Part shown: one piece after another, positions 1 through 64,000 of the stretch
Layout of the letters: every line of letters starts with the position of its first letter
Numbering within the stretch: position 1 is the stretch's first letter
Program-made: the position numbers and the translations under genes
Notes under the pieces: model-generated
What the model saw: only the letters and a program-made list of their open reading frames with translations
What the model was told of the DNA's origin: nothing
Databases searched by the model: none
Source of the DNA: Lachnospiraceae bacterium AC2028
GTDB taxonomy: Bacteria > Bacillota > Clostridia > Lachnospirales > Lachnospiraceae
Reading direction: 5' to 3'
DNA: 64,000 nucleotides
NCBI GenBank assembly: GCA_000702685.1
Contig: JNJD01000007.1
Location: 248,001 to 312,000 of the forward strand

Positions 1-290
1 CAGACAATTGCCTGGCATATGCCAGGGAGATCATCGAGCTCACCAGATCGGATTCGCATTTCGTTCTCGGCGCTTCTCCCAGAGCTCTGCTTTCACTTAT
101 CAGTGCGTCCCAGGCAAAAGCGTTTCTGTCCGGAAGGGACTTTGTAAAGCCGGATGACATCAAAGCCGTAGCGGTAAACGTTCTGAACCACAGACTTGTA
201 CTGACTCCCGAAAGCCGCATCGCCGGTGAAAAGAAGGATTCGATTATCAAGAGCATCGTTCTCAAGGTCAAGATCCCCACTAAAGAATAA
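1..290 (+). CDS. MoxR-family AAA+ ATPase, C-terminal end (partial)
   Basis: The frame is open from base 3 to a TAA at 288-290, and the N-terminal part lies outside the window. The visible ~95 residues match the helical lid of MoxR ATPases: a SPRALL motif (the sensor-2 arginine region), then a segment reading DFVKPDDIKAVA, then NHRL near the end. MoxR proteins are ATP-driven chaperones that help assemble or activate metal- or VWA/DUF58-linked partners. The stop lies 1 nt before the start of the DUF58 gene, giving the common moxR-DUF58-transglutaminase operon. The family call is firm from motif and context; the substrate is unknown. Confidence 0.85.
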   Translation, partial: DNCLAYAREIIELTRSDSHFVLGASPRALLSLISASQAKAFLSGRDFVKPDDIKAVAVNVLNHRLVLTPESRIAGEKKDSIIKSIVLKVKIPTKE

Positions 291-291
291 T

Positions 292-1455
292 ATGGCAGTT
301 CGCAGGATCATCTTAATAGTATTATGGATCCTCTCCCTGGTCGGCATATCATATTACGGCGGCCCGGTAAGCTACGGTTTTTTTGCGGCGGTAACGATCG
401 CCCCTTTCATGTCGCTTCTCTATACTCTTATCGTTCTTTTCAGATTCAAGATATACCAGGACGTCAACAGGAAAAATGTTGTTGCGGGCAGTGTATCCGA
501 TTTCTATATCACTCTCCAGAACGAAGACCTCTTCACCTATTCAGGCGTCCGGATCACTTTCTACAGTCCGTTTTCCTCAATAAGCGGAATTGATGAGAAT
601 GCGGAATATGAACTTGCGCCTCATTCAGGCATAAAAAAAGAAACTTCACTTTTGTGCAGATACCGCGGTGAATATGAAGTAGGAGTAAAGAGCATAATCA
701 TCAGGGATTACCTGAAGATATTCAGGATCACGTTCAAAAACCGCGAACCGTTCAGAGTCAATGTGCTTCCCGCCGTTTACAAACCTGTCATGCTCAAAAC
801 CCTGGAAAATATAGATTCCGCATCCGTCGATTCCGCCGGAGGAAATACCGAGCCCGATGTCACGGTCAGGGAATACGTTCCCGGTGACGATATAAGAAAG
901 ATACATTGGAAGGCTGTCGCAGCGACCGGAAAACTTCTTGTAAGAAATACTACCGGCGAAGAAAAGCAGGGCATCGGAGTTATCATGGATCCGGAGCGGT
1001 ATTCAAAGGATCCGTCCGATTATCTTCCACTGGAAAACAAGATAACCGAGATCGTCATCGCACTTCTTCATTATCTGTATTCAAACGGCAGCAGCGTATC
1101 CGCTTACACTTTTCAGACCCTGCTCAGATCGGATCTTGTAAAGGATGCGGATTCTTTCAAGGAGTTCTATACATTCCTGTCGGGTTACCGGTTCGAAAAA
1201 GACAGCACTTCCGGAAAAATGCTGACACAGCTAATATCCGAAGGCTCACTCTTTTCACACAAGATAGTGATCGCCGTTCTGCATAAGCTGACCGGCGAAG
1301 TGACTGAAGCGATCCGCATACTGGAAATGAACGGTGTCGTTGTTATCGTATACCTTGTCACCGATGATGAAGCCGAAACCGAAAATGCAAGAAATGTGCT
1401 TCATGGGAAATTCTTCCGTATCGGAACGGAAGATGATCTGAAAGAGGTACTGTGA
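292..1455 (+). CDS. DUF58 domain protein, membrane-anchored
   Basis: 387 aa. An upstream in-frame start at 226 would overlap moxR, so the ATG at 292, directly after the moxR stop, is preferred. The N-terminus carries two hydrophobic segments (about residues 5-22 and 30-50). The DUF58 signature REYVPGDDIRKIHWK lies near residue 195, followed by a VWA-like fold. DUF58 proteins are encoded with MoxR ATPases and transglutaminase-like proteins across bacteria; their exact role is not established, and a link to envelope or secreted-protein processing is inference. The end overlaps the next start (TGATG), so the two are probably translationally coupled. Confidence 0.88.
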   Translation: MAVRRIILIVLWILSLVGISYYGGPVSYGFFAAVTIAPFMSLLYTLIVLFRFKIYQDVNRKNVVAGSVSDFYITLQNEDLFTYSGVRITFYSPFSSISGIDENAEYELAPHSGIKKETSLLCRYRGEYEVGVKSIIIRDYLKIFRITFKNREPFRVNVLPAVYKPVMLKTLENIDSASVDSAGGNTEPDVTVREYVPGDDIRKIHWKAVAATGKLLVRNTTGEEKQGIGVIMDPERYSKDPSDYLPLENKITEIVIALLHYLYSNGSSVSAYTFQTLLRSDLVKDADSFKEFYTFLSGYRFEKDSTSGKMLTQLISEGSLFSHKIVIAVLHKLTGEVTEAIRILEMNGVVVIVYLVTDDEAETENARNVLHGKFFRIGTEDDLKEVL

Positions 1456-3680
1456 TGATCACGTTCGTATATGACATCATATATCTTGTTTCTCTCTCGC
1501 TCATACCTTCGCTATGGGCTGTTTTCCATGCTTACGAAGATGTCTCCCTGTTTCCGGTCTTCCTTGCCTCGGCGGCCGTTTCTTCCGTGATACTCATCTT
1601 CATGCATCTGAAAAATTCCGGAAAGATAATACTGGGCGGCGTGCTGATAACGATCGCAGCGGCATCCGTACTTCTGCTGCCGGATACCATAAAGAGCACG
1701 ATCATCACCGATCATCCGCAGCTTGTCATGGCACTTCTGATATCTGCCGGAGTTACGATCGCAGGTAAGATACTCTGTTCATTCAGGTTTGCACGTCCCG
1801 TTATTTCAGGTCTTCTGATCGCATCACTGGCTTTCTCAATGTACCGGGATATGTGTCCTCCGAAGTCCGTTGTTGCATTTGTATTCTTTTTCGTGCTCTG
1901 CACATTTGCCGACGAAATCCAGACCGGATGGAAAAAGAACGGCAAGCTCCCCGGCAAAAAGCATCTTGTTTTCATCTCTCCCTTCCTTGCACTGTTCCTG
2001 ATCCTGATGCTGGCATTCCCCGCACCCGATGATCCGTATGACTGGGCTCTTGCCAAAAAGATAGTCGAGACTGCATCCGACAGGATCTATCGCATAAAGG
2101 AATATTTCTACAGTCTTGCGCAGGGTGACAGTGCGGATTCATTCCTCGGTTTTTCGGAATTCGCTTCACTCGCAAGCGGCAGGGGAGACAATGACAAAAA
2201 AGTACTTGAAGTCACACAGATAAACGGAAGCTCGACATATGCTTATCTTGCGGGCAAGACCTTCGATACCTTTGACGGAAGCGAATGGTATAAAACATAT
2301 GAAGACGACGGAAACGATTCACTGATCGACTGCCTTGAAACGCTTTACAGTGCAAAGCTGTATGCGGGTGAAGATCATACGGATTACGTCAGACGCGGTC
2401 AGCTCGATATAACGGTTTTGAACATGTACACGAACCATTATTTCACACCGCATAAATACTTTAATTTCCTGCAGATGAACGAACAGGTTCCCTACTATTC
2501 CGAGGGCGGGGATCCGTTCTCTTATGACAGGATCACTTACGGAGATACATATTCTACGGAATATTTCAGGCTCAACACAGACAGCCCTGCATTCTGCGGC
2601 TTCCTTGACAGCAGTCCGGCTGATGATCCGTCGGTCTGGAACGAAACGCTGAATACCCTGTATGTGTATGATGCTCCGGATATAAGCCTGAACGATCTCG
2701 AAGAATACCGTGCAAGAATGAAAGAAGTCTATTTGGACGATATCGAAATATCTCCCGAACTGGCGGATTATCTCGATGAATTATTTGCCGATTGCACTAC
2801 GGATTCCGAAAAGCTTAAAAAGCTCGAGAAGCTTTTCAATTCAATGAGATATAACATCCTGGTGGGTGAGCTTCCGGGTGACGTGGATTCATCTTCGGAG
2901 TTTCTGGATTATCTTATCCTGGAGAAGCAGGAAGGATACTGTGTCTATTACGCGACCGCATTTGTTCTGATCTCCAGATACATCGGAATCCCCGCACGCT
3001 TCGTCCAGGGATACCGCATAGAGCTCCGTGGTCACGGCGGATCCGTTGTGACCGAAAGCCGCGCGCACGCATGGCCGGAATGCTATCTCGAGGGCATAGG
3101 ATGGATCGCATACGAACCGACTCCGGGATACAGGGTGCCGGAAAGATGGAAAACATCGGATGAACTAGCGGAAGAAAGAGAAAGAATAGCCGTGCAGGAT
3201 CCTTATCAGGCATATCAGGAGGAGATCGCACTTCCGGAAACAGTCATGGAAGAACACGAAGAAAGTGAAAAGATCGACTGGAGATATCCTGCGCTGATCG
3301 CTTTTTCATCCGTTTCGGTTGCGCTCCTGCTTCTGATCATGATCAGGATCATCGGAATGATCAGATACCGGCTCAGTGACGATGAACAAAAATTCAATAT
3401 CCTTTTTTCGAGAAATATGAAGCTGCTCAAGATACCCGGCTTCTCAAAACCGGATGAAGAAACCTTCGAAGAATTCGGAAACAGAGTCTCCGGAGAACTG
3501 CCCGCGGAACTCCTCACATTCATAGACACGTATGAAACCTATGCTTACAGGGGTGATGTGATCTCCGGCAAGGATGTTGAACAGATCAGGACAAGCAACA
3601 GAAAGATAATAGATCATATAAAAAAGACGGGGCTTATGGGCAGATTATCGCTTATCAGATATTATCTGTTCCTTGCATAA
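1455..3680 (+). CDS. Membrane transglutaminase-like protein (TgpA/DUF3488 type)
   Basis: 741 aa from the ATG at 1455; a GTG at 1452 is also possible, but AGAGG at 1443-1447 fits the ATG better. The N-terminal ~190 residues are hydrophobic, with about six membrane helices. A large extracytoplasmic region follows, with a transglutaminase core: Cys in the QEGYCVYYATA segment (about residue 496), His in SRAHAWPE (about 538), then a YEPTPGY motif in which Glu replaces the more usual Asp. One more helix (about 613-640) leads to a cytoplasmic DUF4129-like tail. Third gene of the moxR-DUF58 operon. Probably a cysteine protease or transamidase acting outside the membrane; substrate unknown. Confidence 0.88.
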   Translation: MITFVYDIIYLVSLSLIPSLWAVFHAYEDVSLFPVFLASAAVSSVILIFMHLKNSGKIILGGVLITIAAASVLLLPDTIKSTIITDHPQLVMALLISAGVTIAGKILCSFRFARPVISGLLIASLAFSMYRDMCPPKSVVAFVFFFVLCTFADEIQTGWKKNGKLPGKKHLVFISPFLALFLILMLAFPAPDDPYDWALAKKIVETASDRIYRIKEYFYSLAQGDSADSFLGFSEFASLASGRGDNDKKVLEVTQINGSSTYAYLAGKTFDTFDGSEWYKTYEDDGNDSLIDCLETLYSAKLYAGEDHTDYVRRGQLDITVLNMYTNHYFTPHKYFNFLQMNEQVPYYSEGGDPFSYDRITYGDTYSTEYFRLNTDSPAFCGFLDSSPADDPSVWNETLNTLYVYDAPDISLNDLEEYRARMKEVYLDDIEISPELADYLDELFADCTTDSEKLKKLEKLFNSMRYNILVGELPGDVDSSSEFLDYLILEKQEGYCVYYATAFVLISRYIGIPARFVQGYRIELRGHGGSVVTESRAHAWPECYLEGIGWIAYEPTPGYRVPERWKTSDELAEERERIAVQDPYQAYQEEIALPETVMEEHEESEKIDWRYPALIAFSSVSVALLLLIMIRIIGMIRYRLSDDEQKFNILFSRNMKLLKIPGFSKPDEETFEEFGNRVSGELPAELLTFIDTYETYAYRGDVISGKDVEQIRTSNRKIIDHIKKTGLMGRLSLIRYYLFLA

Positions 3681-3702
3681 AAGATTTCCGGGAGTATCGC
3701 GT

Positions 3703-4668
3703 TTATCCGCGTTTTATGAGTTCCCTGACTTCACTTAGTTTGGGAGGATTGAGAGGAAGCGGGAACCTCGATATTGCGACGGCGGAGCATGCGCTTGCAA
3801 ATCTGACGGTCTCTTCATCATTCATTCCGTGTAAAAGCGCATATACGCATCCCGCCTTGAAAGTATCTCCGGCACCGAGCGTGCTCTTAACCTCCACATC
3901 AAGGGGCTTCATACGATGTATCTCCTCACCTTTCCTCGCATAGAGCATATCGCCTCCGCCCTGTGTGATTATCGTAAGCCCTTTGCTTTCGGACTGCATG
4001 AGCTTCATTATCTCATATGCGCTCATACCGTGATATGTCTCCGTACACTCCTTGGATACGACATTGACGGCTGCGTTTTTATGGAGAAAAGAATCATGCT
4101 TTGAATCTATGGTGACGTAAGGGATGCCGGCACTTATGCAGATTTCGGCAGCTTTTTGCGTTTCCTCGCCGAAGAACGGGTCTATGGCGACAACTCTTGC
4201 AGATTTTATATCTTCTTCCCTCGGAATGCTCCACCATCTTTTACCCGTTGAAAACAGGGTCTGAAAGCGTCCCATCGGGGAACGGACAAGTCCGGCTATG
4301 ACAACGTAGTCCATGACTCCGTCATCATCGCTTACGAAGCTCATCGAAGACAGGTCGACATTTTTATTCTCATAGAATGATCTGAGCATCGGTGCAACTT
4401 CCGTTCCGATGTGTGTTCCGTCCATCTTAACGGACACACCGAGTGAATCCAGAACCGTAGCTGCGGTGCCCGTCTCTCCTCCCGGAAGAAAAAAATGTTC
4501 TTTTATCTCGGAATATTCGTCCGGTTTTAAGAATCCGTCTTTTAACAGAAATGAATGTGTTCCGAGTATCTGTCCGAAAAGATAGCAGTCATGAGCCATA
4601 TTATCGATCCGCCCTTTCTCTGAAACATACAACGTTTCATTAACACAATAACTCAATGTTCTTTTCAC
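3703..4668 (-). CDS. PfkB-family carbohydrate kinase
   Basis: 321 aa. Ribokinase-like fold with the glycine motif in FFLPGGETGTAATVL (about residues 75-89) and the C-terminal signature TLGAGDTF (about 263-270), whose Asp is the catalytic base. The sugar substrate cannot be read from sequence. The start ATG (4668-4666) overlaps the stop of the TIR receptor gene by 4 nt (ATGA), so the two are probably translationally coupled. A second Met at residue 24 is an alternative start that would remove the unusual N-terminal extension. Family firm, substrate unknown; ribokinase, adenosine kinase or fructokinase specificity are all possible. Confidence 0.85.
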   Translation of the reverse strand: MKRTLSYCVNETLYVSEKGRIDNMAHDCYLFGQILGTHSFLLKDGFLKPDEYSEIKEHFFLPGGETGTAATVLDSLGVSVKMDGTHIGTEVAPMLRSFYENKNVDLSSMSFVSDDDGVMDYVVIAGLVRSPMGRFQTLFSTGKRWWSIPREEDIKSARVVAIDPFFGEETQKAAEICISAGIPYVTIDSKHDSFLHKNAAVNVVSKECTETYHGMSAYEIMKLMQSESKGLTIITQGGGDMLYARKGEEIHRMKPLDVEVKSTLGAGDTFKAGCVYALLHGMNDEETVRFASACSAVAISRFPLPLNPPKLSEVRELIKRG

Positions 4669-7067
4669 TGAAGCCCGTACTTTTCCCTGATGCTCTCACG
4701 GGGGACATAGTCTCCGAGATATTCATCAGCCATGGCCATCAGTTTCTCATAATCAACCCATTCCACAGATCTGAATTCTCCGAACCGGTTACTGACGATC
4801 AGGCGTCCGTCATCCTCACCGCCTGTGATCCCCATTTCACATATGATATCAAGATCTTCATTCAGGACAAATGACATATCTTCGCAGTTCAGGATATAAC
4901 TCTCGGTAACATCGGAGTATTTTAGCGAAACAACATATTCATCCATATCATATGATGAGACGCATTCATACGTATCCGCATCAAAGATCCTTACCGTGTG
5001 ATTTGAAAAGCTTGCGACTATATATTTTCCGTCGTGCGAATAAACCGCCTGATCGAGAAGAAGGCTGTCAAATCCGTCATCTTCCTGAAGATCGAATGTC
5101 GCATCTTCTCCGTATAGATCATCAAAATCAGGATCTATAATTCCATCTCCATCCAATGTTACAGCCGGATGGTACGCACAGATATAATCCGCTCTTTCAA
5201 ACTGCACATAATATGAAATGTTCTTGAAGATCATACGGGAAATCCTGCCGGTATGATCTCCGATAAAGAGGCTGCTGCCCATTTCATAGCACATATCTCC
5301 GAGAGTTCCGTAGATCGTGCCGGTGTCACATAAAAAGATCATCTGATCCGATACATCTATTCCGTATTGGATCTCTCCGTCCACACCGTAAGTCGTTATT
5401 TCTTTTCCGGTCCTTGCTTCAAGGATCGTAAGGCCCGAGCCCGTATATGCATAGATATATCCGCCCGAAACCCACAGATCATTGATGATGCCGCGATCGA
5501 TCTTCACGCTGAACAGTTCCCTGCCGCCGGGTAGCCTGATTGCATGAAGCGTGACCTTATCAAGTCCCGATCCATCTGCGGATTCCGTCAGGGAATAATA
5601 TAAGTATTCATCGCTGATGCATACCGAAACGTTATAATCGCTGGCAACATCGATCACATCGGTCACTTCACCGGATGTAATATCCGCTATCAAAAGATAA
5701 CGATCTGAATAATCGGTCAGACTGCATGCAAAATATCCGTCTCCGGATGAAAGATCATCCATTGCAAGATCATCACATCCGAAAAGTTCCGACGTATCTA
5801 TCGTATAGATGATATCTCCGGAACCGCTCACCGCTATTAATTCATTTCCGTTATATACGATGACCGTATCAGGACCCACTTCATATAAGTAATATATCTC
5901 TCCGGATTCGGCGATAGTAACATCCCTGTCTTCATCTATGAAATAGAATCTCAGTTCATCTTCACAGGTGTGAACCACACCGTTATTTCCACAGATGATC
6001 CCTTCGGCAAAGAAATTATTGCTTTCACCGGGAAATTCTCTTATGAGTTCTCCGGATATATCAAACAGCCTCAGACTGTAAAGATCATTGATGAGGATAT
6101 ACCGGCCGTTATCGGATACACAGTAGTCATATACTTCCGATCCCATATCATATGTGGCGCCGAGAGAGTACGCATTACTGTCTTCGTAGATTCCCATTGC
6201 CTTGTAAAGCATACAAAGCGCATTCGCATTATAACCGACCGACGGATCGTCCGGAAGCACGCTTCTCAACGCGTAGACCGCATCTTTTCTTCTTCCGTGT
6301 CCCAGCAGATCTTCCGCTTTATCGGCGATGGTATCTGCATATTTATCACTGAGCTGCGAATACTGTGATGAAATGATGCTGTTCTGTCTGCTTATCTTTA
6401 TGAGCATTCCGGTGACAACGGCCGCAAAACAGAACATAAAAGCACCGATGATACCGAATACGGTCATCATCCTGCGCATCTTCTGCTCACGGTGCCTCTG
6501 CTTCAGGTCATCGTAATTCAGTCCGAACATAGCTGCACAGAGCTTGATCACCGCTATGTCCATAGCCTTAAGGATCTCTTTTTTATTCTCTCCTCTTGTG
6601 TCTGCGGCAAGAGGCTCTATAGCCTTGCGTTCGAAGTGAACGTTACCGTTTTCGTCCTTCACTTCGATCTGTTCGTATGTGAGCAGCTCCGGGAAGGAAT
6701 CCACGGGTTCACCCTCCGCAAGCACAACGAGAATATGATCCCTGGGATGAGTCTGCAGGAATGTTTCTATCTCCTTAAGGCACCATCTAGACTGGGGGTA
6801 CCTGGGAGTACATAATGTGATCAGGTAATCGGAATTCGCCAGAGCATTGGTTATAGGCTCTGAAAGATTATCGGAAAGCGGAAGTTCATCGACATCACGG
6901 AACACTCTTTCTATCGATGTTTTTCCGTCTTTGATCTTAGAACGTACGGATTTAGGAAGTTTGAAGTTTTCAAGTCTCCTGTGAAGATTCTCGGCGACAA
7001 AACTGTCAAGTTCACTGTGTCTGTAGCTTATGAACGCATCGTAATGCGTGTTTTTCAGTTCGTCCAT
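4665..7067 (-). CDS. TIR-domain receptor with transmembrane helix and beta-propeller sensor
   Basis: 800 aa. The N-terminal TIR domain (about 8-130) begins YDAFISYRHSE and carries SRWCLKEIE, with Glu99 where catalytic TIR NADases have their glutamate. A basic linker follows with the DDLKQRHREQ segment seen in many clostridial TIR proteins, then one membrane helix (about 201-223), a helical segment (225-300), and a long beta-rich region (about 310-770) with WD40/YVTN-like blades, Asp-rich and with few basic residues. Predicted topology: TIR inside, propeller outside. Whether it cleaves NAD or only signals is unknown. Its stop overlaps the kinase start. A promoter lies at 7112-7140. Confidence 0.88.
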   Translation of the reverse strand: MDELKNTHYDAFISYRHSELDSFVAENLHRRLENFKLPKSVRSKIKDGKTSIERVFRDVDELPLSDNLSEPITNALANSDYLITLCTPRYPQSRWCLKEIETFLQTHPRDHILVVLAEGEPVDSFPELLTYEQIEVKDENGNVHFERKAIEPLAADTRGENKKEILKAMDIAVIKLCAAMFGLNYDDLKQRHREQKMRRMMTVFGIIGAFMFCFAAVVTGMLIKISRQNSIISSQYSQLSDKYADTIADKAEDLLGHGRRKDAVYALRSVLPDDPSVGYNANALCMLYKAMGIYEDSNAYSLGATYDMGSEVYDYCVSDNGRYILINDLYSLRLFDISGELIREFPGESNNFFAEGIICGNNGVVHTCEDELRFYFIDEDRDVTIAESGEIYYLYEVGPDTVIVYNGNELIAVSGSGDIIYTIDTSELFGCDDLAMDDLSSGDGYFACSLTDYSDRYLLIADITSGEVTDVIDVASDYNVSVCISDEYLYYSLTESADGSGLDKVTLHAIRLPGGRELFSVKIDRGIINDLWVSGGYIYAYTGSGLTILEARTGKEITTYGVDGEIQYGIDVSDQMIFLCDTGTIYGTLGDMCYEMGSSLFIGDHTGRISRMIFKNISYYVQFERADYICAYHPAVTLDGDGIIDPDFDDLYGEDATFDLQEDDGFDSLLLDQAVYSHDGKYIVASFSNHTVRIFDADTYECVSSYDMDEYVVSLKYSDVTESYILNCEDMSFVLNEDLDIICEMGITGGEDDGRLIVSNRFGEFRSVEWVDYEKLMAMADEYLGDYVPRESIREKYGLQ

Positions 7068-7090
7068 TTCCCACCTCTGATAGTATTGAA

Positions 7091-7105
7091 AGCGGCCGGG
7101 CCGCT
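7091..7105. promoter_or_regulatory. Inverted repeat in the TIR gene 5' region (possible operator)
   Basis: AGCGGCC-G-GGCCGCT is a perfect inverted repeat between the predicted -10 box and the start codon at 7067. It is close to the expected transcription start, so it could be a repressor site or a short hairpin. No regulator is identified. Confidence 0.4.
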
Positions 7106-7111
7106 ACTTCT

Positions 7112-7140
7112 ATCATAGAATATGAAGGCGGATTTCTCAA
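7112..7140 (-). promoter_or_regulatory. Predicted promoter of the TIR-kinase operon
   Basis: On the minus strand TTGAGA (7140-7135), a 17-nt spacer and TATGAT (7117-7112) match a vegetative promoter. It starts the TIR receptor and the coupled kinase. Confidence 0.6.
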
Positions 7141-7142
7141 CG

Positions 7143-7179
7143 AAAAAATGCCCTCTCGGCCGGCAGGCGGGGAGGGCAT
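7143..7179 (-). terminator. Intrinsic terminator of the MerR-methyltransferase gene
   Basis: On the minus strand an ATGCCCTC...GAGGGCAT stem (7179-7148) is followed by a run of T (7148-7143). It lies 35 nt downstream of the stop at 7214. Confidence 0.8.
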
Positions 7180-7213
7180 ATCATAAAGGATCTGAGGATC
7201 ATATCATGCGGTC

Positions 7214-8395
7214 TTATTTATGGCAGCACCTAAAAAGCGAGTCAACGGTTATGACGATCTCGCCGTCTTTTTTGATCTTTTTATCAAAATATGCGGCAAG
7301 CTTTTTTTCATTGTCGGAGATGAACTTCTCATCACCTTCGAATACCGCCTTCATCTTGTCGATGATATCCGCGGAATTGTCGTAATGCCAGCGGTTTGAT
7401 ACCTCTTTCTTTTCCACGCGGGTAAAATACTTTCCGAGCATTTCATCACATTCATCCTGAACCTTGGTTTCTTCCCTGATCATGTCGCCGACAAAGGATG
7501 CCTTCAGGCCGATCTCATCAAAAACAGACTTAAAATATAATTTCCATCTGTTTACCGCAGGTCCGTTAATAGAAAACCTTCCGCCCTTTGCAACAGCCTT
7601 ACTTGCCCTTTCTATGAGCTTTTCCGGATCCTTAAGTTCGAAGTTAAGGTAATGGGCAATGACAAGCGAGAATCTCTTCTCCTTATCTATCTGCTTCCAT
7701 GCTTTATCGCCTTCCAGATCTTCGAATACAACCTTTATATCCACTCCGTCCGGCAGATCTTTCTTATTCTCTTTCACATATTTCTCGAAATCATCGGCCC
7801 AGCTTCCGTGAATATCGTAACCGAGTATTCCGGTGCCCTCAGGAATTCTTGACCAGTTATTTCTCCAGAGCTTTGCATATCCGCAGCCGAGATCGAGTAC
7901 CCTTTCACCGTTGCCGATCTCAAGCATTTCGAAGATCTTCTCATACCAGTCCTGTTCCTTGGAAGTATGCTTAAGCGCATCCCAGTGATGTTCATCGGCT
8001 TTCTGATCGAGGCTGATGTTTCTTACCATATCTGCAACATCGTCCCAGTCGAGTTTGCCGTTCTTCCTGTCGAGAGTTCTGTTTATCGCATCGATGACCT
8101 TCTGGGTCTGATACTTTCTGTCCTCCATCTCCTTAAGCTGGATACGGAGAGCGTCCTCGATATCCACGGCATCACCCGCGACAAGATTATCCCTTATCTC
8201 TTCAAGTGAAAAACCGATCGTCTTGAGAGCAACGATCTTCTCGAGGATCACAAGGGATTCTTTATCGTAGAGCCTGTAATTGCCCTCGGAATAATCTGCG
8301 GGCTTAAGGAGCCCTTTTTCATCATAGAGTCTTACTGCTTTCTGTGATACGCCTGCCTTTTTGGCAATCTCGCCGGATGTCATTTTCTTTTCCAT
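7214..8395 (-). CDS. MerR-family regulator fused to a SAM-dependent methyltransferase
   Basis: 393 aa from the ATG at 8395, which has GGAGG at the right distance; a longer open frame upstream runs through the promoter and is discounted. Residues 1-75 are a MerR winged helix (SGEIAKKAGVSQKAVRLYDEKGL), then the dimer helix. The C-terminal half carries the methyltransferase motif I VLDLGCGYAKLW. The promoter upstream (8424-8454) is a textbook MerR type, so the protein probably regulates itself. MerR-methyltransferase fusions occur in Firmicutes; what is methylated is unknown. Effector sensing through SAM or a small hydrophobic substrate is possible. Ends at a clear terminator. Confidence 0.87.
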   Translation of the reverse strand: MEKKMTSGEIAKKAGVSQKAVRLYDEKGLLKPADYSEGNYRLYDKESLVILEKIVALKTIGFSLEEIRDNLVAGDAVDIEDALRIQLKEMEDRKYQTQKVIDAINRTLDRKNGKLDWDDVADMVRNISLDQKADEHHWDALKHTSKEQDWYEKIFEMLEIGNGERVLDLGCGYAKLWRNNWSRIPEGTGILGYDIHGSWADDFEKYVKENKKDLPDGVDIKVVFEDLEGDKAWKQIDKEKRFSLVIAHYLNFELKDPEKLIERASKAVAKGGRFSINGPAVNRWKLYFKSVFDEIGLKASFVGDMIREETKVQDECDEMLGKYFTRVEKKEVSNRWHYDNSADIIDKMKAVFEGDEKFISDNEKKLAAYFDKKIKKDGEIVITVDSLFRCCHK

Positions 8396-8423
8396 ACCGG
8401 AACCTCCTTTCCTTGATAAGACA

Positions 8424-8454
8424 ACCTTAAAGGGTGCCCCAAGGGAAGAGTCAA
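8424..8454 (-). promoter_or_regulatory. MerR-type promoter/operator of the MerR-methyltransferase gene
   Basis: On the minus strand TTGACT (8454-8449), a 19-nt spacer and TAAGGT (8429-8424). Both hexamers and the long spacer are those of classical MerR-activated promoters such as the mercury-resistance promoter. The spacer holds CCTTGGGG and the flank CCTTTAAGG, an imperfect dyad. Confidence 0.72.
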
Positions 8455-8491
8455 CACATATTTTTAAAAAAATTTTCTGATATTCCGGATC

Positions 8492-8536
8492 AAAAAAACA
8501 ACCCTGCATTGCCTTGGACGTCGGCTCTGCAGGGTT
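8492..8536 (-). terminator. Terminator of the fatty acid synthesis operon
   Basis: On the minus strand an ACCCTGCA...TGCAGGGT stem (8535-8501) is followed by TGTTTTTTT. It lies just after the acyl-CoA ligase stop and marks the operon end. Confidence 0.82.
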
Positions 8537-8539
8537 TGA

Positions 8540-10189
8540 TTATATCACAGAATGATCGGCTCTGCGTATCGCGGCTCTTGATATCTTGCCGTTGGAAGTC
8601 AGGGGGAGTGCTTCCGTAAACACGATCATTCTCGGATATTTATATATTGCTGCTCTTTCTTTTACGAAATCCTGTATTTCGGTCTTGAGGGAATTGTCAC
8701 CGGTATAACCCTGCTTAAGGACTATGCTTGCCTTTACTATCTCTCCGCGTTTTTGTGAAGGATATCCCGTGACCGCACAGGCAAATACGGCAGGGTGCTG
8801 CATAAGGATATCCTCCACCTCGGAGGGGCCGATCCGGTAACCGCTTGATTTTATTACATCATCATTTCTTCCAAGGAAGAAAAAGTTACCTTCTTTATCT
8901 CTGTATGCCTTATCTTTGGTATGGTATACACCGCCTTCCCAGACATCTTCGTAAAGCTTCTCATCGCACAGATAGCCTTTGAAAACTCCGAGCGGGATCC
9001 TTCCGCTTTCGGGGACCAGGACTATCTCTCCTTCTTCACCGGCTTTTACTTTATTGCCGTCTTCATCAACAAGCTCTATATGATACAAAGGAGAAGCTTT
9101 TCCTATCGAGCCGTGTACGGAGTGTTCTCCGACAGGAGTGCATATCTGAAGTGCTGTTTCGGTCTGTCCGAAGCCCTCCCTTATGACCAGACCGGTCATT
9201 GCGGTAAACTTTTCCGAAACGGAAGGAGGCATCGGCTCTCCTGCCGTAGTGACGGCTTTCAGACTGCTGAGATCATAGGACCCGAGATCCTCCGGGATGA
9301 AATATTTATATATGGTGGGAGGGGCACAGAATGTGTTTACCCTTTCTTCCTGTATCAGCCTGAGCATATCCGATGCATAGAAATTGTCGTAGTCATAAAC
9401 CATGATCGCGGCACCGACAAACCACTGTCCGTAAAGCTTTCCCCAGGCAGACTTGGCCCAGCCGGAATCGGCAACGGTAAGATGAAGATCACCGTCCGAA
9501 GAACCGTGCCAGTTTTTCGCGGTATATATATGTGCTATGGGATAGGAATGATCGTGGATGACCGCCTTGGGAGATCCGCTTGTGCCGGATGTGAAATAAT
9601 AGAGCATATCATCGTATACTCCGGTCTTCACCCTTTCGAAATCTTCCGAAGCTTTATCTGTCAGTTCATCAAGATCATATGCATCTTCGAATCCGGCACC
9701 TGTTACTATCTGAAGTATGTCTCTTCCGGTGATCGCTTCTTTTACCTTTTCGCAGATGTTTTCGGAATTAACACAGATGACCGCTCTGATCTTTGCGGCT
9801 TCGCATCTTTCCCTGATGTCCTCCGCGGATACCATATGGGACGTAGGCACTGCAACTGCTCCCAGCTTGTGAAGCGCAAGTATTGATGTCCAGAACTGAT
9901 ACCTTCTTTTCATGAGAAGCATCACAGCATCGCCCTTTTTAAGTCCAAGCATGCGGAATGCATTTGCAGCCTTATCGCTGAGCGTTTTCATATCACCGAA
10001 TGTGAATACTGTCCTTACTCCGTCGGAGCTTCTGTGGATAAGTGCGGTCTTATCCGGCGTGATACGTGCATATTCATCAACCACGTCATACGCGAAATTA
10101 AATTCATCGTCGAAGGATGTTTCTATCTTTTCGATCCTTCCGAAACTGTCTTTTATTTCTTTATAATATCTTTCGTATATTTCAGACAT
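8540..10189 (-). CDS. AMP-dependent acyl-CoA synthetase/ligase
   Basis: 549 aa from the ATG at 10189; the frame stays open into accA, but this start follows the accA stop by 13 nt. It carries the adenylation P-loop TSGTSGSPKAV (about residue 200), a GFGQTE motif (A5), the hinge YRIGPSEVED region and a C-terminal Lys in SNGKISR. It belongs to the acetyl/medium-chain acyl-CoA synthetase branch and forms acyl-AMP, then acyl-CoA. Last gene of the fatty acid operon, which has no fabH; it may activate exogenous or recycled fatty acids or supply primers, which is inference. Ribosome site weak, suggesting coupling to accA. Confidence 0.85.
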   Translation of the reverse strand: MSEIYERYYKEIKDSFGRIEKIETSFDDEFNFAYDVVDEYARITPDKTALIHRSSDGVRTVFTFGDMKTLSDKAANAFRMLGLKKGDAVMLLMKRRYQFWTSILALHKLGAVAVPTSHMVSAEDIRERCEAAKIRAVICVNSENICEKVKEAITGRDILQIVTGAGFEDAYDLDELTDKASEDFERVKTGVYDDMLYYFTSGTSGSPKAVIHDHSYPIAHIYTAKNWHGSSDGDLHLTVADSGWAKSAWGKLYGQWFVGAAIMVYDYDNFYASDMLRLIQEERVNTFCAPPTIYKYFIPEDLGSYDLSSLKAVTTAGEPMPPSVSEKFTAMTGLVIREGFGQTETALQICTPVGEHSVHGSIGKASPLYHIELVDEDGNKVKAGEEGEIVLVPESGRIPLGVFKGYLCDEKLYEDVWEGGVYHTKDKAYRDKEGNFFFLGRNDDVIKSSGYRIGPSEVEDILMQHPAVFACAVTGYPSQKRGEIVKASIVLKQGYTGDNSLKTEIQDFVKERAAIYKYPRMIVFTEALPLTSNGKISRAAIRRADHSVI

Positions 10190-10202
10190 ACATATACCGT
10201 CT

Positions 10203-10985
10203 TTATCGGTAACCGACCTTTCTGAATCTTTGGTATCTTGCTTCGATAAGATCATCGGTTTTCATCTGCATCAGTTTTTTGAATTCATCCTTAAGGTTAT
10301 CCGACAGTTCCTTCAGTTTTCCTTTTCTGCAGATACGGTCGATAAGACCGAGTTCAAGGAGCTTATCCGCAGTCAGGCACAATGCCTTCGCAGCTTCATC
10401 AGCTCTTGCGGTATCCTTCCAGAGAATATTCGCACAGCTCTCCGGAGATACGACACTGAAATATGCATCCTCTGTCATCCATATCCTGTCGGAATGACAC
10501 AGTGCCAATGCACCTCCGCTTCCTCCTTCACCGATGACTACGGAGATTATCGGAGTCTTAAGGTCGGACATTTCAGCCAGGTTATCGGCGATCGCTCTTC
10601 CCTGTCCGCGTTCCTCCGCATCTATGCCACAGAATGCACCCGCGGTATCAACAAAGCAGAGTACGGGTCGGGAGAATTTTTCCGCCTGTTTCATTAGTCT
10701 CAATGCCTTGCGGTACCCTTCGGGATGTGCACTTCCGAAATTCCTGAATATCCTCTCCTCGGTGTTTTTTCCTTTTTCGATACCTATTACCGTAACAGGC
10801 ATATCGCCCAGATAACCGATTCCCGCGATGACCGCTTTGTCGTCACCGTACAGCCTGTCTCCGTGCAGCTCGGTGAAGTCATCTATGAGTGCACTGATGT
10901 GATCGGCTGCCGTGAGTCTTTTCTCACTCCTTGCCCCGAGCACCGTGGAATAATCTTCATTTGTCCTGACGATATTTTTGTTCAT
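10203..10985 (-). CDS. accA: Acetyl-CoA carboxylase carboxyltransferase, alpha subunit
   Basis: 260 aa. Carboxyltransferase fold with the conserved segments ADHISALIDDFTELHGD, the oxyanion-hole region GEGGSGGAL and the VVSPESCANILW motif. With AccD it transfers the carboxyl group from biotin to acetyl-CoA, giving malonyl-CoA. It is shorter than the ~315 aa proteobacterial AccA, as is usual for Firmicutes operonic copies of this kind. It lies 18 nt after accD, in the usual accB-fabZ-accC-accD-accA order. Confidence 0.95.
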   Translation of the reverse strand: MNKNIVRTNEDYSTVLGARSEKRLTAADHISALIDDFTELHGDRLYGDDKAVIAGIGYLGDMPVTVIGIEKGKNTEERIFRNFGSAHPEGYRKALRLMKQAEKFSRPVLCFVDTAGAFCGIDAEERGQGRAIADNLAEMSDLKTPIISVVIGEGGSGGALALCHSDRIWMTEDAYFSVVSPESCANILWKDTARADEAAKALCLTADKLLELGLIDRICRKGKLKELSDNLKDEFKKLMQMKTDDLIEARYQRFRKVGYR

Positions 10986-11003
10986 AAGCTTTACGTAAAT
11001 TAT

Positions 11004-11837
11004 TTACATCCCATGCATCTTAAGCAGCCCGGCGATCATTTTTTTCTGTTCGCATCTCGGAACTATGGCATCGATAAATCCGCATTCAAGAACTCTCTCC
11101 GCTCTCTGGAAATCCTTGGGAAGAGTTTTGCCGAGACTTTTTTCGATGACTCTCGGTCCCGCAAATCCTATCCTTGCTCCGGGCTCCGCAAGTGTGATAT
11201 CACCGAGCATTGCGAAGCTTGCATCAACTCCTCCCGTTGTAGGATTCGTAAGAAGCACAATATATAAATTGCCATCATTGGAGTGACGTTTTACCGCAGC
11301 GGACACCTTGGACATCTGCATGAGGGATATCATTCCCTCCTGCATTCTTGCACCTCCGGACACCGTTATTCCGAGTACCGGAAGATGTCTTACTGTCGCG
11401 TATTCAAAAAGCCTCGTTATCTTCTCACCGACCACGGCGCCCATGGAACCCATCATAAAATTTGAATCCATGGAAAAAAGACATATTCTGTGCCCTTCTA
11501 TCTCTCCCTCGCCACAGATGACACCTTCCGTCTCCCTGCTTTTTTCAGCGGCGGCTCTGAGCTTATCGTCATATTCCGGAAAGCCGAGAATGTTTTTGGA
11601 AGAAAGCTCCCTGTCGGTTTCGATAAAGCTTCTTCTGTCGGTGAGCATCAGTATCCTTCTTCTCGCCCTGACCTGGAAATAATGACCGCATTCCGGACAG
11701 ACAAAATGATTGTTCCTGATCCTTGATACGGCGATCCGCTTTTTGCATTTCTTACATACGATCTTTCTTGCGCTGCTTTTTCCGTCCGCGGATTCAAGAT
11801 CGTTATTTGCTTTTAGAAATAATCTCTTCAGATCCAT
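11004..11837 (-). CDS. accD: Acetyl-CoA carboxylase carboxyltransferase, beta subunit
   Basis: 277 aa. An N-terminal zinc ribbon with two CxxC pairs (CKKCKKR about residue 28, then CPEC about 48) precedes the carboxyltransferase domain, which contains the VSGGARMQEG and TTGGVDASFA motifs. It partners AccA in malonyl-CoA formation. The start codon directly follows the accC stop (no gap), so translation is likely coupled. Confidence 0.95.
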   Translation of the reverse strand: MDLKRLFLKANNDLESADGKSSARKIVCKKCKKRIAVSRIRNNHFVCPECGHYFQVRARRRILMLTDRRSFIETDRELSSKNILGFPEYDDKLRAAAEKSRETEGVICGEGEIEGHRICLFSMDSNFMMGSMGAVVGEKITRLFEYATVRHLPVLGITVSGGARMQEGMISLMQMSKVSAAVKRHSNDGNLYIVLLTNPTTGGVDASFAMLGDITLAEPGARIGFAGPRVIEKSLGKTLPKDFQRAERVLECGFIDAIVPRCEQKKMIAGLLKMHGM

Positions 11838-13166
11838 TTAAAGAACCTTTTCACATATTCCCGCATCATATGTTCCGAGTGCGAACCTTACATCCTCAAG
11901 GAATCTCATGTGCATCTCCCTGTTATTGTCCACACCGACCAGAACAAATTCCGACAGTGCACTCTTCATCTTACGTATCGCACCGTCCCTCGTATCCGCA
12001 CATACGACGAGCTTTCCGAGCATCGAATCATAAAAAGGAGTGATCTCAAAATTCTGATAAAGTGCGGAATCAAATCTCACATCAACTCCGCCCGGAATAT
12101 GAAGAAGCTCAACCTTTCCGACCGCAGGTGACATGTCACCCGGGTGTTCGGCACAGATCCTGCATTCGATCGCATGACGACCGGTGTTTATATCCTCCTG
12201 CGTAAATGGGACAGGTATTCCCGCAGCTGTTCTTATCTGCCACTCCACGATATCAATGCCGCAGACCATCTCCGTTACGGAATGTTCTACCTGCAGCCTT
12301 GTATTCATCTCAAGAAAATAATATTCTTCGCCCTTGACAAGAAACTCTGCGGTTCCAACGGTCACATATCCGACTCCCGATACAAGCTTCTTCGCGGATT
12401 CATACATCCTCGTTCTTACATTATCGCTCAGTACCGGTGCGGGACATTCCTCGATAAGCTTCTGATTTCTTCTCTGAACGGAACAATCCCTGTCCCCGAG
12501 TATTATTACGTGCCCTTCCTTATCTGCAAGTATCTGCACCTCGACATGCTTTACATGCTCGAGATATTTTTCCATGAAGATCCCGTCGTCACCGAATGAA
12601 CTTTCCGCTTCTTTCTTCACCTCGGAAAAAGCTCCTTCCAGTTCATCCTTTTCCCTTACGATACGGATGCCCTTTCCTCCGCCTCCGGCCCTTGCCTTTA
12701 AGATCACGGGATAGCCTATCCTCTCCGCGTATTCCGTAACTTCATCCATCGAATCAAGTATTTCGCTTCCGGGAATGACCGGGACTCCGTTTGCTGCAGC
12801 AATGCTCCTTGCGGTCTCCTTCTGTCCCATCTTCTCCATTACCGAATAGGAAGGTCCGATAAAAACAATTCCTTCTTCTTCACAGGCTTTCGCAAAAGAC
12901 GCGTTTTCAGAAAGCATTCCGTATCCCGGATGTACGGCCTCGGAACCGGTTTCCTTGGCGATCGTGATAAGAGCGCTTATGTTAAGATAGCTGTCCCTTG
13001 CAAGAGGGCCGCCTATGCAATAGCTTTCATCGGCCATATTCACATGCAGGGCATCCTTATCGGCTTCGGAATAAACCGCAACCGTCTCTATTCCCATTTC
13101 CTTACATGCCCTGATCACACGTACCGCAACTTCACCGCGGTTTGCTATGAGGATCCTGGAAAACAT
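11838..13166 (-). CDS. accC: Biotin carboxylase subunit of acetyl-CoA carboxylase
   Basis: 442 aa. The ATG at 13166 has AAAGGAA in place and gives the standard N-terminus MFSRILIANRGEVA; a longer frame would overlap fabZ. ATP-grasp motifs are visible: AGGGGKGIR (about 163) and EMNTRLQVEH (about 285). It carboxylates the biotin on AccB using ATP and bicarbonate. The start lies 4 nt beyond the fabZ stop. Confidence 0.96.
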   Translation of the reverse strand: MFSRILIANRGEVAVRVIRACKEMGIETVAVYSEADKDALHVNMADESYCIGGPLARDSYLNISALITIAKETGSEAVHPGYGMLSENASFAKACEEEGIVFIGPSYSVMEKMGQKETARSIAAANGVPVIPGSEILDSMDEVTEYAERIGYPVILKARAGGGGKGIRIVREKDELEGAFSEVKKEAESSFGDDGIFMEKYLEHVKHVEVQILADKEGHVIILGDRDCSVQRRNQKLIEECPAPVLSDNVRTRMYESAKKLVSGVGYVTVGTAEFLVKGEEYYFLEMNTRLQVEHSVTEMVCGIDIVEWQIRTAAGIPVPFTQEDINTGRHAIECRICAEHPGDMSPAVGKVELLHIPGGVDVRFDSALYQNFEITPFYDSMLGKLVVCADTRDGAIRKMKSALSEFVLVGVDNNREMHMRFLEDVRFALGTYDAGICEKVL

Positions 13167-13170
13167 ACCG

Positions 13171-13596
13171 TCATTCCTTTCCGCCCATAAGGGCAAATGA
13201 AAAATCACCGCCCATACATCTCTTTCCGTCCACGCTTACTTCTCCGTGAAGAAGATACAGCGGGTGACATCCGTTCAGGATCTTCGTATCGATCTTTACA
13301 AGATCTCCCGGTTTGATCATATTTCTGAAACGGATCTTATCGAGTCCCGTATATACAGGTGTAACACCGACTTTCATCCTGTCCTTGAAAAGAACGCATG
13401 CCGACTGCGCCATCATCTCGCACTGTATCACTCCCGGAACTATCGGATTGCCGGGGAAATGACCCTGCAGGAAAAACTCATCTCCGCGGACCCTGTAATA
13501 GGCCGTAGCACTTCCGTCTTCATTCAGATCCGCTTCATCCACGAGCAGCATCGGTTCGCGGTGCGGAAGTATCTGTTTTATCTCTTCACGATTCAT
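13171..13596 (-). CDS. fabZ: 3-hydroxyacyl-ACP dehydratase
   Basis: 141 aa, a usual FabZ length. Hot-dog fold with the catalytic signature GHFPGNPIVPGV (His and, further on, Glu in QCEMMAQ). It dehydrates 3-hydroxyacyl-ACP to trans-2-enoyl-ACP. Placed between accB and accC as in streptococcal-type FAS operons. No fabA or fabN is present in the window, so unsaturated fatty acid synthesis cannot be assigned from here. Confidence 0.95.
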   Translation of the reverse strand: MNREEIKQILPHREPMLLVDEADLNEDGSATAYYRVRGDEFFLQGHFPGNPIVPGVIQCEMMAQSACVLFKDRMKVGVTPVYTGLDKIRFRNMIKPGDLVKIDTKILNGCHPLYLLHGEVSVDGKRCMGGDFSFALMGGKE

Positions 13597-13662
13597 GAAT
13601 TATCGTCTCTTACGATCCTTATCATTTATGCTTTCTTATCGTTTGTATTTTTATATAGTCGC

Positions 13663-14118
13663 TTAACCGATCATAAAAAGCGTCTGGTGATATTCGACAA
13701 GTGCTCCGTTCTCTGCAGACACTTTTATCACTTTTCCGGAGACAGGTGACTTTACTTCATTCATCATTTTCATCGCCTCGATGGTGCAGAGAACGTCACC
13801 CTTCTCAACGGTATCTCCTTCTTTGACCGCAGTTTCGTTTGCATAGAACACTCCGAGTATCGGCGCCTTCACTTCCGTTCCGCTGATGGCGGTGTCCTCA
13901 CTTGATGCATCAGTATCACTGCCGCTTTTTTCTTTCACATCTTCGAAAGCTTCTTCCCTTTCCGGCTGAGGCTTCTTTACGCCTGTATATGCGGAGGTTT
14001 CACCCGGAACAATCTTTATCTCTTTTTTCAATGTGAGCTTAAGATCTTTTTCCTCAACCGAAAGTTCCGTCAGTCCGAGCCTTTCGAAAAGATCTCCGTA
14101 TTCTTTTATAGAGCCCAT
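13663..14118 (-). CDS. accB: Biotin carboxyl carrier protein
   Basis: 151 aa. N-terminal helical segment, an acidic and Pro-rich linker, and a C-terminal biotinyl domain (about 80-151) with the biotinylation site EAMKMMNE. The Lys is modified by biotin ligase and carries the carboxyl group between AccC and AccA/AccD. It follows fabF by 14 nt; a 66-nt gap to fabZ holds no evident signal. Confidence 0.95.
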   Translation of the reverse strand: MGSIKEYGDLFERLGLTELSVEEKDLKLTLKKEIKIVPGETSAYTGVKKPQPEREEAFEDVKEKSGSDTDASSEDTAISGTEVKAPILGVFYANETAVKEGDTVEKGDVLCTIEAMKMMNEVKSPVSGKVIKVSAENGALVEYHQTLFMIG

Positions 14119-14132
14119 CTTCCGCCTTCCTT

Positions 14133-15365
14133 TCAGATCCTCTTAAGCGCGATGACGGCATTATGTCCGCCGAATCCGAGAGAAGAACTTATCGCATATT
14201 TCACATCAGTCTTAACAGCAGTATTCGGAGTATAATCAAGATCACATTCATCATCTTTTTCCCTGTAATTAATCGTGGGAGGAATGATGCCGTCCTTCAG
14301 TGCAAGTGCCGAAGCGATTGCCTCTACCGCACCCGTCGCTCCCATCATATGTCCGGTCATTGATTTGGTTGAACTGATGTGGAGGTCATATGCTTTCTCT
14401 CCGAACACCTTCTTAAGTGCCTTGGTTTCCATTGCATCATTTAAATGGGTTCCGGTTCCGTGGGCATTCACATATATATCATCACCGGGTTCTATTCCCG
14501 CTTCCTCACATACGGATTTGATCGCCCTGACCGCTCCGTCGCCCTCGGGATCGGGGGCAGTTATGTGATACGCATCGGAGGTATTCGAATATCCGACCAC
14601 CTCCGCGATGATCTCAGCGCCACGTGCCTTTGCATGCTCATACTCTTCCAGCATCAGGACTCCCGCGCCCTCGCCCATTACAAAGCCTCCCCTTCTCCTG
14701 TCAAAAGGAAGACTTCCTTCGCTCGGTTCATCGGATAGATTCAGAGCCTGACAGTTTATGAAGCCTGCCATCGCAAGTTCGTTTATCGATGCCTCACTTC
14801 CGCCGGCAAGGATCGCATCCGCGTATCCGTGCTTTATGGTCCTGTACGCTTCGCCTATACAATGGGTTGATGTTGCACATGCAGTCACGATGGGGAGTGT
14901 GGGTCCTTTCGCACCGAATCTGATGGACACGGATCCCGATGCCATGTTCGATATCATCATCGGAACAAAGAAAGGAGAAACCATCTCGGGTCCTTTTTCA
15001 TCAAGCTTTCTTGTTTCCCTGAGAGTTGAGGATATGCCTCCGATCCCGGAACCAATGTAAACGCCGAAGCGTTCCTTATTGAGATTGCTTTCAAGAATCC
15101 CGCTCTTTTCGACTGCCTGCTTTGATGCCGCCATCGCATACTGCATATACAGATCGGATTTTCTTATCTCCTGAACCGTGTCATAAACTTTCTTGGGATC
15201 GAAAGCCTTAACCTCAGCATCAAGATTTACTTTCAGTCCCGAGGCATCAAATCTCTTTATCCTGTCGATACCGCATACCCCGTTCGTTATATTCTTCCAA
15301 AATGTTTCGATATCATTTCCGACGGGAGATACGACTCCCATTCCGGTGATTACAACTCTACACAT
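14133..15365 (-). CDS. fabF: 3-oxoacyl-ACP synthase II
   Basis: 410 aa from the ATG at 15365, which has GGAGG five nt upstream and gives MCRVVITGMGVVSPVG. The Cys-His-His triad is visible: Cys in VTACATSTHC, His in NAHGTGTHLND and His in STKSMTGHMMG. It condenses malonyl-ACP with acyl-ACP for chain elongation. With no fabH in the operon it is the only ketosynthase seen here. The start overlaps the fabG end by 8 nt. Confidence 0.95.
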   Translation of the reverse strand: MCRVVITGMGVVSPVGNDIETFWKNITNGVCGIDRIKRFDASGLKVNLDAEVKAFDPKKVYDTVQEIRKSDLYMQYAMAASKQAVEKSGILESNLNKERFGVYIGSGIGGISSTLRETRKLDEKGPEMVSPFFVPMMISNMASGSVSIRFGAKGPTLPIVTACATSTHCIGEAYRTIKHGYADAILAGGSEASINELAMAGFINCQALNLSDEPSEGSLPFDRRRGGFVMGEGAGVLMLEEYEHAKARGAEIIAEVVGYSNTSDAYHITAPDPEGDGAVRAIKSVCEEAGIEPGDDIYVNAHGTGTHLNDAMETKALKKVFGEKAYDLHISSTKSMTGHMMGATGAVEAIASALALKDGIIPPTINYREKDDECDLDYTPNTAVKTDVKYAISSSLGFGGHNAVIALKRI

Positions 15366-16098
15366 ACATTCCTCCGTCAACCTTTATGACCTCACCGGTT
15401 ATATACCTCGAGCCCTCACCTGCGAGGAAAAGTGCAAGTTCCGCAACATCCTCCGGCTTGCCGAGTGTTCCGAGCGGGATCGCTGCGGTAATTGCTTTTG
15501 TATATTCTTCGCCGAGCGAACCGGTCATATCCGTTTCGATATAACCGGGTGCTATGACGTTACATCTTATCTTCCTGCTTCCGTATTCCTTGGCCACGCT
15601 CTTGGTAAATCCGATGATGCCGGCTTTGGATGCCGCATAATTCGCCTGACCTTTATTTCCCATCAGACCGACAACGGAACTGATATTGATGATGTTTCCG
15701 CTTCGCTGTTTTACAAAGCTTCTGATAAAAGCTTTGGTCATATAGATGGTTCCCTTAAGGTTTACATCAATGACATCATCTATATCCGAATCCTTTAATG
15801 CCGGAAGAAGATTATCCCTTGTGATACCGGCATTGTTGACGAGAATGTCAGTATGTCCGAAATCCGCAAGGATCTCCTCCGATACATCCGTTACATCCTT
15901 CGAATTGCTTATGTCGCAGATATAGAATCTGACTTTTCTTCCGGTCTTCTCCAGAGCGCTCATTGTTTCCTTTGCGGCATCCGAATCGCTCGTTGCGATG
16001 AGGGCAATATCCGCTCCGCAGGATGCAAACTTTTCAGCAATGGCTCTTCCTATTCCTCTTGTTCCGCCCGTTATGACGGCAACCTTTCCATCAAGCAT
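15358..16098 (-). CDS. fabG: 3-oxoacyl-ACP reductase
   Basis: 246 aa from the ATG at 16098, which has GGAGG upstream and gives MLDGKVAVITGG. It is an SDR with the nucleotide motif TGGTRGIG, NNAG, the catalytic Ser in NISSVVGLMG and YxxxK in NYAASKAG. It reduces 3-oxoacyl-ACP with NADPH. It overlaps fabD by 8 nt. The full catalytic set and operon position support FabG over other SDRs. Confidence 0.95.
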   Translation of the reverse strand: MLDGKVAVITGGTRGIGRAIAEKFASCGADIALIATSDSDAAKETMSALEKTGRKVRFYICDISNSKDVTDVSEEILADFGHTDILVNNAGITRDNLLPALKDSDIDDVIDVNLKGTIYMTKAFIRSFVKQRSGNIINISSVVGLMGNKGQANYAASKAGIIGFTKSVAKEYGSRKIRCNVIAPGYIETDMTGSLGEEYTKAITAAIPLGTLGKPEDVAELALFLAGEGSRYITGEVIKVDGGMYV

Positions 16099-17020
16099 AT
16101 CTAAGTGCCTCCAAAGCAGTTTCCAGAGTTTCCGTGTCACTTACATTAATTATCTTTGCCCCGGGACAGGTTCTCTTTACAAATCCCGAAAGAACATTTC
16201 CGGGTCCGCATTCTATGAACGTATCCGCACCTGCACCGGCCATATTGCGGAGAGTATCCTCCCATCTGACGCTGTTTGATATCTGTCCTGAGATAAGATC
16301 GATTATCTCTCCTTTTTCCTTCGGATAAACTGATGCTGCTTTGTTCGAGTAGATATCCGTGTCGGAACTTTTGATAAAATATCCTCCGCCTTTAAGTTCA
16401 TCCCTGAGACTGTTTGAAGCGGACTTCATATACGGCGTGTGGAAAGGACCGCTTACGGCAAGCGATATGCATCTTACTTTTTTGAGAGACAGTGCGATCT
16501 GAAGCTCCGATATCTTATCTGCCGTACCGGAAACAACGATCTGTCCGGGGCAGTTATAATTGACGGGATACACACCGATCTCTTCACACATCTCTTCAAG
16601 CTCACCCGCATCCATTCTCAGGACAGCAAGCATTCCGCCGTCTATTCTCCTTGCTGCCTCATCCATAAGAAGGCCTCTCTTGATGACCAGCCTGAATGCC
16701 GACATCTCATCCATGATCCCGCTGAGTGCAAGTCCCGCAACCTCCCCGAGCGAAAATCCGGCGATCATATCCGGTGCCACACCGTTTTCCCTGAGAGAAA
16801 GAGCCGCGGCAAGATCGGCCAGAAAAAGGCATGGCTGTGTGTTTGATGTGCGCTTTAATTCCTCATCGCTCCCTTCGAACATCTGCCTGAGCGTTCCGGG
16901 CCGGATCTTTTCCGCTTCATCAAAAACCTCACGTACGGCCTTGCTGCTTTCATATAATTCTCTTCCCATGCCGGGATGCTGGCTTCCCTGTCCCGCAAGT
17001 AAAAATGCTGTCTTTCCCAT
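16091..17020 (-). CDS. fabD: Malonyl-CoA:ACP transacylase
   Basis: 309 aa. The N-terminal FLLAGQGSQHPGMG motif, the nucleophile elbow GFSLGE (Ser about residue 91) and the catalytic His in SGPFHTPYM (about 196) are present. It moves malonyl from CoA to ACP. It follows fabK by 23 nt with AGGA upstream. Confidence 0.95.
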   Translation of the reverse strand: MGKTAFLLAGQGSQHPGMGRELYESSKAVREVFDEAEKIRPGTLRQMFEGSDEELKRTSNTQPCLFLADLAAALSLRENGVAPDMIAGFSLGEVAGLALSGIMDEMSAFRLVIKRGLLMDEAARRIDGGMLAVLRMDAGELEEMCEEIGVYPVNYNCPGQIVVSGTADKISELQIALSLKKVRCISLAVSGPFHTPYMKSASNSLRDELKGGGYFIKSSDTDIYSNKAASVYPKEKGEIIDLISGQISNSVRWEDTLRNMAGAGADTFIECGPGNVLSGFVKRTCPGAKIINVSDTETLETALEALRYA

Positions 17021-17043
17021 TTATGTCTTTTCCTGTTTCCGGG

Positions 17044-17976
17044 TCATTCTTTTCCCATTAATCTATATGCATCCCTGCAGATGCCCGTGATTATCTCTTC
17101 GCAGGTTCCTTCACTGTTAACGAGACCCGCGATCTGTCCGCACATACAGGATCCGTTCCTTACATCCCCTTCTATCGCAGCTCTTCGGAGTGCGCCTGCA
17201 CCGAGCTTTTCCAGATCCTCCGGTTTTGTGTTAGGATCCTTCTCCAGTTTGTCGAACTCCCTGCTCATACGGTTCTTGAGAGCGCGGACCGGATGTCCCA
17301 GAGTTTTTCCCGTAACTATTGTGTCGCGGTCTTTTGCCGAGAGAACTTTTTCCTTGTAGTTTTCGTGAACACCGCATTCCTTGGCTGTAAGGAATCTTGT
17401 ACCCATCTGAACGGCCGAAGCTCCGAGCATGAATGCAGCTGCCATTCCTCTTCCGTCCGCGATCCCTCCCGCAGCGATCACGGGAATGTTAACCGCATCG
17501 GCAACCTGGGGAACCAGTGCCATTGTTGTGGTCTCACCGACATGTCCTCCCGATTCACAGCCTTCGGCTATGACAGCGGAAGCACCCATGTCCTCGACCA
17601 TTTTCGCAAGCGCAACACTTGCAACGACGCAGATCACCTTAACACCGGCGCCCTTAAGCTTTTCCATATACTTGGCAGGATTTCCCGCACCTGTCGTTAC
17701 GACCGATATCTTCTCTTCGCATACGACATCGACCGCTTCATCTATATACGGACTCATGAGCATCAGATTCACACCGAACACCTTGTCCGTAAGTTTTCTC
17801 GCTTCATGTATCTGGGCGCGCAGCTGTTCTCCGTTTGAGTTCATTGCCGCGATAAGTCCGAGGCCTCCCGCTTCGGACACAGCCGATGCCAGCTTTGCAT
17901 CCGCTATCCATGCCATTCCGCCCTGAAATACCGGATATCTTATTCCGAGCATTTCGCAAACCGGATTCTTTTCCAT
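17044..17976 (-). CDS. fabK: Enoyl-ACP reductase II (FMN-dependent)
   Basis: 310 aa. It is a nitronate-monooxygenase-like TIM barrel with PVFQGGMAWIADA at the N-terminus, a glycine-rich FMN site (AAGGIADGRGMAAA, about 168-181) and the GTRFLTAKE segment. FabK performs the last reduction of the elongation cycle with NAD(P)H and FMN and is insensitive to triclosan. No fabI is visible. AAGGAG precedes the ATG. Position after acpP and before fabD supports FabK over a nitronate monooxygenase. Confidence 0.93.
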   Translation of the reverse strand: MEKNPVCEMLGIRYPVFQGGMAWIADAKLASAVSEAGGLGLIAAMNSNGEQLRAQIHEARKLTDKVFGVNLMLMSPYIDEAVDVVCEEKISVVTTGAGNPAKYMEKLKGAGVKVICVVASVALAKMVEDMGASAVIAEGCESGGHVGETTTMALVPQVADAVNIPVIAAGGIADGRGMAAAFMLGASAVQMGTRFLTAKECGVHENYKEKVLSAKDRDTIVTGKTLGHPVRALKNRMSREFDKLEKDPNTKPEDLEKLGAGALRRAAIEGDVRNGSCMCGQIAGLVNSEGTCEEIITGICRDAYRLMGKE

Positions 17977-17995
17977 CTCTTCTCCTTATGTCAGG

Positions 17996-18217
17996 TCACT
18001 GCTTCTCGATATACTCGGCAAGTTTCTCGATGGAAGTGATATCCTGTGAAAGCTCGATCTTGCAGTCAAGTTCCTCCTGAAGCTGCATAACAAGCTCCAT
18101 GATGTCGAGCGAATCCAGTCCGATCTCTGCGAAGGTATCGGTAGCCTTGAACTCGGATTCGTCCTTGTCAAGGTAGCCTGCGATAACACGGATGATGGTT
18201 TCGGTAACGTTTTTCAT
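17996..18217 (-). CDS. acpP: Acyl carrier protein
   Basis: 73 aa, acidic four-helix protein. The phosphopantetheine site is Ser36 in GLDSLDIMELVM. It carries the growing acyl chain for all other enzymes of the operon. It is the first gene; AAGGAG lies upstream of the ATG and a MerR-type promoter lies at 18265-18295. The 47-nt leader shows no further signal. Confidence 0.96.
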   Translation of the reverse strand: MKNVTETIIRVIAGYLDKDESEFKATDTFAEIGLDSLDIMELVMQLQEELDCKIELSQDITSIEKLAEYIEKQ

Positions 18218-18264
18218 TCTCTTTTCTCCTTAATCCCTTTACGGGTACATTGATTCTCGCATCA

Positions 18265-18295
18265 AGGATATACTTGGGGGCAACTCCCAAGTCAA
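18265..18295 (-). promoter_or_regulatory. MerR-type promoter/operator of the fatty acid operon
   Basis: On the minus strand TTGACT (18295-18290), a 19-nt spacer and TATCCT (18270-18265). The spacer contains the dyad ACTTGGG-N7-CCCAAGT (18272-18292). The long spacer and centred dyad are the hallmark of promoters that MerR proteins untwist for activation. The divergent MerR gene is the obvious regulator. Confidence 0.78.
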
Positions 18296-18381
18296 TTAAA
18301 ATTTCATAAACCCGATTCTTCGCTGTCTAAGTACATTTCAGTGTTCAGGCCGGTCATATATTTCCCGAAAGATAATAAAAA

Positions 18382-18413
18382 ACCTTGGGGTTAACCCCAA
18401 GGTGTGATAAGAT
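18382..18413 (+). promoter_or_regulatory. MerR operator and -10 region of the divergent regulator gene
   Basis: A perfect 22-nt palindrome at 18382-18403 (half-site ACCTTGGGGTT) sits directly upstream of a -10-like TAAGAT (18408-18413). It resembles the dyad in the acpP promoter (TTGGG/CCCAA), which suggests one protein binds both. The -35 region is weak. Confidence 0.7.
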
Positions 18414-18419
18414 GCCTGT

Positions 18420-19268
18420 ATGAACAAAAATAATAAAGACAATCCCGCAAACCGGGAATATACATTACGGGTCTCGGACTTTGCGAGCCTGTGCGGCACC
18501 ACAAGAGATACTCTCAGATATTACTATGAACAGGATATCCTTGTTCCGTGGACGGATCCCGCTAACGGATATCATTATTATTCCGCGGCCCATATAAGCT
18601 CATTCTTTTTCATAACAACGCTGAGACAATCGGGATGTTCAATAGAAGAGATCCGCGAAATAATCCATAATCTCTCAAGAAGCGGAATAGAGGATCTTGC
18701 CCATTCCAAGATCCGTGAAATGGAAAGAGAAGCATATCTTATAACCAAGAAGATCTCGGCTCTAAAGCTTGGAATGTGGATACTGGGAAAATACAATTCC
18801 CACAAACCCGGAACGCCCTTCGTTGACATGATACCTCCGATGAGCGTATATAAAAGTCCCATTGCCGAGAAGGACTCTTCCTTCCACGCTGCAGATATAG
18901 CCGGTGAACTGTCATGGCATCTTGCCAGAACAACCGAAGATGATTCGTTACCTGTATTCCCTGCCGGTGTCACCATCGATTACGATGACCTGGTGGCGGG
19001 AAAGTATGTGTACAACAATATAATCAGCCTGTCGTTTCTGCCCGCGGACAATATAGGTACCTTCCCTGTTCCGGGAAGCAAGGCGGTGCTGTGTTATCAC
19101 GACAACAATTCACCGGACATCGAAAGATCCTATCGCAAGATGCTGTCGCTTATCACTCGCAATAACCTTAAGCCTATCTCAGACCTGTACTCCATAAGCC
19201 TGTTCAATCTCTATGACAACAGCAGGAACCATACCTACTTCAAGTATCTGTTCATATGTGTTGAATAA
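18420..19268 (+). CDS. MerR-family regulator with GyrI-like effector domain
   Basis: 282 aa. The winged helix is at about 15-85 (VSDFASLCGTTRDTLRYYYEQDIL), then a dimerisation helix, then a C-terminal domain (about 130-282) resembling BmrR/GyrI ligand-binding folds (SYRKMLSLITRNN region and the closing FKYLFICVE strand). It probably activates the divergent fatty acid operon and controls itself through the two dyads. The ligand is unknown; an acyl-CoA, fatty acid or amphipathic compound is inference. The ATG at 18420 is the only nearby in-frame start and has no ribosome site at usual distance, so the mRNA may be leaderless. Confidence 0.85.
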   Translation: MNKNNKDNPANREYTLRVSDFASLCGTTRDTLRYYYEQDILVPWTDPANGYHYYSAAHISSFFFITTLRQSGCSIEEIREIIHNLSRSGIEDLAHSKIREMEREAYLITKKISALKLGMWILGKYNSHKPGTPFVDMIPPMSVYKSPIAEKDSSFHAADIAGELSWHLARTTEDDSLPVFPAGVTIDYDDLVAGKYVYNNIISLSFLPADNIGTFPVPGSKAVLCYHDNNSPDIERSYRKMLSLITRNNLKPISDLYSISLFNLYDNSRNHTYFKYLFICVE

Positions 19269-19270
19269 AA

Positions 19271-19310
19271 AAGTGCTGTGTATCAGAAAAATGAAAATCT
19301 GTCCAGCACT
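19271..19310 (-). terminator. Intrinsic terminator overlapping the end of the zinc-ribbon protein gene
   Basis: On the minus strand the stem AGTGCTG/CAGCACT (19310-19304 with 19278-19272) is followed by TTTTTTATTC. The upstream arm lies inside the last codons of the gene ending at 19283. Confidence 0.72.
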
Positions 19311-20647
19311 CCGGCTTCACTTAATGTGACCAGGCAGGACGATACCAACACAGCCACGATTATCAGACCGGTAATGATCCTTCTGAGTCTGATAAGTGTT
19401 CCGACACTGCGCATCTCATATATCACCCAGTCATTCTTTTCCTGATCATATTCCGAACCGCAGTAGGGACATTTGTTTGACTTGAATGCATCGAAGCTTC
19501 CGCCGCAGGAAGCACACTGTATGTTTGTAATGGAAAAGTTGTTCGTATAAGGAATGTCCGTCCTTCTTCCGGCCTTGATCCGGTAGACCTCATCCCGTGT
19601 TTTTATCTTATTCCCCAGATCCCTTGATATCTCAAAATACAGATCCGCGGTGACATTCACCATATTGCCGGACCTCCGGACACTTTTACATGCCATATAA
19701 CCTTTAGATTCCGCATCCACGATATTATCGAATTCCTCCCCGCTTCCGGAACCGCGGTAGAACGGAAGAAGCGTGCGATTTTCAGAATACGCGAATATCT
19801 TAAAAAGAGACATCATCTTTGCGGCAAAATACTCCTGAGTGAACTCCGGAGATATGACCGACATGTTGGATTCAAATCTGGTGCGGGAACCTATCACTTC
19901 AAACAGTGACGGCACCACCGCAAAAGCACGGCGGAAACAGTCAAATATCCATCCGATATATCCGAAAACAGGTATCATGATAAGCGATGTCAGCAGCACG
20001 GTAAAGATACCCCGGGGTGATGCAAGCATTCCCCATCCGCCGTATTCCTTTGCAAATACCGACGCAGCCATGATCAGATTAACCGGCAGAAGCCACAGAC
20101 CGTACTCCAGCACTGTCCTCCACATTTTTTCAGCCTTGCCGCTCATATCGAATACGAAATAGTAATTCTTGACCTTCGGATACAGTTCGGACATCTCAAA
20201 ATGTGTTCCGCAGTGGGCACATCCCTCCTGAAGCTCCGCAATGGTGGAAACGGAGCCGCAGTTCGGACAGCTGTATCTGTCTCCGCTCACATCCTCCCCG
20301 TCGCGGACATCCACAACCGTTTCATAGATCGATTGCGGCACGCTCTTGCGATAAGCTTTCATGCCGTCTCTTTCTATTGAAGTTTTATGTGTGATAAAAT
20401 CCACGGTCCAGGAAGTATCGTAATGACCGTCCTTCCATGACCTCACTCTGCTGAGGCCGTTGGGAAAAGGTCCCCTGTGGATCATCTCTTCGTTAAACTT
20501 AAGATTTCTCTTTTCGAGGCGCTCTCTCTGAAGCTCCAGACAGTACCGGAGTTCTCTGTCAGCCGACATCACCTTGGCACCGGGCTCAAAGGCATGACTT
20601 ATTTCCTTACGAAAATCGGCTGCAACTTTCTCTCTCTTATCAGTCAT
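19283..20647 (-). CDS. Membrane protein with two zinc ribbons, function unknown
   Basis: 454 aa. The first zinc ribbon, CPNCG...CAHCG, lies at about 143-163. Two membrane helices follow (about 200-220 and 230-258), then a Tim44/import-like alpha-beta region (about 285-390), a second ribbon CASCGG...CPYCGSEY (about 396-418) and a C-terminal helix (about 432-450). I do not recognise a defined function; the domain order suggests a membrane-anchored scaffold. It has its own promoter and terminator and so is a single-gene unit. GGAGAA precedes the ATG. Confidence 0.8.
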   Translation of the reverse strand: MTDKREKVAADFRKEISHAFEPGAKVMSADRELRYCLELQRERLEKRNLKFNEEMIHRGPFPNGLSRVRSWKDGHYDTSWTVDFITHKTSIERDGMKAYRKSVPQSIYETVVDVRDGEDVSGDRYSCPNCGSVSTIAELQEGCAHCGTHFEMSELYPKVKNYYFVFDMSGKAEKMWRTVLEYGLWLLPVNLIMAASVFAKEYGGWGMLASPRGIFTVLLTSLIMIPVFGYIGWIFDCFRRAFAVVPSLFEVIGSRTRFESNMSVISPEFTQEYFAAKMMSLFKIFAYSENRTLLPFYRGSGSGEEFDNIVDAESKGYMACKSVRRSGNMVNVTADLYFEISRDLGNKIKTRDEVYRIKAGRRTDIPYTNNFSITNIQCASCGGSFDAFKSNKCPYCGSEYDQEKNDWVIYEMRSVGTLIRLRRIITGLIIVAVLVSSCLVTLSEAGVLDRFSFF

Positions 20648-20703
20648 AACATTCTCCGATCGTGGATAAGCATTTTATGAACCAATGCATGTGACATACA
20701 TAT

Positions 20704-20732
20704 ACTATACCCTTACAAAACTATTTTAACAA
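20704..20732 (-). promoter_or_regulatory. Predicted promoter of the zinc-ribbon protein gene
   Basis: On the minus strand TTGTTA (20732-20727), a 17-nt spacer and TATAGT (20709-20704), about 57 nt before the start codon. The rest of the 20648-20786 gap shows nothing further. Confidence 0.6.
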
Positions 20733-20786
20733 CGGACTTATATCCTGTTTTTCTAAAGGCTCCGGCATCCCGCTCTTCATTTCATT

Positions 20787-21989
20787 CTATACGGTCTGTT
20801 CAAATATATGCCTTGTCACGTACATCCTGTCACCGGCTGTAACTATCCCATAAACATTCTTAGCATAGGATACAACCGGCGGTATAAAGATAAGATCCTT
20901 TATCTCATATTCCCCGTACCGGATGGGAATATCCGCTCTGGTCAGGTTGGTGATGCTGATGTCACGCACCTTGGTCCCGTAACCCAAAAGCTGTGCCAGA
21001 TATGATGAAACCCTGCCGGAAAAGCATCCCGCATGTTCCAGATTCAGGGCGTCCTTCAGAGTAGGGTCCAGCGCACCCATAAAATTCAATACAAAAAACT
21101 TATACCTGTCATCGGAAAGCTTTCTGCTCATCAACGCGTGCACGGCTTTGGCATTATCTTCAAATGACTTTCCCGGCACATATCTGTATTGGACCGAAAT
21201 ACCGGTTGCCTGGTTCCCCATGGATCTGTTACCGTCCGTTCTTCCGTCTACGGCAAGTCCGATGTCTGTTTTTTCATTGGAATCCCTGATCATGTCCGTG
21301 ATCAGAAGCGCCGTCATGGATACACCGATCTTTCTTGCAGACTCAAGCAGCTTGTTCCAGTCATCCTTTTCATATTTTGTGACTGTGACCTTTGTCTTCC
21401 TGCCCATCCAATAATCCGAATATGCGGCATCCATATCTCCGAAGGTGAAAACGCGCTTTTCCCTGCTCCACTTTTTATTCCAGTGTTTTGTCAGCAATTT
21501 ATAGACATGGGGCAGACCGCAGTCATCCGGAATGCTTTTCAGATCAAGCGATCTGAATGGGAGGAATTCACAAGTTTCTCCGCCTAAGCATTTCATAAAG
21601 GTTTCTATGAAATACAAAAGTGATTTCCCGTCTCCGCCCAGATGATGCATCATCAGAACAATTCCGTCAGGTGATGAAAAGCCCCTGATGAATTCACCGT
21701 CTTCTATCCTGAACCTCCGTCTTTCATTTTCATATATCAGTTCTTCAAGAGAAAGTCCGCTCAGGGAGAATGTGTTGGAACACGTCCCTTTTTCCGCGTC
21801 CGTGTAATACGCTTCCCCATCCGGTTCGATCACTATTTTCGAACGAAGCACTTCATGATATGTACAGGCTTTATCAAAAGCATTTTTGAGCATATCAAAA
21901 GAAACGTCCCCGGCAAGCTTCAGGCACATGGTGATGACAATGCTTACATCAAAGAGGTCGACCCTCTCGGTTTCAATCCTGTATCTCAT
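20787..21989 (-). CDS. Condensation-domain-like acyltransferase
   Basis: 400 aa. The motif MMHHLGGDGKS (about 113-123) matches the HHxxxDG active site of NRPS condensation, wax-ester synthase and PapA-type acyltransferases, with one residue more conservative Gly before Asp. A second C-domain-like segment is the VDGRTDGNRSMGNQ region (about 225-240), equivalent to the family's conserved N-x-x-G area. It likely transfers an acyl group between a thioester and an alcohol or amine. Its ATG overlaps the stop of the SDR gene by 4 nt, so the pair is coupled. Substrates unknown. Confidence 0.75.
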   Translation of the reverse strand: MRYRIETERVDLFDVSIVITMCLKLAGDVSFDMLKNAFDKACTYHEVLRSKIVIEPDGEAYYTDAEKGTCSNTFSLSGLSLEELIYENERRRFRIEDGEFIRGFSSPDGIVLMMHHLGGDGKSLLYFIETFMKCLGGETCEFLPFRSLDLKSIPDDCGLPHVYKLLTKHWNKKWSREKRVFTFGDMDAAYSDYWMGRKTKVTVTKYEKDDWNKLLESARKIGVSMTALLITDMIRDSNEKTDIGLAVDGRTDGNRSMGNQATGISVQYRYVPGKSFEDNAKAVHALMSRKLSDDRYKFFVLNFMGALDPTLKDALNLEHAGCFSGRVSSYLAQLLGYGTKVRDISITNLTRADIPIRYGEYEIKDLIFIPPVVSYAKNVYGIVTAGDRMYVTRHIFEQTV

Positions 21990-22744
21990 ACGTATTTACC
22001 TATTATCGCCACCCACTGATCCATGACTATTCTTGTGGGTGTGACCTTTGAATATATTCTGAAGTATTTGGCAAAAAATCCCGGAACAGACATATCCCTG
22101 CCTTTCGCACTGTCCTTAAGTGCTTTATCAACCACTCTTTCAGGCTTTATCATCCCGGCGAAACGGATCTTCCTGCCATTTACCTCTTTGGGGAGCATCC
22201 CGGTATCCACCCACCCCGGACATACGCTTGTGACCGTGATGCCGCGGGACTTCAGCTCTTTGTTAACGGCTCTGGAAAGATTCTTCAGAAAAACCTTGCT
22301 CGCGCTGTACATGGCAAGATACGGATTCGGCTGAAAAGAAGAAGCGGACGAAATGTTGATCACCCTTGATCCTTCGGTCATATACGGAAGAACTGCGGAC
22401 ATTATCACCGCAGGCACGGTGCAGTTGATATTGCAGACCTGAAGGATATGTTCCACAGGCATTTTATCGAAGGCTTCCATAAATCCGACTCCGGCATTAT
22501 TGATAAGGATCCTGACATCCGGTGCACTGCTTTTAAGCATGCTTGATAATACTTCGCACTTTCCGTCCGAAAGATCCGTGACCACCGGTACCACCTTGGG
22601 ATACGCGGATCCGAGAGCTTCCATTTTACCGGGATTCCTGCCCACTGCCCATATCTCATCTATATCCTCCATAGCAGATATCCTGTCCGTAAAAATACTA
22701 CCGATACCGCCCGAAGCGCCTGTGATTATCGCAATCCCGGCCAT
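21986..22744 (-). CDS. Short-chain dehydrogenase/reductase
   Basis: 252 aa, classical SDR: TGASGGIG at residues 9-16, NNAGVGF about 82, catalytic Ser in INISSASSF and Tyr/Lys in MYSASKVFL (about 151-155). The C-terminus is amphipathic and suggests membrane association, as in SDRs acting on lipid substrates. GGAGG precedes the ATG. The start lies 1 nt after the TetR stop, and the end overlaps the acyltransferase start, giving a tetR-SDR-acyltransferase operon. Substrate unknown; a fatty ketone or aldehyde is inference. Confidence 0.85.
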   Translation of the reverse strand: MAGIAIITGASGGIGSIFTDRISAMEDIDEIWAVGRNPGKMEALGSAYPKVVPVVTDLSDGKCEVLSSMLKSSAPDVRILINNAGVGFMEAFDKMPVEHILQVCNINCTVPAVIMSAVLPYMTEGSRVINISSASSFQPNPYLAMYSASKVFLKNLSRAVNKELKSRGITVTSVCPGWVDTGMLPKEVNGRKIRFAGMIKPERVVDKALKDSAKGRDMSVPGFFAKYFRIYSKVTPTRIVMDQWVAIIGKYV

Positions 22745-22745
22745 G

Positions 22746-23321
22746 TCACACCTCCAGCAGATGACACAGTGTTGCCTTATCGATCATCCGAAACTCCTTG
22801 ATAAACAGTTTCTTAAGGGCATAAAGATATACGGTTCCCCAGTACAGATCTGCAAGCATAAGAGGGTCGCCCTTGCGCACGGTGCCTGCTTTCTGGCCCT
22901 TCTTGATGATCCCCGCAAGTGCTTCATACATATCGCTTTTATACAGACCGCTGTCCTGTTCCAGAAGAAGCTGCGTGTAGATTGTTATCTTGACCGCATA
23001 ATCCTCGTCCTCAAGGCTTTTGATCACTTCTTCGGAAATCTTCTCTATTTTGGATGAGGCAGAAACCGGAAGTTTGGCAAGAGCTCTGATCTTCTTCACC
23101 TCAATCGAATTGTCGGCATTTTTACGGATCTCTTCGAAGAGTTCCTCCTTGGATCTGAAATATAGATATATCGTACCCTGACCTATTCCAATATGTCCGG
23201 CCAGATCACTGATCTTAGTATCACCGAATCCGTTCTTGGCAAAATAAAGTGATGACTCCCTGAGGATCCTGGACCTCATATCATCGCGCATCTGTCTGAA
23301 CTGTTCTTCCGTTTTGGGCAT
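22746..23321 (-). CDS. TetR-family regulator
   Basis: 191 aa from the ATG at 23321, which has AAGGAG nine nt upstream; a longer frame runs into the operator and is rejected. The helix-turn-helix DLAGHIGIGQGTIYLYFRSK (about 32-51) is typical of TetR/AcrR, followed by an all-helical ligand domain. First gene of the operon with the SDR and acyltransferase, so likely a self-limiting repressor of it. Ligand unknown. Confidence 0.9.
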   Translation of the reverse strand: MPKTEEQFRQMRDDMRSRILRESSLYFAKNGFGDTKISDLAGHIGIGQGTIYLYFRSKEELFEEIRKNADNSIEVKKIRALAKLPVSASSKIEKISEEVIKSLEDEDYAVKITIYTQLLLEQDSGLYKSDMYEALAGIIKKGQKAGTVRKGDPLMLADLYWGTVYLYALKKLFIKEFRMIDKATLCHLLEV

Positions 23322-23341
23322 GAGCGATCTCCTTTTATGAC

Positions 23342-23390
23342 TGAATGAATATTCACTCATAAATCATATCACACATACCCGCTTTGTCAA
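23342..23390 (-). promoter_or_regulatory. Promoter and TetR operator of the tetR-SDR-acyltransferase operon
   Basis: On the minus strand TTGACA (23390-23385), a 16-nt spacer and TATGAT (23368-23363). The near-perfect dyad TGAATGAATATTCACTCA (23342-23359), one mismatch pair, covers the expected transcription start. Such TGAATGAATATTCA dyads are common TetR/AcrR sites. Confidence 0.8.
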
Positions 23391-23541
23391 TCATTACGTT
23401 ACAATGTGCGGGCAGGCACAAAAACACACAAATTACACCGCTTGGGATATGCTTATGTACCGCTTGGTAGCGGAGCTATTGAAGACAGCAGAAAGGGCAG
23501 ATACTATGTAGTCACAAAGCAAACCCAAGGAGGTAAATCAT

Positions 23542-24198
23542 ATGACTACATTAACACTCAGCAAAAACGATCTCAGAAAAAAAGTGCAGGATATTTCCTG
23601 CACGAAGAATCCGGAATGCGAAATGACGGAGCAGTCGTCCGGCCGCATCAGCGAATATACGGAAGGTCTGAATGCTCTCCGGAAAGACGCAGCGGTGATG
23701 CAGAGAAGGGGACTCCCTTTTATGATGGCATCGGTCGTTCTCTGGACAGGCATAATGCTTTCAAGGATCTTCATGAAGGATATCCATTCGATGAATCTCT
23801 TTGTATTCATGACTTCATCCTTCCTGATGCCTGTGGCCACGATATTCGGCAAGATCATAAAAGCGGACATCTACAAAAAGACTTCCAATCCGGTGAACAA
23901 GCTTGGATTTTTGTGCAATATCAACCAGTTCCTGTATCTTCCCATCGCAATGTGGGCATTCAGCGCGCACCCCGATTCGATGCTCCTGATCTATGCGATC
24001 ATTTTCGCAGCTCACCTGCTTCCCTTCTCATGGGTATATGACAGTAAGATATATTTTTACGGTTCGATCATCGAATCCGTCGGCGTGATCTTCGTAGCTT
24101 ATGCCTTCGGTTACCCCGTAGCCACCGGATTCATCGTGATCATGCAGCTGATAGTATGTATCGGACTTATCAGAGACATTCGAAGAAACGATATTTAG
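23542..24198 (+). CDS. Small polytopic membrane protein, function unknown (DUF7010-like)
   Basis: 218 aa. The N-terminal ~55 residues are soluble; five to six hydrophobic segments follow (about 57-76, 84-104, 122-140, 150-166, 172-188, 192-210). It resembles the DUF7010 group of small membrane proteins, a low-certainty match. A very strong ribosome site AAGGAGG lies before the ATG. It is divergent from tetR. The 180-nt upstream region holds a small hairpin (23460-23473) but no convincing promoter. No role can be stated. Confidence 0.75.
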   Translation: MTTLTLSKNDLRKKVQDISCTKNPECEMTEQSSGRISEYTEGLNALRKDAAVMQRRGLPFMMASVVLWTGIMLSRIFMKDIHSMNLFVFMTSSFLMPVATIFGKIIKADIYKKTSNPVNKLGFLCNINQFLYLPIAMWAFSAHPDSMLLIYAIIFAAHLLPFSWVYDSKIYFYGSIIESVGVIFVAYAFGYPVATGFIVIMQLIVCIGLIRDIRRNDI

Positions 24199-24208
24199 TT
24201 CGAAAATA

Positions 24209-25609
24209 TCAATCCTTTTTCCTGATATTCGTTTCGAAGGTCTCTTTATTGATATACACTCCCGCTTCGGGATGATCGGTGACATTGATGACACAGTCAA
24301 AGGTTTCGATCATCCCCTCAAGGGGCTGTACCATACCGTCCCATCCTTCGGACTCGGGGAATTTCTCGCGCAGTCTCTTCCAATCGGTGTAAAGATGTAC
24401 AGCGGATCTGTCTCCCTTTCCCGCCTGCATGGCAAAAGAGATCGTGGTTCCCTGCTTTAATGTTACATTTCCGGATCCGTCGGGTTTTCCGATATCACCT
24501 TTAAGTTTCATGGGAACAAGGAATCTGGCATTTCCGAGTTCACGGAACAGATGTGTGTAAAGTATCGAGAGTACGTTTTTTTCTTCATCATTTGCGGGAG
24601 GATTCAGCTGACCGATCATAAGAAGCCATCTTTCCAGATCGGGATTGGTCACGGGGATCTGCACCTCCGGAACGTCCTTGTATACGGGCTTGGGAACAAA
24701 CATGCCCGCATCTATGACCAGCCTCTCATAGATGATCCCCACTCCGCAAGCACCGTTAAGATAGAAAGCACTACCCAGGAAATTATAGATCCCATTTCCT
24801 TCGGGGCCGTTTTCAACCTTAAGAAAATCGTATTTCGACGGATCATAATTCTTTTTCCATATGCCGGAATAAGCCTGCGTTACGATGAGCAGATTCGGAG
24901 GAGGGGTGACATAGCTTCCGTTCTCGGCTTTGTAGGTATACGACATCATTGCAGGTTCACCGGTCCTTCTGCTCATCAGTACATATATCTCTTTGGATGA
25001 GAGAACCTTGCTGCAGATCTGCTTTGCAAAGGTATTTGAGATCTCGTCCCTGCGGGATTGGGGCTTATCGGAAGGATCGTTTGCGTTTGTCTTACAGTAA
25101 TTAAGATAAAGCTGGAATAATTCCACGATATCCGTTACGGACATCCTGTCGTAATCTGCCTGTCCCAGTTCCAGTTTTCTGAAGGATATATAACCGTCAC
25201 CGAGCGCATTAACATAAGCATCATGAACATCCTTAAGACTTGCTTCCCTTGAATGGATTACCGTGCCGGTCTTAAGAAGGCATTTGCTTCCGTTCTCGAT
25301 AACTATGGAGACATTGGTATTTTCCGCGGTCTCCACGGACGTTTTATATACCATAAGATCTGAGGCGATACCGATAGCCACTTCCGAATCGTCCGTGCCG
25401 GGATTTGATATATAGATTGCATCTCCTTTGTTGATGCGTCCGAACACATATCCTACAACAACCCTGTCTGCGGAATTATTCAGATTAAAAACATCCGCAA
25501 CGGCAAAACAGAATCCGGCCCCGGAATTACCCTGCGCCGCTCCTCCGGCGTTTTGAGCTGATGCGGTTTCGGTGTTCTTTTTTCCGAAGAGCTTATCTTT
25601 CAGTCCCAT
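24209..25609 (-). CDS. SseB-like protein with beta-barrel N-terminal region
   Basis: 466 aa from the ATG at 25609 (AAAGGAG upstream); an earlier in-frame start lacks a ribosome site. After a short Gly/Ala-rich linker (about 15-32), residues 33-110 look like a translation-factor-type beta-barrel (VVVGYVFGRINKGDAIYI). The middle carries an enhanced serine-sensitivity SseB-like fold twice (about 205-300 and 330-420). SseB proteins are poorly understood, often linked to secretion or stress. Single-gene unit with a promoter at 25648-25676. Function not assigned. Confidence 0.75.
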   Translation of the reverse strand: MGLKDKLFGKKNTETASAQNAGGAAQGNSGAGFCFAVADVFNLNNSADRVVVGYVFGRINKGDAIYISNPGTDDSEVAIGIASDLMVYKTSVETAENTNVSIVIENGSKCLLKTGTVIHSREASLKDVHDAYVNALGDGYISFRKLELGQADYDRMSVTDIVELFQLYLNYCKTNANDPSDKPQSRRDEISNTFAKQICSKVLSSKEIYVLMSRRTGEPAMMSYTYKAENGSYVTPPPNLLIVTQAYSGIWKKNYDPSKYDFLKVENGPEGNGIYNFLGSAFYLNGACGVGIIYERLVIDAGMFVPKPVYKDVPEVQIPVTNPDLERWLLMIGQLNPPANDEEKNVLSILYTHLFRELGNARFLVPMKLKGDIGKPDGSGNVTLKQGTTISFAMQAGKGDRSAVHLYTDWKRLREKFPESEGWDGMVQPLEGMIETFDCVINVTDHPEAGVYINKETFETNIRKKD

Positions 25610-25647
25610 ATTTTCTTCTCCTTTAGTGAGAGCGGTGTTCACCTCAC

Positions 25648-25676
25648 ATTGTATCTTATACGGGATGATCCCTCAA
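25648..25676 (-). promoter_or_regulatory. Predicted promoter of the SseB-like gene
   Basis: On the minus strand TTGAGG (25676-25671), a 17-nt spacer and TACAAT (25653-25648), 39 nt before the start codon. Confidence 0.6.
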
Positions 25677-25689
25677 CCGGATAGGATCC

Positions 25690-25720
25690 AAAAAATAAAG
25701 CCTCCGTTTCCGGAGGCTTT
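25690..25720 (-). terminator. Intrinsic terminator after the short GMP synthase gene
   Basis: On the minus strand AAAGCCTCCG-GAAA-CGGAGGCTTT (25720-25697) is followed by ATTTTTTGG. It is a strong stem ending the 25727-30362 gene run. Confidence 0.88.
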
Positions 25721-25726
25721 AAATGA

Positions 25727-26710
25727 TCATTCGTATTCAACTGTTGCGGGAGGCTTCGGTGTGTAATCGAAGAGTACTCTGTTGATTCCGGGAACCTCGG
25801 AGATGATCCTCTTTACAAGATGATCGATCAGTTCGTCGGAGAGATGCTCTACGGTAACCTCCATAACATCGGTGGTATTGATCGCACGGATGATGCAGGG
25901 CCAGTCGAAGGTCCTCTTTCCGTCCTTTACACCGGTGGACTTGAAATCGGGAACAACGGTGAAGTACTGCCATACCTTGCCCTCGAGGCCGTTCTTGGCA
26001 AACTCCTCACGAAGGATCGCATCGGATTCGCGTACTGCTTCAAGTCTGTCTCTTGTGATCGCACCGGGGCAGCGGACACCGAGTCCGGGGCCGGGGAACG
26101 GCTGACGGTAAACCATGCCTGCGGGAAGTCCGAGGCGCTCACCTACGATACGTACTTCATCCTTGAAAAGGATCTTAACGGGCTCTACAAGCTCGAACTT
26201 CATATCCTCGGGAAGACCGCCGGCATTATGATGAGCCTTGATGCCTGCTTCACTCTCCAGAATATCGGGCCAGATGGTTCCCTGTGCGAGGAATTCGATT
26301 CCGTCAAGCTTTCTTGCTTCCTCAGCAAATACCTCGATGAACTCACCGCCTATTATCTTACGCTTGGTCTCGGGATCGGATACGCCTGCAAGCTTATCCA
26401 GAAATCTGTCGGTAGCATCCACATAGATCAGGTTTGCTTTCATCTGATTACGGAATACCTCGATAACCTGCTCGGGTTCACCCTTGCGGAGCAATCCGTG
26501 ATTAACGTGAACACAGACAAGATTGTCACCGATAGCCTTGATGAGCATTGCAGCCACTACGGATGAATCAACTCCTCCGGAAAGTGCGAGCAATACTTTC
26601 TTGTCTCCGATCTGCTCCCTGAGTGCCTGAAGCTGCTCCTCAATGAAAGCATCGGCAAGCTCGGGTGTGGTGATCCTTACCATGTCGTCCGGTCTTCTGT
26701 CGTATACCAT
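25727..26710 (-). CDS. GMP synthase, ATP-pyrophosphatase subunit only
   Basis: 327 aa. It contains the PP-loop [10 protein letters not shown] (about 44-53) and the C-terminal dimerisation domain with [11 protein letters not shown] (about 213-223) and the closing KPPATVEYE. It has no glutaminase domain, and no separate amidotransferase subunit is encoded nearby. It would adenylate XMP and use ammonia or a glutaminase made elsewhere. A full-length GuaA lies 2 kb upstream on the same strand; the two differ clearly in sequence and in an insertion. GGAGAA precedes the ATG. Two-subunit GMP synthases are known in archaea and some bacteria. Confidence 0.88.
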   Translation of the reverse strand: MVYDRRPDDMVRITTPELADAFIEEQLQALREQIGDKKVLLALSGGVDSSVVAAMLIKAIGDNLVCVHVNHGLLRKGEPEQVIEVFRNQMKANLIYVDATDRFLDKLAGVSDPETKRKIIGGEFIEVFAEEARKLDGIEFLAQGTIWPDILESEAGIKAHHNAGGLPEDMKFELVEPVKILFKDEVRIVGERLGLPAGMVYRQPFPGPGLGVRCPGAITRDRLEAVRESDAILREEFAKNGLEGKVWQYFTVVPDFKSTGVKDGKRTFDWPCIIRAINTTDVMEVTVEHLSDELIDHLVKRIISEVPGINRVLFDYTPKPPATVEYE

Positions 26711-26734
26711 ATTCTTCTCCGTTTCTTATGTTTA

Positions 26735-28369
26735 TTAATATCCGTTTACAGCTATCATCCTGTAAACAAAATATGCAAATTCAGCGCCCGTAACAGCTCC
26801 GTGAGGATCAATGAACTGCTCGGCTTTGGATGATCCCGGTGCTCCCCTTCCGTCCATGATCTCCCATGTGACGGCCCAGGTCATGCCTTCCCAGGCATAA
26901 TAATCTATATCGAAATAATCAATATAATCATCCGTTCTTCCGTAATCAAAAGCACTCTTCAGTCCGGCGTACTCCGAATATCTCTGAAGCATAAACGCCA
27001 GATCCTGTCTGGTTACCGGAATTCCGACTCCGAACGTATCGGAAGACACATAAGGATATCCGACGCAGATGTCATTTTTCTCAGCCCAGATCACAGCTTT
27101 TTCATATACGCTTCCGGGTACAACATCCGTATAAGAGCTGCGCCCTCTCACTGCGGGACAACCGGCCATGTTATACAGATATAATACAGCCGTCTCCCTC
27201 GTGATCAGGTCACCTGCGGCCGCGGGATCGAATCGTACACCTGTAAACGAAGGCATCACTCCGGTCGTGGGAACCGTCGTCAGCAGCACTCCGTCATCGA
27301 AGCAAAGGAAATGCAGAAGATCCCCGCCATGATCGATCGACCATGAATGTCCCCTGCAGACCGCATACTCGGCTTTAACAATTCCCGAAGTATAGGTCTT
27401 AATGAGGAACGGATTGTTTCCGATGTTCAGCGCTGCGAAGTTATTGGTGAACGCCTGTAAGAAGAAAACATCGGGATTGTATGAAAGATCAAGTGCAGCA
27501 AGCTGATTGCATGCGCAATCAAGATATGCAAGCTTGGGATTATGCGAAAGGTCAAGTGCGCTTATACAGTTATAACTGCAGACGAGCTTTTGAAGTTCCG
27601 GGTTGTGACTTACATCGATCGCAAACACACCGTTATGTGCGCAGTTGTAATACTGAAGCTCCGGACAGCGGCTGACATCAATGCTTCCCAGTCCCATATT
27701 GTCCCAGATATCAAGTCTCTTCAGCTTGGGATTATGAGTGACATCAAGCTTGGTCAGATGATTTCTGAACGCGTCGAGGTGAGTGAGCTTGGGATTGTGC
27801 GACAGATCGAGAGAATACAGTTCGCACGATCCGCACATCAGATGCTCAAGCTCCGGATTATGGCTGACATCCAGTACCGGAAGCGGATTGGTGTTGCACT
27901 CGATGAATGCCATTTTGGGATTGTTTGAAACATTGAGCGAGACCAGGTTGCAGTCGTAGCAATACACCCAGACCAGTTCGGGGTTGCCCGAAAAATCAAG
28001 TGAACTAAAGAGGTTGTTGGAACACCATACACCGCGAAGATCCTTGTTGTTGCTCAGGTCCATCGAAGCGATCAGGTTATCCTTGCACCAGAGTCCCTGA
28101 AGAGCCGTGAAATACTCGACTCCCTTTACGGACCGGATGCCCATTCCCTCACAGTAGATATTCAGTGTTGTGGCAATCTCATAGTCATCAAGAATGCCGT
28201 TCCCGTTCTGATCGTAACTTGATGAAATGACAGCCCTGAAATTAGCATCCGGAAATGTTGCGGCATTGATAGGAACACCGCCCGCCGCATGAGCCTTCAG
28301 ACTTATCGCAAACGGAATGACCGCCGCAGCGATCACCGCCAATATGATCTTCTTAACAACAGATCTCAT
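26735..28369 (-). CDS. Secreted leucine-rich repeat protein with EF-hand and SLH-like C-terminus
   Basis: 544 aa. The signal peptide (1-28) has KK, a hydrophobic core and an AHA-A cleavage motif. An EF-hand-like loop DQNGNGILDDYE lies at about 53-64. About eleven ~21-residue LRRs follow (about 85-330), with consensus LDLSHNPxLxxLxCxxN. Three ~55-residue C-terminal segments (about 380-544), containing ITRETAVLYLYN and VTRQDLAFMLQR, resemble S-layer homology motifs that hold proteins to the cell wall. Likely a surface adhesin or binding protein. It sits between two GMP synthase genes on the same strand, which looks accidental. Confidence 0.85.
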   Translation of the reverse strand: MRSVVKKIILAVIAAAVIPFAISLKAHAAGGVPINAATFPDANFRAVISSSYDQNGNGILDDYEIATTLNIYCEGMGIRSVKGVEYFTALQGLWCKDNLIASMDLSNNKDLRGVWCSNNLFSSLDFSGNPELVWVYCYDCNLVSLNVSNNPKMAFIECNTNPLPVLDVSHNPELEHLMCGSCELYSLDLSHNPKLTHLDAFRNHLTKLDVTHNPKLKRLDIWDNMGLGSIDVSRCPELQYYNCAHNGVFAIDVSHNPELQKLVCSYNCISALDLSHNPKLAYLDCACNQLAALDLSYNPDVFFLQAFTNNFAALNIGNNPFLIKTYTSGIVKAEYAVCRGHSWSIDHGGDLLHFLCFDDGVLLTTVPTTGVMPSFTGVRFDPAAAGDLITRETAVLYLYNMAGCPAVRGRSSYTDVVPGSVYEKAVIWAEKNDICVGYPYVSSDTFGVGIPVTRQDLAFMLQRYSEYAGLKSAFDYGRTDDYIDYFDIDYYAWEGMTWAVTWEIMDGRGAPGSSKAEQFIDPHGAVTGAEFAYFVYRMIAVNGY

Positions 28370-28424
28370 TCAATACCCCCCGATATGATTGTAATACTAC
28401 CAAAAAATCTTTCCTGATCACCGG

Positions 28425-28712
28425 CTACATTCCGTATCTGACCGCACAGCCCAGGAAAAGTATCAATCCCAGAACTATAAAATTTATCACGATCAGGATA
28501 AGATTGAAAACATCTGCCAGCCAGTGAAAATCTTCTTTAAATCCCTCTCTGATGATGATGCTCAAGACAAGGATTATTATTGTCAGATAGGTGACCAGCA
28601 CATAATAAGCATCGCTTCTATGTGTATTATGCCCGTAACCCATCAAGACAAACGGAATAAGCTGAAACAGAAAAAAGAGTGTTGTGAAAAATATCTTTTT
28701 TAATCTATCCAT
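28425..28712 (-). CDS. Small membrane protein, function unknown
   Basis: 95 aa with three hydrophobic segments (about 9-25, 37-54, 68-88) and a positively charged start. It begins 18 nt after the guaA stop and so probably shares its transcript. The ribosome site GGAAAAGA is moderate. No family recognised; a real gene is likely because of its position and sustained hydrophobic periodicity, but this is not certain. Confidence 0.6.
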   Translation of the reverse strand: MDRLKKIFFTTLFFLFQLIPFVLMGYGHNTHRSDAYYVLVTYLTIIILVLSIIIREGFKEDFHWLADVFNLILIVINFIVLGLILFLGCAVRYGM

Positions 28713-28730
28713 GTATTCTTTTCCGTAAGG

Positions 28731-30362
28731 TCACTCCAGCTCCACGGTCCCGGGAGGCTTCGATGTGAGATCGTAGAGTACACGGTTTACTCCTCTTACC
28801 TCATTGATGATACGGTTCATAACCTTCATCAGGATATCGTAAGGGATCTGTGCCGATTCTGCGGTCATGAAATCAACGGTCTTGACTGCGCGGAGTGCAA
28901 CGGCAAAATCATAAGTTCTCTCATCACCCATAACGCCTACACTGCGCATATTGGTAAGTGCCGCGAAATACTGGTCGGGCATCCATGAAGGCCAGTAGCT
29001 TCTTAGGAGTGCATGATTGGGATTTGCCCTGTCTATCCTGACGCCTGCTGCCTCCGCCGCTTCATAAGCATACTCGTTGGCCGCGGCTTCAACCTCTTCA
29101 CGGTAGATCGCATCGGAATCCTGAACCATCTTAACCTTCTCCGCGGAAACATCTCCGATGATACGGATACCGAGTCCGGGTCCGGGGAAGGGCTGTCTGA
29201 AGACGAGCTGATCGGGAATCCCGAGTTCAAGTCCGACCTTACGAACTTCGTCCTTGAACAGATTTCTGAGGGGCTCGATTATCTCCTTGAAATCAACATG
29301 CTCGGGAAGACCGCCCACATTGTGATGTGATTTGATGACTGCGGATTCACCGCCGAGACCGGATTCTACAACATCGGGATAAATGGTTCCCTGTACAAGG
29401 AAGTCTACGCGTCCGATCTTCCTGGCTTCTTCCTCGAATACTCTTATGAATTCTTCGCCGATGATCTTGCGCTTTCTTTCAGGCTCTGCGATTCCCGCAA
29501 GTTTAACGTAATATCTCTCGGCCGCATTTACCCTTATGAAGTTAAGATCGTAAGGACCTTCGGGTCCGAATACTGCCTCGACCTGGTCTCCCTCGTCTTT
29601 CCTCAAGAGACCGTGATCTACGAATACGCATGTGAGCTGCTTTCCGACCGCCTTGGAAAGAAGTACCGCGGCAACGGAAGAATCAACTCCGCCGGAAAGA
29701 GCACAGAGAACTTTTCCGTTTCCTACCTTTTCCCTGATGAGCTTTATCTGTTCCTGAACAAAGGAATCCATCTTCCAGTCGCCCGCGCATCCGCAGACGT
29801 TGTAGAGGAAATTACCGAGCATCTTCGTTCCCTCGGGAGTGTGAAGAACTTCGGGATGATACTGGAAACCGTATAATTTCTTTTCATCATTTGCGATCGC
29901 TGCATAAGGACAATTGTCGGTCACTGCTATCGACTTAAATCCCGGAGCTATCTTCGAGATATAATCGTTATGGCTCATCCAGCAGGTTGTGTTTTCCTTT
30001 ACACCCTCGAATACGGGTGAGGAAGTGTCCACCTTAAGAGCAGTGTGACCGTATTCCCTTACGGGTGCCTTCTCGACATTTCCACCGAGCACGAAGCTCA
30101 TAAGCTGTGCTCCGTAGCAGAGACCCAGAACGGGAACTCCCATTTCGAAGAGCTGCTTATCGCACGATGCGGCTCCCTCTTCATAGACGCTTGCAGGTCC
30201 TCCGGTTAAAATAATCCCCTTGGGATTCATTGCCCTGATCTGATCGATCGGTGTCCTGTAAGAATAGATCTCACAATAGACATTGTTTTCCCTTACTCTT
30301 CTTGCGACCAGCTGATTGTACTGTCCGCCGAAATCTATTACGAGCACCAGTTCCTTGTCCAT
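28731..30362 (-). CDS. guaA: GMP synthase, glutamine-hydrolysing (full length)
   Basis: 543 aa. The N-terminal class I glutaminase (about 1-195) has the nucleophile Cys in GLCYGAQLM and the His/Glu pair in YHPEVLHT. The ATP-PPase carries [10 protein letters not shown] (about 221-230), and the dimerisation domain ends KPPGTVELE. It converts XMP to GMP. A ~35-residue insertion rich in Ala/Glu (about 415-450) is absent from the short paralogue. AAAGGA precedes the ATG. No purine riboswitch motif is seen upstream. Confidence 0.95.
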
Positions 30363-30600
30363 ATTTTCATTCCTTTCAAAAAAGACACCAATGATTATAT
30401 ATAAAATTTCTACATAATAAAAGAAAACTTGGCTATTATATTTTGTCTGAATATTGACGATATATACATAAAATAGTCAGAATACTGCAAGTCTGCATCG
30501 GGGATTCTGAAAGAATTCAGACAGAAAATGCCGAAAAACCTTTAAAATACGTAAAAAAATATCTTGCAAAATTGACTGTGCAGTGTTAACTTAAACTTAA
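30363..30600. other. Intergenic region between divergent guaA and the FliD-like gene
   Basis: AT-rich. On the minus strand TATAAT-like boxes occur near 30400 and 30437 and could serve guaA, but no good -35 is paired with them. On the plus strand TTGACT at 30572-30577 is a possible -35 for the FliD-like gene, with TTAACT (30597-30602) at an unusual 19-nt spacing. No riboswitch recognised here. Confidence 0.4.
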
Positions 30601-30615
30601 CTAATAGTCTGATGG

Positions 30616-30702
30616 TGGCGTAGTATCGAATTTTCGGTATACGTCTTCCGCGTATAGGGGAAGGATCCCTTTAGCGGAGCATAAGCCTGCACCGGCTGTC
30701 AC
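30616..30702 (+). ncRNA. Structured 5' leader of the FliD-like gene (unassigned)
   Basis: A closing stem GTGGC (30616-30620) with GTCAC (30698-30702) encloses three arms: TATCGA/TCGGTA; TTCCGC/GCGGAG, itself holding a GGG/CCC hairpin; and AGCC/GGCT. The ribosome site AAAGGGGG lies 14 nt downstream, so the fold could affect translation. A short part (GCATAAGCC...CCGGC) recalls the c-di-GMP-I riboswitch core, but the rest does not fit, so no family is assigned. Confidence 0.45.
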
Positions 30703-30731
30703 ACATTTCATGGAAGAAAGGGGGCGTGGCA

Positions 30732-32024
30732 ATGAGTGCTGTATCTAATACAATATTCAATAATTATCTGACGGCCTATGGCGCCCCGAAGATATCCAAG
30801 TACGACACTCACAAGAAGAGTGAGCTTCGAAGTACTTATAATTCCATTGTCAAAGCAAATAAAGATGCTCCCTGGTATCTTCCTGTAAATGATCAGGAGG
30901 CTAAGATTGGTGCGATCGGACTTAAAGAGTCCGCCAGAAATCTGCGCTCTTCGCTTGCCGAAGTGGGCGGTCTGGAAGAAGACGGCGCATTTAACAAAAA
31001 GCATGCGGCATCAACGGATCCGGACGTCGTATCGGTTGATTACATCGGTGACAACAATACGGATTCAGTTCCTTCTTTTGATATCGAAGTAAAGCAGCTT
31101 GCATCTCCTCAGGAGAATACCGGCAAGTTCCTTTCGGATATTCCCACATCCCTTCCCGAAGATAATTATTCCTTCGATGTCGGAATAGGCGACATGAACT
31201 ATGAGTTCCAGTTCCACATTAAGGACGGAGAATCCAACCGAAGCATACAGCAGAGACTTGTAAGGCTTGTAAACAACGCCGGCATAGGTCTCAGCGCTTC
31301 CATAGAAGAAAGCGGCCCCCAGGCGGCAATAAAGATCATATCCGATTCCAACGGAATATCACTCGGAAAGAACACCATCTTCTCCATAAGCGATAACAGG
31401 ACATCCAAGGCATCCGGATCGGTCGATTACTTCGGACTTGATAACGTAAGCAGTTATCCCACCAATGCACTGTTTACATTGAACGGCGAAGACAGGCATG
31501 CATCATCCAATCACTTCACGATAGGCAAGATGTATGAAGTCAACTTAAACAGCGTGAGCAATGAAGGTGAGCCCACAACCATCAGTGTCAAAGCAGACAT
31601 CGATTCCGTGGAAGAAAACGTCGGACAGCTCATCGGAAGCTTCAACGAATTCCTTAAGGCCGTAAATTCCTACACAGGCCAGGGCATCAAGACAAAGCTT
31701 CTCGATAACGAACTGAGCGGAATAACCGGTGCATATAAAGAGGCTCTCGGCGAACTCGGAATCAACATTGAAGACGGCGGTTCACTGTCCATAGATTCGG
31801 ACAAGCTCAGAAGCGTTGCGGGAGAAAGTGCTGATATAGGCAAGACCTTCAGTACTCTCAAGGATTTCTCGAATTCGATGATGAAAAAGAGTACGCAGGT
31901 ATCGCTCGATCCCATGCAGTACGTAAACCGTAAAGTGGTCGCTTACAAGAATCCGGGACACAACTTCTCATCGCCTTACACTTCAAGCATATACAGCGGA
32001 ATGATGTTCAACTTCAGCTGCTGA
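30732..32024 (+). CDS. FliD-like flagellar cap/hook-associated protein
   Basis: 430 aa from the ATG at 30732, with AAAGGGGG eight nt upstream (a GTG at 30726 is too close to it). The beta-rich middle (about 105-290) and the C-terminal helical segment with NVGQLIGSFNEFLKAVNSYT (about 298-317) match the C-terminal half of FliD. The usual N-terminal coiled part is replaced by an unrelated ~95-residue segment. FliD caps the filament and helps flagellin fold. No other flagellar gene is in the window, so it is an orphan copy; adhesin-like use is possible. A structured leader precedes it. Confidence 0.72.
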   Translation: MSAVSNTIFNNYLTAYGAPKISKYDTHKKSELRSTYNSIVKANKDAPWYLPVNDQEAKIGAIGLKESARNLRSSLAEVGGLEEDGAFNKKHAASTDPDVVSVDYIGDNNTDSVPSFDIEVKQLASPQENTGKFLSDIPTSLPEDNYSFDVGIGDMNYEFQFHIKDGESNRSIQQRLVRLVNNAGIGLSASIEESGPQAAIKIISDSNGISLGKNTIFSISDNRTSKASGSVDYFGLDNVSSYPTNALFTLNGEDRHASSNHFTIGKMYEVNLNSVSNEGEPTTISVKADIDSVEENVGQLIGSFNEFLKAVNSYTGQGIKTKLLDNELSGITGAYKEALGELGINIEDGGSLSIDSDKLRSVAGESADIGKTFSTLKDFSNSMMKKSTQVSLDPMQYVNRKVVAYKNPGHNFSSPYTSSIYSGMMFNFSC

Positions 32025-32040
32025 CAAATGAAAGCATAAC

Positions 32041-32073
32041 AAAACCCTGCGTGATCGCTCACGCAGGGTTTTT
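32041..32073. terminator. Bidirectional intrinsic terminator
   Basis: A 12-bp perfect stem AACCCTGCGTGA (32043-32054) and TCACGCAGGGTT (32059-32070), loop TCGC, with T runs on both sides. It ends the FliD-like gene (+) and glf (-). Confidence 0.92.
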
Positions 32074-32088
32074 CATATCCGGATATTC

Positions 32089-33192
32089 TTATGCCAGTTC
32101 TTTTTCGGCAGTTTCGAGAGCCGAGGCGATGACCTTGTCCATATCAAAGTATTTATATACTCCGAGTCTTCCTCCGAAGATCACATTCTTCTCTTCATCG
32201 GCAAGAGCCTTGTACTGTTCGTACAGTGAGTTGTTCCTGTCATTGTTGACGGGATAATAAGGTTCGTCACCGGGCTTCCATTCACTCGGGTATTCCCTGG
32301 TTATGACAGTGCCGTCACCTTTTCCGAATTCAAAGTGCTTATGCTCTATGATCCTTGTGTAAGGCACATCTGCGGATGTGTAATTGACTGCGGCATTACC
32401 CTGGAAATTATCACAGTCCGGCATATACTCTTCTTCGAATCTGAGTGATCTGTATTCAAGCGTGCCGAGCCTGAAATCAAAGTACTCATCAACAGGTCCG
32501 GTGTAGATCACTTTATCGAATGTATCATCGGTGCCGGCAATGAAATCCTTATATGTCACGCCAAGCTTTACATCTATGCCTTTAAGCATGTTTTCGACAA
32601 GCTTTGTATAACCGCCGACAGGTATTCCCTGATATCTGTCGTTGAAATAATTATTGTCAAAGGTAAACCTTACCGGAAGTCTCTTGATGATGAACGCGGG
32701 AAGTTCGGTGCACTTTCTGCCCCACTGCTTCTGGGTGTATCCCTTGATCAGCTTTTCGTAGATATCTTTTCCTACGAGCGATATGGCCTGCTCTTCGAGA
32801 TTTTCGGGATTCTCTTTGAAGCCGTCCTTCTTCTGCTCATCAATTATCTTCCTTGCTTCTTCCGGCGTCTGTATTCCCCACATCTTGCTGAATGTGTTCA
32901 TATTGAACGGAAGGTTGTACAACTCATCACCGTACTTTGCAACGGGAGCATTAATGAAATTGTTGAACTCGGCGAACTCATTCACATAGTCCCACACTTT
33001 CCTGTCGGAAGTATGGAATATATGTGCTCCGTACTTATGCACGTTGATGCCGTGTTCTTCGGCGGTGTAGATATTTCCCGCTATATTATTCCTCTTATCG
33101 ATCACAAGACATTTTTTTCCTTTGGATGCGGCTTCATGTGCGAACACCGCTCCGAAGAGTCCCGAACCGACTATCAGATAATCATATTTCAT
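32089..33192 (-). CDS. glf: UDP-galactopyranose mutase
   Basis: 367 aa, usual length. N-terminal FAD-binding Rossmann motif [14 protein letters not shown] (about 7-20), [10 protein letters not shown] (about 54-63), the GYTQKQWG segment (about 155-162) and the C-terminal [14 protein letters not shown]. The flavoenzyme converts UDP-galactopyranose to UDP-galactofuranose for cell-surface glycans. Its ATG overlaps the metK stop by 4 nt, so it sits under the SAM-I riboswitch of metK, an unusual pairing. Confidence 0.94.
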
Positions 33193-34379
33193 TTAAGATA
33201 TCCCTTTAAAAGCTCAGCCTTATCGGTCTTCTCCCAGGGAAGATCGACATCGGTACGTCCGAAGTGGCCGTATGCACTGGTTGCCTTGTAGATGGGTCTT
33301 CTGAGGTCGAGCATCTTGATGATGCCTGCGGGACGAAGATCGAAATTCTCTCTTACGATCTCAACAAGCTTCTCATCATCGATCTTGCCGGTTCCGAAGG
33401 TATCGACCATGACAGAAGTAGGCTGTGCAACACCGATCGCATATGAAAGCTGGATCTCACACTTGTCTGCGATGCCTGCGGCAACGATATTCTTGGCAAC
33501 ATATCTTGCTGCGTAAGCGGCACTTCTGTCTACCTTGGTGCAGTCTTTTCCGGAGAATGCTCCGCCGCCGTGACGTGCGTATCCGCCGTAGGTGTCTACG
33601 ATGATCTTTCTTCCGGTAAGTCCGGCATCACCGTTGGGTCCGCCGATAACAAATCTTCCGGTGGGATTGATGAAGAACTTGGTATTATCATCGATCAGCT
33701 CCTTGGGAAGAACGGGATCGAATACATACTTTTTGATATCCTCGTGGATCTGCTCCTGCGTAACCTTGTCATCATGCTGGGTTGAAAGAACAACAGCCTC
33801 GAGTCTTACGGGCTTGCCGTTTGCATCGTACTCAACGGATACCTGGCTCTTTCCGTCAGCTCTGAGATAGGGAAGTGTTCCGTTCTTTCTTACCTCGGTA
33901 AGCTTTCTGGTAAGCTTGTGCGCAAGAGAAATGGGATAAGGCATAAGCTCGGGAGTCTCGTTGACGGCATAACCGAACATCATACCCTGGTCACCTGCTC
34001 CGATGGCTTCGATCTGCTCATCGCTCATCTGATTCTCTCTTGCTTCGAGAGCCTTGTCGACACCCATTGCGATATCGGGTGACTGCTTGTCGAGCGCAAC
34101 AAGTACCGCACAGGTATTGCCGTCGAATCCCTTTTCGGATGAATCATAGCCGATGTCAACGATCGTCTTTCTTGCGATCGCCTGTATATCGACATTTGCC
34201 TTGGTTGTGATCTCGCCGGTGATGAGAACGAATCCGGTACATGTTGCGGTCTCGCATGCAACACGGCTCATGGGATCCTGTTCAACCATTGCATCGAGAA
34301 TGGCATCGGAAACGGCATCACAGATCTTGTCGGGATGTCCTTCCGTTACGGATTCGGATGTGAAGAGTATTTTTTCCAT
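33189..34379 (-). CDS. metK: S-adenosylmethionine synthetase
   Basis: 396 aa from the ATG at 34379 (GGAAAGGA upstream); a longer frame runs through the riboswitch terminator and is rejected. Motifs: [15 protein letters not shown] at the N-terminus, [12 protein letters not shown] (about 114-125) and GGGAFSGKD (about 258-266). It makes SAM from methionine and ATP. A SAM-I riboswitch and terminator precede it, so SAM represses its own synthesis. glf follows with overlapping codons. Confidence 0.97.
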
Positions 34380-34438
34380 ATTTTTCCTTTCCGGACATAT
34401 CGTCCATTGCATCTTCATTAAGTCAGAGGACGGGCAAT

Positions 34439-34466
34439 AAAAAAACCGCTTCCAAACAAGAAGCGG
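34439..34466 (-). terminator. Riboswitch-controlled terminator upstream of metK
   Basis: On the minus strand CCGCTTCTTG...GGAAGCGG (34466-34446) is followed by TTTTTTT (34445-34439). It is the expression platform of the SAM-I riboswitch: SAM-bound RNA should form it and stop transcription. Confidence 0.88.
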
Positions 34467-34493
34467 ATTCAAAATACGGGCTATTTATTCATC

Positions 34494-34592
34494 CTCTTAT
34501 TGTTCGAAATATCGCTCAGGTGGGCACCTTCCGTTTCCGGGGTTGCCGTGGCTTCATCGGTCCTATGTACCTCTGCCAACTCTGAATAAGAG
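34494..34592 (-). promoter_or_regulatory. SAM-I (S-box) riboswitch
   Basis: On the minus strand P1 is CTCTTATT (34592-34585) paired with AATAAGAG (34501-34494). Between them lie the hallmark S-box elements: CAGAG after P1, GATGAAGCC then CGGCAACC, a CCGGAAACGG-like arm and GGTGCCCACC. The order and spacing match the SAM-I class. It lies between a promoter and the metK terminator. Confidence 0.96.
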
Positions 34593-34611
34593 ACTTATTA
34601 ACTTATATAAG

Positions 34612-34640
34612 AACCTACTATAATCGCAGGCTTATGTCAA
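34612..34640 (-). promoter_or_regulatory. Predicted promoter of the metK-glf operon
   Basis: On the minus strand TTGACA (34640-34635), a 17-nt spacer and TAGGTT (34617-34612), about 20 nt before the riboswitch P1. Confidence 0.68.
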
Positions 34641-34653
34641 CAGATTTTATTGA

Positions 34654-35946
34654 TCAGCCGGTCATCAGCTTAAAGCCGCGGTAATCATTTTCCCTGTCAA
34701 CGATCCTGATATCCGCGCCGAGGTTCTTAAGCTTGATGTTGAAATCCTCGTATCCTCTCTGGATATAGCGGATATTATCGACAACGCTTTCTCCCTCCGC
34801 AGCAAGAGCCGCAAGCACAAGAGCTGCTCCCGCTCTTAAGTCCGGTGCGGCAATGCCTGCTCCGGTGTATTTGGATACTCCGTCGATGATGGCGGTGTTG
34901 CCTTCTACCTTGATGCTCGCACCCATTCTTATGAGCTCATCGACATATTTGAATCTGTTCTCAAATATGCTCTCGGTAACGATGCTGGTTCCTTCGGAAA
35001 GGCCGAGCACAACCGTGATCTGAGGCTGCATATCGGTGGGGAAGCCGGGATAGGGAAGAGTCTTTATATGTGTATGTCTGAGAGGTCTCGAACATACGAC
35101 CCTGACCTGGTCTCCCTGTTCCATTACCTCGCATCCGATCTCGAGAAGCTTTGCGGTGATGGATTCAAGGTGCTTGGGAATGACATTCTTGACAGTGATA
35201 TCTCCCCTGGTAGCAGCGGCTGCCAGCATGAATGTTCCTGCTTCGATCTGATCGGGAACTATCGCATAGTCGCTTCCGTGGAGCTTCTGAACACCTTTGA
35301 TGCGGATGACATCGGTTCCCGCACCCTTGATGTTGGCTCCCATGGAGTTAAGGAAGTTAGCGGCATCAACGACATGAGGTTCCTTGGCCGCATTCTCGAT
35401 TATTGTCTTGCCTTCGGCCATTGATGCCGCAAGCATTATATTTATGGTCGCGCCGACACTGACGACGTCCATATAGATATGGCTGCCCGTCAGATGCTCC
35501 GCTCTTGTTTTGATCATTCCGTGTTCGAGAATAACTTCGGCTCCGAGTGCCCTGAAGCCTTTGATATGCTGATCGATGGCGCGGCATCCGATATCACATC
35601 CTCCGGGGAGAGTGACCTCGGCATGCTTGTATTTTCCGAGCATTGCGCCGATCAGATAATAAGAAGCTCTGATCTTCTTGATATTCTCATCACAGACTAC
35701 CGTGGAAGTAATGCCTGCGGCATTGATGGTAACTCTGTGACGGTTCTCTTTATTGATGATGATGCCTATACTTCCCATTGCGTCCATGAGCACGTTGGTG
35801 TCACGAACATCGGGAACATTGTCTATATGAACGGTTTCGTCGGTCATGATCGAAGCGGCGAGTATAGGAAGCGCAGCATTTTTTGCTCCGCCGATCTCAA
35901 CCTCTCCGACCAGGGAATTTCCACCGTGAATAAGGTACTGTTCCAT
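34654..35946 (-). CDS. murA: UDP-N-acetylglucosamine 1-carboxyvinyltransferase
   Basis: 430 aa. Typical start GGNSLVGEVEIGGAKNAALPILAA; the catalytic Cys lies in LPGGCDIGCRAIDQH (about 115-120, Cys present, so fosfomycin-sensitive type), and RAGAALVLAALAAEG closes the C-terminal half. It transfers enolpyruvate from PEP to UDP-GlcNAc, the first committed step of peptidoglycan synthesis. A promoter lies within the end of plsC. Confidence 0.96.
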   Translation of the reverse strand: MEQYLIHGGNSLVGEVEIGGAKNAALPILAASIMTDETVHIDNVPDVRDTNVLMDAMGSIGIIINKENRHRVTINAAGITSTVVCDENIKKIRASYYLIGAMLGKYKHAEVTLPGGCDIGCRAIDQHIKGFRALGAEVILEHGMIKTRAEHLTGSHIYMDVVSVGATINIMLAASMAEGKTIIENAAKEPHVVDAANFLNSMGANIKGAGTDVIRIKGVQKLHGSDYAIVPDQIEAGTFMLAAAATRGDITVKNVIPKHLESITAKLLEIGCEVMEQGDQVRVVCSRPLRHTHIKTLPYPGFPTDMQPQITVVLGLSEGTSIVTESIFENRFKYVDELIRMGASIKVEGNTAIIDGVSKYTGAGIAAPDLRAGAALVLAALAAEGESVVDNIRYIQRGYEDFNIKLKNLGADIRIVDRENDYRGFKLMTG

Positions 35947-35986
35947 GAAAACCTCTTAAAATGGTTCGAGTTTTACATACGCCGTA

Positions 35987-36015
35987 ACTTTACCACAAAA
36001 CAGCCTCAATGTCCA
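35987..36015 (-). promoter_or_regulatory. Predicted promoter of murA
   Basis: On the minus strand TGGACA (36015-36010), a 17-nt spacer and TAAAGT (35992-35987). The -35 box overlaps the end of plsC. Confidence 0.5.
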
Positions 36016-36755
36016 GTCGGTGACCAGTCAGCCTTGATCTCCGCATAGGCTTTCTCTATGATCCCGCCTACATATCCGCCGATATTTTTGAGGGTTTCCT
36101 TGTCCAGGGATTTGGGATCCACGGGATCACAGAACTGAACGATGACAAAAGAACCCTTCATCAGATGCTTCTTCATTATGTGGTCCGTTCCGACGATTGC
36201 CATGGGCTGGATAAGTACATTTCCCTTGGTTGCGACCTTGAAGCTTCCGTTATGCATAGGAAGCAGCTTATCGGATTCAGGATCCTTGTTTCTGGTGCCT
36301 TCCGGGAATACCAGGATGGATGTTCCGGTCTTGACCATCTCAATGGCATCGAGTATGACCTGAAGTCCCTTCTTGGTATTGCTTCTGTCCAGGAACAGGC
36401 AGCGGAGAAGTACCATCCAGATGTTCAGAAGAGGGATCTTCGCTGTTGACTTCTTGGCAATAACACCCGTGGGGCATTTGCACAGGGGGTATCCGACGAC
36501 TATATCGAACAGGCTCCTGTGATTGGCTACATACAGAAGAGCTCCGTCCTTCGGGACCTTTTCCGCACCCCTCACCTCGAGCTTGATGCCGCAGACATGG
36601 CTTACGCTCCTGAAGCCCCACATGACCGTGGAATTGGCCAGTTTATCGGCTCCGGAGGGATTGAATTTCCTCATTACCGCACATACGATCATAAGGGGGA
36701 TCGTAAAAATAAGGAAAAGTGCTACGTATATTGCTGTAAGGACAAGTCTTATCAT
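36006..36755 (-). CDS. plsC: 1-acyl-sn-glycerol-3-phosphate acyltransferase
   Basis: 249 aa from the ATG at 36755, with AGG eight nt upstream; a GTG at 36764 overlaps that site. One N-terminal membrane helix, then the NHRSLFD (HX4D) motif at about 78-84 and FPEGTRN at about 150-156. It acylates lysophosphatidate to phosphatidate, using chains made by the operon at 8540-18217. It lies 34 nt after the GH9-like lipoprotein gene. Confidence 0.93.
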   Translation of the reverse strand: MIRLVLTAIYVALFLIFTIPLMIVCAVMRKFNPSGADKLANSTVMWGFRSVSHVCGIKLEVRGAEKVPKDGALLYVANHRSLFDIVVGYPLCKCPTGVIAKKSTAKIPLLNIWMVLLRCLFLDRSNTKKGLQVILDAIEMVKTGTSILVFPEGTRNKDPESDKLLPMHNGSFKVATKGNVLIQPMAIVGTDHIMKKHLMKGSFVIVQFCDPVDPKSLDKETLKNIGGYVGGIIEKAYAEIKADWSPTGH

Positions 36756-36789
36756 TTCGTTCACCTATCTGTTATTAACTATATGTTAA

Positions 36790-38049
36790 TTACATCTTTT
36801 CTTCCGATTCCAGCTGTGCCATACAGCTGTAGACCAGATAATAGAAACCGGTCTCATTTTCTTCGGAAGTATATACCGAGGATTCAACATTCAGCCCCGA
36901 AAGATAATGGAGCATCATCTGCATCGTACGGTCATATTCATATCCCTTAAGGATATAATTGGCACACATAAGGGTTCTGATATAGCCGATCATCTCCCCG
37001 CTTCCGCCGGTCTGGGAATACATCGGATCGGTGATCTCTCTTTTGCGGTTATTGATGGACTGCGCATCGGCCAGGATCGAATCGACGAGCATATCGCACA
37101 GCTCCTTATCAACGGCCTGCCTGGTGACAATATATGTCATTGCGCCGTACATATAGCCTTCATCGGGATGAACATCCCCCGATGAAAAGAAATCCTTATA
37201 ATTCACCAGTTCCGTTTCGTAAGCGCTTTCCCCGGACGCCCTGTAAAGCTCCGCAAGAGCCCTGAATGCCGCGGAATCGCTCTTTACCACATTTCCGCTC
37301 TGGGAATATATGGCCGATGCCTTCTGAAGGCATTCTGTGGCGAGAGAGCTGTCATAGCTTTTATACAGAAAACTGAATTTGGCGAGTATCGTGGAATACA
37401 TTACCGCTTCCGTACCGACACTTCCTTCGTAATCCCTGCCCGATATCCAGTCCCTTACGCAGACAAGTTCATCCGGAGCACCCGATACGACATCCGTCTC
37501 CGAAACTTCATCGGTTCCGGACAGACCTGCGTACCATTCATATGCCTGGAGATAATCGAGCACTGTGGCGGGATCGGCGCTCAGGTCCCTGCAGCTTTCC
37601 ATAATAAGGCTCTCGGTTTTATCCGTAAGCTGTACGTACAGATCCTCGGATATCGGAAAAACCTCCGAGCATCCGTAAACATCGCACTGCACCATGTATC
37701 TTCCGGGAATTACCAGATCCGAAAAATCGGCTATGAGAAGCTGGTCGTTACCCTTTGCACCGGAAAATTCTCCCTCGTATACGATCTTATCCGAATCAAC
37801 ATCCACGATCCGGAACGTATCGACCGGCCCGGCATTCTCATTCATCCTGAGATAAGCATATTTTTCCGAATCACGCGAATAACCGTTAAGATCGGTCATC
37901 ACATTCGGGGACGAAGAAGGAACCACGTAATCAAGCACCGCTACAGGCTCCATACTTCTCCCGCTGAGGGATACGCCTTCCGAGCATGCCGAAAGAAGTA
38001 ATATCTGGCACAAAAAAAATGAGACGTATGAAATTGTATGTCTTTTCAT
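36790..38049 (-). CDS. Lipoprotein with cellulase N-terminal Ig-like domain and GH9-like helical fold
   Basis: 419 aa from the ATG at 38049. The lipobox LLLSAC (Cys about 22) makes it a membrane lipoprotein. Residues about 33-130 match the Ig-like domain in front of family 9 glycoside hydrolases (LRMNENAGPVDTFRIVD; PGRYMVQCD). The rest is helical and GH9-like in spacing (AFRALAELYRASGES), but the catalytic DAGDY motif and the C-terminal acid/base region are not seen. So binding or a structural role is likelier than hydrolysis. plsC follows closely. Confidence 0.7.
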   Translation of the reverse strand: MKRHTISYVSFFLCQILLLSACSEGVSLSGRSMEPVAVLDYVVPSSSPNVMTDLNGYSRDSEKYAYLRMNENAGPVDTFRIVDVDSDKIVYEGEFSGAKGNDQLLIADFSDLVIPGRYMVQCDVYGCSEVFPISEDLYVQLTDKTESLIMESCRDLSADPATVLDYLQAYEWYAGLSGTDEVSETDVVSGAPDELVCVRDWISGRDYEGSVGTEAVMYSTILAKFSFLYKSYDSSLATECLQKASAIYSQSGNVVKSDSAAFRALAELYRASGESAYETELVNYKDFFSSGDVHPDEGYMYGAMTYIVTRQAVDKELCDMLVDSILADAQSINNRKREITDPMYSQTGGSGEMIGYIRTLMCANYILKGYEYDRTMQMMLHYLSGLNVESSVYTSEENETGFYYLVYSCMAQLESEEKM

Positions 38050-38119
38050 ACGCCCCATTTCCTCACCCGTATTCCAAACACACGGGAGTATTGTACCACT
38101 TTAACGCCCCAAAAGTCCA

Positions 38120-39289
38120 TTAACCGGCCAGATCGATCTGCTGCAGCGTACCGGCTCTTCCGTCCTCAAAAAGAAACATTCCGGTGGACCTTATTATCGC
38201 ATTTGTCTTATTCATTTCATTCTTCAGTGAAAACTCCGTATCCGAATTCATAAGATTTATCGCACCTACACCGGCATCCTTTAACGAAAGGAGTCTGTCA
38301 CCCGCAGGATCCCTGACCCAGACTTTGAGCTTATCAAAAATGTCGTCATCTTCATCGATCCATCCGTCACCGTCCGTGTCATATGCGGCAAGTTCGTCAA
38401 ATCCGTTCCCGGTCTTTGTTCCGAACAGTTCGGTCCCGTCATTTACGATGCCGTCGCCGTTTTTGTCCAGCGTAAGGAATCCGTTATTACCGGTAAGCGA
38501 ACTGATGAATTCTTTTTCACCGTCGCCGTCAAGATCAAAATAGAAATTCTGATCCGATACGGATGTGACATCCCCTCCGAGATTGATCACAAGAGGATCG
38601 TAGCACCGAATGTCTCCGGCATTCAAAAGAGTTTTCGCATAGCTTTCAAATCTTCTGCTCATGCCGACATTTATGTTGTATTCTATCTCCCTTCCGTCCT
38701 TGCATACGGCTTTCCCCTTTGCGGTAAATTTCGTGTCCTCGGATTCAATCGAGACATCACTTTGCACATAATCCACCCTCACGAATTTTACGGGCGAAAA
38801 GCTCATCCCACCGTCGGAAACGTTCACGCTGCCCGCCTGTGCGGTATTCTGCACGGCATTTGGCCCGGCATTCCGGGACATATCATATCCGTCTCTGCAG
38901 CCGGCCATCATCTCCCTGATCCTTTCCCTGAAATCTTCGAACAGAAGGGAAAAGATATAAAGAGCGGACATCTTCTCGACATAAGCATTTCCGGGTGAAT
39001 AGCTTCTCATCGGGACATCAATACGGTAGGTTCTTCCCACCGACATATTCCCGATCATGTCATCGAATGTTACAGCGTCTTCTTTTTCTTCCGCGGTATC
39101 TTCCGTCTTCTCCTTCTCAGGGGCATCATATTTTCCGAGAAGCGTATCAAGGAAAGATCCCTGTTTTGACACTCCTCCTTTTACCCCGTCTGCCGCGACT
39201 TCCGTCGCCCTAAAGCTCCTTGCTGAATAGTTCACAGCACTAAAGCTGCGTTCGGACTCCATTCCTGTGACCGAACCGTTGATCTTCAA
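38120..39289 (-). CDS. Calcium-binding EF-hand/RTX-like protein, function unknown
   Basis: 389 aa from a TTG start at 39289, chosen because AAAGGAG lies six nt upstream; an ATG at 39262 has only a poor site. The C-terminal half (about 230-345) has repeated Asp loops (DLDGDGEKE, DKNGDGIVND, DTDGDGWIDEDDD) and the DPLVINLGG and TELFG segments typical of calcium-binding RTX-associated domains. No signal peptide, repeats of RTX nonamers or protease motif is seen. The 5' leader (39290-39392) holds an attenuator-like structure. Confidence 0.78.
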   Translation of the reverse strand: MKINGSVTGMESERSFSAVNYSARSFRATEVAADGVKGGVSKQGSFLDTLLGKYDAPEKEKTEDTAEEKEDAVTFDDMIGNMSVGRTYRIDVPMRSYSPGNAYVEKMSALYIFSLLFEDFRERIREMMAGCRDGYDMSRNAGPNAVQNTAQAGSVNVSDGGMSFSPVKFVRVDYVQSDVSIESEDTKFTAKGKAVCKDGREIEYNINVGMSRRFESYAKTLLNAGDIRCYDPLVINLGGDVTSVSDQNFYFDLDGDGEKEFISSLTGNNGFLTLDKNGDGIVNDGTELFGTKTGNGFDELAAYDTDGDGWIDEDDDIFDKLKVWVRDPAGDRLLSLKDAGVGAINLMNSDTEFSLKNEMNKTNAIIRSTGMFLFEDGRAGTLQQIDLAG

Positions 39290-39341
39290 TATGTTCTCCT
39301 TTCTTTTTCGCTCACAGAAAAAAAGCAACAAAAATAACGCT

Positions 39342-39392
39342 CTCCGGGATTCCGGAGCTGCACTCCCGGACCCGCACGGGTCCTGTGAATCC
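39342..39392 (-). promoter_or_regulatory. Riboswitch- or attenuator-like leader with competing folds
   Basis: On the minus strand GGATTC (39392-39387) can pair with GAATCC (39352-39347), closing a three-way junction with hairpins GGACCC/GGGTCC (39383-39368) and GGAG/CTCC (39366-39354). Alternatively CTCCGG/CCGGAG (39357-39342) forms a stem followed by T-rich sequence (TTATTTTTG...TTTTTTT), a terminator. The two folds share bases, so they exclude each other. No known riboswitch family is recognised. Confidence 0.5.
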
Positions 39393-39433
39393 TTTCTGCG
39401 TCTGCTTTCCTGTCTGTGAAATTTTATCAAAGC

Positions 39434-39466
39434 AAAAGAGCAGAGGCTGTTTTGCTTCTGCTCTTT
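39434..39466 (-). terminator. Terminator after the SseB-family gene
   Basis: On the minus strand the stem AAAGAGCAGA...TCTGCTCTTT (39466-39434) is followed by a broken T run (TTGCTTT), 26 nt past the stop at 39492. Confidence 0.65.
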
Positions 39467-39491
39467 ATATCGGATGATCTATGAAAAATAA

Positions 39492-40085
39492 TTAGTCTTC
39501 GTTCTTTTTTTCTCCGAAGGGAAACCGGATGATATCTCCGTCTTTTTCAATGTCCCGTCCCATATTCTTTGTAGCCTTTTCGAGTCTTGCCCTTGCTTCC
39601 TGCGCTCTCTTTGCGACAATGTTCATCATAAGGCTCTTGGGAATGACAATGTTTTCCATGAACGGATTGATCACTATTCCGTAGGTCGTATTCTCGGAAC
39701 CGTCGGGGCCGGGAGTCAGGATGAACTTGGCCATATCGGCAAGCTTTACGGTGACTGCTTCGGAGATGAATTCTTCGGGAAGCTTGGATGTTCCTTCAAG
39801 AGTTCTGGCTTTTTCCAGAGCCGCATTGTCGGTAAACACGACAAAGAATCTTCTTCCGTCGGCACCGGTGAGAACCGGAAAGCGGACGATATGCTTTTTG
39901 TCCATAAGCTTCTCTCCGTCTTCTCCGACTTCAGCCTTTACATCGGCGGGAGCGAGGAGTTCCGCCTTATCAAGCTGTTCAAGGAACATGACCTGATGTG
40001 CGGGATCGGGAGTTTTTCCGTCAGACTTGATGAGCTGCATGGCACCCACAAGCATTGGATTGGATACTGTCTTATTGATCTCCAT
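39492..40085 (-). CDS. SseB-family protein
   Basis: 197 aa. Residues about 25-115 resemble the SseB N-terminal domain (FLEQLDKAELLAPADVK; FPVLTGADGRRFFVVFTD), and about 118-160 match its SseB C-terminal strand-helix pair (INPFMENIVIPKSLMMNIV). SseB proteins are of unclear function. AGGAGA precedes the ATG. It lies 1 nt after the hydratase stop, so the two are probably one transcript. A second, longer SseB-like protein lies at 24209-25609. Confidence 0.8.
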   Translation of the reverse strand: MEINKTVSNPMLVGAMQLIKSDGKTPDPAHQVMFLEQLDKAELLAPADVKAEVGEDGEKLMDKKHIVRFPVLTGADGRRFFVVFTDNAALEKARTLEGTSKLPEEFISEAVTVKLADMAKFILTPGPDGSENTTYGIVINPFMENIVIPKSLMMNIVAKRAQEARARLEKATKNMGRDIEKDGDIIRFPFGEKKNED

Positions 40086-40086
40086 C

Positions 40087-42381
40087 TTATCTCCTGTTGT
40101 AATTGATGAGGCATCCCTTAAGGATTATCTCTCTCTCCTCATCGGTAAGGCTTCCGAGAGTCATGGTGAATTCCTTCATCTGTCCGGATGCAGCATCAAC
40201 GGTGTATGCCTTTACGCTGTCGGTCTTATCGATGACAGCCTGCTTGATTCCCGGAACAAAGATATAATCAAGGTTCTTGAAGGGAAGGTCTCCTGCGGGA
40301 ACAATGAAGGGAAGCATGCCCCAGTTGATCAGATTTGATCTGTATCTCTTGGTAGCATATTCATTCGCGATATTGGCCCATCCGCCGAGAACTCTCTGAC
40401 ATGACGCCGCCTGCTCTCTTGCGGAACCGTCTCCGGGCTTTACGGCGAAGATCGTGGAACCGATACCGGTATTGGACTCGCTTACATCGGCAAAGGTCTT
40501 CTGTACGGTCTTAACGGCACTTGCTATCTCATCGCTCATCTTATCGAAGGTCGTGCCTTCTTCTCTCTTTTCCTCCTGCGCACGGACTTCCTTGGCACGT
40601 CCGACATACTCGGGGTCTTTTCTAGAAAGTGCGAACTCCGCAAGTCCGAGAGGATTTGATCTGTAGCTTGAAGTCTCACCCGAAGGGATAAGCTCATCCG
40701 TGGTGGTAACGGGATCGTGGATCTCGGATACTACCTTGATGAGGAGATTGTCCTGAAGAGCGGGCATCTTCGGCCAATCCTTGATGTTGGGTCCGAGGAT
40801 AAGCTGCTCATCGGGATTTGCAACATTCTTGGAATCGAATACTCTCTTCTGATAGATACCTGCATCAAAGTGATACTGATATTTGTTGTAGGTGCACTCG
40901 AAATTCTCCGCACTTGTAAGCACGCCGCCGTTTGCCGCGGTTGCCGCAATACTTCTCGCATCCATGAGTGCAACGGATGCAACCTGGCCGTTCTGTACCT
41001 TGGAGCCCTCTCTGTTGGGGAAGTTCCTGGTCGAGTGACGGATACTGAACGCGTTGTTGGAAGGAGTATCTCCGGCGCCGAAGCAGGGTCCGCAGAATGC
41101 GGTCTTGAGGATCGCACCGGTCTCGAGGATCTTCGCAGCGCAGCCGTTCTTGATGATCTCCATATATACGGGCATTGAAGCGGGATATACACTGAGCGTG
41201 AATTCTCCGTCTCCGATCGAAGCACCGTTTAAGATATCTGCGGCAGCACAGATATTTTCAAATCCGCCGCCGGCACATCCTGCGATGATACCCTGATCCA
41301 CATGGAACTTGCCGTCACGGAGCTTCGACATGAGTTCGAAGCTTACCTTGTCACCGAATGAAACCTTTGCTCTCTGCTCAGCCTCGTGGATGATATCCTC
41401 GGGATTTGCATTGAACTCATCGATGGTAAATGCGTTGCTGGGATGGAAGGGCATTGCGATCATGGGCTTGATCTCGGAAAGATCAACGATCACCGCTCCG
41501 TCATAATATGCAACCGCTCCGGGATCCATCTTGGAATATGCATCTCCGCGTCCGTGGATCTCAAGGAATTCCTTGGTATTATCGTCGGTTACCCAAATAG
41601 ATGACAGACATGTCGTTTCTGTGGTCATTACGTCGACACCGATACGGAAATCTTCGGAAAGATTTGCAACGCCGGGTCCTACGAACTCCATTACCTTATT
41701 CTTGACATATCCGTTTGCGAATACGGCACCGATTATGGCGATCGCAACGTCCTGAGGTCCTACTCCCCTTCTGGGCGAACCGGTAAGATAAATAGCAACA
41801 ACTCCGGGCATCGCTACATCATAGGTCTGACCGAGGAGCTGCTTGACAAGCTCGGGACCGCCCTCGCCCATTGCCATGGTTCCGAGTGCACCGTATCTGG
41901 TGTGGGAATCCGAACCGAGGATCATCCTGCCGCATCCGGCCATCATCTCACGCTCGAACTGGTGGATGACTGCCTGGTGAGGAGGAACATAGATTCCGCC
42001 GTACTTTCTTGCTGCGGAAAGACCGAAGACATGGTCATCCTCGTTGATGGTTCCGCCTACCGCACAGAGTGAATTGTGGCAGTTGGTAAGAACGTAAGGG
42101 ATGGGGAACTTCTCAAGTCCCGATGCTCTCGCGGTCTGGATGATGCCGACGAATGTGATATCGTGGCTTGCAAGCGAATCGAACTTGATCTTCAGCTGAT
42201 CCATGTTTCCCGAAGTGTTGTGCTTCTCCAGGATGCCGTAAGCCATTGTCTCTTTCTTCGCCTGCTCTTTGTCCGGAGCACTTCCCGTAAGGGATGTAAC
42301 CTTAGCCTGGGCTTCGTTATTATCCTCCACAAGCTCGGTTCCGTTAATGAGATATGCTCCGCCGTCTGTTAATCTGATCAT
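40087..42381 (-). CDS. Aconitase-family hydratase
   Basis: 764 aa. Aconitase superfamily: [13 protein letters not shown] (about 100-112), [12 protein letters not shown] (about 157-168), the iron-sulfur ligands in GCAGGG (about 373-378) and [12 protein letters not shown] (about 438-449). It is closer to the YbhJ-type hydratases than to AcnA/AcnB, so the substrate may not be citrate. AGGAG precedes the ATG. Short hairpin at 42401-42427 upstream. An SseB-family gene follows directly. Confidence 0.85.
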
Positions 42382-42400
42382 TTGTTTCTCCTCGAAAATG

Positions 42401-42427
42401 TACCGGAGCAGGTTCTCTACTCCGGTA
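42401..42427. repeat. Inverted repeat between glycogen phosphorylase and hydratase genes
   Basis: TACCGGAG (42401-42408) and CTCCGGTA (42420-42427), loop 11 nt, 10 nt past the phosphorylase stop. It lacks a proper T run, so it may be a weak terminator or mRNA-stabilising hairpin. Confidence 0.5.
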
Positions 42428-42436
42428 GCCGTTTGG

Positions 42437-44947
42437 TTATTTATTTGATCCGGAAGATTTCTTCCTGGAAAGAACTACTTTATCCAGATGCCAGATCTCA
42501 TCCACATACTGCTGGATGGTTCTGTCGGATGTAAACTTGCCCGAGCAAGCCACATTCATGATGGCACTGTGTGCCCATTTAGCCTGGTCATTATAGAAGT
42601 CTACGATCCTTGCCCTTGCATCCGAGTAAGACTTGAAATCCTTGAGGATGAAGTAGGTATCCGCCTTAGCCGTGCACTGGGTGTTCAGAAGGCTGTTGTA
42701 AAGAGGTCTGAACAGTTCGGTGTCGGGCGAATATGTTCCGTTGATCAGCTGCATGAGTACGCGTCTGATATCGGGATCGTTGTTGAAGATCTGCATGGGA
42801 TCGTATCCGCCGTTATTCTCGAAGCCGATGACTTCGTCGGAACTCATACCGAAAATGAATGCATTATCGTCTCCGACTTCCTTGACGATCTCTACGTTTG
42901 CTCCGTCCATGGTTCCGAGTGTAAGGGCACCGTTGAGCATGAACTTCATGTTACCGGTTCCGGATGCTTCCTTGGAAGCGGTCGAGATCTGCTCGGAAAC
43001 ATCGGATGCCGCGAAGATGAGCTCCGCATTCGATACATTGTAGTTCTCGATGAAGACAATCTTCATAAGACCCTTTACATCGGGATCGTTATTGACAACA
43101 TCGGCAACGGAATTGATCAGCTTGATGGTAAGCTTTGCGTTCCTGTAGCCTGCCGCAGCCTTTGCTCCGAAGATGAATGTTCTCGGAGTGAATTCCATAT
43201 CAGGATGATCCTTGAGCTCGTTGTACAGATACATGATATGGAGAATGTTCATCAGCTGTCTCTTGTACTCGTGGAGACGCTTGACCTGTACATCGAATAT
43301 GGATCTGGGATCGACATCTATTCCGTTATGCTCGGAGATGTACTCGGCAAGGCGGACCTTGTTGCGGTACTTGATGTTCATGAATTCCTTCTGAGCCTTC
43401 TTGTCATCCGCATAGATCGCAAGCTCATGGATGTGGGGAAGATCGGTGATCCACTCATCTCCGATATGATCTGTGATCCAGTCGGCAAGAAGAGGATTTC
43501 CGTGAAGGAGGAATCTTCTCTGTGTGATGCCGTTGGTCTTGTTGTTGAATCTCTCGGGGAACATCTCATAGAAGTCCCTGAGTTCCTGCTTCTTGAGTAT
43601 CTCGGTATGAAGCTCGGCAACACCGTTTACGGAATATCCGGCAACGATAGCCATATGAGCCATCTTGACCTGTCCGTCGTAGATGATCGCCATCTTGCGG
43701 ATCTTCTCATCCACATTGACGCCGGTGTTTGCATACTTTTCCTTGATCTGCTCGATGAATCTTCTGTTGATCTCTTCGACGATCTGGTAGATTCTGGGAA
43801 GAAGTCTGCTGAAGAGTTCGATGGGCCACTTCTCAAGAGCTTCGCTCATGATGGTATGGTTTGTATATGCGCAGGTCTTGGTGGTAACTTCCCACGCCTC
43901 ATCCCATGAAAGACCATGATCGTCCATAAGGACTCTCATAAGCTCTGCGATCGCAACGGTGGGATGCGTATCATTGAGCTGGAAGGTGACCTTCTCATGG
44001 AACTTCTTTATATCCTTGTGTGAACGCATGTATTTCTCAACAGCTTCCTGAACGGATGCCGAGATGAAGAAATACTGCTGCTTAAGTCTGAGTTCCTTGC
44101 CGGCATAGTGATTATCGTTGGGGTAGAGAACCTCGACGATGTTCCTTGCAAGATTTTCCTGTTCAACGGATCTCTGGTAATCACCCTTGTCGAATGCATC
44201 GAGCTGGAAGCACTCAACGGGCTCTGCGTCCCAGATCCTGAGTGTATTTACGATTCCGTTTCCATAACCGACGATGGGAATATCGAAGGGAACGGCTCTT
44301 ACACACTGGTAATCCTTCTGGGTAAAGATGCCTCTTCCGTTTTCATCGGTCTGAACATCAACGTATCCGCCGAACTTGATGGTCTTGGCATATTCGGGAC
44401 GGCGGAGTTCGAAGGGATTGCCGTTGGCAAGCCAGTTATCGGGAACCTCTACCTGATAACCGTCCTTGATCTTCTGCTTGAACATTCCGTAGCGGTAACG
44501 GATGCCGCAGCCGTATGCGGGATATCCGAGAGTAGCGAGCGAATCGAGGAAACATGCTGCGAGTCTTCCGAGACCGCCGTTTCCGAGTGCCGCATCGGGC
44601 TCCTGATCCTCGACGACATTCAGATCGAGTCCCATCTCCTCACAGGCTTCCTTAACTGCTTTGTAAGCCTGCATGTTGATAAGGCTGTTTCCGAGCGCTC
44701 TTCCCATAAGGAATTCCATGGACATATAGTAGACCATCTTAGGGTCTTCCTTTTCATATGCCTCCTGGGTCTCGATCCACATATCCATGATCTGATCCTT
44801 GATGGCGTATGAAACTGCCTGGAAGATCTGCTGAGGCGATGCCTCTTCCATGGTCTTTCTGAAAAGAGTCTTTACATTGTAATTGACGCTTCTTTTGAAA
44901 AGCTCTTTGTCGAATTTATCTCTTTTTGTGACTGCAGAATTTTTCAA
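42437..44947 (-). CDS. glgP: Glycogen/starch phosphorylase
   Basis: 836 aa, usual length. Starts at TTG (44947) behind AAAGGAGG. Motifs: [20 protein letters not shown] (about 118-137), the [11 protein letters not shown] segment (about 565-575) and the PLP site [17 protein letters not shown], whose Lys binds pyridoxal phosphate. It releases glucose-1-phosphate from glycogen. It lies 30 nt after ileS with no terminator between, possibly by read-through. Confidence 0.96.
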
Positions 44948-44977
44948 TTTCAGTCTCCCTCCTTTTGAAAAAAATCA

Positions 44978-47900
44978 TTATCCGATCTTTTCAAGACTTA
45001 TCGTTACCTTCTCTCCGTTGATATCCCACTCCTTGGAGAACTTGTAATCCTTGCCGGAGGTGATGTCATCCGCAAGAAGCTTGGTGGAGATCTGCGCCTT
45101 GTTCTTCTCGACGATTCCGACAAGCTTGTCATTTCCGTTGAGAGAGATGCGGATGTGATCCATAACCTCGAAGCCGGAATCCTTACGCATCGTCTGAACC
45201 TTGGAAACAAGCTCTGCTGCGAATCCCTCTTCGATAAGTTCCTCGGTAAGGTTAAGATCAAGGACAACCGTCATGCCGTGATCTTCGGATGCTTCATAGC
45301 CTTCCTTCTTGGTCATCTCGATAAGAAGATCTTCCTTGGCAAGTTCGATCGCATTTCCGTCAACATCGAACTTAAGGGCGCCGTTTGACTCAAGCTCGTC
45401 CATAGCGGCATTGCCGTCGATCTCCTTCAGATATTTCTGGATGCCTCCGAGCTGCTTGCCGTACTTGGGTCCTACGGTCTTGAGCTGGGGTTTGAATATA
45501 TAAGTGGTGAACTCTCTTACGTCATCCGCAAATGCGACTTCCTTGACGTTGAGTTCTTCTCTGATGATGTCAATGTAGAACTCATCAAGCTTCTCTTCGC
45601 TCTTGATATACATGGTGGAGATGGGCTGACGGTTCTTTACCGAGCCTTCGTTTCTGCAGGCTCTTCCGAGAACTACGGCATCGAGTACGGTCTCCATCTT
45701 CTCTTCGAGATCCTTGTCGATGTATTTCTCATCAGCCTTGGGATAATCGCAGAGATGAATGCTCTCGGGAGCATCGGCGAAGGAATTCCTTACGATGTTC
45801 TGGTAGATGCTCTCTGTCATGAAGGGGATCATGGGAGCGGCTGCCTTGGAGATCGTTACAAGTGCGGTGTAAAGAGTCATGTAAGCATTGATCTTATCCT
45901 GCTCCATTCCCTTTGCCCAGAATCTCTCACGGCTTCTGCGCACATACCAGTTACTCATCTCGTCAACGAACTTCTCGAATGCCGATCCGGCTTCGGGGAT
46001 CTTGTAATTCTCAAGATCTTCGTCGACTTCCTTCACGCAGCTGTTAAGCCTTGAAAGAAGCCACTTGTCCATGACGGAAAGCTTGTCATATTCGAGCGTG
46101 TACTTGGAAGCATCGAATTCATCGATGTTCGCATAGAGTACGAAGAATGCATATGTGTTCCAGAGAGTTCCGAGGAATTTCCTCTGACCTTCGATAACGG
46201 CATTTTCGGAAAATCTCTTGGGAAGCCAGGGAGCGGCACTGGTGTAGAAATACCATCTGATGGCATCCGCACCGAACTTGCCGAGAGCCTCCATGGGATC
46301 AACGACATTGCCGAGATGCTTGCTCATCTTGCGGCCTTCCTCATCCTGTACAAGTCCGAGAACGATGACATTCTCGTAAGGGGACTTGTTGAAAAGAAGG
46401 GTTCCTTCAGCCATCAGTGAATAGAACCAGCCTCTGGTCTGGTCTACGGCTTCGGATATGAATGCAGCGGGGAACTGCTGCTCAAAGAGATCTTTGTTCT
46501 CAAAGGGATAATGGTGCTGTGCGAAGGGCATTGCACCCGAATCAAACCAGCAGTCGATAACTTCGGGAACTCTCTTCATGGAGCCGCCGCAGTCGGGACA
46601 TTTGCAGGTGATCTCATCGATGAACGGTCTGTGAAGCTCAACGGTCTTAGCCTTCTCATCACCGCTCGCATTATACAGATCCTCTCTGGATCCGATGCAG
46701 ATCCTCTTTCCGCACTCACACTCCCAGATATTGAGAGGTGTGCCCCAGTAACGGTTTCTGGAAAGAGCCCAGTCCTGGATGTTCTCAAGCCAGTTTCCGA
46801 ATCTTCCGGTTCCGATGGATTCGGGCATCCAGTGTACGGTGTTGTTATTCTTTACAAGGTCGTCCTTAACAGCGGTGACCTTGATGTACCAGGATTCACG
46901 CGCATAGTAAAGTAGCGGGGTATCGCATCTCCAGCAGAAAGGATAATCGTGCTCGAACTTGGGAGCATCGAAAAGCTGTCCTGCTGCATCGAGATCCTTG
47001 AGAACAAGGGGATCTGCGTCCTTGACGAACTTTCCTTCATAAGGGGTATCGGCTGTCATATTACCCTTGCCGTCTACGAACTGGACGAAGGGAAGATCGT
47101 ATTCGCGGCCCACGCGGGAGTCGTCTTCACCGAATGCGGGAGCGATATGTACGATACCGGTACCGTCGGTCATGGTTACATAGTCATCGACTACGATGTA
47201 ATGAGCTTTCTTGTGCTGCTTATCGGCAGCCTTTGCAGCGCCTTCGAAAAGGGGCTCGTACTCCATTCTCTCGAGGTCTTTTCCGACATACTTCTCAAGA
47301 ACCTCATAAGCGGGAGCGTCTTCCTTCGCGAACTTTCCGAGAAGTGTATCAGCAAGAGCCTCGGCAAGGATATAGGTATATCCGTCGGCAGCCTTGACCT
47401 TTACATAGCTCTCGGAAGGGTTGACACAGAGCGCAACGTTGGAGGGAAGGGTCCAGGGAGTCGTGGTCCATGCAAGGAAGTAGAAGTCTCCGTCCTTGGC
47501 CTTGAAGCGTACGACAGCGGAGCGCTCCTTAACTGTCTTGTATCCCTGTGCCACCTCGTGGCTTGAAAGAGGGGTTCCGCATCTGGGGCAGTAGGGAACG
47601 ATCTTGAAGCCCTTATAGAGCAGTCCCTTGTCCCATATAGTCTTAAGAGCCCACCACTCGGACTCGATATAGTTGTCATCATAGGTGATATAGGGATTGT
47701 CCATGTCGGCCCAGAAACCGATCTTGGAGGAGAACTCCTCCCACATTCCCTTATACTTCCATACGGACTCCTTGCACTTTCCGATGAAGGGCTCAAGTCC
47801 GTAGCCTTCGATCTGTTCCTTGCCGTTGATGCCGAGGAGTTTCTCTACCTCAAGCTCAACGGGGAGACCGTGGGTGTCCCATCCCGCCTTACGGGGAACC

Positions 47901-48133
47901 TGATATCCCTTCATTGTGCGGTATCTGGGGATCATGTCCTTAATGGTCCTGGTCTCTACATGTCCGATATGGGGCTTTCCGTTTGCGGTGGGAGGTCCGT
48001 CATAGAATGTATAGACCGGTCCTTCCTTACGGGAATCAATACTCTTTCTGAAGATATCGTTCTCATTCCAGAATTTTTCGACTTCAGCTTCCCTCTGAAC
48101 ATGTGAGAGGTCTGAATTAACCTGTTTATACAT
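44978..48133 (-). CDS. ileS: Isoleucyl-tRNA synthetase, type 2
   Basis: 1051 aa. Class I motifs GKPHIGHVETR (HIGH, about 52-62) and GRKMSKHLG (KMSKS, about 605-613). An editing domain with the Thr-rich TTTPWTLPSNVALC segment is at about 228-241. Length and the YDGPPTANGKPHIG start place it in the type 2 (eukaryal-like) group, which is often naturally less sensitive to mupirocin. AGGAGG precedes the ATG. The leader holds a terminator-like hairpin between promoter and start (48142-48184). Confidence 0.95.
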   Translation of the reverse strand: MYKQVNSDLSHVQREAEVEKFWNENDIFRKSIDSRKEGPVYTFYDGPPTANGKPHIGHVETRTIKDMIPRYRTMKGYQVPRKAGWDTHGLPVELEVEKLLGINGKEQIEGYGLEPFIGKCKESVWKYKGMWEEFSSKIGFWADMDNPYITYDDNYIESEWWALKTIWDKGLLYKGFKIVPYCPRCGTPLSSHEVAQGYKTVKERSAVVRFKAKDGDFYFLAWTTTPWTLPSNVALCVNPSESYVKVKAADGYTYILAEALADTLLGKFAKEDAPAYEVLEKYVGKDLERMEYEPLFEGAAKAADKQHKKAHYIVVDDYVTMTDGTGIVHIAPAFGEDDSRVGREYDLPFVQFVDGKGNMTADTPYEGKFVKDADPLVLKDLDAAGQLFDAPKFEHDYPFCWRCDTPLLYYARESWYIKVTAVKDDLVKNNNTVHWMPESIGTGRFGNWLENIQDWALSRNRYWGTPLNIWECECGKRICIGSREDLYNASGDEKAKTVELHRPFIDEITCKCPDCGGSMKRVPEVIDCWFDSGAMPFAQHHYPFENKDLFEQQFPAAFISEAVDQTRGWFYSLMAEGTLLFNKSPYENVIVLGLVQDEEGRKMSKHLGNVVDPMEALGKFGADAIRWYFYTSAAPWLPKRFSENAVIEGQRKFLGTLWNTYAFFVLYANIDEFDASKYTLEYDKLSVMDKWLLSRLNSCVKEVDEDLENYKIPEAGSAFEKFVDEMSNWYVRRSRERFWAKGMEQDKINAYMTLYTALVTISKAAAPMIPFMTESIYQNIVRNSFADAPESIHLCDYPKADEKYIDKDLEEKMETVLDAVVLGRACRNEGSVKNRQPISTMYIKSEEKLDEFYIDIIREELNVKEVAFADDVREFTTYIFKPQLKTVGPKYGKQLGGIQKYLKEIDGNAAMDELESNGALKFDVDGNAIELAKEDLLIEMTKKEGYEASEDHGMTVVLDLNLTEELIEEGFAAELVSKVQTMRKDSGFEVMDHIRISLNGNDKLVGIVEKNKAQISTKLLADDITSGKDYKFSKEWDINGEKVTISLEKIG

Positions 48134-48141
48134 ATTTCCTC

Positions 48142-48184
48142 CTGTAAAAAAACAAACCTCCCCCCGGAAAAAAAGGAGCGAGGT
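48142..48184 (-). terminator. Attenuator-like terminator in the ileS leader
   Basis: On the minus strand ACCTCGCTCC (48184-48175) pairs with GGGGGGAGGT (48165-48156) with one mismatch and a G-U pair, followed by TTTGTTTTTTT. It lies after the promoter and just before the ribosome site, so it should stop most transcripts unless relieved. A competing AGCG/CGCT stem is possible upstream. Too little RNA precedes it for a standard T-box. Confidence 0.62.
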
Positions 48185-48217
48185 CCCGCTTCATTAAGAT
48201 ATAAATGCACATATGCG

Positions 48218-48246
48218 ATTTTAGTGTAAAATGGCTGTAATGTCAA
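48218..48246 (-). promoter_or_regulatory. Promoter of ileS
   Basis: On the minus strand TTGACA (48246-48241), a 17-nt spacer and TAAAAT (48223-48218). A strong vegetative promoter. Confidence 0.8.
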
Positions 48247-48265
48247 TATTAACGGGGCTTTTGCA

Positions 48266-48294
48266 TTGTTTTTTGGACCGCAAAAATATATAAT
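48266..48294 (+). promoter_or_regulatory. Predicted promoter of the diguanylate cyclase gene
   Basis: TTGTTT (48266-48271), a 17-nt spacer and TATAAT (48289-48294), 31 nt before the GTG start. Confidence 0.6.
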
Positions 48295-48325
48295 ATATGG
48301 GTAATTTTTGGAGGGGGTACCAAAA

Positions 48326-49921
48326 GTGGCAAAAAAGGATTCAAAACCCAAGGCGGATAAGCATAAAAGATCCAGAAAAGGCACTATTTCCGGGCATATG
48401 TACGGGGTGGCCATACTTCCCGTCGTTCTTTTTGCTCTCACCATCATCTGTGCCGGCATTCCTCTTCTTACCGGACTTCTCTATGATTCGGCCGAAAAAG
48501 AGCTCAGGGACGCTGCACTGAGCACAACTCTCCTTATGGACGCAACCTATCCCGGCGATTACAGACTCACCGGCGATGATGCGCTCTATCTCTACAAAGG
48601 CGATGCCAACATCACAAGCGACTATGCGGTGGTCGATTCCATAAAGGATGCCACCGGTCTCGATATCACCATATTCTACAAGGACACCCGTATCCACACG
48701 ACCCTGACCGATGAAAACGGTTCAAGAATGGTCGGCACCGGCATAGCATCCCAGATATACCAGATCGTCTACGTAGACGGTGAGGAAGCCTTCTACCACA
48801 ATACGATGATCTTCGGAAAGCCGTACTTCACCTACTATATGCCTCTCGTGTCCAGCCACGGGAACATACAGGGCATGATCGCCACGGCGCGTCCATCCGA
48901 GGACGTAAACAGAACGATCCGTGCATACATTCTTCTGCTCATTCTCGTTGCGATCGTCCTGACCGGGATAATGATATTCATAGTCATACGGATAACCAAG
49001 CCTATGACCGTATCGATAGAGAGCATATTCAAATTCGTCAAGGATGCATCCTCAGGCAATGAGACCGCGGTCCTGGACGAACATGTGCTGTCCCGCCGCG
49101 ATGAACTCGGTGAGATTGGCGAAAGCGTTCTCTCGATGCAGAGATCCATGAGAAACATGATGGAATCCGATCCTCTTACCGGACTGTTCAACAGAAGGTC
49201 CGCCCAGAGAAAGATGGGACCCATTATAAGCAAGGCAAAGAACAGCACCGAATCCTTCTGTATCAGCATCGGTGATATCGACTTCTTCAAATCGGTCAAT
49301 GATACCTACGGACACGATGCCGGTGACGAGGTTCTCGTAAAGGTTGCCGACACGATCAGGGAGCATATGAAGAACTGCGGCTTCGTGGCAAGATGGGGCG
49401 GCGAGGAATTCCTTATGGTATTCGACAGAACAAGTCTTATCATGGCGGAAAACTCCCTTTGGAGCCTGCTTGAGAAGATCCGTGCGATGAAGATCAGATA
49501 TGACAACTACATCATAGACGTCACCATGAGCTTCGGCGTCAGCGAATGGGACAAGAAGCAGAGTGTGGACGACCTCATTAAAAGTGCCGACGATAAGCTC
49601 TACAATGCAAAGAACAGCGGAAGGAACAGGGTTGTAAGCACGATCGAAGGTGAAGAGTCCGGAGAAGAAAACGATGAGATGTCCGAGATCGATAAGCTCC
49701 TTAAGACCATCAGCAACGGAGCAAAAGAAGAAATGTCCGGACATCCTGAAGACGCCGGACATTTCGAAAATCTTTCAGCCAAGGAATTTGAGGATATTCT
49801 CAACGGTAAAGCGGATGAAGAAGCAGCCAGAAACGGAAATGATGTAATGTCCGGAACCATCAGCTTTTCCGAAGATTCCTACACGGACGATTCCATCTTA
49901 AGGAGCCCTTCTTCGAAATAA
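48326..49921 (+). CDS. Membrane diguanylate cyclase with extracytoplasmic sensor
   Basis: 531 aa from the GTG at 48326, with GGAGGGGG eight nt upstream; an earlier TTG in frame overlaps that site. TM1 (about 25-50), a Cache-like periplasmic-side domain (about 52-200), TM2 (about 205-230), a HAMP-like linker (about 232-285), then GGDEF (about 292-455) with WGGEEF, an active variant of the signature. The inhibitory RxxD site five residues upstream is absent. An acidic tail (about 460-531) follows. It makes cyclic di-GMP from two GTP in response to an outside signal. Confidence 0.9.
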   Translation: MAKKDSKPKADKHKRSRKGTISGHMYGVAILPVVLFALTIICAGIPLLTGLLYDSAEKELRDAALSTTLLMDATYPGDYRLTGDDALYLYKGDANITSDYAVVDSIKDATGLDITIFYKDTRIHTTLTDENGSRMVGTGIASQIYQIVYVDGEEAFYHNTMIFGKPYFTYYMPLVSSHGNIQGMIATARPSEDVNRTIRAYILLLILVAIVLTGIMIFIVIRITKPMTVSIESIFKFVKDASSGNETAVLDEHVLSRRDELGEIGESVLSMQRSMRNMMESDPLTGLFNRRSAQRKMGPIISKAKNSTESFCISIGDIDFFKSVNDTYGHDAGDEVLVKVADTIREHMKNCGFVARWGGEEFLMVFDRTSLIMAENSLWSLLEKIRAMKIRYDNYIIDVTMSFGVSEWDKKQSVDDLIKSADDKLYNAKNSGRNRVVSTIEGEESGEENDEMSEIDKLLKTISNGAKEEMSGHPEDAGHFENLSAKEFEDILNGKADEEAARNGNDVMSGTISFSEDSYTDDSILRSPSSK

Positions 49922-50014
49922 ATCCCTTCCCTATCCGTCCTCCCCACCGAAACCTTCAGTGACCGGGACGTAGCACGGCAAGCGGATCTGTCTTTGATCT
50001 TTATATCGGAATGA

Positions 50015-50042
50015 AAAAGCGGAAACATTAGTTTCCGCTTTT
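50015..50042. terminator. Terminator shared by the diguanylate cyclase and DMT genes
   Basis: Stem AAAAGCGGAAAC/GTTTCCGCTTTT (50015-50042), loop ATTA, with T runs on both sides. It covers the stop codon of the DMT transporter gene at 50028. Confidence 0.85.
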
Positions 50043-50975
50043 GCTTTTTTCTTTTGAGGGAAATGCCTGGACTATCATGATCGCAAGGAACATCAGCACG
50101 CTTCCTATGATCTCCCTTACCGACAGATTCTGATGAAGTATCACATAACCGCCGAGCACACAGAAAAGCGCTTCACAGCTCATCAGGATCGAAGCTGTGG
50201 CAGGCTCGAGCCTAGACTGGCATATTATCTGGATCGTATATCCTATGCCACCGGAAAAAACACCGGCATATATTATAGGCACGGTCGCGGCGAGGATCGA
50301 AGGAATATCGGGATCTTCCACAGCAAACATCACAATACCCGAAGTGACGGATACGGTCAGGAATTCTATGCAGGCGAGCTTGATATTGTCGTATTTTGCG
50401 GACCCCGCATCGATCACCAGTATCTGGACCGTGAACATCACCGCGCAGGCCATCAGAAAGACATCTCCCTTTGCGAAGGTCAGTGATTCGTTGATGGTCA
50501 GGAAATACAGACCGAGAACCGAGATCACGACTCCGGCCCACACCACCGGTCTTATCTTCTTTTTCATGAAGATGCCGCAGACAGGAACCAGGATGATATA
50601 CATCGCGGTAATGAATCCGGCTTTTCCGACCGAATCCGTATAGAGGATTCCCACCTGCTGCAGATTTCCGGCAAGCGAGAGCAGTATTCCTATGATGATG
50701 CCGGTTTTCCAGAGTCCCGCCGAACGCCAGGAATGATCTTTCGTATTTACCGGGCCGGGGTTCTCTCCCGATTTTTTGAGCGCTCTTTTGCGCCCGATAT
50801 CCGTGAATACGGAGAAAAAGAAAACAACAACCGTGGCAAGCATGAATCTGACACAGTTAAAAGTAAAGGGCCCGGTATTTTCCATTCCGATACTCTGGAA
50901 TGCAAACCCCAGTCCCCAGATAAGTGCGCCGATAAGCTGGAGCACTATAAAAAATGTACGATTTCCCGTTTTCAT
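50028..50975 (-). CDS. EamA/DMT-superfamily transporter
   Basis: 315 aa from the ATG at 50975 (a GTG at 50996 has a nearer AAGGA but would overlap the preceding gene). Ten hydrophobic helices in two EamA repeats; the start FFIVLQLIGALIWGLGFAFQ is typical. It probably exports amino acids or other metabolites; substrate unknown. It is the last gene of the packed run from 63990 and ends at a terminator. Confidence 0.85.
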   Translation of the reverse strand: MKTGNRTFFIVLQLIGALIWGLGFAFQSIGMENTGPFTFNCVRFMLATVVVFFFSVFTDIGRKRALKKSGENPGPVNTKDHSWRSAGLWKTGIIIGILLSLAGNLQQVGILYTDSVGKAGFITAMYIILVPVCGIFMKKKIRPVVWAGVVISVLGLYFLTINESLTFAKGDVFLMACAVMFTVQILVIDAGSAKYDNIKLACIEFLTVSVTSGIVMFAVEDPDIPSILAATVPIIYAGVFSGGIGYTIQIICQSRLEPATASILMSCEALFCVLGGYVILHQNLSVREIIGSVLMFLAIMIVQAFPSKEKSKSGN

Positions 50976-50979
50976 AACT

Positions 50980-52362
50980 TCAGATGCGCACAGCACCGCG
51001 CATATATTCCTTTATCTCATTATCCGAAGGTATCTTAAGTATGTCGGATACATACTTTTCGGCGTCGGCCACGGACCACAGCGACAGGGTTCTCCTGACT
51101 TCCGGAACGGACCTGGGATTGACACTGAATCTTCTGCATCCCATCCCCGCGAGTATGGGTATAAGGGAAGGATCCGATGCAGCCTCACCGCAGACGGAAA
51201 CCGGAATTCCCGCGCCGTGAGCATTATCTATCGTGGTCTTTATAAGCCTGAGTACGGCCGGCTGTGTCAATGACTGAAGGTAGGCAACATTTCTGTTTCC
51301 CCTGTCGGCACTCATGGTGTACTGGACAAGATCATTGGTCCCGATGGAAAAGAAATCGCTCTCCAGGGCCAGCATATCGGATATTATCGCGGCGGACGGA
51401 GTCTCGATCATCGCACCGACCTTTATGTTGTCATCGTACTCATATCCTTCATCCCTGAGATCGCTCTTGAGTTCGTATATAAGGGCTTTCACTTCCCTCA
51501 TCTCATCCACGCATGTGATCATGGGGATCATTATCGAAATATTGCCGGAAGCGCTTGCTCTTAAAAGCGCCCTGAGCTGGGTTGCGAAAAATTCTCTGTT
51601 TCCGAGGCTGTATCTTACCGCACGGTATCCGAGGAACGGATTGCTTTCAAGCTCCATATCGATATAGGGAAGGCCCTTGTCTCCGCCGATATCAAGCGTA
51701 CGTATCACAACCTCGTGTCCGTCCATAGCCTGGGCGATTCGCGAGTAAGCCCTGACCTGTTCCTCTTCGCCCGGTGCCCTGCCGAACTCCGCAAACAGGT
51801 TCTCGGTCCTGTAAAGTCCGATGCCCTCTCCGCCGTTATCGATCGAATGCATGACATCGACTATATCATTCACATTGCAGAAAACCTGGGCGCTTTCGGA
51901 ATCGGCCATCACGGTCTTCATCGAGCAGAATCTTTCAAGTTCTTTTCTCGATTCAAGATATCTTTCCTTTCGCGATGCGAATTCCCCGATCAGTCCGGCT
52001 TCGGGTCTTTCATACACAAATCCGTTTATGCCGTCAACGATGACCGTATCGCCGTCCTTGATGACACTTGTCGCATTCGGAACTCCGTAGACCGCGGGCA
52101 GGCCGATGCTCCTTGCCACCAGTGCGGAATGAGAGGTCATTCCTCCGGTCTCGCAGACAAATCCCGATACGCCGCAGTCCGTAAGCTTAGCGACCATATA
52201 AGGAGTCAGGTGATTAGCCACAAGAACGGTCCCGGGCTTTAAGTGAGCGGCAAAAAACTCGTCAACCGAGCCTGTGGAAACATTCTCGGACAATTCGGCG
52301 AGCCCAAGTATCTTGGCGACACCAATCCCTATTCCCTTGGAAGTTTCTGAACCGGTAAGCAT
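50980..52362 (-). CDS. Enzyme I-like PEP phosphotransferase lacking the HPr-binding domain
   Basis: 460 aa, against ~570 for PTS Enzyme I. The phosphohistidine motif GGMTSHSALVARS is intact with His78 (His185 in the other copy here). The PEP-binding barrel is complete: GLYRTENLF, RTLDIGGDKG, GAMIETPSAA, TNDLVQYTMSADRGN and the catalytic Cys in CGEAASDP. Between SKGIGIGVAKIL and the His domain about 107 residues are missing, just where the helical HPr-binding subdomain sits. The frame is intact and the gene has its own start 20 nt after the HAD gene, so this is a real short protein. Its phosphate acceptor is unknown. Confidence 0.88.
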   Translation of the reverse strand: MLTGSETSKGIGIGVAKILGLAELSENVSTGSVDEFFAAHLKPGTVLVANHLTPYMVAKLTDCGVSGFVCETGGMTSHSALVARSIGLPAVYGVPNATSVIKDGDTVIVDGINGFVYERPEAGLIGEFASRKERYLESRKELERFCSMKTVMADSESAQVFCNVNDIVDVMHSIDNGGEGIGLYRTENLFAEFGRAPGEEEQVRAYSRIAQAMDGHEVVIRTLDIGGDKGLPYIDMELESNPFLGYRAVRYSLGNREFFATQLRALLRASASGNISIMIPMITCVDEMREVKALIYELKSDLRDEGYEYDDNIKVGAMIETPSAAIISDMLALESDFFSIGTNDLVQYTMSADRGNRNVAYLQSLTQPAVLRLIKTTIDNAHGAGIPVSVCGEAASDPSLIPILAGMGCRRFSVNPRSVPEVRRTLSLWSVADAEKYVSDILKIPSDNEIKEYMRGAVRI

Positions 52363-52382
52363 CCTGTCTTTTTCCGAACTCC

Positions 52383-53165
52383 CTAGATAAGTTTGAAATG
52401 TTTGAACGCTTTATATATCCCGTCCTCGTAGATCGAATCGGTAACATAGTCCGAAGCCAGGAGCAGTTCGGGATTTCCCTGTCCCATGGCTATTCCGTGC
52501 GCGGCGGCTTTGATCATCTCCATATCGTTCATTCCGTCGCCGAAGGCATAAATGTTTTCGGCGGGAACTCCGTAATACTTTCTTACGATCTCCATGCCGG
52601 TAGCTTTGGAATGCCCCTTGGGTATGAATTCCACCACGATATTACCGTGAACGATCATATCGAGAAATCCGCCGAGCTTTTCGCACACTGCGTCATAATC
52701 CGTATCCGCGGTTATATCGGCACTGAACTTATTGACAGGATCGTCATCGGTGAGCGTATCAAGTCTTCTGGCTCTTTCACCGAGCGATTCCCACAAGGTG
52801 GTCGCATAGGGATCATCGGGGAAATCTTCCGGATCCAGGAAACAGTATTCTCTTCCTTCGAGGACCACCGGCATATGCTCTTTTTCCAGAACCTGCAGTG
52901 ATGTTTTTATCTGTTCGGGAGTAAGGAGCCTTTCATACTCCACTTTCCCTTCGATCTCGACATGACATCCGCATGCCGCAACGACTCCGTTCATTCCGAG
53001 TTCATCAAGTGCGGCATATCTCGTATTGGATCTCGAACGCCCCGTGTTGATGAACACCTTATTGCCCATGACACGGGCAAGCTTTATCGCATCCTTCGTG
53101 CTCTCCGGGATGCGGAGTATCTCATCCCAGATGGTCATGTCAATATCAAGAAATATCAGATTCAT
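52383..53165 (-). CDS. HAD-family phosphatase (Cof type)
   Basis: 260 aa from the ATG at 53165 (GGAGAG upstream). HAD motif I is FLDIDMTIWDE (both Asp present), motif III Lys in GHSKATGMEIV, and motif IV GDGMNDMEM. Cof-type (class IIB) HADs dephosphorylate sugar phosphates and similar small compounds. It overlaps the end of the membrane-protein gene upstream by 20 nt and is followed by the short Enzyme I gene. Confidence 0.9.
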   Translation of the reverse strand: MNLIFLDIDMTIWDEILRIPESTKDAIKLARVMGNKVFINTGRSRSNTRYAALDELGMNGVVAACGCHVEIEGKVEYERLLTPEQIKTSLQVLEKEHMPVVLEGREYCFLDPEDFPDDPYATTLWESLGERARRLDTLTDDDPVNKFSADITADTDYDAVCEKLGGFLDMIVHGNIVVEFIPKGHSKATGMEIVRKYYGVPAENIYAFGDGMNDMEMIKAAAHGIAMGQGNPELLLASDYVTDSIYEDGIYKAFKHFKLI

Positions 53166-55005
53166 TATACTCTCCTGCACTGAGGATTCCTTCGTATCCC
53201 ATAAGGAACGGGATCGTGAACATTATGGGAAATGAATATCTTGCATGAAGCATAAAGCAGGGTCCGGCCATGCATACCAGAAGCGTTATCAGCTGCATCG
53301 GATACAGATGAAGATTTTCCTTCCGTCTCCTTATGAGTATTATCATTATCCAGGTCCAGAGTCCGGGACTCTGCAGACATCCGAATACCGACAGCCTGTC
53401 GATGTACCTGTAGAAATATATCAGCAGCTCGTCCGCACCTTCGAACAGTCCGGTTCTCGTAAAATAGTCGCTGTCCAGTTCGTACCTGATGGATGTATCC
53501 GTCTCGGGATCGAACCATCCGTATGTGCTCATGAAAAACGATTCGAAATAAGTACCTGGATGCTTGAAGAACATTTTAAACCAGGTTCCGAGATAACCCG
53601 ACACGACTTCCGACGGAGCCTCCGTATCATAATACTGCTTGACCGGATCCGAAATGAACGGATCGTACATTTCGATCATCTTATGATAATCTCCGAAGAG
53701 CGCGTTGATCGAAGAGATCTCCTCCGGTGTCAGCTCCTCTTCATATCTGATCATGTAAAGAGTCGTCTGCTGCATAGGTACGGAAAGCATTTCCTTGAGT
53801 CCGTCACTCTCCGCACGGGTATAAGCTTTGATGCCGGATGACATCGCCGTATAAATGCCAAGCGGAAGTATCAGAAATACTAAGGACTTTTTAACAAGGA
53901 GTCTTGCATCCGTTTTTTCACCGGACGCTTTGCTCATTCCGTATACGCACATCACAAGTCCGTTTACAAAAATGATGATCGATCCGTTATTCCTGCAGAT
54001 GCATACCAGAACGGATGCGATGACCAGCTTTATGAGATATTCTCTCTTTTTTATAAATGCGGCAATGTCCTCATAATATTCCACGGTAAGGATGCAATAC
54101 CATATGCAGGCTGCGGCAAAGGGAACATCCTTGATGGCGGTTGTCGCGATATTGGAGTAGATCGGAGAAAGGACATATACCGCAAGAACCGTTATGAGCA
54201 CGGGGATGCGTGCACCTTTTTTCTTCAGGTATGAAAGAGTCAGTGAAAGAGCGGCGGCAAGTGCAAGAGCCTGAAGTATTATCCATACAAACAGCGCAAG
54301 GTCGTAACCTCCGCTCACCGCTTTGAACGCTCCGAAAAAGATTCCGATGAATGCGGTAAGCACTATCGGATGATGTCCGGACCAGGGCATATCTCCGGTC
54401 GTCTGCATAAGCTGGCCTATGAAATCCGCGTTATGGTTTCCCGGATAATTGATGATCATTACCGGAAGCCAGAGCAGCATAAGAAGGATCGTGACATTCC
54501 GGACCAAATGTTCTCCGAATAATCTATCAAATACCTTCGGATGGCCGGTGCAGGCGGATACCTTCTCAAGACCGCCTTCAAAGAGTGCGAACAGATATCT
54601 GAATATAACTCCGAATCCGATTGCCGCGATAAAGGATCTGATGATAAAGGGAACCGTTCCGAACACTCCCGACAGGTCGCCGAGCGTCTGTACGGATCTT
54701 CCGAGGATCACGATAAAGCCGAGCACAAGCGGAAGAACATGTCCCCTAAAGTTTTTCGAAAATCTGTCCCCTATCAGCTTCATGGCGCAGCCGCAGAGGA
54801 TCGCAGCTACGATCATATCGAACTGGTAATCACCGAGAGTCGAATAGATCCTCGCTATCAGAAAGTCCTGGCTCACTTTTCCGTATGCCCAGAAAGGGAT
54901 CGCTTCAGTTGTCCTGTAAGTGATCGCAAATCCTGCTAACAGAGCGGACAGCACAAATCCGGCCGGGCTTTTTTTATTCTTTTTGCTCAAGGGAGTTTTT
55001 TCCAT
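53146..55005 (-). CDS. Large polytopic membrane protein, DUF6020/GT-C-like
   Basis: 619 aa, about twelve hydrophobic segments with a long extracytoplasmic loop near the C-terminal third (about 420-510). The NYPGNHNADFIGQL segment (about 190-203) and SGHHPIVLTAFIG (about 213-225) resemble the first outer loop of GT-C type glycosyltransferases and the DUF6020 family. It may transfer a sugar from a polyprenyl carrier to surface glycans; the substrate is unknown. It starts 7 nt after the next upstream gene. Two further GT-C-like proteins precede it. Confidence 0.75.
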   Translation of the reverse strand: MEKTPLSKKNKKSPAGFVLSALLAGFAITYRTTEAIPFWAYGKVSQDFLIARIYSTLGDYQFDMIVAAILCGCAMKLIGDRFSKNFRGHVLPLVLGFIVILGRSVQTLGDLSGVFGTVPFIIRSFIAAIGFGVIFRYLFALFEGGLEKVSACTGHPKVFDRLFGEHLVRNVTILLMLLWLPVMIINYPGNHNADFIGQLMQTTGDMPWSGHHPIVLTAFIGIFFGAFKAVSGGYDLALFVWIILQALALAAALSLTLSYLKKKGARIPVLITVLAVYVLSPIYSNIATTAIKDVPFAAACIWYCILTVEYYEDIAAFIKKREYLIKLVIASVLVCICRNNGSIIIFVNGLVMCVYGMSKASGEKTDARLLVKKSLVFLILPLGIYTAMSSGIKAYTRAESDGLKEMLSVPMQQTTLYMIRYEEELTPEEISSINALFGDYHKMIEMYDPFISDPVKQYYDTEAPSEVVSGYLGTWFKMFFKHPGTYFESFFMSTYGWFDPETDTSIRYELDSDYFTRTGLFEGADELLIYFYRYIDRLSVFGCLQSPGLWTWIMIILIRRRKENLHLYPMQLITLLVCMAGPCFMLHARYSFPIMFTIPFLMGYEGILSAGEYNESDIS

Positions 55006-55012
55006 TACAGCA

Positions 55013-56191
55013 TCATCCCCACATCATATATGAAACGCCGCGCACTATTCTTTCGAAGAAAAGAATACCGCAATACGTATGATATAAAAGTACGATCCCG
55101 CTCACAGTAAGATATATCCGTGAAAGAAGACCGAACGTCTTGAACTTTTTCACATCTTCCATCCAGAGGATGAGCGATATCCCGAAGATCAGGATTATCG
55201 TAAATGCATAACCCCAGCTGAAGTTGGCATCCATGTCCCTTGCTCCTTCTTCGCTGAAAAGGAAATACTGCATGAAACCCACTCCGGCACTCATCCACGC
55301 AAAGAGCATATATCTGTTCTTAAACAGATCCTTTATGTGAAAGAAAAGTATAAGGAGCGGAAATGCTATCGAAAGAAAACTTACGGCAACAATGTTCGAA
55401 GCATGCACACCCATTGCTCTTCCCGGAGCTATGATGATCTGATTATTTCCCGCATTTACATCATATAGCGCCTTGTTCTGAAGGATCATTATCAGAAATG
55501 ACGGTATGACGGATGAAGCAAAAAGAAACAGCCTGCCGGCGGGAGCATTCTTTTTCACAAGATCGATGATAAGAAAGACAAGCATCACGGGAGCGACGGC
55601 AAGGAAGAAATTGGGCTTTGCCGCAGTCGTAAGTGTCAGCACGGCCGTAAAAAGAATGAACGACTTCAGAGTCAGTTTCTTCGATATGTCTTTTTCGATC
55701 TTCAGGTATATGAGCAGAGTCCAGAGTCCCATCCACTTCATCATCAGATAAGTGGAATTGTGCCAGATGGAAGCCGTATGCATTCCCATGTAGCGCCCGC
55801 TGGAAAGTCCCCTGATATAACAGGGCATGAAGACGTTGAGAAATAATGCCATTATCCCGGCGACGCAGGGGTCGATCTTTTTATCAGTCACCTCCGTTAT
55901 AAGTTTGGAAGTGAACAGAACCGAGAGGCATGCGAACGCGCCCAGTATCACAGGGAGCAGCTGCATCAGATGGATCTTATCAAGTGCGATGAGTATGAAC
56001 GAGATAAGCGAGTAGATCAGCCCGTCGTCTACGGCAAGCTTTATATGCGCCGGAAGATCGGATTCATATACGGAACCCTCCGTCCATCCCATGAACCTGT
56101 AGTACATATAGATGCACGCACCGGTGTAGAGCGTGATAAGTATCGCGGATATTATCCTTGCTGCGGAAGGACGCTTTCCGGTATCAGACAT
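55013..56191 (-). CDS. Polytopic membrane protein, GT-C-like (paralogue 1)
   Basis: 392 aa from the ATG at 56191 (GGGAGG upstream); a longer frame overlaps the upstream gene and is discounted. About ten membrane helices. An acidic outer loop YESDLPAHIKLA follows helix 1, as in GT-C enzymes where a loop Asp is catalytic. HNSTYLMMKWMGL and NFSWGYAF have counterparts in the neighbouring gene, so the two are paralogues. It overlaps that gene by 8 nt. Probable lipid-linked glycosyltransferase; unproven. Confidence 0.75.
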   Translation of the reverse strand: MSDTGKRPSAARIISAILITLYTGACIYMYYRFMGWTEGSVYESDLPAHIKLAVDDGLIYSLISFILIALDKIHLMQLLPVILGAFACLSVLFTSKLITEVTDKKIDPCVAGIMALFLNVFMPCYIRGLSSGRYMGMHTASIWHNSTYLMMKWMGLWTLLIYLKIEKDISKKLTLKSFILFTAVLTLTTAAKPNFFLAVAPVMLVFLIIDLVKKNAPAGRLFLFASSVIPSFLIMILQNKALYDVNAGNNQIIIAPGRAMGVHASNIVAVSFLSIAFPLLILFFHIKDLFKNRYMLFAWMSAGVGFMQYFLFSEEGARDMDANFSWGYAFTIILIFGISLILWMEDVKKFKTFGLLSRIYLTVSGIVLLYHTYCGILFFERIVRGVSYMMWG

Positions 56192-57410
56192 AGAAATATC
56201 CTCCCATATACAGCATCGCAAAGAATGCCAGGCCGCATCCCAGATGCCAGACATAAACCGCCCACTCGAACACCAGAACAGGGACGGGCTGTTTTTTCTT
56301 TATCGTATTTTCTATAAGAAGCATCATTCCGGAGACAAACACAAAGAACATTCCGTAGATATATCCCCAGGCGAAATTGTTGTGTATGAATCTGTCGCCC
56401 TTTTCGTAGAGACACAGGAATTCAAGAAATCCCGCCATCATCACTTCCCATGAAAGAAGGAATATCTTGTTATCCTTGAATCTTTTCAGATTGAAGAGCA
56501 TGACAACTCCCGGAAATGCATTGGCAAGCATGACCGCAAGAACTATGTTGCCCGTATATACGCTCCAGGCTTTTCCTATACCGAAACCGACTCCTCCGTC
56601 CGCACCCGCATGGGAGGAAGCACCGAACACTCCGCCGAACTGTATGATCAGCGTTATGAACGTGGGAACGGCGGTGGCAAGAAGATACAGAAACTCTTTG
56701 TACTTCTTACCCTTTGATATGATCAGTCTTACGATCATATGCACTGCGGCGGCGGAAACAAGCACGAATGTAAAGCTCGGCTTGGTAAGTGTTGCGAGAA
56801 GAAGAAAAACGGAAAAGGCTATATACTCCTTCTTATCCGCATGATCCTCATAATATGTGAGAATGTGCGCAAAAAGGAAAAACGCGACTATGGCGAATCC
56901 CCTTGCCGCAAGATATGTCTGGTTATAATACGGATTCGGACTGAACACTCCGAGATTTCTGAGCCTCATCCCGGGAAGATAGATTCCCTCCGGGGGATAG
57001 AGCATCGATACGAAAAACAGTGAATATGAGATCAGCAGGATAAAGCCTTCGAACGCGGTGCGGTTCTTATCCTTTTCGGGGACAAGAGGCGCAAGGTACT
57101 TAAGCATAAAATACGAAAGCACAGCCGGAGACAGCGAATTGAGAACTGTCGCCGAAAGCGCAGCTCCCATATGCACATTCGAAAACAGGGCGAAGAATCT
57201 CCCCAGCATGAAATAGACCGGATAAGGAAAATCAAATCCGCTGTCTATCCCCTGCATCTCAAGAATATATGCATCCACATCCGATCCGTAATGTTCGTAT
57301 TCCAAATGGAATGCCTGATTTCGAAACAGCACGAAAAGAAGGCATGTATATGCCGCGAGCAGCAGGAAATATGCTATTTTGGCTTTCTTTGATATCTTAA
57401 GCTTCATCAT
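56184..57410 (-). CDS. Polytopic membrane protein, GT-C-like (paralogue 2)
   Basis: 408 aa, about ten membrane helices. After helix 1 comes EHYGSDVDAYILEMQG, an acidic loop matching that of the paralogue. YYNQTYLAARGFAIV and NFAWGYIYGMFF are shared landmarks. The start overlaps the copA stop by 4 nt (ATGA); two Met codons stand together and either could be used. Coupled to copA by position only; no copper link is evident. Same probable GT-C class as its neighbour. Confidence 0.75.
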   Translation of the reverse strand: MMKLKISKKAKIAYFLLLAAYTCLLFVLFRNQAFHLEYEHYGSDVDAYILEMQGIDSGFDFPYPVYFMLGRFFALFSNVHMGAALSATVLNSLSPAVLSYFMLKYLAPLVPEKDKNRTAFEGFILLISYSLFFVSMLYPPEGIYLPGMRLRNLGVFSPNPYYNQTYLAARGFAIVAFFLFAHILTYYEDHADKKEYIAFSVFLLLATLTKPSFTFVLVSAAAVHMIVRLIISKGKKYKEFLYLLATAVPTFITLIIQFGGVFGASSHAGADGGVGFGIGKAWSVYTGNIVLAVMLANAFPGVVMLFNLKRFKDNKIFLLSWEVMMAGFLEFLCLYEKGDRFIHNNFAWGYIYGMFFVFVSGMMLLIENTIKKKQPVPVLVFEWAVYVWHLGCGLAFFAMLYMGGYFYV

Positions 57411-57616
57411 TCGATACCGGTAACTTTATAATCCCTGTCTTCCACGGCCTTTTTAAGGACATCATCCGCAAGTTCGGATGAAAGGGTTACAACAGCGGTT
57501 CCCTTCTCGTGGGAAACCTCTGCGGACGAAACACCGTCAAGAGCTTCCAGCGCCTTCTTTACAGACGCCTCGCAGTGTGTGCACATCATTCCTTCTATAT
57601 TGATTGTTTTGGTCAT
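57407..57616 (-). CDS. Nested CopZ-like copper chaperone from an internal start in copA (candidate)
   Basis: 69 aa in the copA frame. GGGAGG (57627-57622) lies five nt before an ATG at 57616, both inside copA. The product would be exactly one HMA domain with GMMCTHC, the size and motif of the CopZ chaperone. In E. coli a CopZ-like protein is made from copA by frameshifting, so making both from one gene has precedent. That initiation happens here is inference. Confidence 0.5.
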   Translation of the reverse strand: MTKTINIEGMMCTHCEASVKKALEALDGVSSAEVSHEKGTAVVTLSSELADDVLKKAVEDRDYKVTGIE

Positions 57617-59947
57617 TTCAGCCTCCCTAGGACTATCCGTCAACGATTTTTCCTCATTATCCAACAGTTTACGTTCCCTGTCAAAATCCCCCGGCGCTCT
57701 GTCGCGCGAAGAGTCATAGGGCTTAAAAAGATTCAGCCTCAGTGCGTTCATGCACACGGTAAAGCTCGAAAGGCTCATTGCCGCAGCGCCGAACATCGGA
57801 CTCATCTGCAGGCCTATCCCCGTGAACGCTCCCGCGGCAACCGGTATGAGTATCAGATTGTATATAAATGCCCAGAACAGGTTCTGGTGAATGACGGTAA
57901 GCGTCTTCCTTGAAAGCCTGAGTGCGGCGCACACATCGGAAAGGGATGATTTCATAAGCACGACATCTCCCGCATCGATCGCCACATCGGTTCCGGCTCC
58001 GATCGCCATCCCGGTATCCGCCGTTGTCAATGCCGGAGCATCGTTTATCCCGTCACCAACCATAAGTACTTTACCGTATTTATGAAGGCTTTTTATCACG
58101 GATTCTTTTCCGCTCGGAAGAACGCCGGATACTATCTCATCGACGCCTGCCTGATTACCTATCGCGCCGGCCGTAAGTTCATTGTCCCCGGTCAGCATCA
58201 CTGTCCTCAGACCTAAGGATTTAAGCTCGGAGATTGCCTTCACGGAATCTTCCTTGAGCACATCGCTTACAGCGATCAGGCCGAGCAGTTTGTCCTCCTT
58301 CGAAAAATAAAGAGGAGTCTTTCCCTCCGACGAAAGCTTTTCCGATATTTTTTTCATTTCATCCGAAAGGATGCATTTCCCGGAAATGAATCTTTCATTG
58401 CCGCCGTTTACCTCAGTCCCGCCTATCCGGGCCGAAAGTCCGTTGCCGGGATGAATATGCATATCGGCCGCTTCTTCGGATTCGAGATTTTTCTCCGAAG
58501 CATATGAGACCACCGCTTTAGCAAGAGGATGCTCACTCTTTGTCTCCAGCGAATAAGCGGTCCGCAAAAGCAGGTCTTCCGGTACTCCCGGGGCAGGTAT
58601 GACATCCGTCACCACAGGCTCACCCTTTGTGAGTGTTCCGGTCTTATCGAGTACCGCTATCCTGCTTCTTCCCGCCTCTTCCAAAGATGCGGAGGTTTTG
58701 AACAGGATCCCGTTTTTCGCCCCGACTCCGTTTCCGACCATTATCGCAACCGGAGTCGCAAGTCCCAGAGCACAGGGGCAGCTTACCACGAGGACCGTTA
58801 TGGCTCTTGTAAGTGCATAGGGTATCCCGGCACCGAGTATGATCCAGATGATAAACACGATCAGGGCAATTCCCATTACCGACGGAACAAATATTCCCGA
58901 CACCTTATCGGCAATGCGTGCGATCGGCGCCTTGGTGGATGAAGCATCCTTCACCATGCGGATAATCTCGGAAAGAGTGGTATCCTCTCCGACACGTTCC
59001 GCCCTGCATGTCATGAATCCGTTCAGATTGGTACACGCGGCCGACACTTTGTCTCCTGGCTGTTTATCTACAGGTATCGATTCCCCGGTAAGTGCGGATT
59101 CATTGACCGCGCTGCTTCCGCTTATCACGATCCCGTCGACGGGAATGTTTTCCCCGGGTTTTATGACATATGTGTCACCAACCTTTACTTCTTCGACGGG
59201 AACTTCGGTCTCATTGCCGTCCCGGATGACCGTCGCAGATTTCGGAGCAAGCTTCATAAGGCTCTTTAATGCATCGGTCGTACGTCCCTTGCTGTATGAT
59301 TCAAGAGTCTTTCCGACGGTTATCAGAGTAACGATCATGGCCGCCGATTCAAAATACAGCTCATTCATCATCAGCTGCATTGCATCCTGTGCACAGGTAT
59401 TAAATATTCTGACGACCGTCACGAGACTGTATATATATGAAACACCGGCACCCATTGCCACGAGAGTATCCATATTCGGAGCCTTGTGGATAACAGCCTT
59501 GGTGCCGCTTATGAAAAATTTCCTGTTGATGATCAGTATGATCCCCGAAAGGACCGCTTCGATCAGCACGACATGTGCGTGGGTTATCCCGGCGGGAACG
59601 GGCCGGTCAAACATCATCACACCCATGCTAAAATACATCAGGACGAGAAGCATGATGACGGATGATATGAGCCTTCTCAGCATCGCAGGCGTTTCGGTAT
59701 CCTTCAGTTCGTCTTCGGAGACTGAGGCACCGTTTCCGGCTCCCGAAACCTCAGCACCGTATCCTGCCTTTTCCACGGCGCGTATTATTTCTTCCGGTCC
59801 GGCGCTGCCTTCCACTTTCATGGAATTGGTAAGAAGCGATACTTCACATTTGGTAACACCTTCAACTCCCGATACGGCTTTTTCCACATGTGCCTGGCAG
59901 GCCGCGCAGCTCATTCCTGTTATCTTGTATCCTGTTACATCAGACAT
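57407..59947 (-). CDS. copA: Copper-exporting P1B-type ATPase with HMA domains at both ends
   Basis: 846 aa. The N-terminal HMA has GMSCAACQ (Cys14, Cys17). The core has the membrane metal site CPCALGLATP, the phosphorylation site DKTGTLTKG, the TGES actuator motif and GDGINDAPAL. A C-terminal HMA has GMMCTHCEAS (Cys789, Cys792), an unusual place for it. It exports Cu(I). A strong ribosome site lies inside the gene before Met778, so the C-terminal HMA may also be made on its own (see 57407-57616). It lies 5 nt after the MATE gene. Confidence 0.95.
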   Translation of the reverse strand: MSDVTGYKITGMSCAACQAHVEKAVSGVEGVTKCEVSLLTNSMKVEGSAGPEEIIRAVEKAGYGAEVSGAGNGASVSEDELKDTETPAMLRRLISSVIMLLVLMYFSMGVMMFDRPVPAGITHAHVVLIEAVLSGIILIINRKFFISGTKAVIHKAPNMDTLVAMGAGVSYIYSLVTVVRIFNTCAQDAMQLMMNELYFESAAMIVTLITVGKTLESYSKGRTTDALKSLMKLAPKSATVIRDGNETEVPVEEVKVGDTYVIKPGENIPVDGIVISGSSAVNESALTGESIPVDKQPGDKVSAACTNLNGFMTCRAERVGEDTTLSEIIRMVKDASSTKAPIARIADKVSGIFVPSVMGIALIVFIIWIILGAGIPYALTRAITVLVVSCPCALGLATPVAIMVGNGVGAKNGILFKTSASLEEAGRSRIAVLDKTGTLTKGEPVVTDVIPAPGVPEDLLLRTAYSLETKSEHPLAKAVVSYASEKNLESEEAADMHIHPGNGLSARIGGTEVNGGNERFISGKCILSDEMKKISEKLSSEGKTPLYFSKEDKLLGLIAVSDVLKEDSVKAISELKSLGLRTVMLTGDNELTAGAIGNQAGVDEIVSGVLPSGKESVIKSLHKYGKVLMVGDGINDAPALTTADTGMAIGAGTDVAIDAGDVVLMKSSLSDVCAALRLSRKTLTVIHQNLFWAFIYNLILIPVAAGAFTGIGLQMSPMFGAAAMSLSSFTVCMNALRLNLFKPYDSSRDRAPGDFDRERKLLDNEEKSLTDSPREAEMTKTINIEGMMCTHCEASVKKALEALDGVSSAEVSHEKGTAVVTLSSELADDVLKKAVEDRDYKVTGIE

Positions 59948-59952
59948 TCGAT

Positions 59953-61374
59953 CTATTCTCCGTGCGTCTTGATGAATTCCATATATTTATCATCCTGGGG
60001 AGTATGCATGTCCTCGGACGGGATCGTCTTCAAAAACTTTATCACAAAAGGAACCGAGATAAGTGCCGAGAGGATATCGGCGACCATCTGCGAACACTGT
60101 ATTCCCAAAAATCCCATGAACGGCGGAAGCAGCAGAAGCAGCGGTATGTAACAGAGTCCCGATCTTAACATCGAAAGAAATGATGCCTTCTTTGCATCGC
60201 CGATACTCTGGAACAGCATATTTCCGACTACCGAAGCAGGCTGGACAACAACGGCTATGCACATGAACCTTAGTGCGGGAACACCGTAATGAATTACAAG
60301 GTCGATCTGCTCGTCTTCAAGGAAAAGCCTTATGATATCCGCGGAAAAAATAAATCCGAGTATCGCCAGTCCCGTCATGAGAAGCGTGCCGGCCCTCCAG
60401 GTCACAAAGCACGCTCTTCTGAGCCTTTTAAATTTCTTCGATCCGTAATTGAATGCGGATACCGGCTGGAATCCCTGTCCTATTCCGATCATCGTGCTTC
60501 CTATGAACATCAGCACCCTTCCGTCTATGGTCATGGCAGCCATGGCGGCATCTCCGTACGGCTTGGATACTATATTGAGAAGTGATGTCGAGAGCGTTGC
60601 GCAGAGCTGTCTCAGAAGAGAAGGGAATCCGGTTTTTACTATTTCCGCTACGCTCGATGCGATCTCCCCGGCAGGAAGCTTCAGATACCTGAATCTTATC
60701 GAGCTGATGGCCTTGTGTGAAATGAACATATAAAGCAGTATACCGAGACTCACAAACTGGGATACCATTGTCGATATCGCCGCTCCCCTGATACCGAGTC
60801 CGAAGTTAAACATCAGTATGGGATCCAGGATCATGTTAAGGACTCCGCCCGAAACAAGACCGAACATGGCGAAAAACGCGCGCCCCTCATATCTCAGAAC
60901 ATTATTCAGGACGCAGCTCACCGAAAGTACCGGACCGGAGATGATGATGTAGATCGCGTATGTCTTGGCATAGGGGAATATCGTTTCCGTGCTCATCAGC
61001 CGTATCAGGGGATTGATGAACACAAGTCCCAGCAGCATAAGCATAAGACCCGAAATAAAAGAAGCCGCTATACCAAGAGTCAGTATGCGGTCGGCATCAT
61101 CTTTTTTTCCTACGGCCAGAAGACGGGCAACCTTCGAACCCGATCCCTGTCCGAACATAAAACCGAAAGCCTGGAAGACCGTCTGAAAGGTCATCACTAT
61201 GCCTATTGCGGCACTGGCACTCCTTCCGAGTTTTCCCACAAAGTATGCGTCGACCAGATTGTAGATCATCGTGATCAGCATACTCACCACCGTCGGCACC
61301 GCCAGCGTAAAGATCAGTCTCCCCGGCGGCGTAAGTATCATTTTTTTATATTGCTTGGCCTCTTCGTGATTCAC
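59953..61374 (-). CDS. MATE-family multidrug/Na+ antiporter
   Basis: 473 aa, twelve hydrophobic segments in two halves. A GTG start at 61374 follows AGGTAAAAGG. Typical features: GRLIFTLAVPTVVSMLI at helix 1, PGQGSGSKVARLLAVGK-like region after helix 2 and GIGQGFQPVSAFNYGSKK between halves. It exports cationic compounds by Na+ or H+ exchange. It lies 5 nt after the full-length Enzyme I and 5 nt before copA. Confidence 0.92.
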   Translation of the reverse strand: MNHEEAKQYKKMILTPPGRLIFTLAVPTVVSMLITMIYNLVDAYFVGKLGRSASAAIGIVMTFQTVFQAFGFMFGQGSGSKVARLLAVGKKDDADRILTLGIAASFISGLMLMLLGLVFINPLIRLMSTETIFPYAKTYAIYIIISGPVLSVSCVLNNVLRYEGRAFFAMFGLVSGGVLNMILDPILMFNFGLGIRGAAISTMVSQFVSLGILLYMFISHKAISSIRFRYLKLPAGEIASSVAEIVKTGFPSLLRQLCATLSTSLLNIVSKPYGDAAMAAMTIDGRVLMFIGSTMIGIGQGFQPVSAFNYGSKKFKRLRRACFVTWRAGTLLMTGLAILGFIFSADIIRLFLEDEQIDLVIHYGVPALRFMCIAVVVQPASVVGNMLFQSIGDAKKASFLSMLRSGLCYIPLLLLLPPFMGFLGIQCSQMVADILSALISVPFVIKFLKTIPSEDMHTPQDDKYMEFIKTHGE

Positions 61375-61379
61375 GCCTT

Positions 61380-63065
61380 TTACCTGATAAGCTTTTCTGT
61401 TTCTTCCTTGGTCTCGGCTTTAAGTATCAGCTGAGACAGTTCCTTACAGCTCCACACATTAAGCTTGCGGATCTGCTTCTTCATATCCGGTATCCTGTGA
61501 GGATCCACGCTGAACGATCTGACTCCCATTCCGATGAATACGGGAAGCATATCCGGATAGGCAGCAGCTTCTCCGCAGACCGTCACGGGTATTCCTGCGG
61601 CATTTGCACAGTCACATATCTTCTTCACGGCGCGTATGACCGCCGGCTGATATATGCTGCAAAGATCCGCCATCAGAGGATTGCCTCTGTCGGCACACAT
61701 TATGTACTGTGCAAGATCGTTGGTTCCGATCGAGAAAAAGTCAACATCGCCGGCAAGCTGATCCGCGCACAGAACCGCAGCGGGAGTTTCTATCATGCAT
61801 CCCAGCTTTATATCGCTTCTGTAAGGAATCTTTGCGGCACCGAGTTCGGACCTGCATTCTTCGATGATATGTCTTACTTTGAGCACCTCCCCTATGGAAG
61901 TTACCATGGGTATGAGAATGCTCACATTTCGTCCGTTTGATGCACGGAGTATGGCGCGGAGCTGGCTCTTAAACCGGTCGCAGTCGGCAAGACTGGCTCT
62001 CAGTCCTCTGACACCGAGTGCGGGATTATCCTCATGCGCCGGTCCGTCCGCAGACGAAACTGGATCCTTGTCACCGCCCGCATCCAGCGTTCTTATCACA
62101 ACGGGTTTTCCGTAAAAAGAATCCGCTATCCGGCTGTAGACTTCTGCCTGGTCTTCCTCCGCAGGTATGACGCTTCCGTTCATGAAAAGGAATTCGGTAC
62201 GTACAAGTCCGGCGCCGTCCGATGCGGATGCGATACCGGGAACCTTTTCAAATCCGATATTGCACATCACATCAATCGTGACACCGTCCATCGTCACGCT
62301 CGGAGCATACGGTTCCTTAACCGCTTTATTCTCATCACCCGCAAGTTCCAGGATCTTTTTATATGCATTCTTCTCGTCATCCGAGGGAGCGATGATCACG
62401 ATCCCCCTGTTTCCGTCCACGATGCATTCTGTGCCTGATGCGGCAAATTCATTACCGTAGCTTACGCCGAACACGGCGGTTATGCCCATAGAACGCAGTA
62501 TTACCGCAGCGTGGGATGTGGCGGTTCCGGTTTTCAGAACAACAGCCTTTATTCCGTCATCCTGAAGTCCTATGATCTCCGCCGCACTGAGTCTGTCCGC
62601 AAAAATGACATCTCCATCGGTTTTTGCTTCTTCGCGCGCTGCTTCGCCGGATTCTCCCATGCGGGCAAGTATCCCGCTTTTGACTTCGAGAAGATCCTCG
62701 CTTCTTTCCATGAAAAGCTCATCGCCGGAGGCTTTGAGCAGTTCTTCATATTTCCTGCACGCTTCTTCAAGAGCCTCTCCCGCCCTCTTGCCGGATTCGA
62801 TAAGTCCGGTGACTTCGTCGGAAAGCACCGGATCCCTGGCTATCATGATCTGTCCGGATATGATATCCTTTCCTTCCCTGCTGGATGCGGAAGATGCGAT
62901 CTTTTTCATATCCCCTTCAAAATCAAGAAGAGCGTCAAAAAAACGCATCCTCTCAAGATCCGCGTCGAAGGCTTCGGTTTCAACGATCGCCCCCGATGCT
63001 GCAGATCTTTCCATGATGCGTCCCATCACTATTCCTTTGTTAACGGGAAGGCCTTTATACTTCAT
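61380..63065 (-). CDS. ptsI: PTS Enzyme I (full length)
   Basis: 561 aa. N-terminal GLPVNKGIVMGR, the helical HPr-binding subdomain (about 25-145), the phosphohistidine motif GTATSHAAVILRS with His185, and the barrel with LVRTEFLFMN, RTLDAGGDKD, GCMIETPAAV, TNDLAQYIMCADRGN and Cys in CGEAAAYP. It passes phosphate from PEP to HPr. Its start overlaps the fruK end by 11 nt, so it is tied to fructose metabolism. No HPr or EII gene is in the window; they may lie upstream. Confidence 0.93.
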   Translation of the reverse strand: MKYKGLPVNKGIVMGRIMERSAASGAIVETEAFDADLERMRFFDALLDFEGDMKKIASSASSREGKDIISGQIMIARDPVLSDEVTGLIESGKRAGEALEEACRKYEELLKASGDELFMERSEDLLEVKSGILARMGESGEAAREEAKTDGDVIFADRLSAAEIIGLQDDGIKAVVLKTGTATSHAAVILRSMGITAVFGVSYGNEFAASGTECIVDGNRGIVIIAPSDDEKNAYKKILELAGDENKAVKEPYAPSVTMDGVTIDVMCNIGFEKVPGIASASDGAGLVRTEFLFMNGSVIPAEEDQAEVYSRIADSFYGKPVVIRTLDAGGDKDPVSSADGPAHEDNPALGVRGLRASLADCDRFKSQLRAILRASNGRNVSILIPMVTSIGEVLKVRHIIEECRSELGAAKIPYRSDIKLGCMIETPAAVLCADQLAGDVDFFSIGTNDLAQYIMCADRGNPLMADLCSIYQPAVIRAVKKICDCANAAGIPVTVCGEAAAYPDMLPVFIGMGVRSFSVDPHRIPDMKKQIRKLNVWSCKELSQLILKAETKEETEKLIR

Positions 63066-63990
63066 CGAATACTTTCATTATCTCCTTGTAATCGGGAAGC
63101 TTTCCTTCGAATACCGCTGCGCTTCCGGCCGCTACTCCGAGCTTGAGGGCATATCCGTAATCGCGCTCATCAAGATAGCCCTTGATGAAGCCCGCAGTCA
63201 TCGAATCTCCCGCGCCGAATGCTCCGAGTGGCTTTCCCGAGGGTGCCTTGCACTTATGGATCTCACCGTTCTTATCCAGAAGAAAGGCTCCGTCGGCTCC
63301 CATGGATACAATGACATTCTCGACTCCGGCTTCCCTAAGTTTTTCGGCTTCGGATATTATCTCATCCTCGCCCTTAAGCTCTCTTCCGGCAGCCTGGCAG
63401 AGTTCCTCGAGATTTGGTTTTACCAGGAAAGGCTTGTACTTGAGTGCTTTGGTAAGTCTGTCACCGGTCATGTCCACGACGGTCTTTACGTTTTCGGGAA
63501 CCGAGGAAAGGATCCTGTCGAGCATATCCCCGGGCGCCTGGGTCGGCATGCTTCCCGCAAGAACCAGAACATCACCCTCGGACAGTCTTTCGATCTGATC
63601 GCAGAGTTCATCCACGGATCCGCTCTCAACAACAGGGCCTGCGGCATTGAGCTCCGTCTCTTCAAATCCGCTCTCACCGGAGCCCTCATAGGGAACTCTT
63701 ATCTTTACATTTATCCTGCTCATTCCGTTTTTGTAGGGAAGCATTATAAATCCCGTACGGATGCCTATCGAGCGGACAGTTCCTTCTATCTCGTCTCCGG
63801 TCGTGCCGGCGATGAATCCCAGAGCCTTGGTCGGTACGTCAAGATTCTTCAGAACGACCGATACATTGATGCCTTTGCCTCCTGCGCGGAGCTCCTCTCT
63901 TTCCGACCTGTTCGTTCCGCCCTTTTTCAGATATGAAGCGGGATACATTACGTAATCGAGTGAAGGGTTGAGCGTTAAAGTGTAGACCAT
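63055..63990 (-). CDS. fruK: 1-phosphofructokinase (PfkB family)
   Basis: 311 aa. N-terminal TLTLNPSLDYVMY and GGKGINVSVVL, an LVLAGSMP motif (about 144-151) and the C-terminal GAFGAGDSMTAGF with the catalytic Asp. It phosphorylates fructose-1-phosphate to the 1,6-bisphosphate; tagatose-6-phosphate kinase is an alternative in the same subfamily. AGGAGA precedes the ATG, 10 nt from the window edge. It opens the packed run that continues into ptsI. Confidence 0.88.
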   Translation of the reverse strand: MVYTLTLNPSLDYVMYPASYLKKGGTNRSEREELRAGGKGINVSVVLKNLDVPTKALGFIAGTTGDEIEGTVRSIGIRTGFIMLPYKNGMSRINVKIRVPYEGSGESGFEETELNAAGPVVESGSVDELCDQIERLSEGDVLVLAGSMPTQAPGDMLDRILSSVPENVKTVVDMTGDRLTKALKYKPFLVKPNLEELCQAAGRELKGEDEIISEAEKLREAGVENVIVSMGADGAFLLDKNGEIHKCKAPSGKPLGAFGAGDSMTAGFIKGYLDERDYGYALKLGVAAGSAAVFEGKLPDYKEIMKVFDEV

Positions 63991-64000
63991 TTTATCTCCT

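Follow-up and report, generated by a model that had tools for sequence, protein, structure and literature searches.

Enzyme I (EI) is the entry point of a well-studied bacterial phosphate relay and is usually seen as coupled to HPr, which in EI-HPr complexes also contacts the swivel domain around the active His. Pieces of EI occur in other settings too, as in DhaM and other PTS multidomain proteins; DhaM retains the helical dock but has no PEP domain, the reverse of the protein described here, which gives a weak match to the DhaM model. EI has reportedly been complemented intragenically in vitro in one study, whose title assigns roles in dimerization to the C-terminal domain and to Arg126, a residue that we take to lie in the HPr dock. 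The swivel domain of rifampin phosphotransferase passes its phosphate to a partner other than HPr. The abstract of a study of that enzyme names its phosphate-carrying His swivel domain. This fold is similar in PPDK, PEP synthase, rifampin phosphotransferase, and our protein, and the first two also share its PEP-binding barrel, but our protein has no ATP-grasp domain (no Pfam family match).

An engineered E. coli protein, EI(1-21,146-575), has nearly the same cut as the natural one reported here, but its His189, named as an active-site residue of E. coli EI, has been replaced (PMC5537066). According to the same paper, this H189A construct binds PEP with a KD of 0.037, against 0.43 for its parent (unit uncertain), removal of the helical subdomain lets E. 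coli EI close on PEP without the hinge step, and E. coli EI autophosphorylates as a dimer (PMC5537066). In the portions of the open-licence PMC literature that could be searched, we found no account of a naturally occurring EI that lacks the part binding HPr.

Results and Discussion

A short Enzyme I without the HPr-binding subdomain

We analyzed a window of 64,000 nucleotides from Lachnospiraceae bacterium AC2028, in which an earlier reading of the sequence had predicted an EI paralog missing the subdomain that binds HPr. The open reading frame, its domains, and its family score all agree with an EI paralog and place it on the minus strand, which had not been given before. The gene, here called the short EI, is composed as follows.

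50980..52362, minus strand: short EI, 460 aa, ATG start (open reading frame list and translation, Pfam, NCBIfam, alignment, structure model)
Short EI, residues ~1-19: first strand, GIGIG kept (alignment, structure model)
Short EI, after the first strand: variable linker of ~20 residues replacing the helices (alignment)
Short EI, residues ~42-118: rest of the phosphohistidine swivel domain (Pfam, alignment, structure model)
Short EI, residues ~140-455: PEP-binding domain (Pfam, alignment, structure model)
52129..52131, minus strand: codon of His78, equivalent to E. coli His189, in the motif GGMTSHSAL (coordinate worked out by hand from the start of the reading frame)

In a Pfam search with E up to 10, the swivel/His family PEP-utilizers (PF00391, with the GG..SH motif) matched residues 42-114 and PEP-utilizers_C (PF02896) matched residues 140-426 with 350.7 bits, the latter with a predicted role in dimerization, while the HPr-binding domain PEP-utilisers_N (PF05524) had no match at that threshold. 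The protein scores 460.8 bits against a cut-off of 341.7 for TIGR01417 (PTS_I_fam), and the match begins at its residue 45, which corresponds to profile position 155. With the PtsI proteins of that family it has in common the swivel His domain, the PEP-binding domain, the GG..SHS motif, and nine active-site residues; the difference is the HPr-binding helical subdomain, which it lacks.

The extent of the loss was measured in an alignment of 44 rows. Thirteen of these are complete short EIs, 15 are copies of a divergent full-length EI described below (fullB), and 13 are further EIs from the genus; E. coli, Bacillus velezensis, and Monoglobus contribute one EI each. In the region bounded by E. 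coli columns 15 and 152, the short EIs have 23-26 residues, versus 131-154 in the 31 full-length EIs. Relative to the full-length EI of the window itself, 106 residues are gone (132 vs 26), close to the ~107 of the original prediction, and the missing segment is the same in all 13 copies. On sequence grounds the protein is thus an EI by descent and active site that fails one defining feature, the HPr dock, and the view that it is not a normal EI appears well founded given that the known HPr docking surface is missing.

Two other accounts of the gene were rejected: a frameshift or assembly artifact by the occurrence of 13 complete copies of the same build in separate assemblies, and a split PPDK or PEP synthase by family scores far under the cut-offs (132.3 of 843.45 bits for PPDK and 207.3 of 739.75 for PEP synthase). 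A separate gene supplying the helical subdomain was not found in this genome, where PF05524 matches only once, in the full-length EI.

A structure model of modest confidence (mean pLDDT 66.4, pTM 0.63, from a five-row alignment) is consistent with this domain build. Residues 1-137 match the EI N-terminal domain (5woy chain, 1-248) over 125 residues at 2.5 Å with ~110 residues skipped; with EI C-terminal domains, the model shares a match of 275 residues at 2.8 Å. Because the domains are placed differently in the model, whole-length matches to EI gave an rmsd of 20-25 Å, and domain-wise matches were used. The modeled swivel domain has a further match in the swivel domain of rifampin phosphotransferase (103-104 residues, 2.1-2.4 Å).

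Active site and selection

The nine residues H189, R296, R332, R358, E431, N454, D455, R465, and C502 (E. coli numbering), which apart from the His we take to be the EI active-site residues, are kept in 13/13 complete short EIs. This bears out the claim that the catalytic residues, including the His and the Cys, are intact. In seven pairs, dN/dS was 0.044-0.076 for the short EI and 0.056-0.161 for the full-length EI, with the short EI lower in each pair; these values are rough, as several dS exceed 1. Judged by these ratios, the short EI is a real gene under strong purifying selection. Only 3 positions separate the short EIs from 40 other EIs at the thresholds used.

Decay in relatives, which would have spoken against a working protein, was not found. 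A relic or neutral hitchhiker, left over from an EI duplicate after the loss of a domain and surviving by chance, would suit a gene found in one clade of one genus, where one genome of that clade (G023) is without it. We nevertheless consider this explanation very improbable, since dN/dS is low and below that of the full-length EI in every pair, and nine of nine residues are kept across copies at 58-88% identity.

The short EI is confined to one genus in the samples searched

Complete short EIs are present in 13 of the 31 genomes of the genus, namely that of the window and 12 others at 58-88% identity. A 14th, in G016, lies in pieces on contigs C106 and C265 and was left out of all alignments; the two fragments overlap in residues 46-236 with differing identity to the query, hinting at an assembly of mixed strains. 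Counting only genomes with completeness of at least 90% and contamination of at most 5%, the gene is found in 5/10. The 13 short EIs form one clade with support of 100/100 in two trees, on a long stem of 0.51 in one and 0.62 in the other (the latter with L116, which had no open reading frame through the motif filter, and three duplicate rows left out). Horizontal acquisition from another genus is possible. The nearest full-length EIs found share 49% identity with the short EI. Four named assemblies were found, all Lachnospiraceae, with rumen or omasum stated for three of them.

We searched more widely with a profile spanning the junction, on which short EIs score 180-205 bits, a held-out short clade 148-151, and full-length EIs at most 78. 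At E ≤ 1e-19, there was no short EI in 395 other genomes of the family (396 in total, from 334 genera); the 25 other matching genomes have frames of 568-613 whose matches lie solely beyond the junction. Among 147 genomes of the order (94 with a match, E ≤ 1e-75), no convincing short EI was seen, and all other frames were at least 537 long but one, a frame of 436 that begins at a contig edge according to its coordinates. Nor was there one in 398 genomes of the phylum (79 with a match, E ≤ 1e-103), where all other frames were at least 553. In a plasmid collection, 415 records match; among the matches listed, H1 and H2 are full-length EIs and the H6 match starts at query residue 15. The gene is therefore confined to one genus in the samples searched, which come from one phylum and were searched at strict cut-offs that distant short EIs would escape. 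Homologs of the same length thus exist inside the genus, as 13 complete copies, and outside it none was found in the family, order, and phylum samples.

Gene run and neighbors

The short EI is the penultimate gene of a co-directional run, which in order consists of a PfkB-family kinase, the full-length EI, a MATE-type transporter, a P-ATPase, two ~410-aa proteins, DUF6020, HAD, the short EI, and DMT.

63055..63990, minus strand: PfkB-family hexose kinase (TIGR03168), overlapping the full-length EI (family match)
61380..63065, minus strand: fullB, a divergent full-length EI of 561 aa with PEP-utilisers_N, swivel, and PEP-binding domains (family matches, alignment)
53146..61374, minus strand: genes between the two EIs, encoding a DUF6020 membrane protein (619 aa), two ~410-aa proteins, a copper-type P-ATPase, and a MATE-type transporter (family matches; P-ATPase and MATE named by eye from sequence)
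52383..53180, minus strand: HAD-IIB hydrolase (PF08282; HAD-SF-IIB), 20 nt upstream of the short EI (family matches; Cof-type model below its cut-off)
50028..50996, minus strand: EamA/DMT transporter, overlapping the end of the short EI (family match)
50015..50042, no strand assigned: 12-pair stem with runs of A and T, which overlaps the DMT stop and comes after a GGDEF-type gene of the other strand (pattern match on the plus strand)

The predicted full-length EI is thus in place, on the same strand and 9 kb upstream of the short EI. The genes between the two EIs are co-directional and either overlap or lie no more than 7 nt apart (20 nt in the whole run), and the two ~410-aa proteins had no family match. 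The run may be co-transcribed; promoter-like sites occur within it, at a lower number than in shuffles. The stem at 50015..50042 is a possible shared terminator for both strands. An Rfam search over positions 40000-64000 gave no match.

Elsewhere in the window, a second case of a domain-lacking copy beside a complete enzyme was observed: a GMP synthase paralog of 327 aa without the amidotransferase half (25727-26710, minus strand) lies 2 kb from a full-length GuaA of 543 aa (28731-30362, minus strand), to whose residues 199-543 it is 46% identical.

Apart from some insertions and losses, the genomes with fullB share this gene order; where a genome of the genus has another EI type, the neighbors differ, though a PfkB-family gene still precedes EI in several. 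The HAD phosphatase and DMT transporter named as neighbors of the short EI are present here on the same strand, but they are weak functional clues. DMT is absent beside the short EI in G029 and G027, and in 7/14 short-EI genomes a trio of Rpe, an IspD-type cytidylyltransferase, and a zinc dehydrogenase intervenes between HAD and the short EI. This trio, absent at that site in the lineage of the window, was found at loci L044, L045, L047, L049, L050, L051, L052, and L096, the last of which (G023) has it between HAD and a GGDEF-type gene. A tie between trio and short EI was dropped, as half of the short-EI genomes lack the trio there and G023 has it without the short EI. An assignment of the trio to CDP-ribitol synthesis was likewise rejected: only IspD and an Rpe model pass their cut-offs, and the ribitol-phosphate cytidylyltransferase and dehydrogenase models fail.

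These neighborhoods bear on the proposal that the short EI autophosphorylates from PEP and passes the phosphate to an acceptor other than HPr, which would dock on the bare swivel domain. Such transfer is in keeping with the fully conserved active site, the strong purifying selection, and the resemblance of the modeled bare swivel domain to that of rifampin phosphotransferase. No candidate acceptor emerged, however; DMT is not constant beside the short EI, and the trio fails on the counts just given. We regard this reading as possible and hold it tentatively. The original prediction had called a different acceptor likely; the loss of the dock and the intact active site on which it built both stand, but with no acceptor found, pairing with the full-length EI is an equally good reading of them.

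PTS inventory

The genome of the window contains three PEP-utilizers_C matches, namely both EIs and a frame of 897 aa, about the size of PPDK, and one PF05524 match, in the full-length EI. Among its three HPr-type proteins, the active-His motif (GLHLRPAG) is found only in the one of 88 aa. The other two (L105 7714-8010 and L038 1456-1686) are without the active His and keep the serine-site motif; one follows a WhiA-like gene, and the other, of 76 aa, lies beside a ThiI-like gene. Weak PF00381 matches with the span of the 76-aa kind occur in most genomes of the genus.

An HPr kinase is present, and the three EII families PF02378, PF00359, and PF03610 had no match in this genome. Among the 31 genomes of the genus, 8 have a PF02378 EIIC, one of which (G030) also has the short EI. 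Because of the HPr kinase, the single active-His HPr, and the absence of the three EII families, the PTS of this organism seems to serve regulation and not sugar import.

A regulatory gene content would suit a short EI that senses PEP or pyruvate, with PEP-dependent phosphorylation and dimerization altering what it binds and with no onward transfer; it might, for example, draw the full-length EI into mixed dimers. The tighter PEP binding of the comparable E. coli construct than of its parent, given in PMC5537066, points the same way. A pure binding sensor, on the other hand, need not keep the full phosphotransfer set that 13/13 copies retain, and no binding target is known. We judge this explanation rather unlikely.

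Constraint on the full-length EI

FullB is present in 14/14 short-EI genomes. In the copy of G027 (L050 840-2522), a single in-frame stop follows residue 145 and divides the HPr-binding part from the swivel domain. This stop could be an assembly error or a true split, and the G027 copy was left out of all fullB sets. All 15 fullB proteins, including those of G023 and G028, sit on one long stem, and the nine active-site residues are kept in 15/15. In G023 (93% complete), fullB, HAD, and the trio are present and the short EI site is empty; in G028 (83% complete), no short EI was seen, and the contig stops before the expected place.

We compared tree lengths of the helical and catalytic parts post hoc, using 15 bootstraps per group. 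The helical/catalytic ratio was 0.72 (bootstrap range 0.49-0.96) in the 13 fullB of short-EI genomes and 0.90 for all 15, versus 1.59 (1.38-2.16) in 21 other EIs of the family, from which the long branches o_L081, o_L082, and o_L092 had been dropped, and 1.36 (1.04-1.74) in 6 other EIs of the genus. Mean identities agree with a slower helical part in fullB. Pairwise ratios of dN, like the identities compared post hoc, show the same trend, except that helical/catalytic was >1 in 3/10 fullB pairs and <1 in 2/13 other pairs. On a fixed tree, the two fullB tips for which no short EI was found (G023 and G028) had a ratio of 1.24 versus 0.80 for the rest, a marginal contrast, also post hoc, that was lost in 1/40 and 9/200 bootstraps and that counts one inner branch joining G023, G029, and the outgroup in neither set. 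In G023, the catalytic branch (0.296) is no shorter than in the sister genome G029 (0.268), where the short EI is present. This pattern of constraint is what might be expected if the short EI took over part of the catalytic work, though the signal is marginal. Candidate marks of fullB were set aside: F354A and A359G, near the dimer loop, went unused, with A354 also occurring in another EI of the genus, and so did the G384 change, whose column may be an alignment shift.

The same data bear on whether the short EI might phosphorylate HPr alone, through weak docking on its swivel domain. The contacts of HPr near the active His in EI-HPr complexes give such docking a basis, but the docking helices are missing in 13/13 copies and the genome keeps an EI with a dock under strong constraint, so that we find the idea improbable.

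A possible division of labor between two EIs

The reading that we favor, at a probability of roughly one in three and with a non-HPr acceptor and a PEP sensor as close rivals, is a division of labor between the two EIs. The short EI would be a PEP-autophosphorylating protein that no longer docks HPr and cooperates with the full-length EI encoded in its run. PEP would bind to its C-terminal domain, and the swivel domain would swing in without first shifting a helical subdomain. His78 would then be phosphorylated, as the intact residues and the E. coli deletion construct suggest; by analogy with that construct, the short EI should autophosphorylate readily. As other EIs do, it would dimerize through its C-terminal domain, probably also with the full-length EI, and phosphate from the short subunit would reach an HPr docked on the helical subdomain of its partner, either directly or via the partner's His. 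EI work would in this way be naturally split, with one protein capturing PEP and the other docking HPr.

Several observations argue for a division of labor. Both EIs lie in one run, and all 14 short-EI genomes also have fullB; the genome has one active-His HPr, and only the full-length EI has a dock for it; and the helical part of fullB evolves more slowly than its catalytic part, unlike in other EIs. The HPr kinase and the lack of matches to the three EII families, the dimeric autophosphorylation of E. coli EI, and the reported intragenic complementation of EI in vitro also fit this reading. Other observations count against it. The co-occurrence of the two EIs comes from one clade, with no independent gains. 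FullB can live without the short EI, since G023 keeps it beside an empty site, and it may need no help, since its nine active-site residues are kept in 15/15.

The system may be described more specifically as a divided EI, made up of a PEP subunit and a dock subunit with a drifting catalytic part in a mixed dimer, or else as a PEP relay with a non-HPr acceptor. We put this description at somewhat below even odds, lower than the sum of both readings, because it demands more than either.

Implications

Some rumen bacteria thus carry, in addition to a full-length EI, a second EI that has kept its PEP parts and lost the HPr dock, and that probably has another mode of working. The existence of a conserved natural EI lacking just this dock suggests that evolution can separate the capture of PEP from the docking of HPr, and such an EI represents a natural counterpart of the deletion construct used to study EI mechanics. 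Should the short EI have an acceptor of its own, this would add a new PEP-driven branch; should it instead act together with the full-length EI, the passing of phosphate from one EI subunit to another would gain a physiological use.
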